From a virus: DNA of 34,146 nt. A program made the translations under genes and the position numbers. Location of the stretch: the IMG/VR virus record IMGVR_UViG_3300018424_000091, positions 1-34,146 of that record. The stretch is one strand, 5' to 3'. Below, in pieces: positions 1 to 34,146 of the stretch (position 1 is the stretch's first letter; each line of letters opens with the position of its first letter). The notes beneath the pieces were generated by a model. It saw only the letters and a list, made by a program, of their open reading frames with translations, did no database searches and had not been told where the DNA came from.

Positions 1-1
1 G

Positions 2-49
2 GAATGGACTCAGTCCGACATGGTGAGATATTCTCACAATCCCTTTTGA
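2..49 (+). CDS. 3' end of an upstream gene, possibly the separate 3'-5' exonuclease part of the DNA polymerase (partial)
   Basis: Only the last 15 codons lie in the window, ending at a TGA at 47-49; the peptide ends in DMVRYSHNPF. This reading frame is the same as that of the polymerase gene starting at 65, so the two would be one protein but for this stop. In family A polymerases the exonuclease domain lies directly before the polymerase domain, and the W...MVRY pattern loosely resembles the region around its third exonuclease motif (YxxxD), though the aspartate would be replaced by proline here. A second frame (1-171) is also open from the left edge, so the frame assignment is not certain. 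The exonuclease reading is an inference from position and frame. Confidence 0.3.
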   Translation, partial: EWTQSDMVRYSHNPF

Positions 50-64
50 AGGAGATTAAAGCCT

Positions 65-1609
65 ATGGCATCGAAATTATTGAACACCCTGCGCCTGTCG
101 TTGGAGATGACGGACGTCCTTGCGAACCTCGAGAGGACAGGTATCAAGATCGACCCAGTTGTCCTCAGTAGCATTGAGGAAGAATACTTAAATGAATTCA
201 ATGAGTTAGGATCAAAACTTCAGGCGATGGCAGAGCATGCGATGGGGGACACTCCTGTCAATCTGTCATCTGCCGACGACCGGTCAATGCTTTTCTACTC
301 AAGAAAAGTAAATGACAAAAAAAAATGGGCCGCGACATTTAACCTCGGCAGTGAGGTTCGTGGATCAACACGCAAGCCGAAACAACGTAAGCGATATGCA
401 AAGGAAGAGTTCAATCGTATCGTCCGCGGTCAGACAGAGATCTTGTACAAGACTCGTGCAAAACGATGCTACACGTGCTCTGGTGTCGGCCACTATTACC
501 CCATCAAAAAAGATGGCAACCCATCAAAGAGCCGGCGGATCTGCAAGGAGTGCGGCGGTCAAGGTGTAGTATATGAGAACACATCGGAAATCGCCGGTTT
601 CAAAATTATCCCGCGCGACTCGTGGGACACCGCATCGGCAGGATTCAAGACCGACCACACGACACTCGGGGACCGTCTCGATGAGCTTTCTGGTACCGCA
701 CGAGAGTTTGCAGAGTCTTACTCCCGATACAATGCACTACGAACTTATCTCTCAACTTTTGTCGAAGGACTTAAAAACAACAGAGACGGAGACGACATCG
801 TCCATCCCGATTTTATGCAATGTGTCACAGCTACAGGACGACTTAGCTCTCGTAACCCCAACTTCCAAAATATGCCGCGAGGGTCTACGTTTGCTATTAG
901 ACGGGCAATGGTCTCTCGTTTTGAGGGAGGACAAATCTTAGAGGCGGACTACTCACAGTTGGAGTTCCGTGTCGCAGGGTACTTGTCTAGCGACCCGCAC
1001 ATCTACTATGACGTGGAGAACAAGACTGATGTACACAGTGTTACTGCTGAGATTATTGGGTGTTCGCGGCAAGATGCTAAAGCACACACATTTAAACCTC
1101 TTTACGGGGGCACGACAGGTACTCCTGATCAACAGCGATACTACCGGGCTTTTAAAGAGAAGTATGCTGGCGTGACAGATTGGCATAACGTGTTGCAAAA
1201 GGATGCTGTGACAAAAGGATTTATTACTCTGCCATCAGGGAGGGAGTACGCATTTCCGGGAACGAAGTGGACTGAGTGGGGCACCGCAACCAATCGTACT
1301 GCGATATGCAATTACCCTGTGCAGGGGTTTGCGACCGGCGACCTCTTACCGATAGCGTTAGTATATCTCTCTAACTCTATGAAAAGTAAAGAATTAAAAA
1401 GTGTTATCTGTAATACGGTGCATGATAGTATAGTGCTTGACGTATTCCCCGGTGAGGAGGATACTGTAATAAGTCTCGTAGCAGAGGCAATGGCTTCTCT
1501 ACCGAGTGAATGCCAACGTCGGTATGGTATATCTTATGACATGCCAATCGGGTTGGAAATTAAGATGGGTCCCAACTGGTTGGAGACTCAAGTTGTTCAC
1601 GTTGAATAG
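65..1609 (+). CDS. polA: Family A DNA polymerase (polymerase domain) with DnaJ-type zinc insert
   Basis: This is the phage replicative DNA polymerase. Visible family A signatures are the GRLSSRNPNFQNMP segment (258-271), motif A ADYSQLE with catalytic Asp295, motif B (Arg335, Lys339, Phe343, Tyr347-Gly348) and motif C VHDS with His453-Asp454. Phe343 sits at the position of E. coli Pol I Phe762. The usual Glu after the motif C Asp is Ser here. The N-terminus (ERTGIKID, 23-30) matches the start of the polymerase domain, so no exonuclease domain is included. Two CxxCxGxG elements (135-142 and 160-167) form a DnaJ-like zinc module between the NLSS segment and the TATGRLSS segment, a thumb-region site comparable to where T7 polymerase has its thioredoxin-binding insert. 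HMO-2011-type marine phages are known for a partial DnaJ domain in this enzyme. The ATG at 65 has an AAGGAG ribosome binding site at 49-54. The next gene follows after 10 bp. Confidence 0.95.
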   Translation: MASKLLNTLRLSLEMTDVLANLERTGIKIDPVVLSSIEEEYLNEFNELGSKLQAMAEHAMGDTPVNLSSADDRSMLFYSRKVNDKKKWAATFNLGSEVRGSTRKPKQRKRYAKEEFNRIVRGQTEILYKTRAKRCYTCSGVGHYYPIKKDGNPSKSRRICKECGGQGVVYENTSEIAGFKIIPRDSWDTASAGFKTDHTTLGDRLDELSGTAREFAESYSRYNALRTYLSTFVEGLKNNRDGDDIVHPDFMQCVTATGRLSSRNPNFQNMPRGSTFAIRRAMVSRFEGGQILEADYSQLEFRVAGYLSSDPHIYYDVENKTDVHSVTAEIIGCSRQDAKAHTFKPLYGGTTGTPDQQRYYRAFKEKYAGVTDWHNVLQKDAVTKGFITLPSGREYAFPGTKWTEWGTATNRTAICNYPVQGFATGDLLPIALVYLSNSMKSKELKSVICNTVHDSIVLDVFPGEEDTVISLVAEAMASLPSECQRRYGISYDMPIGLEIKMGPNWLETQVVHVE

Positions 1610-1619
1610 GAAGGACGTA

Positions 1620-2456
1620 ATGGGCGAACTAGCAATCAACGATGCTTTCGATAGCATGATGCAGGCTGTAGAGTCTGGTAACTCGGCAGAGCTTATGGCT
1701 CTGTCTGGACAAACAGAGGATGATACTCCTAAACAAGGACTGTCCCGTCTCAACATTAATTACGAGACAGAGACAGACGAAGGACTAACACTCAAGAAGG
1801 GTGCATGGAAAGTTTACTACAATGGTGAATTTGTGTACGCGGACGATGTTACGTTCCGGCCCCTCGTGCGTACTTATGAATGGAGTACGTGGGATGCTGA
1901 AGAAGGCAAGTTCGCTTGTCGTTCTGTGCAAGCACCGAGCCTCAATCACCAGTTCCCTGATACGGATGGTGGTCAGAAGTGCGGCCGCTTGACAAAGTCT
2001 GACGAGGAAGCTCTCGGACAGGATCACCCGAAGGTTTTGGCATCACGTGCCGCGACCTGTAATCAGGTGTTCTACGCTCTGATCTCACTGAAAGGAGCAA
2101 CCGCAGACGGAACTGAAGTTACGATTGAAAACTACCCAGTGATGTCGTACTTCAAGCGTTCTGGTTTCCGACCTGCGCGTGAAGCAATCGAAAAGATTAC
2201 GCAGAAGAAAAGGCTGATGAACGAAGTTGAGTTCACACTCTCTACTTCTCGTAAGAAGCAAGGTAGCGTCACATACTTCGTGCCAGTATTCACTGAATCG
2301 GACACAGTGAAGATGAACGAAGACACTGTCGAAGTCATGAAGTCTTTCTTCGAGACTATCAAAGCGTCTAACAACGTTATTCTTGAGCAGTATCGTGAAG
2401 CGGCGAAAGCCAACGCGACTGATTCGGAAAAAGACCTTAGCGCGGACTTCGCATAA
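1620..2456 (+). CDS. Possible single-stranded DNA-binding protein
   Basis: A 278-residue protein placed between the DNA polymerase and a recombination-type nuclease. No catalytic motif is recognisable. Cys100, His110, Cys121 and Cys147 could form a metal site like the zinc finger in T4 gp32, but this is only a spacing argument. The C-terminus ends in an acidic stretch (DSEKDLSADF), a feature of phage and bacterial SSB proteins, which use it to contact replication partners. The length is near those of T7 gp2.5 (232) and T4 gp32 (301). The start at 1620 is preferred over upstream in-frame codons because it follows the polymerase stop and has AGGAAGG at about 1609-1615. The stop overlaps the next start as TAATG. 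The SSB role is inferred from context, acidic tail and size; it could be another replication or recombination accessory protein. Confidence 0.4.
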   Translation: MGELAINDAFDSMMQAVESGNSAELMALSGQTEDDTPKQGLSRLNINYETETDEGLTLKKGAWKVYYNGEFVYADDVTFRPLVRTYEWSTWDAEEGKFACRSVQAPSLNHQFPDTDGGQKCGRLTKSDEEALGQDHPKVLASRAATCNQVFYALISLKGATADGTEVTIENYPVMSYFKRSGFRPAREAIEKITQKKRLMNEVEFTLSTSRKKQGSVTYFVPVFTESDTVKMNEDTVEVMKSFFETIKASNNVILEQYREAAKANATDSEKDLSADFA

Positions 2457-3340
2457 TGTTTGCGCACGAGCAAGTAAAAACATTTTTGCAGAGGGCGATT
2501 GAAGGATCAGCCTCCCTCCCCGAGAATGTGGTAGACGAGTTCCTGAACGATTGTAAGGAGGCGATCAACAAACAGTTCACGGAAAAAGATACCAACTGGC
2601 GTCTTCGCATGTCAGGTCTGGGGCGGCCCATCTGTCAACAGATCTTAGACAAGGAAGGTCACGTCGAAGAACGCGAGTACAACTTGCTCCTGCGCTTTTT
2701 CATTGGGGATTTAGTCGAGGCCGCTGTGATGGCCATCTTAAAAGGTGCGGGTGTTCAGATTGTTGACAGCCAGAAGCCTTGCAAGTTGACCCTCTCTGAC
2801 ACGGAAGTCAAAGGCACCCTCGACGTAATCCTCGATGACCCTGTTGACGGAATCAAAGTCTGGGACATCAAGTCTGCGAGCCCGTATTCTTTCTCTCAAA
2901 AATTTGGGAAGGGATATCACGGGATCAAAGAGGATGACCCCTTTGGTTACGTCATGCAAGGTCACCTGTATGCAGAAGCTAACGACCTACCCTTTGGCGG
3001 GTGGATTGTTGTAGATAAATCTTCTGGTCAAATTGAGTTTGTACCTGCTCCAGACGAACAGTCTGAAGACAGAGAGGAATGCCTCAAGGAGGCGGCTAGT
3101 AAGGTTAAAGCGTTGACAGGGGATAGTCCCTTCAAGAAACTGTTCAAAGCTGAACCCGAGACTTACCGTCGTGATGGAAAGGTGTTGAAAACTGGCAATA
3201 CGTTGCTTCCGAAGCTGTGCTCAATGTGCGGACATCGTAGTTTATGCTGGCCTAAAGCCCAACTACACCCTAAGGTAACCTCCAAAGCTCGGATTAAACC
3301 TCTGGCGTGGTACGAAAAAATTAAGGTAAAAGAACTATGA
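2456..3340 (+). CDS. Cas4/RecB-like PD-(D/E)XK exonuclease with predicted 4Fe-4S cluster
   Basis: A 294-residue nuclease of the RecB/Cas4 type. Residues in order: Cys60 (RPIC), a GDLVE segment at 84-88 in the place of the first helix motif, Asp123 (TLDVIL), the DIK motif at 137-139 giving Asp137 and Lys139, QGHLY at 168-172 (the QxxxY motif), and a C-terminal Cys255-x2-Cys258-x5-Cys264 cluster. One N-terminal Cys plus a C-x2-C-x5-C tail is the Fe-S arrangement of Cas4 and AddB. Family members degrade single DNA strands and load recombination. No cas genes or repeat array are present, so a phage recombination/replication role or host DNA breakdown is more likely than CRISPR adaptation. It is coupled to the gene before by TAATG and to the gene after by ATGA. 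Confidence 0.8.
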   Translation: MFAHEQVKTFLQRAIEGSASLPENVVDEFLNDCKEAINKQFTEKDTNWRLRMSGLGRPICQQILDKEGHVEEREYNLLLRFFIGDLVEAAVMAILKGAGVQIVDSQKPCKLTLSDTEVKGTLDVILDDPVDGIKVWDIKSASPYSFSQKFGKGYHGIKEDDPFGYVMQGHLYAEANDLPFGGWIVVDKSSGQIEFVPAPDEQSEDREECLKEAASKVKALTGDSPFKKLFKAEPETYRRDGKVLKTGNTLLPKLCSMCGHRSLCWPKAQLHPKVTSKARIKPLAWYEKIKVKEL

Positions 3341-3642
3341 ACGGTAAGGACGTAAAAAAACTTGTTGATCTTCAAGGAAAGATCATTCAGCTTCGTCACC
3401 GAATTGAGCATGATGTAGAGCGGCATAATTCGATGGTACTCGACCAACTTCGACCAATGGCGGAAAATCTTTTACACAACACAATCTATCAGGTCGGAGA
3501 CATGACCTACAAACGCGGACGGGTATTCTGCCAGATAGACTGTCAAGACTACGGGTTAGGTGTAAAGGCAGAGGGACTGGCGACGGTACGTAGAGTTGTT
3601 GTGGAGGATACGGATGCCCCTATTAATGACCCGGAAGATTGA
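3337..3642 (+). CDS. Hypothetical protein in the replication operon
   Basis: A 101-residue protein that I do not recognise. The N-terminal half (about 3-50) is charged and helical with heptad-like spacing; the C-terminal half looks like short beta strands (YQVGDMTYKRG, then VFCQIDCQDYGLGV). The final residues are acidic. It starts inside the stop of the nuclease gene (ATGA), and its end overlaps the next gene by 29 bp, so it is translated as part of this operon. A role in replication or recombination is suggested by neighbours only. Confidence 0.7.
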   Translation: MNGKDVKKLVDLQGKIIQLRHRIEHDVERHNSMVLDQLRPMAENLLHNTIYQVGDMTYKRGRVFCQIDCQDYGLGVKAEGLATVRRVVVEDTDAPINDPED

Positions 3643-3985
3643 CCGACAAGCTCTCTACCTAAACGAAAATGCGTATGCAGTTTACATAGAATCCGCTGAC
3701 AAGACCGGCGGAGATCCGTGGACACGGTGGGCCCGCAACTTCGAGCGTTGCCTTCCGTTGACCATGTGGCAACACATTGGCGAGCCTCTATCTCACACTA
3801 CGTGGGAACGAGACAACAAGGTGAACATTGCTGAGATAACTGCTATATCAAACACAATCAATATGGGGCGAGTAGTTTTGTTTCCGGGTGACGAGTACAC
3901 TATTGCTCTCGAAAAACTAGAGACGACATCCCCAAAAATACACACACGTATCACTAACTCAGTAGCGGGATTTGTAACTCTATGA
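3614..3985 (+). CDS. Hypothetical protein in the replication operon
   Basis: A 123-residue protein with no recognised domain. It is a mixed alpha/beta soluble sequence rich in Trp and Thr, without signal peptide or membrane segment. I chose the ATG at 3614 because a GGAGG sits at 3603-3607 with normal spacing; an in-frame TTG at 3596 is less likely. It overlaps the preceding gene by 29 bp in a different frame and its TGA overlaps the next ATG (ATGA). Its position just before endonuclease I places it with the DNA processing genes. Confidence 0.65.
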   Translation: MPLLMTRKIDRQALYLNENAYAVYIESADKTGGDPWTRWARNFERCLPLTMWQHIGEPLSHTTWERDNKVNIAEITAISNTINMGRVVLFPGDEYTIALEKLETTSPKIHTRITNSVAGFVTL

Positions 3986-4365
3986 GAGGTATGCGACACC
4001 GGTTTCGTTCTGACTTTGAGCTTAACATCGCAAAGAAGTTGGCGGAACAAGGAATAACGTTCGAGTACGAGAAGCACAAGTTTACGTACTATCCGAAACC
4101 TAAGACGTATACCCCTGACTTTTATCTGCCTGCCTCTGATATTTACGTCGAGGCTAAAGGGTTTTTTAGTCCTGCGGACCGGCAGAAGATGTTGCTTGTC
4201 ATACGGGATAACCCCTTTCTTGACATACGGATGTTGTTCTTGAGAGCGTCAAACAAGTTGAATAGATCAAGTAAAACGACCTACGGCTCATGGTGTGATC
4301 GACACGGAATTGTGTGGGCAGATGGTGCGATACCAACCGATTGGTTGGAGGAGAAAAAAGAATGA
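3982..4365 (+). CDS. T7 endonuclease I-like Holliday junction resolvase
   Basis: A 127-residue enzyme of the T7 gp3 family, which as a dimer cuts four-way junctions and branched DNA during phage recombination and packaging. The catalytic set corresponds to T7 Glu20, Asp55, Glu65 and Lys67: here Glu13 in the opening helix, Asp46 in TPDFYLP, and Glu57 with Lys59 in VEAKGFF. The pattern that follows (DR.K, DIR..F, Y..W, then IPTDW near the end) is also typical. The length is slightly shorter than T7 endonuclease I (149). ATGA overlaps on both sides tie it to its neighbours. With the Cas4-like nuclease and polymerase it forms a recombination-replication set. Confidence 0.9.
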   Translation: MRGMRHRFRSDFELNIAKKLAEQGITFEYEKHKFTYYPKPKTYTPDFYLPASDIYVEAKGFFSPADRQKMLLVIRDNPFLDIRMLFLRASNKLNRSSKTTYGSWCDRHGIVWADGAIPTDWLEEKKE

Positions 4366-4751
4366 CAGACTTAGTACTCGACGAAGAAAAGTTGATAGCT
4401 CTCGAACAAGCGGGGCTATTGAAAGGGCGTTACTACATTGTATTGGAGCCACAAGAAGATGAAGATGAAGACACGAATGGTTTTGCTGTCCGCGCTTATG
4501 CAACTAAAGATTTTAGAGGCGAGGATGAAGATGGAAATTTTGTTGATCCAACTTATGTCATTCTTCAAGGGCTACTGGGTGCGGTACACGAGCACTTCGA
4601 CGATGTATATGAAATGGGACTGGAAAGGGTTACGCTGGAAACGCTGGGTGAAATCGTCCCAGAAGAAGAGCTAAAGGAAGAGCACAAGAAACGAATCCGA
4701 GGGATGGAAGGTAACGTTATCAAAGCTGACTTTGGAAATATTCTGCAATGA
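4362..4751 (+). CDS. Acidic hypothetical protein
   Basis: A 129-residue, strongly acidic protein with a PQEDEDEDTNG run near residue 35 and a GEDEDGNF segment near 55. The C-terminal third is charged and helical. No enzyme motif is visible. The start at 4362 is chosen because it overlaps the previous stop as ATGA; an upstream in-frame ATG at 4314 lies inside the endonuclease gene. Small acidic phage proteins often act as DNA mimics or bind host enzymes, but nothing here proves that. Confidence 0.7.
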   Translation: MTDLVLDEEKLIALEQAGLLKGRYYIVLEPQEDEDEDTNGFAVRAYATKDFRGEDEDGNFVDPTYVILQGLLGAVHEHFDDVYEMGLERVTLETLGEIVPEEELKEEHKKRIRGMEGNVIKADFGNILQ

Positions 4752-4960
4752 GTGACCCGATTAACCCCGAACATTACAAGACCGACACACTCGAAGCCAT
4801 CGAAGTAATGCGTGCTTTTTGCTCAGATGAAGAATTTACTGGACATTTACGTTGCACTGCAATAAAATATCTATTGCGGTTGCACAAAAAAGATACCCCT
4901 GCAATTAACGCGAGTAAATGCAAGTGGTATGTTGAACGCTTAATAAAGGAACTGCAATAA
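4748..4960 (+). CDS. DUF3310 domain protein
   Basis: A 70-residue protein matching the short DUF3310 family: an opening DPINPEHYK, then an IEVM helix, and a later AIKYLLRLHKKD segment followed by a helix with KCKWYVERLI. The family is common in phage nucleotide-metabolism regions, and in T7 it is part of gp1.7, a nucleotide kinase. This copy is only the domain itself, with no separate kinase region. It starts with an ATGA overlap and lies one base before nrdA, so a link to dNTP supply is plausible. Confidence 0.8.
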   Translation: MSDPINPEHYKTDTLEAIEVMRAFCSDEEFTGHLRCTAIKYLLRLHKKDTPAINASKCKWYVERLIKELQ

Positions 4961-4961
4961 T

Positions 4962-6716
4962 ATGGAAGCGATGTACTGTGGCAAAATTGCCATCGACTAT
5001 TCACGAGACGAAGATTTCTCGGCACAAGCCTTGAAGTTACTTACTGATTATTACATGCTTCCCGACGAGTCGAGCCCACAGGAGGCTTTTGCACGGGCGG
5101 CCTTAGCTTATTGTGAGGGTGATTATGCTTTTGCTCAACGCATTTATGACTATGCTAGCAAGCGTTGGTTTATGTTTGCTTCTCCGGTACTATCTAACGC
5201 ACCTAGAGATGACGAATCAGCCAAAGGTCTTCCTATCAGTTGCTTTCTTACTTATGTTGGTGACAATCTGGACTCCCTTATTTCTCACAATAGCGAAGTC
5301 GCATGGCTATCTGTCAAAGGAGGTGGAGTCGGCGGTCACTGGTCTGATGTACGAGGAATAAGTGAAAAGGCTCCGGGCCCCATCCCTTTCATGAAAGTTG
5401 TCGACTCCGGTATGACAGCGTGGAAGCAGGGGCGCACGCGTAAAGGTTCCTATGCCGCATACATCGATGTGTCTCATCCGGACATTATCGAGTTCATTAA
5501 CTTTAAAGTACCAACAGGCGGCGACATAAACAGAAAATGTTTCAATCTGTTTAACGCCGTAAACATTACAGACGCTTTTATGGAGGCGGTAGAAAATGGA
5601 ACAGAATGGCAATTACGAGACCCTCATGACGGATCTGTCAGAGATTCAATCCCAGCTAGAAACCTGTGGCAGAGAATACTTGAAGCTCGGTTCAGAACTG
5701 GCTCACCTTACTTACACTTCATCGATGAATCCAACCGACGGTTACCAGATTCTCAAAAAGAGCGTGGACTCACAATTAGAGGGTCTAACCTATGCTCTGA
5801 AATCACTCTCCCTACATCTGAAGAACGTACAGCAGTTTGCTGTCTCTCCAGCGTCAACCTCGAAAAGTATGATGACTGGAAAGAATCAGGAATGGTTGGA
5901 GACCTTGTACGACTCTTGGACAACGTCCTTGAATTCTTTATCAGAAATGCACCAGCAGAACTTTCAAAAGCTGTTTACTCAGCTAAATGCGAAAGGTCAA
6001 TCGGCTTAGGAGCAATGGGCTGGCATGGGTATTTGCAGAAGAACGATCTCCCGTGGGAGAGCATTAGTGCAAAGTTTGCAAACCAAAGAATATTTTCCGA
6101 CATGCATGCGCAGGCTCATGCGGAAAGTTTGCGTCTGGGTAAAGAGAGGGGAGAGGCACCTGATATGGCTGGTACGGGACGTCGTAACGCTCACCTTTTC
6201 GCTATCGCTCCAAACGCTAATTCTTCTATTATCTGCGGCTGTAGTGCTAGTGTTGAGCCTACTAAGTCTAATGCTTATACCCATCGTACTCGTGCTGGCG
6301 CTCATCTCGTCAAAAACCCATACCTCGAGGGGGTCTTAGATGCTCTGGGAAAAAATGATCAGGAGACGTGGAAAAGTATCGTTAATGCTCAAGGGTCAGT
6401 TCAGCACATGGAGTTCCTGTCCGACGAGCAGAGGGATGTTTTTAAAACGGCGTACGAGATTGACCAAGGAGCCGTCGTTGACCACGCGAGTGCTCGCCAA
6501 CCCTACATCTGTCAAGCTCAGTCCGTCAACCTATTTTTCCCTGCGGGTTCGCCGGCATCTTATGTTAATTCGGTACACCTTCGGGCGTGGAAGTCTAAGC
6601 TCAAGTCTTTGTACTACCTACGCACAGATGCGGGAGTCGAAGCGGATAAAGTTGGAGTCGCAGTTGAGAGAGTCGCTCTACAAGATGCGGAAGAATGCCT
6701 GAGTTGTCACGGGTAG
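4962..6716 (+). CDS. nrdA: Class I ribonucleoside-diphosphate reductase, alpha subunit
   Basis: The catalytic subunit that reduces ribonucleotides to deoxyribonucleotides. Visible residues: Cys94 (LPISCF) and Cys293 as the active-site redox pair, NLCSE at 276-280 with the thiyl Cys278 plus Asn276 and Glu280, the APNANSS phosphate-binding segment, the Tyr551-Tyr552 radical-transfer pair in SLYYLRT, and a C-terminal CLSC at 579-582 for re-reduction by thioredoxin or glutaredoxin. The protein (584 residues) starts directly in the reductase fold; no N-terminal ATP cone is present, so it probably escapes dATP shut-off, as in several other phage enzymes. AAAGGA lies about 11 bp before the start. 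Its partner NrdB is encoded downstream after two small genes and a terminator. Confidence 0.97.
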   Translation: MEAMYCGKIAIDYSRDEDFSAQALKLLTDYYMLPDESSPQEAFARAALAYCEGDYAFAQRIYDYASKRWFMFASPVLSNAPRDDESAKGLPISCFLTYVGDNLDSLISHNSEVAWLSVKGGGVGGHWSDVRGISEKAPGPIPFMKVVDSGMTAWKQGRTRKGSYAAYIDVSHPDIIEFINFKVPTGGDINRKCFNLFNAVNITDAFMEAVENGTEWQLRDPHDGSVRDSIPARNLWQRILEARFRTGSPYLHFIDESNRRLPDSQKERGLTIRGSNLCSEITLPTSEERTAVCCLSSVNLEKYDDWKESGMVGDLVRLLDNVLEFFIRNAPAELSKAVYSAKCERSIGLGAMGWHGYLQKNDLPWESISAKFANQRIFSDMHAQAHAESLRLGKERGEAPDMAGTGRRNAHLFAIAPNANSSIICGCSASVEPTKSNAYTHRTRAGAHLVKNPYLEGVLDALGKNDQETWKSIVNAQGSVQHMEFLSDEQRDVFKTAYEIDQGAVVDHASARQPYICQAQSVNLFFPAGSPASYVNSVHLRAWKSKLKSLYYLRTDAGVEADKVGVAVERVALQDAEECLSCHG

Positions 6717-6719
6717 AGT

Positions 6720-6902
6720 ATGCACCAGTACTACGAAGGCAACGAGTACACCTGTTCTGTCTGTGACTGTGAGTTTGACGTACAGCTAGAAGGCGGCATA
6801 ACGGGCTTCCTCGGGGTTTTACCGATATCCCTATGCCCTATGTGCCACTCTGGATTAGACATGCTCTACACGGAGCTACATGGTTGTCAGGAGGATGATT
6901 AA
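6720..6902 (+). CDS. Small zinc-ribbon protein
   Basis: A 60-residue protein with two cysteine knuckles, CSVC (12-15, followed by Cys17) and CPMC (39-42), spaced as in a zinc ribbon. The rest is acidic at the C-terminus. It follows nrdA after three bases. Such small ribbon proteins are frequent in phage genomes and may bind nucleic acid or protein; no specific function can be assigned. The proximity to the RNR genes could mean a role in that pathway, but the CxxC pairs look structural rather than like a glutaredoxin active site. Confidence 0.7.
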   Translation: MHQYYEGNEYTCSVCDCEFDVQLEGGITGFLGVLPISLCPMCHSGLDMLYTELHGCQEDD

Positions 6903-6904
6903 AA

Positions 6905-7066
6905 ATGACACTAAAAAAAATAAAACAGAAAATGTTGCGCATATACCATCGAATCTTAAAAGCGTCTGTCAAGCGAAAATTTGACAAGGCTGATGATCTC
7001 AATTGGAAGCTATTACAGTTGGAATTGAAAATGAAACAGCTTGACGGCCTCGATGGAGATGACTAA
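6905..7066 (+). CDS. Small basic helical protein
   Basis: A 53-residue reading frame beginning MTLKKIKQKM and ending in an acidic GLDGDD. The first half is strongly basic and the second half is predicted helical (WKLLQLELKMKQL). It has a good AGGAGG about 11 bp upstream, inside the end of the zinc-ribbon gene, and begins two bases after that stop. No family is recognised. It is the last gene before the terminator at 7123-7145. Confidence rests on the ribosome binding site and tight packing. Confidence 0.55.
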   Translation: MTLKKIKQKMLRIYHRILKASVKRKFDKADDLNWKLLQLELKMKQLDGLDGDD

Positions 7067-7098
7067 TATTAAGTAGTGGGGTAATGAATTTCTCCCCC

Positions 7099-7145
7099 GC
7101 CGGCTGATCCCCGGCACTTTGCGGGCTCTTCGGGGCCCTTTTTTT
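7099..7145 (+). terminator. Intrinsic terminator (possible attenuator) before nrdB
   Basis: The hairpin GGGCTC-TTCG-GGGCCC (7123-7138; six pairs including one G-T wobble, stable tetraloop) is followed by seven T at 7139-7145. A second hairpin lies just upstream (GCCGG 7099-7103 with CCGGC 7111-7115). An alternative pairing of CCCGC 7096-7100 with GCGGG 7121-7125 would disturb both, which resembles an attenuator. It ends 25 bp before the nrdB start codon. Confidence 0.8.
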
Positions 7146-7170
7146 CCGACGAATAACGAAAGGACTTACG

Positions 7171-8157
7171 ATGTCTTTACTAGAAGAATCAAAGGTTTAC
7201 AAGCCATTTAAATATCCGTGGGCTGTCGAGTATGCAGTTTCTCATGAAAAGGTCCACTGGGGTGAATGGGAGGCAAAACTGCAAGAAGACGTGGCTCAAT
7301 GGCAGGGCGGTAAACTGACTGCTGAAGAGAAGCACCACATCACTCAGATTTTAAAATTGTTCACGCAATCTGACGTTCAAGTCGGCAGGAACTACCTCGA
7401 GTACTACATCCCGAAGTTTAAAAACAACGAGGTTCGCGCGATGCTATCGTCGTTCGCAAACCGGGAGTTTGTACATCAGCGGTCTTACGCGTTACTCAAC
7501 GACACCCTCGGACTTCCTGAGTCAGAGTTCTCTGCGTTTTTAGAGTTTGAGGCCATGAAATCGAAGGTAGACTTCATGGGTGATATTGATATGCACAGCC
7601 ATCAAGGGACAGCTATGGCGATTGCACGATCAGTAATGAATGAGGGCATGTCATTGTTCTCAGCCTTTGCAATGTTGCTCAACTACCAGCGTTATGGAAA
7701 GATGCGGGGTATGTGTGAGGTTGTCGAGTGGTCTATTCGGGACGAGTCGATGCACTGCGAAGGTATGGTTAAGTTGTTTAGGGAGTTTTGTGAAGAGCAT
7801 CCTCGAGTCGTTACAGACGACTTCAAAAAGAATATCTACGACATGTTCCGTACTGGCGTGGCGTTGGAAGACAAGGTTATTGATAACGCGTTTGAGATGG
7901 GTAAAGTGGAAGGCGTCACGCCGGAAGAGATTAAGCAATATATTCGTTACCTTGCGGATCGACGCTTGATCATGCTCGGACTCAAAGGTAACTGGAAGGT
8001 CAAGGAGAACCCTCTCCCGTGGCTCGATTGGATTATCAATGGCGCGTCCCACAAAAATTTCTTTGAGGGTACTGTGACCGATTACAATGCCGATGGAATG
8101 GCAGGAGACTGGGGCTGGTCAACGGAGGAACCAACCAAAGTGGAGGAAGCGGCTTAA
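7171..8157 (+). CDS. nrdB: Class I ribonucleoside-diphosphate reductase, beta subunit
   Basis: The radical-generating subunit of ribonucleotide reductase, 328 residues. All diiron ligands are visible: Asp68 (QSDVQ), Glu99 and His102 (REFVHQ), Glu158 (MNEGM), Glu192 and His195 (DESMH). The radical tyrosine is Tyr106 (HQRSY), so this is a normal Tyr-radical protein. The acidic C-terminal tail (STEEPTKVEE) would dock onto NrdA. AAAGGA precedes the ATG by about 8 bp. It is separated from nrdA by two small genes and a terminator, so the subunits may be transcribed unequally. Its stop overlaps the next start as TAATG. Confidence 0.97.
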   Translation: MSLLEESKVYKPFKYPWAVEYAVSHEKVHWGEWEAKLQEDVAQWQGGKLTAEEKHHITQILKLFTQSDVQVGRNYLEYYIPKFKNNEVRAMLSSFANREFVHQRSYALLNDTLGLPESEFSAFLEFEAMKSKVDFMGDIDMHSHQGTAMAIARSVMNEGMSLFSAFAMLLNYQRYGKMRGMCEVVEWSIRDESMHCEGMVKLFREFCEEHPRVVTDDFKKNIYDMFRTGVALEDKVIDNAFEMGKVEGVTPEEIKQYIRYLADRRLIMLGLKGNWKVKENPLPWLDWIINGASHKNFFEGTVTDYNADGMAGDWGWSTEEPTKVEEAA

Positions 8158-8333
8158 TGACAGACAAGCAAGTGAAGACTATGTTAGACAGACTCAAACT
8201 AAATGCCGATGCGGCGCGAGAAAATCCAACGATAGGAAATGCAGAGTTGCTTGATGCCGCTCGAAAGATGATATACGATTTACGGAATAAACTAAGATTT
8301 AGGAAACCGTATGATCGAAGTAATTCCGACTGA
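8157..8333 (+). CDS. Small hypothetical protein
   Basis: A 58-residue frame starting MTDKQVKTML, mostly helical and with a basic second half (DLRNKLRFRKPYDR). The ATG overlaps the nrdB stop (TAATG), and the last 23 bp overlap the start of the next gene in another frame. No family is recognised. Support comes from translational coupling on the 5' side and from filling an otherwise empty gap in a tightly packed operon. Confidence 0.55.
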   Translation: MTDKQVKTMLDRLKLNADAARENPTIGNAELLDAARKMIYDLRNKLRFRKPYDRSNSD

Positions 8334-8832
8334 CTCACAGAAGAAAGAGGCTCGTTTCAAGGCGAGCCGACTCGGAAGCCTACAAGGAAGTATTCAACGA
8401 GGTGCCGGCAACACAGCCGGCATGCTCGGCGAAATCCTCATTAGAGACATGTTCGGTTACCTTGAGGGTAACACCAAAGATTATGATCTCTACACCAACA
8501 ATGGGATTCGCATCGACGTAAAGACGAAGCTCTGTACCAGTGAACCCCGCGACTTTTACGAATGCTCAATTATCTCACACGGGTTGCATCAAAACTGCGA
8601 CCGGTATATATTTGTACGTGTGATGAAAAATCTGACGAAGGCGTGGCTCTTAGGTCAGATTACGAAGGAAGAATATTTTGCGAGAGCCGTCAGGCTGAAA
8701 AAGGGCGATAGGGACGAGAGTAATAATTACACAGTCAAGGCAGACTGCTACAACCTACCGATAAGTGAATTATGGAAAATAGAACAAGATTACTCACCTT
8801 CACCATCGATCTCAATCGCGACGCCAACTTAG
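8311..8832 (+). CDS. Putative PD-(D/E)XK-type endonuclease
   Basis: A 173-residue protein whose N-terminal half fits the PD-(D/E)XK nuclease fold: Glu41 (MLGEIL) on a helix, Asp57 and Asp59 (KDYDLY), then IDVKTK with Asp69 and Lys71 forming the D-x-K element. A later RYIFVRV strand and WLLGQITKEEYF segment resemble the core of small restriction-like enzymes. It could act in host DNA breakdown, recombination or packaging. The start has AGGAAA upstream and overlaps the preceding small gene. The fold call rests on motif spacing only, not on a named family. Confidence 0.55.
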   Translation: MIEVIPTDSQKKEARFKASRLGSLQGSIQRGAGNTAGMLGEILIRDMFGYLEGNTKDYDLYTNNGIRIDVKTKLCTSEPRDFYECSIISHGLHQNCDRYIFVRVMKNLTKAWLLGQITKEEYFARAVRLKKGDRDESNNYTVKADCYNLPISELWKIEQDYSPSPSISIATPT

Positions 8833-8984
8833 AAGTAGAAGTGGATCGTATTGACACTGCGCAATTCGAGTCCGTTATGCGTAAGCTGGGAGACCCACAG
8901 TTGGGCCACAAGATCAGCCGCGTTGTTTTAGACTACTTCCGACTACTCGAGAACCGGATGGAAGATAACGCCCGCGACACATAA
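8772..8984 (+). CDS. Small hypothetical protein at the end of the + strand operon
   Basis: A 70-residue protein. Residues 8-30 look like beta strands (LLTFTIDLN, LEVEVDRI) and the remainder helical (SRVVLDYFRLLENRM). It begins inside the preceding nuclease gene with a 61 bp overlap, which is unusually long here, and ends at a TAA whose last bases form the start of the A-run of the adjoining terminator. No function is assigned. Confidence 0.55.
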   Translation: MENRTRLLTFTIDLNRDANLEVEVDRIDTAQFESVMRKLGDPQLGHKISRVVLDYFRLLENRMEDNARDT

Positions 8985-9006
8985 AAAAACCCCGGCGGGG
9001 CCGGGG
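8983..9006 (-). terminator. Intrinsic terminator for the late (- strand) operon
   Basis: CCCCGG (8990-8995) pairs with CCGGGG (9001-9006) around a five-base loop. On the - strand the hairpin is followed by seven T (the A-run 8983-8989), so it stops transcription coming from the late genes. On the + strand there is no T-run after the hairpin. It lies between the two converging gene blocks and touches the stop codon of the + strand gene. Confidence 0.8.
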
Positions 9007-9034
9007 CTAAGTCTTCTGGTATTAATTATTGTTA

Positions 9035-9349
9035 TTATCTGTCGACGTTCATGCGGCCCGGAGTAGGAGATCCTTCTAATTGTGCCCGCTTCATTTCTAA
9101 TTCTTCACGCATCTGTTGCAACACTTCAGGAGATAGCTTCTTCTCTTCGAGTGCTCGTTCCATCTGACCAATCTGTCGCATTAAGGTTTCGCGTCTTTCT
9201 GCGGTCATTTTATTTGCTCTTTCCCCCATAGTACCGGAAGGAGTTCCAGACTCTCGTTTCTTACGAGTATCCCCGCCATACATCATTTTTTTACGGGTAT
9301 CACCGCCTGCCATCATCGGTTTGCGGCCTTCGTTGCTATACATTTTCAT
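9035..9349 (-). CDS. Small Met/Gly/Lys-rich phage protein
   Basis: The last gene of the late operon, 104 residues. The N-terminal third is low complexity, rich in Met, Gly, Lys and Arg, with a direct repeat of MM-x-GGDTRKK (12-20 and 22-30). Residues about 45-90 form a charged helix likely to be a coiled coil (ERRETLMRQIGQMERALEE). Short proteins with such Met/Gly/Lys openings are common near structural genes of marine phages, without known function. Its ATG overlaps the stop of the giant upstream gene (TAATG), so it is probably made with the virion proteins. Confidence 0.65.
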   Translation of the reverse strand: MKMYSNEGRKPMMAGGDTRKKMMYGGDTRKKRESGTPSGTMGERANKMTAERRETLMRQIGQMERALEEKKLSPEVLQQMREELEMKRAQLEGSPTPGRMNVDR

Positions 9350-12300
9350 TACTGTAGTCCTCGTACTTGTTGAACATCTAATGGTTCGTCAAAAGGATAG
9401 TCCATTGGAATATCGTCTTCTTCTTCGTTCTCTCTGAATCCGCGTGCGATTGATGTAATCATTGCTTCTTCAAAGCGTCGTGCTTCTTTACCGGTTGGAA
9501 TTTTACCAGTGCGTACAATCTCTGCGATGTGTCGCGCAATCTCAGGATTAGCTACTGCTTTTGCAAATGCTGATTGACTTGCGAGTCGAGTGCTCTGGAT
9601 AAGAGCCTCGGAGATTACGTAGCGTGTAGACACTACTCCCCGAGCGATAGAGTACACACGTGACAACCACGACTCGATAGAGAGTGAACGGGCTTCCCCG
9701 GTAATATTTACGTTGTCGTATACCTCGTTTTTACGCGCGAGGTAATCGGTAATTGCCTTAACATCGTCGTAGTGTTCTTTGCCCAGTACGAGTTCGAGGT
9801 TGGCCGCGGCAATTCGTTGCGTCTCTGAACCGTTGGCATCACCAACGAGATCCACCAGTTTACGTGAGTCGATAGTCTGTGCTCGTCTAGCACCTTCGGC
9901 TACAGTGACAATCTCTCCTGATGTTCCGGGGCCTGTCGCTACGTTGTTTATGTGCCGAGACACAGAGCGTTTAACGTAGTTGTTAAAGCCTTCCTCTGCC
10001 CACATAATTACCTGATCTAAGTCAGTGCGTCCCGCAAGTTTTGCCTCGTTGTACACGCGTTTGATGTGCGCTTCTCTTAGTTCATCTAAGACAGGAAGAC
10101 CGTCTCCTGCGATAACTAAATCGTAGAGTTGCTTATCCCCCTCTGCACCGTACCCGAAACGCTGTGCAAAGTTTGACGCGGATATCTTATCGCTGTTCTC
10201 CACAGAAAACCTGCGACTTGCTTCAGATTTTAGTGTGGCCTTCATGTCGATGATACGTGCTCCAGTTTCATCTGCTAACTCCGCAACCTGCTTGTTCACT
10301 GAGCGCAAGTTCTTGAAGCTAATCATGTCGAAGATCTCGTCGAGATCAATGAGGGGTTCCATCTTAATGATGTTACCCGCGTCGTCGAATGTATGTACCA
10401 TCAGACCTGCGGCGGCGTCGAATATAGGGTCATCTAGAAAGACGAGACCTTCGGCAAGCTTCGTAGGGTCTTCTGCAAACAGTTTCTCTAAGTAGCGCAC
10501 CGTATCTTCGGGTGTCGTGCCCTTGTCAATGCTGTTAAGGAAGTTAATAGCCCCCGGTGTTCTGGCCATGCGTTGTCTGAGATACGGAATAAGAGTTGCC
10601 CGCAATCCGTCGACCGCTTCTTTGTTAGCCGCATCCAGAAGGTATTGGTCTCCTACTCGTCTTCCATCGAACGCTTTCGCGACTTTCTGATCAAACACCG
10701 CGTTAACTTGTGCCCCGGTCATGTCTGCCTTGACACCAGAGAATAGTGTGTCGTACCAGAAAGACGGCCCCTCACCGTCGCGGAAGTCTAGCTCTGCAAG
10801 GTCTGAATCTTGTCCGAGACGAATACGCTCTTGCGTCATACTCCACTTACTCAGGACTTCGTCGCGGCGGATTCTGTCGATCTCGTTATGCTTAAAGTCA
10901 GTGTTTATTCCCCGTAAACTATCTGTCAGTTCTTTACCTACAGGTGATCCACGAGAGAATGTACCGTCTTCATTTTCTACAAAATTAAAGAAGTCTTTAC
11001 GGAACCCGAGGTTTTCATCTTCGGAAACAGCGAGGAAGTTTTCTCTGGTTCTCGCCGACTCAATTGCCCCCTGCGGCCGAGAGCTACGAGCCTTCTCAAA
11101 CGCGCGGTTACCCATCGCGGAACCAACCAGCCGCATCTCGCGAGGAGAAATCGGGAGGGACAACTTAGCCGCCACCTCTTTAGCTTGCTCAACAGATACT
11201 TTACCAGCAAGCCCAGACGCTTCGAGGGTCTCTTCGGTTGCTGTTTTTAAGAAATCTTGTAAGCCCAGCCACTTGTCAAACGGCATCGCATCCTCTGGGA
11301 CATCCGCCGCTTCCATGATCTTGTCAAAGGTTTCGTCTCCGAGACTGGTCCGCCAGAACTTCATCTCGAGTTGTGCGCCCTTTCCGAATAGTTCGTTGAG
11401 TGCCGCCCGCTCCTGTGTGCTTAGGGTAACTCCATAGGCTCTCTTAACATTTGGGCCGACCCCCTGTAGAGGAGACGGTTGAAGTCCGATGTTTTGAAGC
11501 CGTGGGTCGCCGAGGTCTGCGCCCCCTTTTGTATTGATGTCTTCCCAGAGAACTCGACCGTCCATGTACGTGTCTTCAGGAGCATTCGTCTCCCACTTCC
11601 GGTACATTTTATCAATGCGTGCGGCTCGTTTTTTACCCAGAGCATGGAAGATACCAGACATCGTTAGGGAGGGGTCACCGTTCTTTGTTCCGTTAAGTAG
11701 TCGCATATCTTCAGCAACTTTCAACAGCGCAGTCAAACGATCACCAACCGCCTGACTCTGTGCATTGAGGATGTCGTCCGGGTCTGCTCCCTGCGCAATC
11801 ATCTCTGCTGTGCGCATGTCGTCTGCTGTGTTGAATGCAACTTCGTAGTTAGGTACGCGGTAGCCGCCTCCGGGCAGAGCTTGAATCTTCTGTCCCGAGA
11901 GATACAATTGAGCATGCATCGCCTGATCTTCAGCCATCTGTGTTAGCTGTGCCTGACGTAGTGTTAAGTCTGCGTCCATCTCGCCTTGTAGCTTACGCAA
12001 GTCTGTTACATATTCTGCGAGTTCAGGGTATCGCTCTGCGTAAGACGGATCTTCGTAGATAGAGAGTCTGTCGAGCGCCCTTGCAAGCGAATCGACTGAG
12101 TTACGTTCCTGTACGATCAGTTTGCTTATGTCCTGAAACGTCTTGTTAAATCCCGCAATATCTCCCAGTTTTATAGCCTGACCGAGAGCCTGTTGATGCA
12201 CCCGGAGCAACGGGATGTTAATGAGTTCTGCCGTAGTAAAGCCAACTTCATTGGGGTCGACAAGAGGTCTTCCAGTGCCCGGATCTGTGATGTTCAAGAT

Positions 12301-14307
12301 GCGAGATAGTACTTCGTCTCCTCGCTCAATCACTGCTACAACATTCTCGTAATCTTCTGGCTCGAGCTTACGTAGCGTAGAGAACCATTCTCTTGCTTCC
12401 CGCGGTATTTTGGATGCATCGCCCACATTTCCGCCGCCAAATATCATTCTTTTTAGAACATTTAAAGCAGTTACGGTTAAGACAACAGGTGGTCTGTACA
12501 CCTTTTCTACGACTCCCGGTGCCATAGCGGCAGTGAGGGTGCCTCCAACTTCTGTCAGCGTCAGGCCGATTGGGCTGGTAACACCAGCGTCCTGCGCAAT
12601 CTGGCCCATAAAGGCCGCGCCCCCAATACCTACAGTGCTCTCTTTTACGAGTTGCTTTACATATGGTGGGACTTTCATCTCCGCATCAATGCGGCGGATC
12701 CTTTCCTCTGCTCGCGTTACCCGCTGTTGTGCCTTAGCTAATTCGTCGGGAGTCACGCCGGCTTTGTTCTTTGTTTCTGTAAGTATCTTACGTGCTGTTT
12801 CGACTTCCTTGCCAGCAGACTCAATCTGCTTACCCATGACTTGCTCGCGGTAATTTGTGGAGCCGGCCATTTTAAATGACGACCAGATATCGAGATCATC
12901 AATCTTGCCTGCACGTGCCCAGTTGTTGAGAGCTTTGACGGGGTACAGATTAACTTGTTTTTCAAGATACGTGGATAGGATATCCCCCACGCTCTTCTTA
13001 CTTGCTTTAACAGCGGCTTCCATCGATGTAGGGTTGCCCCACTGGTCCTGTGTCTTCAGCCACTTGTGGAATTGTGCGTATCCTCGTTTTGCTAGTGCTG
13101 TACGTACGACACCAGCAATCCCCATGTCGATCATAATTTCAGGCGCAACATCGGTTGTACGAGTCAGCAAATCAGGGGAGAAGAGCAGTGCTGATTCTGC
13201 CTGCTCGATAGGAATGTTGTAGTTCTTTGCGAGGCGGTTAGCCGCCATTGGAAACTTCTCGAAGTCAATACGCTTCTTACCGTCTTCACCCTCAACCATA
13301 ACGTCATCGTTTTCTTCGCTGGTAAAGTAGTCATACATACCCACCGAAAGGTTTACGAGAGCAATCATCGTGTCACTAGCTCGGCCTGCTTTACGCATAG
13401 CGTCGAGGTTACCTGATGCCTGTGCGAAGGCGAGATCTCGGAGGATGTAGGGGTTAACGTATCCCGTACGGTCCATGAACTTGATAAACTTACCAGCTTT
13501 TGCCTCTGCTCCCAACAGAACTAAATCAGGGAGTGAGCGTGCGACACCACCGATTGTTGCATCAGTAAATGGAATACCTACATCTGAGAGTCCAACAGCA
13601 TCTGTTATAGCTTCAATCGATCCGGAGGACTTTGCGTACTCTGATTCAAAGTAACGAAGCTCTTGTACCGCTGGCACTGGTTTAAATTCGAGGTTTATCG
13701 GACGTCCCTGTGCGTCTTTGTCTCCTGCAAACACGAGATCTGTTGCTCCAGCTTTTGCCGCAATGCGTGCTTTCTCTTCGTAGTTTGCGTCAGAGGGAAA
13801 GTACCCGGAACGCCGATCCCCAAAGACGTCGTAAATCTTTCTTCCTGATGTAGGGTTAACGCTAGTGTCAATAATGCCCGTGCGGAATCCGATTGCATTT
13901 TCTAAGTCTGTACGGATTGCTGTGTCGTCGCCTTTACCGTACGGTTCCCAGTACCGCTGGTATATAGCCCTGTTGTTTTCAGGAGTATTTAAGGAGAAGT
14001 CCAGCATCGCTTCCCCGGCCGCACCGGGGACTTCACGCTCTGTCTCAAACCCTGTTGCGATACCGAATCCGGGGATTTCGCCGCGATCCATTATTGGACC
14101 TTCAGGCATTTCGTTGACGGTAACCCCCGCTGTCTTGACAGGCTGTTGCAGACCCTCATCGATCATATCTTGCACAGTCTGAAGATTGTCGTAATCGTCT
14201 TGAGTAATAGGGTCTGTACTGACTTCAGTTATGCCCGCGGCCTTTTTGTCTTCCTCGTCAGTTGTTCCGAGAGTTAGAGCATCCATTTGTGCGTTTAAAT
14301 CAGCCAT
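9349..14307 (-). CDS. Giant internal virion/DNA-ejection protein (predicted)
   Basis: At 1652 residues this is the largest protein in the window and the penultimate late gene. It is soluble and helix-rich with no recognised enzyme motif and no visible lytic transglycosylase signature. A coiled-coil-like stretch lies at about 495-545, followed by a Gly/Ala-rich hydrophobic region at about 555-625 that could contact membrane. Podoviruses encode one very large core protein near the end of the late operon (T7 gp16, 1318 residues) that leaves the capsid with the DNA and spans the host envelope; size and position suggest the same role. The start at 14307 has AGGAAAA upstream and lies 13 bp after the preceding stop. 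It shares no motif I can match to gp16, so the call is by context. Confidence 0.6.
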   Translation of the reverse strand: MADLNAQMDALTLGTTDEEDKKAAGITEVSTDPITQDDYDNLQTVQDMIDEGLQQPVKTAGVTVNEMPEGPIMDRGEIPGFGIATGFETEREVPGAAGEAMLDFSLNTPENNRAIYQRYWEPYGKGDDTAIRTDLENAIGFRTGIIDTSVNPTSGRKIYDVFGDRRSGYFPSDANYEEKARIAAKAGATDLVFAGDKDAQGRPINLEFKPVPAVQELRYFESEYAKSSGSIEAITDAVGLSDVGIPFTDATIGGVARSLPDLVLLGAEAKAGKFIKFMDRTGYVNPYILRDLAFAQASGNLDAMRKAGRASDTMIALVNLSVGMYDYFTSEENDDVMVEGEDGKKRIDFEKFPMAANRLAKNYNIPIEQAESALLFSPDLLTRTTDVAPEIMIDMGIAGVVRTALAKRGYAQFHKWLKTQDQWGNPTSMEAAVKASKKSVGDILSTYLEKQVNLYPVKALNNWARAGKIDDLDIWSSFKMAGSTNYREQVMGKQIESAGKEVETARKILTETKNKAGVTPDELAKAQQRVTRAEERIRRIDAEMKVPPYVKQLVKESTVGIGGAAFMGQIAQDAGVTSPIGLTLTEVGGTLTAAMAPGVVEKVYRPPVVLTVTALNVLKRMIFGGGNVGDASKIPREAREWFSTLRKLEPEDYENVVAVIERGDEVLSRILNITDPGTGRPLVDPNEVGFTTAELINIPLLRVHQQALGQAIKLGDIAGFNKTFQDISKLIVQERNSVDSLARALDRLSIYEDPSYAERYPELAEYVTDLRKLQGEMDADLTLRQAQLTQMAEDQAMHAQLYLSGQKIQALPGGGYRVPNYEVAFNTADDMRTAEMIAQGADPDDILNAQSQAVGDRLTALLKVAEDMRLLNGTKNGDPSLTMSGIFHALGKKRAARIDKMYRKWETNAPEDTYMDGRVLWEDINTKGGADLGDPRLQNIGLQPSPLQGVGPNVKRAYGVTLSTQERAALNELFGKGAQLEMKFWRTSLGDETFDKIMEAADVPEDAMPFDKWLGLQDFLKTATEETLEASGLAGKVSVEQAKEVAAKLSLPISPREMRLVGSAMGNRAFEKARSSRPQGAIESARTRENFLAVSEDENLGFRKDFFNFVENEDGTFSRGSPVGKELTDSLRGINTDFKHNEIDRIRRDEVLSKWSMTQERIRLGQDSDLAELDFRDGEGPSFWYDTLFSGVKADMTGAQVNAVFDQKVAKAFDGRRVGDQYLLDAANKEAVDGLRATLIPYLRQRMARTPGAINFLNSIDKGTTPEDTVRYLEKLFAEDPTKLAEGLVFLDDPIFDAAAGLMVHTFDDAGNIIKMEPLIDLDEIFDMISFKNLRSVNKQVAELADETGARIIDMKATLKSEASRRFSVENSDKISASNFAQRFGYGAEGDKQLYDLVIAGDGLPVLDELREAHIKRVYNEAKLAGRTDLDQVIMWAEEGFNNYVKRSVSRHINNVATGPGTSGEIVTVAEGARRAQTIDSRKLVDLVGDANGSETQRIAAANLELVLGKEHYDDVKAITDYLARKNEVYDNVNITGEARSLSIESWLSRVYSIARGVVSTRYVISEALIQSTRLASQSAFAKAVANPEIARHIAEIVRTGKIPTGKEARRFEEAMITSIARGFRENEEEDDIPMDYPFDEPLDVQQVRGLQ

Positions 14308-14320
14308 GAATTTTCCTGTT

Positions 14321-16411
14321 TTATCGAACGGTCGGGACAGCAGAGTCAGGTGCTGTTTGACGTATCTGCGGATCTAGTGGCGTCAGAGTGGGAGACGGCG
14401 AAGGTGAACGGCTTGACATTCCAGAACCTGATCCATATTCGATGTCAAGGAAACTTTCCGCAGTCATTCTGAACGAGCCTCTCTGGTTAAAGAGGTAAGC
14501 GGCCGCGGCAATATCTCCCATATCTCCTGTTGCAAACCCATCAGATACTGTCTTCATAAAGGCCGCTTCTTCTCGGAGTTGCGCTAGAGTTGGTAAAGAC
14601 GTTTCGAGGTCGACCATCATTCCCATGATTCCGCCCATACGTTCCCCTGCAAGACGAACGTCGTAGTCAGAAATGTTACGGAAGTCTCCGCCTTGAAGCA
14701 TCGATGCAACACTGTACATCAAAGCTCGAGACACGGCTTTGTAAAGCTTTTCAGCATCTACGTTGCCACTGCGAAGCCCTCGCTTAACGTCGGCGCGAAG
14801 ATTGTTAAAATCGCGTCTCGCTTCCATGTCTAACTGAGGATTGAGAGGGCGATAATCATCTGAAAAAGGCTTTAGGTCGACAGCGTCTAGTATTGCCTCA
14901 AATTGATTCATCATTCCCGGCACGGTCATTAGGACCTCGGCGGAAAGGCCGCCTTTCACACCGTGCTTTGTGATGAGATCAGTGAGTAAGTCCACTTGAT
15001 TTATGATGTTGGTTGCGGCGCGACTACGGTTCGCATGATCTTGAATGTCTTCCTTTGTAACATTCTGCGATATTAACTGCTGTGCAGTTGTTTTGCCGCC
15101 TTTAAATTTACCCGGAAGTTTATTTACTAACGATCCGCCGAACATTGCTTTTACGAGCTTCATTTTTTTCTTTGGGTCGTTATCAAAATTGGCTAGAAGT
15201 TCGTTGATCTGAGTGGCATTCGGCGGGACTACGTTAGTCATGTCTAGCTGTAACATACCGTCTTGCACAACATACGGGGTGTTTTCGCTGTACCATTTCT
15301 GTGAGTCTGTGTACGCTTTTATAAACTGTTGAGAACCTTCAGAACCCATTGAGTTGAGTGTTTGGAATACCTCAATCTCGTTCATGTCGCCGTCTTTAGA
15401 AATCTTAGCTACTTGCGATTTAAAATCTGAGGAGTACCCTTTTGTCTTTTCGTCTACAGCCCACCCCAGAGAAGTGTAGTCTTCAGTGCTAACAACTAAT
15501 TGTCCAGTTTCATCATCGAAATCTGTGGGCCCGTTTACAGGAAGACCTAAGTGTCTTCGTACGTCGTTAGCTCCCATCTCGACAGCATCGCTAATTGTGC
15601 TCATAACAACTGCATCGAAAAACGTGTCGTTAGCACCGGCAAGTTCTTCTCCGTAAATAGGATCGTAGTCAATTATTGATTGAATGACATACGCATTTTC
15701 GTCGATTTTCATCTTTGCTTGTTCAGACGTCGAGTAATCACGCCAGAACATTTGCAGTTGTGTAATTGCTCGGTTTAAATTTTGAGGCTTGCCGTTTTCA
15801 GCTTGCTGTTGAAAGATTTTCAGGTGGCCGTCTCTAAACAAAAAGTCAGTTATCGCTCGCAACCCAGAATCACTACGGGTATCCCCTGTGCCGCCCTTTG
15901 CCTTGTACGTAAATCCGTACACATCTTTGCCGAGAACAGGAGATGTTTTAGCAGTAGACAGGCCCTTGTAGTAGCCATCCAAATTTCCATCTACCGCAAA
16001 GTCGACAACGTCCATATCTTTGTTGTCGCCGATTAGATGGGCAAAGGGAGAATACTTATTGATTGGGTCTGGCTTGTCTTCTTTGTCTTTCTTAACAAAA
16101 GGCTCGACGAACTCCACCCCACTCATTGTTGCGACGGCTACTTTTGCCTGCGGGTTTTGGCCGTATTTTGCATTCCAATTTTCCGCCTCTTGAACATTGA
16201 TGGCGTACTTTGAGGCGTTTTCGCTTGCAGAAATACCTGCTGTAAGTGAAGCCTTAGCCAGTTCTCTTTTTTCTTGCGCTTCTAACTCTGCCTTTTTAAG
16301 AGCCAGTGCCTGCTCATCCTTTTTCTTTTGTATCTCCGCGGCTTTCTTCGCCGCAGTGTTTTCATTCAACTGCGTCGTAGCTCCGAGAAGTGCTGAGAGA
16401 ACAAAACTCAT
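14321..16411 (-). CDS. Predicted internal virion protein
   Basis: A 696-residue helical protein directly before the giant protein. Residues 15-60 are a highly charged Ala/Lys/Glu helix (KKAAEIQKKKDEQALALKK), probably a coiled coil. The middle is mixed and globular, and the last 35 residues are a Ser/Pro/Thr-rich tail (SRSPSPSPTLTPLDP). No enzyme motif is seen. T7 gp15 has a similar size (747) and the same position next to gp16, so a part in the ejection machine is a reasonable inference. The ATG overlaps the preceding stop (ATGA). Confidence 0.55.
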   Translation of the reverse strand: MSFVLSALLGATTQLNENTAAKKAAEIQKKKDEQALALKKAELEAQEKRELAKASLTAGISASENASKYAINVQEAENWNAKYGQNPQAKVAVATMSGVEFVEPFVKKDKEDKPDPINKYSPFAHLIGDNKDMDVVDFAVDGNLDGYYKGLSTAKTSPVLGKDVYGFTYKAKGGTGDTRSDSGLRAITDFLFRDGHLKIFQQQAENGKPQNLNRAITQLQMFWRDYSTSEQAKMKIDENAYVIQSIIDYDPIYGEELAGANDTFFDAVVMSTISDAVEMGANDVRRHLGLPVNGPTDFDDETGQLVVSTEDYTSLGWAVDEKTKGYSSDFKSQVAKISKDGDMNEIEVFQTLNSMGSEGSQQFIKAYTDSQKWYSENTPYVVQDGMLQLDMTNVVPPNATQINELLANFDNDPKKKMKLVKAMFGGSLVNKLPGKFKGGKTTAQQLISQNVTKEDIQDHANRSRAATNIINQVDLLTDLITKHGVKGGLSAEVLMTVPGMMNQFEAILDAVDLKPFSDDYRPLNPQLDMEARRDFNNLRADVKRGLRSGNVDAEKLYKAVSRALMYSVASMLQGGDFRNISDYDVRLAGERMGGIMGMMVDLETSLPTLAQLREEAAFMKTVSDGFATGDMGDIAAAAYLFNQRGSFRMTAESFLDIEYGSGSGMSSRSPSPSPTLTPLDPQIRQTAPDSAVPTVR

Positions 16412-16974
16412 GCTTCTTCCTCCATCTCAGGGCCTTCCTCTGGACCTGCAAACATATCTGGTGTAGGACCTGTGGGTGCCGCAACTCCCAACATTCCTGC
16501 TGAACGAGCCCGAGACTTCTTAGCTTGCTCGATTTCCCGCTCACGCATCGTGTTGTAAATCTCAGGATTCTGTAGGCGCACAGCGTCGAGAAGCTCCATA
16601 TCATCCATGCCCTCGTCAAACTTTGCGAGACCTTCTTTGGTGTCGGAGAAGACGCGTACAGGAATGTTGTTGTCGACGGCTACGCCCATAAGGTAAATAG
16701 CGATAGAAGGCTGGATGAGTGCGCCAACATCTGGGCTGAAGAATCCTTTTGCAAAACCGCCGATGAGAACAGACTGGGTGAGGTCTTCAATTGAAACTCC
16801 TGCGAGCATCATCTTGATGTATCCTTTCTCTGTACTCGGCTGTTTCATCTTTCCAATAACGAAGTCGACTGCTTGCATCGGCTCAGAGAATACAGGAGGT
16901 TTATCCCACGCCCACTTACCCTTTGGCTGAGTGAGCGAGTGCCCCGGAGGAGCCTTATCGAATTTATGAAACAC
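16408..16974 (-). CDS. Conserved marine-phage structural-region protein
   Basis: A 188-residue protein with an opening PPGHSLTQPKG (9-19) and WAWDKPP (21-27), a style I recall from virion-region proteins of marine phages, where the function is unknown. Residues 75-105 are fairly hydrophobic (SVLIGGFAKGFF, IAIYLMGVAV) and could touch a membrane or the protein core. The C-terminus is acidic and Pro/Gly-rich. The start is a GTG lying 11 bp inside the end of the preceding gene; the stop overlaps the next start. It is likely a small virion component of the ejection set. Confidence 0.6.
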   Translation of the reverse strand: MFHKFDKAPPGHSLTQPKGKWAWDKPPVFSEPMQAVDFVIGKMKQPSTEKGYIKMMLAGVSIEDLTQSVLIGGFAKGFFSPDVGALIQPSIAIYLMGVAVDNNIPVRVFSDTKEGLAKFDEGMDDMELLDAVRLQNPEIYNTMREREIEQAKKSRARSAGMLGVAAPTGPTPDMFAGPEEGPEMEEEA

Positions 16975-17593
16975 CTGTCTCTCTCCTTACCCCGATTGAT
17001 CCGAGAGCGCCACCAAAGCTGATATTCGGGTCCATCCCCGCAACCCGACTTACTTGATTCATTGCGCCCTTAATCGACGGGATGTCTGTATTTGCAACTT
17101 TACCCAGAGCGGCCGCAACATCCGCGTTAACTCCGAGGCTTGCCGCCGTTGATTTAAATGTACCGTACGCTGTATCCGCTTGACTTGATCCGCTGGCTAC
17201 TGTCCGCTTAGGGATTAAACTAGCCGGATCTCCGCCACCTCCTGTGACACCGAGCATGCCGCCGACTTTATTTGCCGCAACCCCCGCATCGTAAAAGCTC
17301 TTTGCTCCGTATTGGAGAACGCCTAAAGCGTCTGGGGAGTACCCCGCTACGAAGGCGTCGTCGACAAACCCTTGATATGTGTTACCTATATAATTGGCCG
17401 CGGCAGTACCTGCTGATGCAAGATACGGAGCGGCGTAATATCCACCGGCAATAACTGCGGCGGCTTTTACTGCGTCGTTTTCCCACGCATCTTCGACAAG
17501 GTCACTAGTTTCCTTGAAAGTTTTTTTAGCAACTTTTGTAACACCCTTACCGATGTTAGAGATGCCTTTTGAAATTGATTTAATAAGTCCCAT
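16964..17593 (-). CDS. Gly/Ala-rich virion protein with N-terminal amphipathic helix
   Basis: A 209-residue protein. The first 30 residues are a basic amphipathic helix with repeated KxI/V spacing (LIKSISKGISNIGKGVTKV). Residues 42-70 are hydrophobic and Ala/Gly-rich (AAAVIAGGYYAAPYLASAG), followed by a Gly/Ser/Ala-rich body. This layout suits a minor ejection protein that inserts in or crosses membrane. It lies in a run of predicted internal virion genes. No family is recognised with certainty. Confidence 0.55.
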   Translation of the reverse strand: MGLIKSISKGISNIGKGVTKVAKKTFKETSDLVEDAWENDAVKAAAVIAGGYYAAPYLASAGTAAANYIGNTYQGFVDDAFVAGYSPDALGVLQYGAKSFYDAGVAANKVGGMLGVTGGGGDPASLIPKRTVASGSSQADTAYGTFKSTAASLGVNADVAAALGKVANTDIPSIKGAMNQVSRVAGMDPNISFGGALGSIGVRRETGVS

Positions 17594-17602
17594 AGCTTTC
17601 TC

Positions 17603-18955
17603 TTAATCCCCGAATACCCAGTTAAGTGCGGCCTTACCCATCTGAACACCTAAGTTGTCCACGAGTTCTTGCTCGTACGCATCTTTGTTGAAGTTTTCTT
17701 GCATCGCCAACATACCGACTGCGTGTGCCCGCTGTGCTTCGTTTTCTGAAACCTGAAACGCCCATGATACTTCGTCCCGGTACTTTTGCCACAGAGCATT
17801 CTGAGCAGATGTGGTTAAACCGAGTAGGTTTGCCGCATTGACACGATTCTCTTCGTTTTGTGCGGCAGTGTTTGCGAGGTTTGTTTCCCGTCTCCACGCC
17901 GCGTTTGACTGATCGATCTGCGCTTGCATGTTGATGTTAAACTGTTCGCGTTGGTTGTTTGCCTGTACGGTAAACTGTTCCATCGCGTTCTTCTGGTCAA
18001 CGTTGAACTGCTCCATCGCCGCCATACGGTTTGCGTTTGCGTTGTCGACCTGAACGCCGAGTTCGGCGAAGAACTCCTCGACTTGAATCTGGTTCTTTGC
18101 GTTGAACTGTGCTGTGGCATTCTCAGCCGCGGCGTCCGTAAAGAGAGCTTGAATTTTTGCGTTGTACGTAAGGGTACGAGCTTGCTGTTCGTTGTCCAGA
18201 TTTGCGAGGTCCATCTGTAAGAAAGACTTTGCATTGTTGACTGCCGCCGTCATGCGTGCATCTAAGTTGGCACGATCCATCGCCGCGTACGTTGCGGCAT
18301 TCTGTAGGGCGGCTTGTTGCTCGTTGTTTAAATTCTGTATCTGTATATCAGCATAGCGTTGAGCGTCAGCATTTGCAATAGGTAACGCTGATTCTGCGAG
18401 AGCTTGTATTGTCGCCGCGGCCGCTACGGAGCTTGAACCGAGACCACGAGAGGCCATTACTGCATTTGCCGCACGTGCCGCAGGTGCCGCCCACGGAGGA
18501 AGTTGATCCCCTTCGTCGAGACTCTTGTATAGCTCAGATATCTGATACTGAGTTGTGGCTCGTACATCGAGATCTGCTGTTGCCGCAGTTGCAATAGATT
18601 CTTGTGAGACTTCCCCTTGTATCTCTTCGACTACTGCTTCTGGGCTAACTTCCCCCGTTGCGGCTGTCGCTGTATCGACGTCGTCCGCTGTCGTCGTCGT
18701 AGTTACCGTAGGTATTTCTGGTGTTTCCGGCTTGTCAATCTCAAGATTATCACTGCTTGCCAGAGATGTTGTTACGTTCACGTCCTCTAGTTTGTCAGGG
18801 GCTTTCAAGATTTCATCGTCTTTTACCTCGATGTCTGTAGCCTCATACTTTGTCCCCTCAGGCAAAGTGGCAGGACTGTCTCCTAAACCGGCCTGCTCTT
18901 TGACCTTGTCCTTAATACCTTCGTTGTTGCCGACATCTTGATTAAAAGTGGCCAT
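17603..18955 (-). CDS. Coiled-coil virion structural protein
   Basis: A 450-residue protein in two parts. Residues 1-130 are acidic and Thr/Val/Glu-rich with a TTTTTT run near 85, probably extended. Residues 150-450 are Ala/Gln/Asn-rich and helical, starting with VMASRGLGSSS and AATYAAMDRANLDARM, with LNNEQQA and LDNEQQA repeated. Proteins with these phrases occur in the structural regions of marine phages as I recall them. A Gln/Asn/Ala helical rod could be an internal core protein comparable in role to T7 gp14, or a neck or fibre-attachment part. It is the first gene after the membrane cluster. Confidence 0.6.
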   Translation of the reverse strand: MATFNQDVGNNEGIKDKVKEQAGLGDSPATLPEGTKYEATDIEVKDDEILKAPDKLEDVNVTTSLASSDNLEIDKPETPEIPTVTTTTTADDVDTATAATGEVSPEAVVEEIQGEVSQESIATAATADLDVRATTQYQISELYKSLDEGDQLPPWAAPAARAANAVMASRGLGSSSVAAAATIQALAESALPIANADAQRYADIQIQNLNNEQQAALQNAATYAAMDRANLDARMTAAVNNAKSFLQMDLANLDNEQQARTLTYNAKIQALFTDAAAENATAQFNAKNQIQVEEFFAELGVQVDNANANRMAAMEQFNVDQKNAMEQFTVQANNQREQFNINMQAQIDQSNAAWRRETNLANTAAQNEENRVNAANLLGLTTSAQNALWQKYRDEVSWAFQVSENEAQRAHAVGMLAMQENFNKDAYEQELVDNLGVQMGKAALNWVFGD

Positions 18956-18970
18956 TGTATTGCTCCGTAA

Positions 18971-19342
18971 TTACTTCCGCATCTTCATGAGTGCATCGGC
19001 ACCCTTGACGCCGAAACTAGCAAGCACCCCTGTGTATAGGAGGTACTGATAAAATTCTGGTAACTCTTGTAGGGCAACAAAGCCCTGATGTACTCTCTCG
19101 AGCATAGACGGGTCATCCATTGCAATAGCCCATCCAATAAGCCACAGCGGCAGGGTCAGGAGAATTATTAAATACTCATCCTTCCACGATGACTTTGTGG
19201 CGTCAGCCATCGTTGCTTCCCAGTTCGCGTCGTTGTTGATCGCGTTGATCTTGCGCTGTTGGATCGCTTTCTTTTCGTCTGCCTTGCCCTTAATAAAATC
19301 TTTTGCGAGGTCTACGGCGGGTCCGATGAGTAGGTTTAACAT
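18971..19342 (-). CDS. Holin-like membrane protein (three-TM, GTA type)
   Basis: A 123-residue membrane protein resembling the family described as holin of three transmembrane segments for gene-transfer-agent release. The opening helix is amphipathic (LIGPAVDLAKDFIKGK), then a polar stretch, then WKDEYLIILLTLPLWLIGWA (53-72) as one membrane segment and YQYLLYTGVLASFGVKG (98-114) as another. The conserved-looking W-x-D-E-Y entry into the membrane fits that family. It would form the inner-membrane pore that times lysis. It follows two bases after the EF-hand membrane protein. Confidence 0.65.
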   Translation of the reverse strand: MLNLLIGPAVDLAKDFIKGKADEKKAIQQRKINAINNDANWEATMADATKSSWKDEYLIILLTLPLWLIGWAIAMDDPSMLERVHQGFVALQELPEFYQYLLYTGVLASFGVKGADALMKMRK

Positions 19343-19344
19343 TC

Positions 19345-19665
19345 TTATTCACCTTTCTTCTTTGTCTGGTAAGCCGACACGCCGAAGAAGCTAGCCACTA
19401 AGGCAGATACAGCCACAAAGTAAGTAGGACTAATATCACCGAGAATGCTAGCGGCAGTAGTGAGGCCGAGAAGATCACAGAGAAAAATACCAGACGGATA
19501 TAGGAGCATTCCTGCCAACGCGAACCACACCATGACCCGAATTTGGTCACGTTGTTTGTCATCGTCCTCAAGGCGTCTGCGGCGATCTTCAAGCATGAGT
19601 TTACGTTCTTCGACATCAATAATCCCATCACCGTTTAAGTCGTACATTTTTTCTTGTTCTGTCAT
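19345..19665 (-). CDS. EF-hand membrane protein, possible lysis component
   Basis: A 106-residue protein. Residues 9-20 are a canonical EF-hand loop (Asp9, Asn11, Asp13, Ile15, Asp17, Glu20), followed by a very basic/acidic helix (21-42) and two membrane segments at about 44-64 and 78-97. EF-hand plus two-TM proteins are recurrent in marine phages as I recall them, close to lysis genes. A calcium-sensitive holin or antiholin is a tempting guess but unproven. It starts with an ATGA overlap with the preceding gene and is followed closely by the holin-like gene. Confidence 0.65.
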   Translation of the reverse strand: MTEQEKMYDLNGDGIIDVEERKLMLEDRRRRLEDDDKQRDQIRVMVWFALAGMLLYPSGIFLCDLLGLTTAASILGDISPTYFVAVSALVASFFGVSAYQTKKKGE

Positions 19666-19844
19666 GTTGCTCCACCGAGTTCATCTGTCTGAATGCAGAC
19701 TGCTTCGTAGTTAATCTTTGGCTTTGGACCTGTTGCTATTAAGAATTCTCGTGCTTCAAAGCAATCTTCCATCGTGGAGAATGGTCCCTGTGTATGTGTG
19801 TAATACCCCTCCGCCGTAAGAAGTATGGTGAAGAGTATCCACAC
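19662..19844 (-). CDS. Small membrane or exported protein
   Basis: A 60-residue protein starting at a GTG (19844), with a short hydrophobic N-terminus (VWILFTILL) that is either a membrane anchor or a signal. Two cysteines, Cys28 (MEDCFEARE) and Cys50 (YEAVCIQTD), could form a disulphide outside the cytoplasm. I chose the GTG because AGGAAAG lies just upstream and it begins two bases after the previous stop; a longer frame would start deep inside the neighbouring gene. Small proteins with GPF-x-TM-x-x-C and AVC segments are common in marine phages. Function is unknown. Confidence 0.6.
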   Translation of the reverse strand: MWILFTILLTAEGYYTHTQGPFSTMEDCFEAREFLIATGPKPKINYEAVCIQTDELGGAT

Positions 19845-19846
19845 GG

Positions 19847-20305
19847 TTACTTTCCTTTGTTGGTTATGATCCAATATAAAACGTAAGCGCAAATCCCAAT
19901 AGCAGAAAGGGCGGCAAGGGTAACAGCAATGCCAATGCTCCATTCTTTAATAAGTCTTTTCTTACGGGCTTTCGCTTGTTCAATTCTTTTACGCTCCTTT
20001 TCTTTCAATTCTTTGCGGGTTTGCATAAACCTCTGGTAATCTTCCCAGAGGCCGGCGCGACCGTTGTATATAAAAAGTTGTTTAATTTCAGCCTCTTGCT
20101 GGCGAATCTTCTCAAGCTCGAAGAAGTGTTCCATTGACCCTTCTTCTGCTTTCTTCTGAAGTTCTTCCTTTGCGTCGGCTAGTTTTGTGAGGTGACCTCC
20201 CATCTGCCCGACAGACTGGATGTTGCCGCACATCTCTTTGATGGCACCGATGGCTTCGTTGGCGGCCTTGATACCTTGTATGGCAAGACCAATTTCAAAG
20301 ATCAC
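19847..20305 (-). CDS. Coiled-coil protein with C-terminal membrane anchor
   Basis: A 152-residue protein. The N-terminus (1-45) is mildly hydrophobic and Gly/Ala-rich, residues 45-120 are very charged helix (EELQKKAEEG, KEKERKRIEQ), and 124-147 is a transmembrane segment followed by NKGK. It starts with GTG overlapping the previous stop (GTGA). Position in the membrane cluster suggests a lysis or superinfection role, perhaps a spanin-like envelope protein, but no spanin signature is present. Confidence 0.55.
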   Translation of the reverse strand: MIFEIGLAIQGIKAANEAIGAIKEMCGNIQSVGQMGGHLTKLADAKEELQKKAEEGSMEHFFELEKIRQQEAEIKQLFIYNGRAGLWEDYQRFMQTRKELKEKERKRIEQAKARKKRLIKEWSIGIAVTLAALSAIGICAYVLYWIITNKGK

Positions 20306-20559
20306 GTGCGCGTCTCTATCAAGCGGTCGATCTTCGCGTCGAGGGCATCGAGTCGATCCATCACACGTTGCATGTCTGCTTTTACTTCGTCTTTACGGGC
20401 GTATTTTTCTGCGATAGATAACTGACACTGTACGATTTCTTCACGTGTTTTGTTGAGTAGGACAGAAAGGCGATGCACCTCACTGTGCATCTGTATGCCA
20501 AACCAACTAACGAGCCCAATAATTAGGGAGAGAGCTAAGTTCCAATACATCATGTCCAC
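20302..20559 (-). CDS. Membrane-anchored coiled-coil protein (spanin-like layout)
   Basis: An 85-residue protein with one N-terminal membrane segment (about 5-22, LALSLIIGLVSWFGIQM) and a long charged helix behind it (27-83), the layout of inner-membrane spanins or of small phage accessory membrane proteins. The GTG start at 20559 has a GGAG nine bases upstream; an ATG two codons later is an alternative. It is the first gene of the membrane cluster after the fibre genes. The spanin idea would need an outer-membrane lipoprotein partner, which I do not see. Confidence 0.55.
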   Translation of the reverse strand: MDMMYWNLALSLIIGLVSWFGIQMHSEVHRLSVLLNKTREEIVQCQLSIAEKYARKDEVKADMQRVMDRLDALDAKIDRLIETRT

Positions 20560-20562
20560 AGA

Positions 20563-21951
20563 TTAAGTCTCCGTCCGGAATTTTACTTGCACAACCCCGT
20601 CTGTGCCCTGCTCTGATCCGTTATTATAGCTAGCTCCGGCGTCGCCGCCAGATCCGTAGTCCATACCATTACGTCCGCCGCGTCTTATTGGGGTATCACC
20701 AGACCACCCCGTAAGACTAGTGCCCGTTCCCTGTGCGCCAGAAGTTCTAGAAAAGTTCTCAAGTTGTGGAACACCCGAACTGTCTGTTTCTCCTCTAAAT
20801 GATCCCGCGTACCCGGTAGCTCGCTTTGGCGGGGCCGCTATAACAGACCCTAACTCAAACCCATCAAAAGCGTCGTTTGTCGAAGCGTCCGTAAAAATAT
20901 AGTCAGGATAAAAAGGCATACCGGAATCACTTATGCTACCTCCTGCTGTGCAGACAAAAGTGTTATACGCGCTGTGGTACCTAAACTGCCACCCCGCGTC
21001 TTGAGTCCATACGAGAACTCGTTTATGTAAATTGTCCGAGTTGCTGGTGCTATCCGCGTCTTCTTCTGCTACTTCAGTAGATGCGCCACCGGTTTTTTTA
21101 AGGTAACCGTACCGGTTATCTAAAGACATGTCTCTAGCGGGAAGTTGAAGCCACGTTCTGTCTGGCCGGTTTGATGGTATATAGTAGTAACCATTGTCTT
21201 CGGCTGTAGTTTCTTCATTTAAAGGCGAATTAAACGACGAAGACGGATCGTCTGCCCATGACAACGTTTGGTAGTCACCTGTAGCTCCGATAGGAAACCA
21301 CACGTCAAAAGTTCCCGGCTGATACATAATACGTTTATGTTTTCCGTCCCCCCGACGTCCTCCAGCACCTCCGGGGCACTGTAAAAAAGCTTGCTCACTT
21401 GAGAGTATGGTGTTGCTAGACGTTGCCCGATATATTTCTGAGTATGTACCGGAGCGTCCTTCTCCTAATGAATTTCTTCCAGATCCTCCTGTCCCGACTT
21501 TAATTCCAATTTTTGGGTTAAAGGAGCTCGTCGACCATGATGTATTGACAGTAAGTGTGCCGTAAAGTACAGGGGCCGCCGCTCCCCCCGTACCTATCCA
21601 CAAACTTGAAGCTCCCTGTGGGGCAGTTCCTCCAGAGCCTCCACCTCCGCACATAAAGAAATCAAGATGCGTAGCTCCATAGGGCACTGAAACAAAATGC
21701 CAGCCTGTGGGGTTAGTTTTTGATGAATCCGATCCTGTCGTAAATGTGTTGCTGTAGTAAACACCGGTCAAACTATTGTAGTTATTTGACCTATTGATAT
21801 TAATCCTTACCCCAGCACTGTGAACTAGTTTCCACTGGCCGTTATCATACGCCCATACTTCCTGCGCCTCTTTCCAGCTTCCGTTATCTTTAACGTAAAC
21901 CTCGGACGCTTCTTTATATGTGCCGCTGTTTTTTACATTAATCGGGGGCAT
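20563..21951 (-). CDS. Tail fibre/receptor-binding protein, paralog B
   Basis: A 462-residue protein. The N-terminus has three roughly 14-residue units of the form V-x-x-x-G-x-W/Y-K (GTYKEA, GSWKEA, GQWKLV; 8-42), probably the attachment module. A Gly-rich patch follows (FFMCGGGGSGG, about residue 100), then a variable middle, then a conserved C-terminal third containing RATGYAGSFRGE, GTSLTGWSGDTP and a final DGVVQVKFR strand. It is a clear paralog of the next gene upstream: both ends are alike and the middle differs. The role in host recognition is inferred from fibre-like composition and from location between a fibre gene and the lysis cluster. Confidence 0.65.
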   Translation of the reverse strand: MPPINVKNSGTYKEASEVYVKDNGSWKEAQEVWAYDNGQWKLVHSAGVRININRSNNYNSLTGVYYSNTFTTGSDSSKTNPTGWHFVSVPYGATHLDFFMCGGGGSGGTAPQGASSLWIGTGGAAAPVLYGTLTVNTSWSTSSFNPKIGIKVGTGGSGRNSLGEGRSGTYSEIYRATSSNTILSSEQAFLQCPGGAGGRRGDGKHKRIMYQPGTFDVWFPIGATGDYQTLSWADDPSSSFNSPLNEETTAEDNGYYYIPSNRPDRTWLQLPARDMSLDNRYGYLKKTGGASTEVAEEDADSTSNSDNLHKRVLVWTQDAGWQFRYHSAYNTFVCTAGGSISDSGMPFYPDYIFTDASTNDAFDGFELGSVIAAPPKRATGYAGSFRGETDSSGVPQLENFSRTSGAQGTGTSLTGWSGDTPIRRGGRNGMDYGSGGDAGASYNNGSEQGTDGVVQVKFRTET

Positions 21952-21952
21952 A

Positions 21953-23344
21953 CTATGAAGACCTAAACCTAATTTGTATTATACCATCTGTGCTGTTAGT
22001 GCCGGACCCTCCGGAATAGCTCGTGCCAGCGTCGGACCCGTGCCCGTAATCAGTGGTGTTAGACACCCCCTTTCTTACCGGGGTGTCTCCTGACCACCCT
22101 GTCAGGCTAGTCCCTGATCCTAACGCCCCTGTTGTTCTAGAAAACGTCTGGTTTTGTGGTGCGCCAGACGCATTAGCTTCTCCACGAAATGTTCCGGCGT
22201 ATCCCGTTGCTCGTTCAGATGGTTCCGCAAGTATCACCCCCACTTCAAATCCGTTAAAAAAGTTTGATCCCGTAGAACTGTCGGTAAAAACGTCATCAGG
22301 GTATAGGGGAACAGGAGGAACAGTAGTTGAAATGTAAACAGAATTACTGCCTTGTTTTTCTCTGTACTTCCACTCTGAATTTTCCATCCACATAAGAACT
22401 CTTCCATGCGCGTGAAAGTTGCTAGCGGCAATACCGTCACGGTCAGAGTCTAAATCACAAAGGTCGTCATATATTACGGAACCGCCACCGTTTGACGCTC
22501 TTAAAAAACCTCCTGAATCTGGAAGTAAAGTCATAGCCGTTCGAGGGAAACCTACTCGTGCGTGTGTTCCATTTGAGCCGAGATACGTTGATGAGTTTAC
22601 TGTAGTGCCTTCTGCTAATCCTGTGTTACTGTCGCCCGACGACCACTGATTGTTAGCGTAAGACACAGGACTCGGTCCTGAAAAGTTGTTTCCATTCGAG
22701 TCAGCATACTGCCCTACAATAGGAACCATAACCCTCATATCACCCGGCTGATAAAGTGCTCGGTTATGCTCTCCGTCCCCCGGTCTTCCGGGTGCTCCTC
22801 CGGGACAAACAATTAGTTCACCTATCTGGCCATAGGTGTCGGTGTCAGTTGCACCTATACGCGAAAGTCCACCTGCTAGCCCTTCGCCGTTACTCTGTCT
22901 ACCAGTCGCTCGTTTTCCTACTCGACACTTTAAGGTTGAAGGTCTCCGGTTTGGGTCAATAGTAGTTGTGCCGTACAGTATCGGAGCCGCACCCCCACCT
23001 GATCCAATCCAATTACTCGTCGCAGTTGAAGGAGGAGTTCCCCCAGAACCGCCTCCTCCGCACATAAAGAAATCCATATACAAAGCATTAGAGGGGACAG
23101 AAACGGTCTGAACATCGCTCGAACTTGAGTAAGGAGTAGTGAGCGTGTGGGTGTATGTTATACCGGTATGACTATTATACCCTGTGCTCGTGTTAATCTG
23201 AATGCCCGCGGAGTGAACGAGTTTCCACTGCCCATTTTCATACACATGGACGGTTTGAGCTTCTTTCCAAACTCCGCCGTCTTTGACGTAAACTTGAGAC
23301 GCCTGTTTAATTGCGCCATTATTTTTTACGTGAACCGGAGGCAT
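21953..23344 (-). CDS. Tail fibre/receptor-binding protein, paralog A
   Basis: A 463-residue paralog of the adjacent downstream gene, nearly identical in length. Shared blocks are the MPP start with VKNxG and G-x-W-K units, FFMCGGGGSGGT near residue 97, CPGG, the YQPG segment, YPDxxFTD, RATGYAGxFRGE, GTSLTGWSGDTP and a closing DGIIQIRF. Between these blocks residues differ widely and there are small length changes. This pattern fits two receptor-binding proteins diversified after tandem duplication. Both genes start with the same TAGTATGCC context that overlaps or abuts the preceding stop. Confidence 0.65.
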   Translation of the reverse strand: MPPVHVKNNGAIKQASQVYVKDGGVWKEAQTVHVYENGQWKLVHSAGIQINTSTGYNSHTGITYTHTLTTPYSSSSDVQTVSVPSNALYMDFFMCGGGGSGGTPPSTATSNWIGSGGGAAPILYGTTTIDPNRRPSTLKCRVGKRATGRQSNGEGLAGGLSRIGATDTDTYGQIGELIVCPGGAPGRPGDGEHNRALYQPGDMRVMVPIVGQYADSNGNNFSGPSPVSYANNQWSSGDSNTGLAEGTTVNSSTYLGSNGTHARVGFPRTAMTLLPDSGGFLRASNGGGSVIYDDLCDLDSDRDGIAASNFHAHGRVLMWMENSEWKYREKQGSNSVYISTTVPPVPLYPDDVFTDSSTGSNFFNGFEVGVILAEPSERATGYAGTFRGEANASGAPQNQTFSRTTGALGSGTSLTGWSGDTPVRKGVSNTTDYGHGSDAGTSYSGGSGTNSTDGIIQIRFRSS

Positions 23345-23345
23345 A

Positions 23346-24530
23346 CTACGATTCCACTACGTACCAAATATCACCGTCACTTCCACCAGACGGATCAGAT
23401 GTAGATACGGTACGTGTTCCGTACCCGTTTGAAGTAGATGTCAAAGTTGCTTGTTTTGAGTCGAGTTGTGTCTGGATGTTGGACGTAACACCGTCTACAT
23501 AATTTAACTCTGTGGCTGTTGCGGTGACTCCGTCTAAAATATTAAGTTCCGTAGCAGTCGCGGTGACTCCGTCTAAGATGTTCAATTCAGCAGTGGTAGC
23601 TGTTACCCCATCTAAGATGTTAAGTTCAGCAGTGGTAGCTGTTACCCCATCTAAGATGTTAAGTTCAGTAGCGGTAGCTGTTACCCCATCTAAAATGTTG
23701 AGTTCTGTTGCAGTCGAAGTTACACCGTCGAGAATGTTCAATTCATCAGTGGTAGCTGTTACCCCATCTAAGATGTTAAGTTCAGTAGTGCTAGCTGTTA
23801 CCCCATCTAAAATATTGAGTTCTGTTGCAGTCGACGTGACGCCATCTAAAATGTTTAACTCTGATGTTGTTGCAGTAATACCGTCAAGGACGTTTATTTC
23901 AGTTGCGCTTGCCGTTACATCCGTTAAATCTGTAGTTGCAATTGAAATGTCTGCGGACCCATCAAAAGATTGACCTGCAATGTTACGCGCAGTAGCAAGA
24001 GTCGTGGCAGTATCGGCGTTTCCTGTCACATTGCCTGTGAACGTAGCGTCGGTACCGTCCGTACCATTTTCGAGAATCTTTGACGTGCCGTCAGACGCGT
24101 AGATATCTCCGGTTGCGTCGCCGGTCAGATTACCAGTTACATTACCTGTTACATTGCCGGTTAGGTCCCCCGTCACATTACCAGTTACGTCTCCTGTAAC
24201 GTTACCTGTTACATCCCCGACAACAGACCCCGTAAAGTTTCCAGCAGTAACTACATTACCTTGAAAATAGCCTGCTTTATAACGTAAGGCAGATGTACCG
24301 AGATCCATTTGATCATGAATTGAAGGCGTCACGCCTATCGCCGACACCGTTATATTCTGCGCCGGACCTACTTTTGTAATAGGTGCACCTTCAGCAGAAG
24401 TGCCATCGTGAGTATGGCCCGATGTAGCATTAAAAGTAGTTACGATATCGTCGAATTCACCGTTAAGATCACTCGCACGAATAACATTACCAGTCGATAT
24501 GTTTGAATTATTTCGAGTGTAGCCAGTCAT
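23346..24530 (-). CDS. Repeat-rich tail fibre protein
   Basis: A 394-residue fibre. Residues 1-100 contain GYTRNNSN, GNVIRASDLNGEFD, GHTHDGTSAEGAPI and ALRYKAGYF, a head typical of podovirus fibres that bind the tail. Residues 105-142 are a V/L-TG-N/D four-residue repeat (GNVTGDVTG). Residues 211-353 are eleven 13-residue units of the form ELNILDGVTATTA. The end (GGSDGDIWYVV) is short. Such repeats make long, thin trimeric shafts. There is no large C-terminal receptor domain, so tip binding may be done by the neighbouring proteins. Its ATG overlaps the nozzle gene stop (TAATG). Confidence 0.85.
   Translation of the reverse strand: MTGYTRNNSNISTGNVIRASDLNGEFDDIVTTFNATSGHTHDGTSAEGAPITKVGPAQNITVSAIGVTPSIHDQMDLGTSALRYKAGYFQGNVVTAGNFTGSVVGDVTGNVTGDVTGNVTGDLTGNVTGNVTGNLTGDATGDIYASDGTSKILENGTDGTDATFTGNVTGNADTATTLATARNIAGQSFDGSADISIATTDLTDVTASATEINVLDGITATTSELNILDGVTSTATELNILDGVTASTTELNILDGVTATTDELNILDGVTSTATELNILDGVTATATELNILDGVTATTAELNILDGVTATTAELNILDGVTATATELNILDGVTATATELNYVDGVTSNIQTQLDSKQATLTSTSNGYGTRTVSTSDPSGGSDGDIWYVVES
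23472..23900 (-). repeat. 39 bp tandem repeat (11 units) in the tail fibre gene
   Basis: Eleven in-frame 39 bp units encode 13-residue copies with core ELNILDGV; the first (EINVLDGI) and last (ELNYVDGV) units are degenerate. Inner units are near identical in DNA, so copy number could change by slippage or recombination without breaking the frame. Confidence 0.9.
24099..24218 (-). repeat. Short in-frame TG-N/D repeat in the tail fibre gene
   Basis: About ten 12 bp units encode V/L-TG-N/D four-residue repeats in the fibre shaft. The DNA units alternate between acg/aca and ggt/ggc codons, so the repeat is clearer in protein than in DNA. Confidence 0.8.
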
Positions 24531-26065
24531 TATCGTCTTCCATTTTGAGCATATTGAATACTCATTGCGTTTAATGAGATTGGGGGCAGAGTTCCCTCAG
24601 ATATAAACTTGAATGCAAACATCTTCCCTGACCCCTCGAGATTTATCTTGAACAAGTCGTTAATTACAGCGTTGGAGTATTCACCTGTGTCGTACACACT
24701 CGTTCCGTACAGGGCAAACTCGTCTGCCCCTACATTACTTGAGACTTCCTTTTGAACAGGCTGAACAACATTAGTAACTTCGTAATCAATAATGGTGTCA
24801 ATCGTGAGGTCAAAAGACCCTTCAGGATCTGTGAATACATCCATCTTATAGAGTGTCTTACGCGTACTCGGATCTGTAATTGGCAAATGGGGAGTAATGT
24901 ACGTCGCCTGTATATCCTCGGAGTCAAAGCTGTTTCCCGATTCCATCTTATACACGTAATCTGTGTCATTAGAAAAGATAACGACCTCTTCTCTTCCAGA
25001 GTACGTTGCGTGCGCAAACTCTGCTTTGATACCGATAGTCTCAGCCCACATCATTCCGTCACCACCTTGTGGCGCAGTCTGAACGCCGATGATACCGCGG
25101 CCTTCACTGTTTGGAGTTGAAGAAGTACCGAACACCCTGTACTGAGATTTTGTTGGGATAACGATGCTACAGAAAGAACTATGATTCTCGATAAATAACT
25201 TCATTTCTTGCTGAACGCCGCGCGAAACAACACCGAGCCCAAAGTCATCGTTTCTTTCGGTGCCTGATACAAGCCGCAACCCGTCGGGAGACAAGAAGAT
25301 AACATCACCACCAATCTCTTGTATGGTGTCCGGATGTACGCAACCTAAGTTGTCAGTGATAGGGCGAACGTTAAAATCTGCAATCGTACTCCCCGTAAGT
25401 TGTAAGATGCTGTTTTCTGTGAATATCAACAGCATGTCGCGGAAAGTTATTAAGCCTGTTATCTCATGTGTTACGTTAATTACGCCGCCGCCAGAAGCCG
25501 CAGTGTAATCACTAGTAGAATAAGGCGACGAAAATACAACATTACGTCCTGACGCAAGAAACACGTGGTTTTTAAAAACTGCTACGTACTCAGCACTCGA
25601 CCCATCCAATGGAATACCCGTTAGTCGGCTGAGAACGCCGCCTTTATACTGTAACGCTTTACCGTCAGGGTCAAGAATCAGCAGAGTGTCATTGCCATCA
25701 AAATCAAGCGTCGCAAAGCGGACAGCTTTTGTCCCCGTACCCAGAGTTAATCCAACCGAGCCGTAAGTTAAATTGTCAGTTAGCTCCGCCCACCCGCTTC
25801 CGCCTGAAAAGTACAGGTTGGGACCTCGTGCTACGTACGCCGCGTCTTTGAAAAAGCATAAGCCTCGAATATCATCTGTTCCGGGGACTGCTGTTGTGTC
25901 GTACTTTTGGTATCCTTTTATACGCCGGTAGCCACCATCGATAGCTGGCTCAAAGTTGATCAGTTTCTGTGCAGTTCCGGGAACAGACATTCCTTGTTCA
26001 AGTGAACTGAGGTTTGTCTGTAATCCGCCTGCAAAAGATACGGGGTACGTCTGCCAGCGATCCAT
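24530..26065 (-). CDS. Tail nozzle/tubular protein B-like (T7 gp12 / P22 gp10 type)
   Basis: A 511-residue beta-rich protein. The opening FAGGLQTNLSS, then a short SVPGTAQKLINFEPAIDGGYRRIKGYQKY, resembles the start of podovirus nozzle proteins, which carry a conserved G-x-x-R-R/KR-x-G region before a beta-propeller. Repeated GG and FxDxxxVA strands (FFKDAAYVA, FKNHVFLASG, FRDMLLIF) fit propeller blades. Nozzles cap the tail tube and carry the fibres. It is encoded between the gp11-like adaptor and the fibre gene, the expected order. The exact family (gp12 versus gp10) cannot be fixed by eye. Confidence 0.75.
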   Translation of the reverse strand: MDRWQTYPVSFAGGLQTNLSSLEQGMSVPGTAQKLINFEPAIDGGYRRIKGYQKYDTTAVPGTDDIRGLCFFKDAAYVARGPNLYFSGGSGWAELTDNLTYGSVGLTLGTGTKAVRFATLDFDGNDTLLILDPDGKALQYKGGVLSRLTGIPLDGSSAEYVAVFKNHVFLASGRNVVFSSPYSTSDYTAASGGGVINVTHEITGLITFRDMLLIFTENSILQLTGSTIADFNVRPITDNLGCVHPDTIQEIGGDVIFLSPDGLRLVSGTERNDDFGLGVVSRGVQQEMKLFIENHSSFCSIVIPTKSQYRVFGTSSTPNSEGRGIIGVQTAPQGGDGMMWAETIGIKAEFAHATYSGREEVVIFSNDTDYVYKMESGNSFDSEDIQATYITPHLPITDPSTRKTLYKMDVFTDPEGSFDLTIDTIIDYEVTNVVQPVQKEVSSNVGADEFALYGTSVYDTGEYSNAVINDLFKINLEGSGKMFAFKFISEGTLPPISLNAMSIQYAQNGRR

Positions 26066-26066
26066 C

Positions 26067-26747
26067 TTAGTACGCCTTAAAATACATGTGCTCGTTTACG
26101 AGAATAGAACGCATATTCTTGATACCATTCTCAAACTTCTTCTGGGCGATACCTGCTTGTTCAATGTTATCCCGGAACATATACGCGTAGTACATACTTC
26201 CTTCGACAATTAAGTAGCGGTAGTTTTCTGGGATCGTTGGGACGTCATCATACTCTTCAAGGTCCGGAGCATTCATGTAGTACTCGTACTGGTAGCTGTA
26301 TGCTTCGTCCGGCATCGGAGTTAAAATGTATTCTTGATTGGGTGCTCGAACAACATACCGCGGCATTGACCCTTTAGACGCATCCGTTTCGTACTCTTGA
26401 TCTACGTAAAGTCGCAGGTACTCCCCGTAAGACATAGGCTCTAGCTTGCGGCCTTCGTCAACTTTTGGATCAGTGCTACGCGTGATGCGGAACGAGTTGT
26501 AGTCCACGTACTTTGCAGTATCAGGGATAGGATACCGAGACTCTCCCGCTGTCATAACTTCATTTTCTACGTTATGGTTAAAAGGGTAAAAGAAATGCGA
26601 GTGGTTGATGTGGCGAATCGAAGAATTAACCGAGTCTTTAAATGCCGCATACACACCAACAGCAGTTGGAAAATCGTCTTCGGTAAGTTCTGTTTCGTTC
26701 AGACGTTTTGCAATGTCATTTACGAGACCCAAAAAATCATATGCCAT
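26067..26747 (-). CDS. Tail adaptor / tail tubular protein A-like (T7 gp11 type)
   Basis: A 226-residue protein with a DIAKRLNETEL opening helix, a DSVNSSIRHIN segment, a HFFYPFNHN turn and an RYPIPDTAKYVDYNSFRI region, the pattern of podovirus head-to-tail adaptor proteins of the gp11/gp4 type (W/F-PF after a helix, then P-x-P-x-D with VDY). These proteins form a ring joining portal and nozzle. Length fits (T7 gp11, 196). It precedes the nozzle gene by one base. The family assignment is by pattern, so moderate. Confidence 0.65.
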   Translation of the reverse strand: MAYDFLGLVNDIAKRLNETELTEDDFPTAVGVYAAFKDSVNSSIRHINHSHFFYPFNHNVENEVMTAGESRYPIPDTAKYVDYNSFRITRSTDPKVDEGRKLEPMSYGEYLRLYVDQEYETDASKGSMPRYVVRAPNQEYILTPMPDEAYSYQYEYYMNAPDLEEYDDVPTIPENYRYLIVEGSMYYAYMFRDNIEQAGIAQKKFENGIKNMRSILVNEHMYFKAY

Positions 26748-27125
26748 CTATCGGTCCCTCACTCTCAATACGATGTCACGGTCTGTAATTACAGCGGCCC
26801 CTGTAGCACCTGCTACGTCAGTCGTAATTTGGCATGAAAGGGTGTAAGTTTGCCCGTTAATCCCTTTATCTAAGACAATAGTCAACTTGTTACCATCCTG
26901 AAACTGCCCTGCGTTTATCAGTCCAACTGATGAATCAGAAGATGCAGAGACTGCGTCGTCTTCAAATACTTCTCCCAGATCAAAATTTACAAAAGTTCCA
27001 TCCGCCTTTTTGATCTTCCACTGAAATGCCGCAATATCTACATTAAGTCTACGCAAGTAGAGAGTCCAATCTACGGTAAAGTCCAGTTTATCCCCGGAGT
27101 CTTTATCAGGAAATTTGTAAGCCAT
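26748..27125 (-). CDS. Small beta-rich phage structural protein
   Basis: A 125-residue protein starting MAYKFPDKDSGDKLDFTVDWTLYL, which is the opening of many small phage virion proteins (FPxKDPxxxLDYxVDWxxxL), followed by strand-rich sequence (KLTIVLDKG, GQTYTLSCQITTDVAG) and a basic RDIVLRVRDR end. It looks like an Ig-like beta fold. It lies between a giant repeat protein and the tail adaptor. Its function is unknown; a tail-associated decoration or connector role is possible. The start overlaps the preceding stop (TAATG). Confidence 0.6.
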   Translation of the reverse strand: MAYKFPDKDSGDKLDFTVDWTLYLRRLNVDIAAFQWKIKKADGTFVNFDLGEVFEDDAVSASSDSSVGLINAGQFQDGNKLTIVLDKGINGQTYTLSCQITTDVAGATGAAVITDRDIVLRVRDR

Positions 27126-30100
27126 TATGAAACTATCCTTATATAACGTCGGCGTTCCGGGAATATAAGCGCATAGCGTATTGTATCGCTATGCACGGTC
27201 ACTACAGAAGGAGGGTCCGCAGGAATTGTAATTGTCCGGAACGGAGAAATATCCTCCGCGATAAGCGGTCTCGTAACAAATGCTGAAGCGGCTAGTGTTG
27301 CAGAAGACTCTACAGTCCCAGTAAAACCGAAAACAAAGCTCGAAGACGCCGACGTGCTCGCTGTTGCTTCTGTCGACCCACTAAATACGAGATACGTTTC
27401 AATAGAACCAGAAGCAGTGGCTGTACCACTAACTGTGGAGCCTACGTCTTTAACTATTGTACAGCTTGCGGAAAGATTTGTCGAGCCCGTCGAGCTACCA
27501 GCCGCGTCTTTAAGACGAATTAAACTCGCCGAAGTTGTTGATGATCCGGCTATCGATCCTTCAATGCCTTGTAACGTTGTACCTTCACCAGATACAGTCG
27601 CAGTTGTTGCTACAGAACCGGATTCGCTAATAACGAACGAAGCGTCGCCGCTAACCGATGCGGTGCCCGTTACACTAGCCGCAACATTTTTAATAAGAAC
27701 AAAAGTACCAGAAACCGTCGACGTGCCAGTAATGTCGGCTGTTTCAGCGTCCGTACTTACTACTACGTCAGGGTCTATTACCGATACAGTCGGAAGAGTA
27801 CCCGTTGCAGTTGCCGCTACACTGGCAGAAACAGACGGTGCAGAAACAGAGACTGTCGCACCTGATGCCGTGGCAGTATCATCAACGTCAGCATCTATAA
27901 CGGGAGAAGAAACGGTAATCGTTGAGCCTGTTGCCTCTGCTACGGCTCCTCCATTTACATCGACAACAGGAGAAGAAACATCGATTACATCGCCAGCCGC
28001 TTGCGCTCTAGCTCCTCCGTTAGCATCGACAGCAGGAGACGAAATACTAACTGTGCTACCAGTTGCTTGTGCTGTATTAGAGCTTCCTGCATTCGTCACT
28101 GGCGACGATATGATAATCGTCTCACCTGTTGCCTCTGCTACGGCTCCTCCATTTACATCGACAGCAGGAGAAGAAACGTCGATTACATCGCCAGCCGCTT
28201 GTGCTGTAGCCCCTCCTTTAGCATTAACAACAGGAGACGAAATACTAACTGTGCTACCAGTTGCCTGTGTTCTAGCTCCTCCGTTAGCATCGACAGCAGG
28301 AGACAAAACATCGATTACATCGCCAGCCGCTTGTGCTCTAGCTCCTCCATTAACATCGACCACTGGGGATGAGATACTAACGGTGCTACCCGCGGCCTGC
28401 GCGATAGCTCCACCGCTAGCATCAACAGCGGGACTCGTTAGGGGTATGTTTACGCCTGACGCAGTTGCCGTATCGTCTACTGTTACCAAAACGGTTGGGG
28501 CGTTAACAGAGATAGTAGCCCCTGATGCAGAGGCAACTGTCTCCACGGTATTAGCAACAGAGGGAGCAGAAATAGAGACAGTCACGCCTGCCGCCGAAGC
28601 CGTAACATCCTCGACAGCAATGCCATCTGGTGCAGTAATGGTTGTTGTTAGTTCAGCGACTTGTAAAGCGGAGTCGGTAATATCGACTTCCATGTCCGTG
28701 TCAAATGTTTGGACTGGCTCACTAAGGCTTAAATATTTCTCTGCCTTATCCTTATATTCCGTACTGTCATCATGGAACCATATGAAGTCATCGGTAGAAT
28801 CGCCAATACAGTAGTTTGCATACGTACCGTCAGCGAATTTTTTAGCCTCGGCCCTAAACAGAGCCGCGCTCGGGCTAGCAGATGTATCTGAATAGACGCT
28901 TATTAAGTCCCCATTTTCTGCCGCGAGGTACAGATAATACTTAGCGTTTACTGTGATCGGCCAGACTAAATAATTTTGCCTAGAACGACTTCCCCAATCG
29001 CCCCTCCACGGAAGAACTGTCCTCGCGGGCGGCCATTCCTGCGGAGTTCCTGAGCCTATATTGATAGGGAAAATTGTGACATCTGAATAGTCGGTGCGAC
29101 TAGATACTTTAGCGGGAGCCCAATTGCTGTATAACAAACTATTCGTATTAATGTGGGAAACCGAAGCATTCCAACTTATCGCACGAACATTGACGTATAA
29201 ATACGTTCCTGAGTAAGTTCCTGATGTTTGGAAACTCACCGCAGGCGTTATCATTTGGACGTCACCGCTAGCCGCCGGATGAATTTCTAGGTCGCCATCT
29301 ATGAATGATGACCCTCTAAGGGCATCTACATAATCAGCGTATATCCCAAAGTTCGCCCATTGCATGAAGGCATCGACGCGAATAATCGTGAGATTGCCAC
29401 TTAGGTCAAATTCCCACGTTGCCATCCATGAATTGTTTGAAGAATCGGTGCTTTTTTTGCCGTCAAACCAAACCAACGCTCTCTGACTATCCCAGTCAAT
29501 CAGCCGCTTGTTTATGGTGGTGTATGAGTTAACGGTCCAACTTCCCGCACCTGTGCCTGACGACAATGTGAATGTAGTCGGGAACGACAGGTTTACTGTT
29601 GGGAAGTTAAAATTGTGCTTTGTGGTGAATCGATCAACTCGCCCTGCGTAGGTGCTTAAGGTTCTAACTCTGATGTCTTGATCAGGTGCAGTGACGGTGA
29701 TGGACAAATTGTCCGAAATAGTGACTGTTTTTGATGCTGAAGCAGATGAAACAGGCGCAGTAAGACCGACTTCGATACTGTCGGAGAATGTTGCCGTAGC
29801 ACCAGCAAGTACAGATGCTTCAGCCGCTGTTAGGCCAATGGTCGCGGCCTGTACCTGCGTGATGGCCCCCGCATTGGCGCTTGCCACCGGGAGACTCCGC
29901 TCGATTACGAATGGTACCTGAGAAAAGTCCTCTACAAACGTAATGCTTCCGCCCATACCACTGTGGATGCCACAGTAGTAGTATAGGTCAGGCGTAGATG
30001 TTGTGACTTCAATTTCGACATACGCCCCGGCATTGCCTGCTGTGCCGACTGTCGTTACATTGGTAGTGTACTCTGTACCGCTGTTGTGGGTACCGTCGGA

Positions 30101-30580
30101 AGTCGTTGAGAACTTGAAGGGGTGTCCACTGATTGTGGAGTCAGATACATCGAAGCGGTAGATTCCAACTTCGTGTAGTGAGAGGGAGTCTTGTTTGACT
30201 CCATCGATATAATACTTGTTTCCGGACCCGTCGTTAGAGACCGTAACGGTAAATGTTTGTCGGGCCTTGTGTCCATCGACAGCAATTGTCGCGCCGCCCT
30301 TTGCTGTTGCGGCGGGGTCGCTAAGTGTGAGGGTAACACCTGAAGCAGATGCTGTTATAGCTATACCAGCCGTTGCGGCGGGATTATTGACGGTGACAGT
30401 TACGCCAGCGGCGGATGCGGTCACATCAACATTGCCAGCCTCAACTGTCTGGGTAGTGACGCGCCCAATAGCATGCACGCCAATCGCAGATACGCCAATA
30501 GCACCGACATATGATTGTGCCTGTGCCTGCTCTTTTTCAGCGGCTATGGGAGCTTCAGCAAACGCCTTAAATCCAAACAC
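27125..30580 (-). CDS. Large repeat-containing tail/adhesin protein with cupredoxin-like domain
   Basis: A 1151-residue beta-rich protein. Residues 45-100 hold ASAAGVTVTV-x-x-P units; 106-216 form a cupredoxin-like domain with Met, His and Cys positions of a type 1 copper site (His153 in GHPFKF, then Cys203-x2-His206-x2-Met209 in YYCGIHSGMGG); about 300-640 is a larger globular part rich in Trp; about 660-950 holds repeated 22-residue units ending in V-S-S-P; 950-1100 has a further TxSGxxxF family of repeats. The C-terminus (RRYIRIVS) is short. It starts with GTG overlapping the stop of the preceding gene (TAGTG). It is probably a long virion adhesin. Copper binding is not demonstrated. Confidence 0.7.
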   Translation of the reverse strand: MFGFKAFAEAPIAAEKEQAQAQSYVGAIGVSAIGVHAIGRVTTQTVEAGNVDVTASAAGVTVTVNNPAATAGIAITASASGVTLTLSDPAATAKGGATIAVDGHKARQTFTVTVSNDGSGNKYYIDGVKQDSLSLHEVGIYRFDVSDSTISGHPFKFSTTSDGTHNSGTEYTTNVTTVGTAGNAGAYVEIEVTTSTPDLYYYCGIHSGMGGSITFVEDFSQVPFVIERSLPVASANAGAITQVQAATIGLTAAEASVLAGATATFSDSIEVGLTAPVSSASASKTVTISDNLSITVTAPDQDIRVRTLSTYAGRVDRFTTKHNFNFPTVNLSFPTTFTLSSGTGAGSWTVNSYTTINKRLIDWDSQRALVWFDGKKSTDSSNNSWMATWEFDLSGNLTIIRVDAFMQWANFGIYADYVDALRGSSFIDGDLEIHPAASGDVQMITPAVSFQTSGTYSGTYLYVNVRAISWNASVSHINTNSLLYSNWAPAKVSSRTDYSDVTIFPINIGSGTPQEWPPARTVLPWRGDWGSRSRQNYLVWPITVNAKYYLYLAAENGDLISVYSDTSASPSAALFRAEAKKFADGTYANYCIGDSTDDFIWFHDDSTEYKDKAEKYLSLSEPVQTFDTDMEVDITDSALQVAELTTTITAPDGIAVEDVTASAAGVTVSISAPSVANTVETVASASGATISVNAPTVLVTVDDTATASGVNIPLTSPAVDASGGAIAQAAGSTVSISSPVVDVNGGARAQAAGDVIDVLSPAVDANGGARTQATGSTVSISSPVVNAKGGATAQAAGDVIDVSSPAVDVNGGAVAEATGETIIISSPVTNAGSSNTAQATGSTVSISSPAVDANGGARAQAAGDVIDVSSPVVDVNGGAVAEATGSTITVSSPVIDADVDDTATASGATVSVSAPSVSASVAATATGTLPTVSVIDPDVVVSTDAETADITGTSTVSGTFVLIKNVAASVTGTASVSGDASFVISESGSVATTATVSGEGTTLQGIEGSIAGSSTTSASLIRLKDAAGSSTGSTNLSASCTIVKDVGSTVSGTATASGSIETYLVFSGSTEATASTSASSSFVFGFTGTVESSATLAASAFVTRPLIAEDISPFRTITIPADPPSVVTVHSDTIRYALIFPERRRYIRIVS
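27900..28440 (-). repeat. 66 bp tandem repeat (about 8 units) in the 1151-residue protein gene
   Basis: Units start at 27945, 28011, 28077, 28143, 28209, 28275, 28341 and 28407, a perfect 66 bp spacing encoding 22 residues. Units come in three kinds (STVSISSP, DVIDVSSP and ETIIISSP/STITVSSP) arranged as higher-order pairs and triples. Confidence 0.85.
29933..30265 (-). other. Cupredoxin-like domain region (residues 106-216) of the 1151-residue protein
   Basis: The region codes an upstream His in SGHPFKFS and a YYCGIHSGMGG end. The C-x2-H-x2-M spacing is that of amicyanin (Cys92, His95, Met98). The intervening strands (IYRFDVSDS, YVEIEVTTSTPDLYYYC) fit a small Greek-key beta barrel. Confidence 0.6.
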
Positions 30581-30945
30581 TATTCAACTACCCACTGAAG
30601 ATTGTCTTCGTCCCAGTATGCTGTTTCAACCCCTAATTCAATATCAGGCATCGGAACTGGGGCTTCCCACAAACAAGTGCTTTCATCGAGTACCCACGAA
30701 TCAAAAGGTTTTGGAGGAATAAACGCGTCTCTCTCTGCATCATAAACGTGGCCTATCCCCGCAAAGTTTTTTCGGAACACCTTATTATAGCTCGTTTGTA
30801 CCCACTCGCCCCCAAACAAGGACTGCAAAAACTGAATTCCTAACGACTCTTGCTCAACTAGATCTCCGTCCTCGAGCACTGTGTTCTCAACAACGACAAC
30901 TTGCTCAACGATGTTTTCTGCATTGATCTTCGCAAAATGAGCCAT
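30580..30945 (-). CDS. MAHFA-type marine-phage tail-region protein, copy 1
   Basis: A 121-residue protein beginning MAHFAKI and containing VVVVEN, FGGEWVQTS, FRKNFAGIGHVYD, RDAFIPPKPFDSWVLDE and a closing W. I recognise this as a small protein widespread near tail fibres in marine phages, without a known role; it may be a fibre-binding or assembly protein. A second copy lies at 33494. Here it follows a glycine-rich adhesin gene whose stop overlaps its start (TGATG). Confidence 0.7.
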   Translation of the reverse strand: MAHFAKINAENIVEQVVVVENTVLEDGDLVEQESLGIQFLQSLFGGEWVQTSYNKVFRKNFAGIGHVYDAERDAFIPPKPFDSWVLDESTCLWEAPVPMPDIELGVETAYWDEDNLQWVVE

Positions 30946-31841
30946 CAGAACTGTATGCTCCCAGAGCCGGTAAATTTGTAGATGTAAAATGCGCCATCCG
31001 TGGATGTGGTTGGAGATCCTGTAGTTTGGGTAGCTTGATTAGGGGAGCGGAAGATAACAACACCAGAGCCGCCTTGCGGAACAGTAGAAGTACCTGTTCC
31101 ACCACCTCCACCACCAGTCTTAGCGTCACCGCTTTGGCCATTACTTTGGTAAGTGTTACCACCATCACCGCCGCCACCTTGACCACCAGCACCTTCATTT
31201 CCAGTATTAAAAGTTGATCCTCCGCCTCCACCGGCGTAATAAGTAGACGTACCAGTGATGCTATTTGCTACACCGTTTCCACCACCGCCTGCATAGCTAT
31301 TAGTTGCATCTCCGCCTGCCTGAGACGCGCCGCCGCCACCACCTGAATGAATAAAGCTGGAATTTGAGTTTCTTAAATAGCCGATACCGCCATCGTTTCC
31401 TTGTCCGGTATATAAAGCGGATCCTCCTGATGATGTACCGCCCGCATTTCTGCATCCGCCACCACCACCAGATGCTCCATCAATACCGTCATTAGCGGTG
31501 CTTGTCCCGCCAGAACCACCGCCGTATGCCGTGCCGCCCGAGAGGCCACTGACAGAACTATTAGTGCCAGTACCGCCAGTTCCCGACGCGCCCGACCCAA
31601 CTGTTACAGTAACTGTTCCTGATGGGACCACCTGACCTTGCAAGTAAACTACTCCACCTGCGCCGCCGCCGCCTCCGACATAACCACTAGCACCAGTGCC
31701 GCCTGCGCCACCGCCGCCGACAATTAGTACATCAAGCCCCGCCCCTAAAAGGGGGGTCCACTTTCCCGCTTTATTAGCGCGAGCAACTTGATTTAAGCTC
31801 CACATGGATGAAGCAGACGCTGGATTCGGAAAATCGGCCAT
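30945..31841 (-). CDS. Glycine-rich tail adhesin, copy 1
   Basis: A 298-residue protein, about one third glycine. A short head (MWSLNQVARANKAGKW) is followed by VLIVGGGGAGG, then GGGGGAGG-type blocks across 35-260 separated by short loops (such as NSSFIHSG and NSYAGGGGNG), and a conserved tail with GVVIFRSPN, TTGSPTTSTDGAFYIYKFTGSG. Polyglycine blocks with variable loops form polyglycine II sandwiches in the T4-like S16 adhesin gp38, which binds host receptors. That structural role is an inference here. The end of the partial gene at 33850 matches this tail. Confidence 0.7.
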   Translation of the reverse strand: MADFPNPASASSMWSLNQVARANKAGKWTPLLGAGLDVLIVGGGGAGGTGASGYVGGGGGAGGVVYLQGQVVPSGTVTVTVGSGASGTGGTGTNSSVSGLSGGTAYGGGSGGTSTANDGIDGASGGGGGCRNAGGTSSGGSALYTGQGNDGGIGYLRNSNSSFIHSGGGGGASQAGGDATNSYAGGGGNGVANSITGTSTYYAGGGGGSTFNTGNEGAGGQGGGGDGGNTYQSNGQSGDAKTGGGGGGTGTSTVPQGGSGVVIFRSPNQATQTTGSPTTSTDGAFYIYKFTGSGSIQF

Positions 31842-32756
31842 TTAAAACACCGCCGTTGTATTCGGAATGTATAGATGCCCCGATGATGTATAAGTCCCTG
31901 TATTATACGAGCGGTTTGTTGTGTCAACAGTGGCTCCTGTTGTATTGCCACCACCATTAACATACTCAGTCGTGTCAGTTGAGTCATCAAACAAACAATC
32001 CGTGACTGTAATCACATCATCTCTGCCTGAATAACTTTCATACCAGCTTGAGTAGTTAGCAAACGTGCAACGAATAAACTCGACGTCAATTGTCGTCAAA
32101 TTGCCGTTGTTGTAGTGCCACGATATGCCACCAGTTGACTGATCAATGTAGCAGTTGACTAGCCGCCCTTTTGCAGGACCGGTTGAGGCTACTTGAGCAA
32201 CAAGTGCGTTGATATAGCTAGTCTCGGATGTTTGTTGTGTATACCATGTCACAAACGCACTTTGCTTGTTAACAGTTGGAACGTGAGTTGAGTCCCCGCC
32301 GCCAAATATATGCATGCCGCGACCGGCGGCTTTGGTCCATTCAAGTACAACGTTTGCCGCATCATCTGTATCACCGCAGATCAACACATTTTTGTGTCGC
32401 CACGGATCGTTACCATAACCGTCAGTTGCCTCACTAGTAACTGTGTAAGTGTTTCCAGAAGCTAGCAACAGCACATCGCCGTCACTAAGATTATTTAAGG
32501 CAGTATTTATTGAACCGGCACTGGTGACCGTTGTTATTGATCCGCCCGTTGTTGCTATATAGCTTTGTGCATAGTTGTAGCCTTCTGTAGCTACAATGTC
32601 ATCATTGGGATAAACCCCAACAGAACGTGCCGTCGACGCTTCCCGCATTTTCCACACAGAAGACCCTTCCGATACTGTTGGATACACGATATCGCCACGC
32701 ACAACTTTTGCGTGGTCTTTTAGTGTCCATATCTGGCTCGACGGAAAACTAGCCAT
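31842..32756 (-). CDS. Predicted tail-fibre/adhesin protein
   Basis: A 304-residue protein. The opening (PSSQIWTLKDHAKVVRGDIVYP) resembles the head of the glycine-rich adhesins, which also have W-x-L followed by VAR or VVRG. The rest is strand-rich, with motifs such as DGDVLLLASGNTYTV, KNVLICGDTDDAANVVLEW, RLVNCYIDQSTGGISW and FIRCTFANYSSWYES, which look like rungs of a right-handed beta-helix. Such proteins bind or cut surface polysaccharides; no catalytic residues can be named. Its stop is directly before the next gene. Confidence 0.55.
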   Translation of the reverse strand: MASFPSSQIWTLKDHAKVVRGDIVYPTVSEGSSVWKMREASTARSVGVYPNDDIVATEGYNYAQSYIATTGGSITTVTSAGSINTALNNLSDGDVLLLASGNTYTVTSEATDGYGNDPWRHKNVLICGDTDDAANVVLEWTKAAGRGMHIFGGGDSTHVPTVNKQSAFVTWYTQQTSETSYINALVAQVASTGPAKGRLVNCYIDQSTGGISWHYNNGNLTTIDVEFIRCTFANYSSWYESYSGRDDVITVTDCLFDDSTDTTEYVNGGGNTTGATVDTTNRSYNTGTYTSSGHLYIPNTTAVF

Positions 32757-33109
32757 TAGCTAATCTCTTCGTAAGAACAGACCGCCTCTAAGTCTGATGC
32801 GGCGTTAGCTGTTAGCCGCAAAGCATCGCCTTCTTCTAGATAAACTGGCTTGCTCAGTACATCAATCGTTGCATCAGCAGGCACTACAAGTGTTTTGGCA
32901 ATGTGATAAGCAGTCGATGATCTGAACAGATCAATGTTAACTTCCGCATTATCAGTGCCATCAACGTTAGACACATACAAAGAATTTACCTTGAACACTT
33001 TTCCGCTTGATGCCGAGTTCGTGACAATCGCAGTGGCAGATGTTCCGACAGCTTGTACCGCTGTTTTACCCGTAATTGTTGCTACGTTTACAATGTTTGG
33101 TGCCGCCAT
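32756..33109 (-). CDS. Small conserved marine-phage tail-region protein
   Basis: A 117-residue beta-rich protein with opening MAAPNIVNVATITGKT and later VFKVNSLYVSNVDGTD and YLEEGDALRLTANAASDLEAVCSYEE. I recognise this style from marine phages, where it sits in the tail-fibre region without known function. A small trimeric tail accessory is possible. Its stop overlaps the next ATG (TAATG), and a GGAGGA precedes its start. Confidence 0.65.
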   Translation of the reverse strand: MAAPNIVNVATITGKTAVQAVGTSATAIVTNSASSGKVFKVNSLYVSNVDGTDNAEVNIDLFRSSTAYHIAKTLVVPADATIDVLSKPVYLEEGDALRLTANAASDLEAVCSYEEIS

Positions 33110-33110
33110 T

Positions 33111-33491
33111 TTATCCTCCGAATACGATTGCCATAGCGATGGCTTTACCTGTTGTTACACCCGCCGCCGGTATATCACTCGGATCAACAATCTTCTGTGC
33201 AGGCAGTACCATTAAAATATCTTTTGACCCTGCTCCCCAGTTTACGGCGCTTCCGCTATTGCTCGACTCTAAGATCGTTGTTCGAGCGAGGGTTGTGCCA
33301 CTGGCTGTATAGGTGCCAACACCGAGCTCCCAATCTGTACCATCGGTAATCTGATAATACGTTGTGTCGCCGTTAGACATGACGGAGGAAAACGTCTGAA
33401 ACCCTGTTGGGGCCGTACCACTGAGTGTTACCGTTCCAGTGCCAGTCGTGGTTGTGGTTTCCTGTACTCGGTTTTTAAGAACTAGCGCCAT
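33111..33491 (-). CDS. Small conserved marine-phage tail-region protein
   Basis: A 126-residue protein starting MALVLKNRVQETTTTTGTGTVTLSG, with later GFQTF, TTYYQITDGTDWELGVGTY, TASGTTLARTTILESSNSGSAVNW and DILMVLPAQK. This pattern is widespread in marine phages near fibre genes; function is unknown. It is likely a beta-sandwich tail accessory. The last residues (AMAIVFGG) are hydrophobic. It lies two bases before the next gene. Confidence 0.65.
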   Translation of the reverse strand: MALVLKNRVQETTTTTGTGTVTLSGTAPTGFQTFSSVMSNGDTTYYQITDGTDWELGVGTYTASGTTLARTTILESSNSGSAVNWGAGSKDILMVLPAQKIVDPSDIPAAGVTTGKAIAMAIVFGG

Positions 33492-33493
33492 AT

Positions 33494-33850
33494 CTACACC
33501 TCAAACCATGTTTGTGTCGGCTCATCCCACTGGTATACAGCGTCATCTTCTGGGCGGATAACAGGAGCTACCCATCTCGCCGTTTCTTCATCTAAGACCC
33601 ATGAGTCAAACGGTTGAGGTGGAATAAATGCATCTCTTGCTGAATCATAGGTGTAATTTTTAGTTGCAAAGTTTTTGCGGAATGATCCGCTTTTACTTGT
33701 CTGAATCCATGTTCCGCCTAATAAATTACGGCAAAACTCTTGACCGAGATTTTCTGATGCATTTCCGTCTGCATCCAATAAAACATCATCGTTGACAACC
33801 AAAACGCGAAGGACAACATTGTCTAAACCGATTTCTGCGAAGTGCGCCAT
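33494..33850 (-). CDS. MAHFA-type marine-phage tail-region protein, copy 2
   Basis: A 118-residue paralog of the protein at 30580, sharing MAHFA, VLVVNDDVL, LGGTWIQTS, FRKNFATKNYTYD, RDAFIPPQPFDSWVLDEE and a Trp-rich end. Its ATG overlaps the stop of a glycine-rich adhesin gene (TAATG), the same arrangement as for copy 1, so the two genes were probably duplicated together. Confidence 0.7.
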   Translation of the reverse strand: MAHFAEIGLDNVVLRVLVVNDDVLLDADGNASENLGQEFCRNLLGGTWIQTSKSGSFRKNFATKNYTYDSARDAFIPPQPFDSWVLDEETARWVAPVIRPEDDAVYQWDEPTQTWFEV

Positions 33851-34146
33851 TAGAATGTAATGCTTCCTGTGCCAGTGAAAGTATAAATATTGTAAGACCC
33901 GTCTGTCGTAGTTGTTGGAGATCCAGTAGTTGAAGCGGCAGTGCTGGTAGTGCGTATGATTACAACCCCATCTGACCCAGAACCTCCATCTCCGTTTTGG
34001 TAAGCACCGCCGCCCCCGCCAGAGCCGTACCCAGTTGCATTTGCTCCATTGCCGTGACTTGCAGTACCACCATTACCGCCGCCACCTGAACCGCCCGAGC
34101 CGGGGGTTGAGTTGGTAGTTCCGCCACCACCGCCACCGCCAGCATA
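33850..34146 (-). CDS. Glycine-rich tail adhesin, copy 2 (partial, 5' end outside the window)
   Basis: The last 98 codons of a gene entering from the right edge. The peptide starts inside polyglycine blocks (YAGGGGGGG, then SGGSGGGGNGG and YGSGGGGGAYQNGDGG), then GVVIIRTTSTAAS and GSPTTTTDGSYNIYTFTGTGS, matching the tail of the adhesin at 30945. The TAA stop at 33850-33852 overlaps the ATG of the MAHFA gene. It is too open-ended for length or role to be fixed. Confidence 0.7.
   Translation of the reverse strand, partial: YAGGGGGGGTTNSTPGSGGSGGGGNGGTASHGNGANATGYGSGGGGGAYQNGDGGSGSDGVVIIRTTSTAASTTGSPTTTTDGSYNIYTFTGTGSITF

Follow-up and report, generated by a model that had tools for sequence, protein, structure and literature searches.

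A cupredoxin-like domain with a predicted type-1 metal site in a phage tail fibre and its relatives in virion proteins of marine phages

Plastocyanin, pseudoazurin and amicyanin share the ligand set His...Cys-x2-His-x2-Met with the phage domain described here, but they are free proteins, whereas the phage domain lies within a large fibre, has its own conserved loop and carries a His-Pro following the first ligand. Rusticyanin, AcoP and the N-terminal domain of the three-domain copper nitrite reductase have the same fold and ligand topology, but they are cellular electron-transfer proteins rather than parts of a phage fibre, and their identity to the phage domain is only about 12-18%. Ig-like and cadherin-like decoration domains are likewise mobile beta-sandwich modules of phage and bacterial surface proteins but, unlike the phage domain, are without the His/Cys/His/Met site. 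Where phage fibres were linked with a metal, this has mostly been iron, held by HxH motifs. For marine phages, predicted iron-bearing HxH fibres and a Trojan-horse hypothesis have been published (PMC11705849). The HxH iron sites of T4 gp37-type fibres and of alterophage R22Y are thus metal sites proposed or shown on a phage fibre, with the Trojan-horse link (PMC11705849), but they differ from the cupredoxin domain in fold, ligands and presumed metal, and the 11 His of the fibre ORF studied here include no H-x-H pair.

The material is the 34,146-base IMG/VR virus record IMGVR_UViG_3300018424_000091, whose full length is called the window below and which holds one copy of the domain, in a tail-fibre gene (Table 1). 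We propose that this copy is a cupredoxin domain with a complete predicted type-1 metal site, serving as a mobile surface or spacer module on virions and probably binding copper, a reading that we hold to be likely, though far from settled. The cupredoxin is a known kind of domain; what is new is its use as a phage virion module and its place as a new branch of the family. A literature search, with many subscription papers outside its scope, returned no paper that had already described a cupredoxin domain in a phage virion.

Fold and predicted ligands of the fibre domain

The fibre ORF, with 3 Cys, 11 His and 5 Met, matches PHROG tail-fibre families, mainly at the cupredoxin domain itself, and is about 40% identical to its relative L220 along most of its length; a scan for relatives of its middle part returned none. 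The product of the adjoining gene independently resembles the fibre-tail adaptor Gp77 of podophage GP4 (PF23148). Since this adaptor follows the gene and the PHROG families match the domain region, the label tail fibre is fair, and the sequence-only reading, which had spoken of a tail protein, was right on this point.

AlphaFold2, supplied with an alignment of 26 relatives (model residue 1 being aa 104), predicted a cupredoxin-like sandwich of nine strands at a mean pLDDT of 88.5 and a pTM of 0.84. In the model, Cys203 (model residue 100) stands at the end of strand 96-100, His206 and Met209 (103 and 106) lie in the loop preceding strand 107-113, and His153 (50) is just ahead of strand 52-55. 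This predicted arrangement of strands and ligands is the type-1 copper topology, as in blue-copper proteins, the clustering of the ligands being judged from topology and profile alignment. Foldseek against the PDB placed rusticyanin on top (E 7.8e-4), followed by AcoP, laccases, an azurin with the amicyanin loop and pseudoazurin, and in VIA-align, over 103-108 residues, the first cupredoxin domain of Hyphomicrobium nitrite reductase reached Z 8.6 and rusticyanin Z 8.3. Although a Z near 8 is modest on its own, fold, ligand order and profile alignment all point the same way, which is convincing, and the cupredoxin-like domain that had been read from the letters is borne out by a confident sandwich whose nearest solved folds are blue-copper proteins. 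Among predicted viral structures, the matches were mainly marine phage structural proteins. A single-sequence search of the PDB returned an antibody chain alone (E 0.17).

A profile of 30 diverse domain copies reached plastocyanins in the PDB weakly, at E of about 0.1, with the phage His, Cys and His facing the plastocyanin ligands and the Met coming after a two-residue insertion. In a single pairwise profile-profile comparison with PF00127 members from marine bacterial genomes, which are of pseudoazurin type, the probability was 75% and E was 2.4e-5, with all four ligands paired. At the cut-off of Pfam PF00127 (Copper-bind) the query itself was not listed, and the best of the 26 members scored E 0.028. 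Therefore, as PF00127 barely detects the members of the phage family that were scanned, this family is regarded as a separate cupredoxin branch and not as one already filed under PF00127. When single members were scanned against Pfam and NCBIfam, the outcome was scattered weak matches (CBM_4_9, Copper-bind and others), none convincing as a family assignment.

The four ligand positions had been numbered exactly in the sequence-only reading, its coordinates for the domain are likewise exact, on a minus strand that it had left unstated, and the C-x2-H-x2-M spacing that it described is present (CGIHSGM). Composition alone would produce this spacing with a probability of roughly 1e-4 by our own arithmetic, and a chance origin of the motif is ruled out because it is conserved in relatives. 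The loop CTPHPFM, named in the title of PDB entry 2fta, is that of amicyanin and has the same spacing. The likeness to amicyanin holds for this spacing and goes no further: by fold the domain is closest to rusticyanin, AcoP and a domain of a copper nitrite reductase, and members of the family differ in loop length. Amicyanin is a small free-standing periplasmic copper protein serving methylamine dehydrogenase, whereas the phage domain is embedded in a fibre of 1151 aa, and identity with amicyanin is thereby ruled out.

Another His that is common in the family, His165, was considered as an additional core ligand and rejected, as this position varies (H, F, W, N or a gap) in copies with an intact triad. 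A copper site alone does not account for the loop GTHNSGTEYTTG, which is strongly conserved and may be a contact surface.

Table 1. Positions of the fibre gene, its cupredoxin domain with the predicted ligands, and associated genes in the window
Feature	Position	Strand	Basis
Tail-fibre protein, 1151 aa, GTG start	27125..30580	minus	ORF; PHROG tail fibre; full-length relative L220
Cupredoxin domain, aa 106-216	29933..30265	minus	AlphaFold2 model (pLDDT 88.5, pTM 0.84); blue-copper fold matches in the PDB
His153, predicted first copper ligand (His-Pro-Phe)	30122..30124	minus	Pairs with ligand His of plastocyanin and pseudoazurin-type proteins
Family signature loop SDGTHNSGTEYTTNV, aa 161-175, includes His165	30056..30100	minus	Conserved in relatives
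Cys203, predicted thiolate ligand, sole Cys of the domain	29972..29974	minus	Position, conservation, profile alignments
His206, predicted second His ligand	29963..29965	minus	Position, conservation, profile alignments
Met209, predicted axial ligand (Met or Gln in the family)	29954..29956	minus	Position, conservation
Fibre-tail adaptor (Gp77-like), gene following the fibre gene	26748..27125	minus	PF23148, E 6.1e-10
Small protein of the fibre gene cluster; relatives elsewhere carry the cupredoxin module	33111..33491	minus	L112, L296

Conservation of the ligand set and constraint on the domain

A survey of ligand conservation in homologues had been suggested along with the original observation. 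The first IMG/VR relatives were fetched by patterns that included the motif, so conservation among them is biased upward. A second IMG/VR search used the segment between the ligands, which is blind to His153 and Cys203 (alignment A2), and returned at least 599 stretches; the His/Cys/His triad was complete in all 67 unique copies among the matches listed. Taken over 230 unique domains, falling into 62 clusters at 62% identity, 224 (57 clusters) had the full triad and 6 (5 clusters) had none of it, with no partial triad among the 230, and none of 100,000 shuffles by random re-pairing reached this all-or-none pattern.

The axial position is similarly restricted, with Met in 219 of the 224 intact copies, Gln in 3, and the two others truncated. 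L098, L145 and L149 are SAR86 copies with the axial Gln (C-x2-H-x2-Q). A Gln codon is two base changes away from Met, and in stellacyanin-type proteins the axial ligand is naturally Gln; the limit to Met or Gln therefore looks like the result of selection for a metal ligand. The loop may change in length with the ligands kept, as in the C-x2-H-x3-M of L256 and the C-x2-H-x4-M of L257, and such variation parallels that among blue-copper families. We consider it very likely that the predicted metal site of the fibre domain is functional.

Constraint is also evident within the fibre, which was compared with the full-length relative L220 and the partial relative L001. The domain is about 79% identical to both, whereas the other compared parts of the fibre are 26-52% identical to L220 and 27-40% to L001. 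Correspondingly, dN is 0.12-0.17 in the domain versus 0.57-0.97 elsewhere in the fibre for the two relatives, and 0.16 versus 0.57-0.70 against L220, with dS saturated or nearly so throughout the fibre, domain included. Recent exchange of the module between fibres is ruled out as the cause of the high identity, as synonymous sites in the domain are saturated too. Therefore, the low dN together with saturated dS shows that the high identity of the domain reflects long-term constraint by purifying selection, which is the opposite of the pattern of a hypervariable receptor-binding tip.

Distribution, mobility and decay of the site

A family-like query matched 208 of 50,697 GenBank phage records, which by name are phages of Synechococcus, Prochlorococcus, Pelagibacter and Methylophilales or marine or uncultured phages. 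The statement, in the sequence-only reading, that marine phage structural proteins contain similar YYC..HSGMGG sequences was therefore accurate, all 208 records belonging by name to marine lineages. The sequences flanking the domain fall into 57 clusters on the N-side and 60 on the C-side, and 28 ORFs hold two or three copies. Isolates with intact copies include S-B68, P-HM1 and HTVC028P. In a Pelagibacteraceae contig (L112) a homologue of the small protein encoded at 33111-33491 of the window has the domain inserted mid-sequence, and in L296 it is fused behind another such homologue. We conclude that the module is mobile, because it occurs in many flanking contexts, in tandem copies and as an insertion into another phage protein family.

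Relatives in marine bacterial genomes include chromosomal secreted proteins, with SAR86 among the sources; since several genome matches are phage fibres in single-cell or metagenome bins, bacterial refers here only to copies with cellular neighbours. One of them, L141, is lipoprotein-like, has cadherin and Big_9 domains and adjoins a molybdopterin oxidoreductase, and other bacterial copies are accompanied by RTX repeats, a PBP domain or DUF4214. The domain is thus no peculiarity of one phage, the module being widespread in marine phages and present in bacterial secreted proteins too.

In a looser search of 28 GenBank phage loci, the copies classified by eye comprised 35 intact, 10 with the triad lost, 4 partly decayed and 1 that ends at the record end. 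The partly decayed ones are gp7 copy B of S-RIM2 and of S-BM1 and the second copies in S-CAM4 and Sf-CH1b; all of them are without the Cys-x2-His-x2-Met loop, and there is no case of a retained loop with a missing first His. The all-or-none rule for the triad is therefore strong, but not absolute. Seven cyanomyovirus records have an intact site in the gp9 copy and in gp7 copy A but a lost one in gp7 copy B, and in five other records a large structural protein has an intact first copy and a second without the ligand loop. Within one phage, some positions hold the site over genera and others drop it. Since copies without the site persist in virion proteins, the fold can outlast the metal site.

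Two further kinds of copy were observed. In Cyanophage PSS2 (L085), positions 2992-3330 encode a 112-aa ORF that is almost the domain alone and has lost the His, Cys and His; it is annotated as a predicted protein in one record and as a baseplate wedge subunit in another. In P-HM1 (L249) and MED4-213 (L252), aa 689-783 of an ORF form a second, different cupredoxin-like copy of the type HPFYI...YYYQC..HGGM, which resembles a Flavobacteriaceae domain that passes PF00127 (L262).

Possible roles of the site and surroundings of the fibre gene

A point against the copper reading is that the cytoplasm, in which phage proteins fold, offers little copper. We propose that assembly of the fibre would take place in the host cytoplasm, the site then being empty or occupied by another soft metal, and that after lysis the preformed site would pick up copper from sea water. 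The bound metal could then pin the ligand loops and stiffen a compact exposed knob, which would act as a spacer or contact module. With these four ligands copper is the metal to be expected, but zinc or another soft metal may occupy the site; the identity of the metal as copper, the time of its loading and the structural or contact role are the inferred steps, which we present as the most likely course. A metal-stabilised surface or spacer module is favoured over electron transfer or a receptor tip because of the N-terminal position in the fibre and the spread over baseplate and structural proteins, and because of the tandem copies and the Ig and cadherin repeats alongside in bacteria.

The alternative that survives best, though we judge it rather unlikely, is that the cupredoxin fold has been reused without metal as an immunoglobulin-like decoration for adhesion or spacing, the four residues being relics or structural. 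Site-less copies do persist in virion proteins, bacterial copies adjoin cadherin, Big_9 and RTX repeats, and the protein contexts are many; but the three residues of the triad nearly always stay or disappear together, the axial position is confined to Met or Gln, and the same phages hold both intact and decayed paralogues. The sequence-only reading had allowed for such reuse, and this probably applies to the site-less copies but is unlikely for the fibre copy, in which the ligands are intact and conserved.

Less probable is that fibre copper serves as bait, recognised by a copper or metallophore uptake system of the host outer membrane in a copper version of the Ferrojan or Trojan horse. The iron HxH fibres of marine phages offer a precedent (PMC11705849), and the domain is strongly conserved and sits on surface proteins; it lies, however, close to the N-terminal end of this fibre (aa 106-216 of 1151) and, in other phages, in the baseplate proteins gp7 and gp9, not at receptor-binding tips, and it is common in bacterial secreted proteins too. 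Electron exchange between the domain and a redox partner on the host surface is more improbable still: electron carriers are among the closest folds, but the ten bacterial proteins scanned had no accompanying redox domain, and the phage copies belong to fibres and baseplate parts, for which no redox partner is known. An immunoglobulin V-set domain, as implied by the PF07686 annotation of the cyanophage P-HM1 protein and by weak profile matches to antibody chains through the YYC motif, can practically be discarded, because 226 of 242 domains, the fibre copy included, have a single Cys and hence no Ig disulphide, antibodies rank below cupredoxins by fold, and the conserved His, His and Met would be left unexplained.

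Returning to the cupredoxin reading with a predicted metal site, we advance more tentatively the wider view, to which we give slightly less than an even chance, that marine phages, cyanophages and pelagiphages included, routinely carry blue-copper-type sites on virion proteins, in a module shared with marine bacteria. If so, such sites would be found on fibres, baseplates and other virion proteins, virions would be a pool of organically bound copper that has yet to be counted, and virion stability or attachment could include a copper-dependent step. The cupredoxin reading also gives content to cyanophage annotations such as "hypothetical protein", "baseplate wedge" and "contains PF07686", and the module connects structural proteins of phages with proteins that SAR86 and further marine bacteria secrete. 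With a module under such strong selection, the claim is cheaply testable, through copper in marine phages and its effect on stability or infection.

In the window, a family-A DNA polymerase and a ribonucleotide reductase are encoded at one side and virion-type genes at the other, and the ORFs at 9349-14307 (1652 aa), 14321-16411 (696 aa) and 17603-18955 (450 aa) had no Pfam or PHROG match at E 0.001. Within the fibre gene, 27945-28433 consists of imperfect tandem DNA repeats with units of 66, 132 and 198 bases, encoding short repeated segments in the C-terminal half of the fibre; the plus-strand ORF that spans them (27354-28814, 486 aa) is probably a shadow ORF. The fibre region also encodes two paralogous small proteins of phrog_7759, at 30580-30945 and 33494-33850, whose 51% identity suggests a duplicated cassette. 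The product of 33111-33491 belongs to a family of small phage proteins that is widespread among the IMG/VR matches listed.
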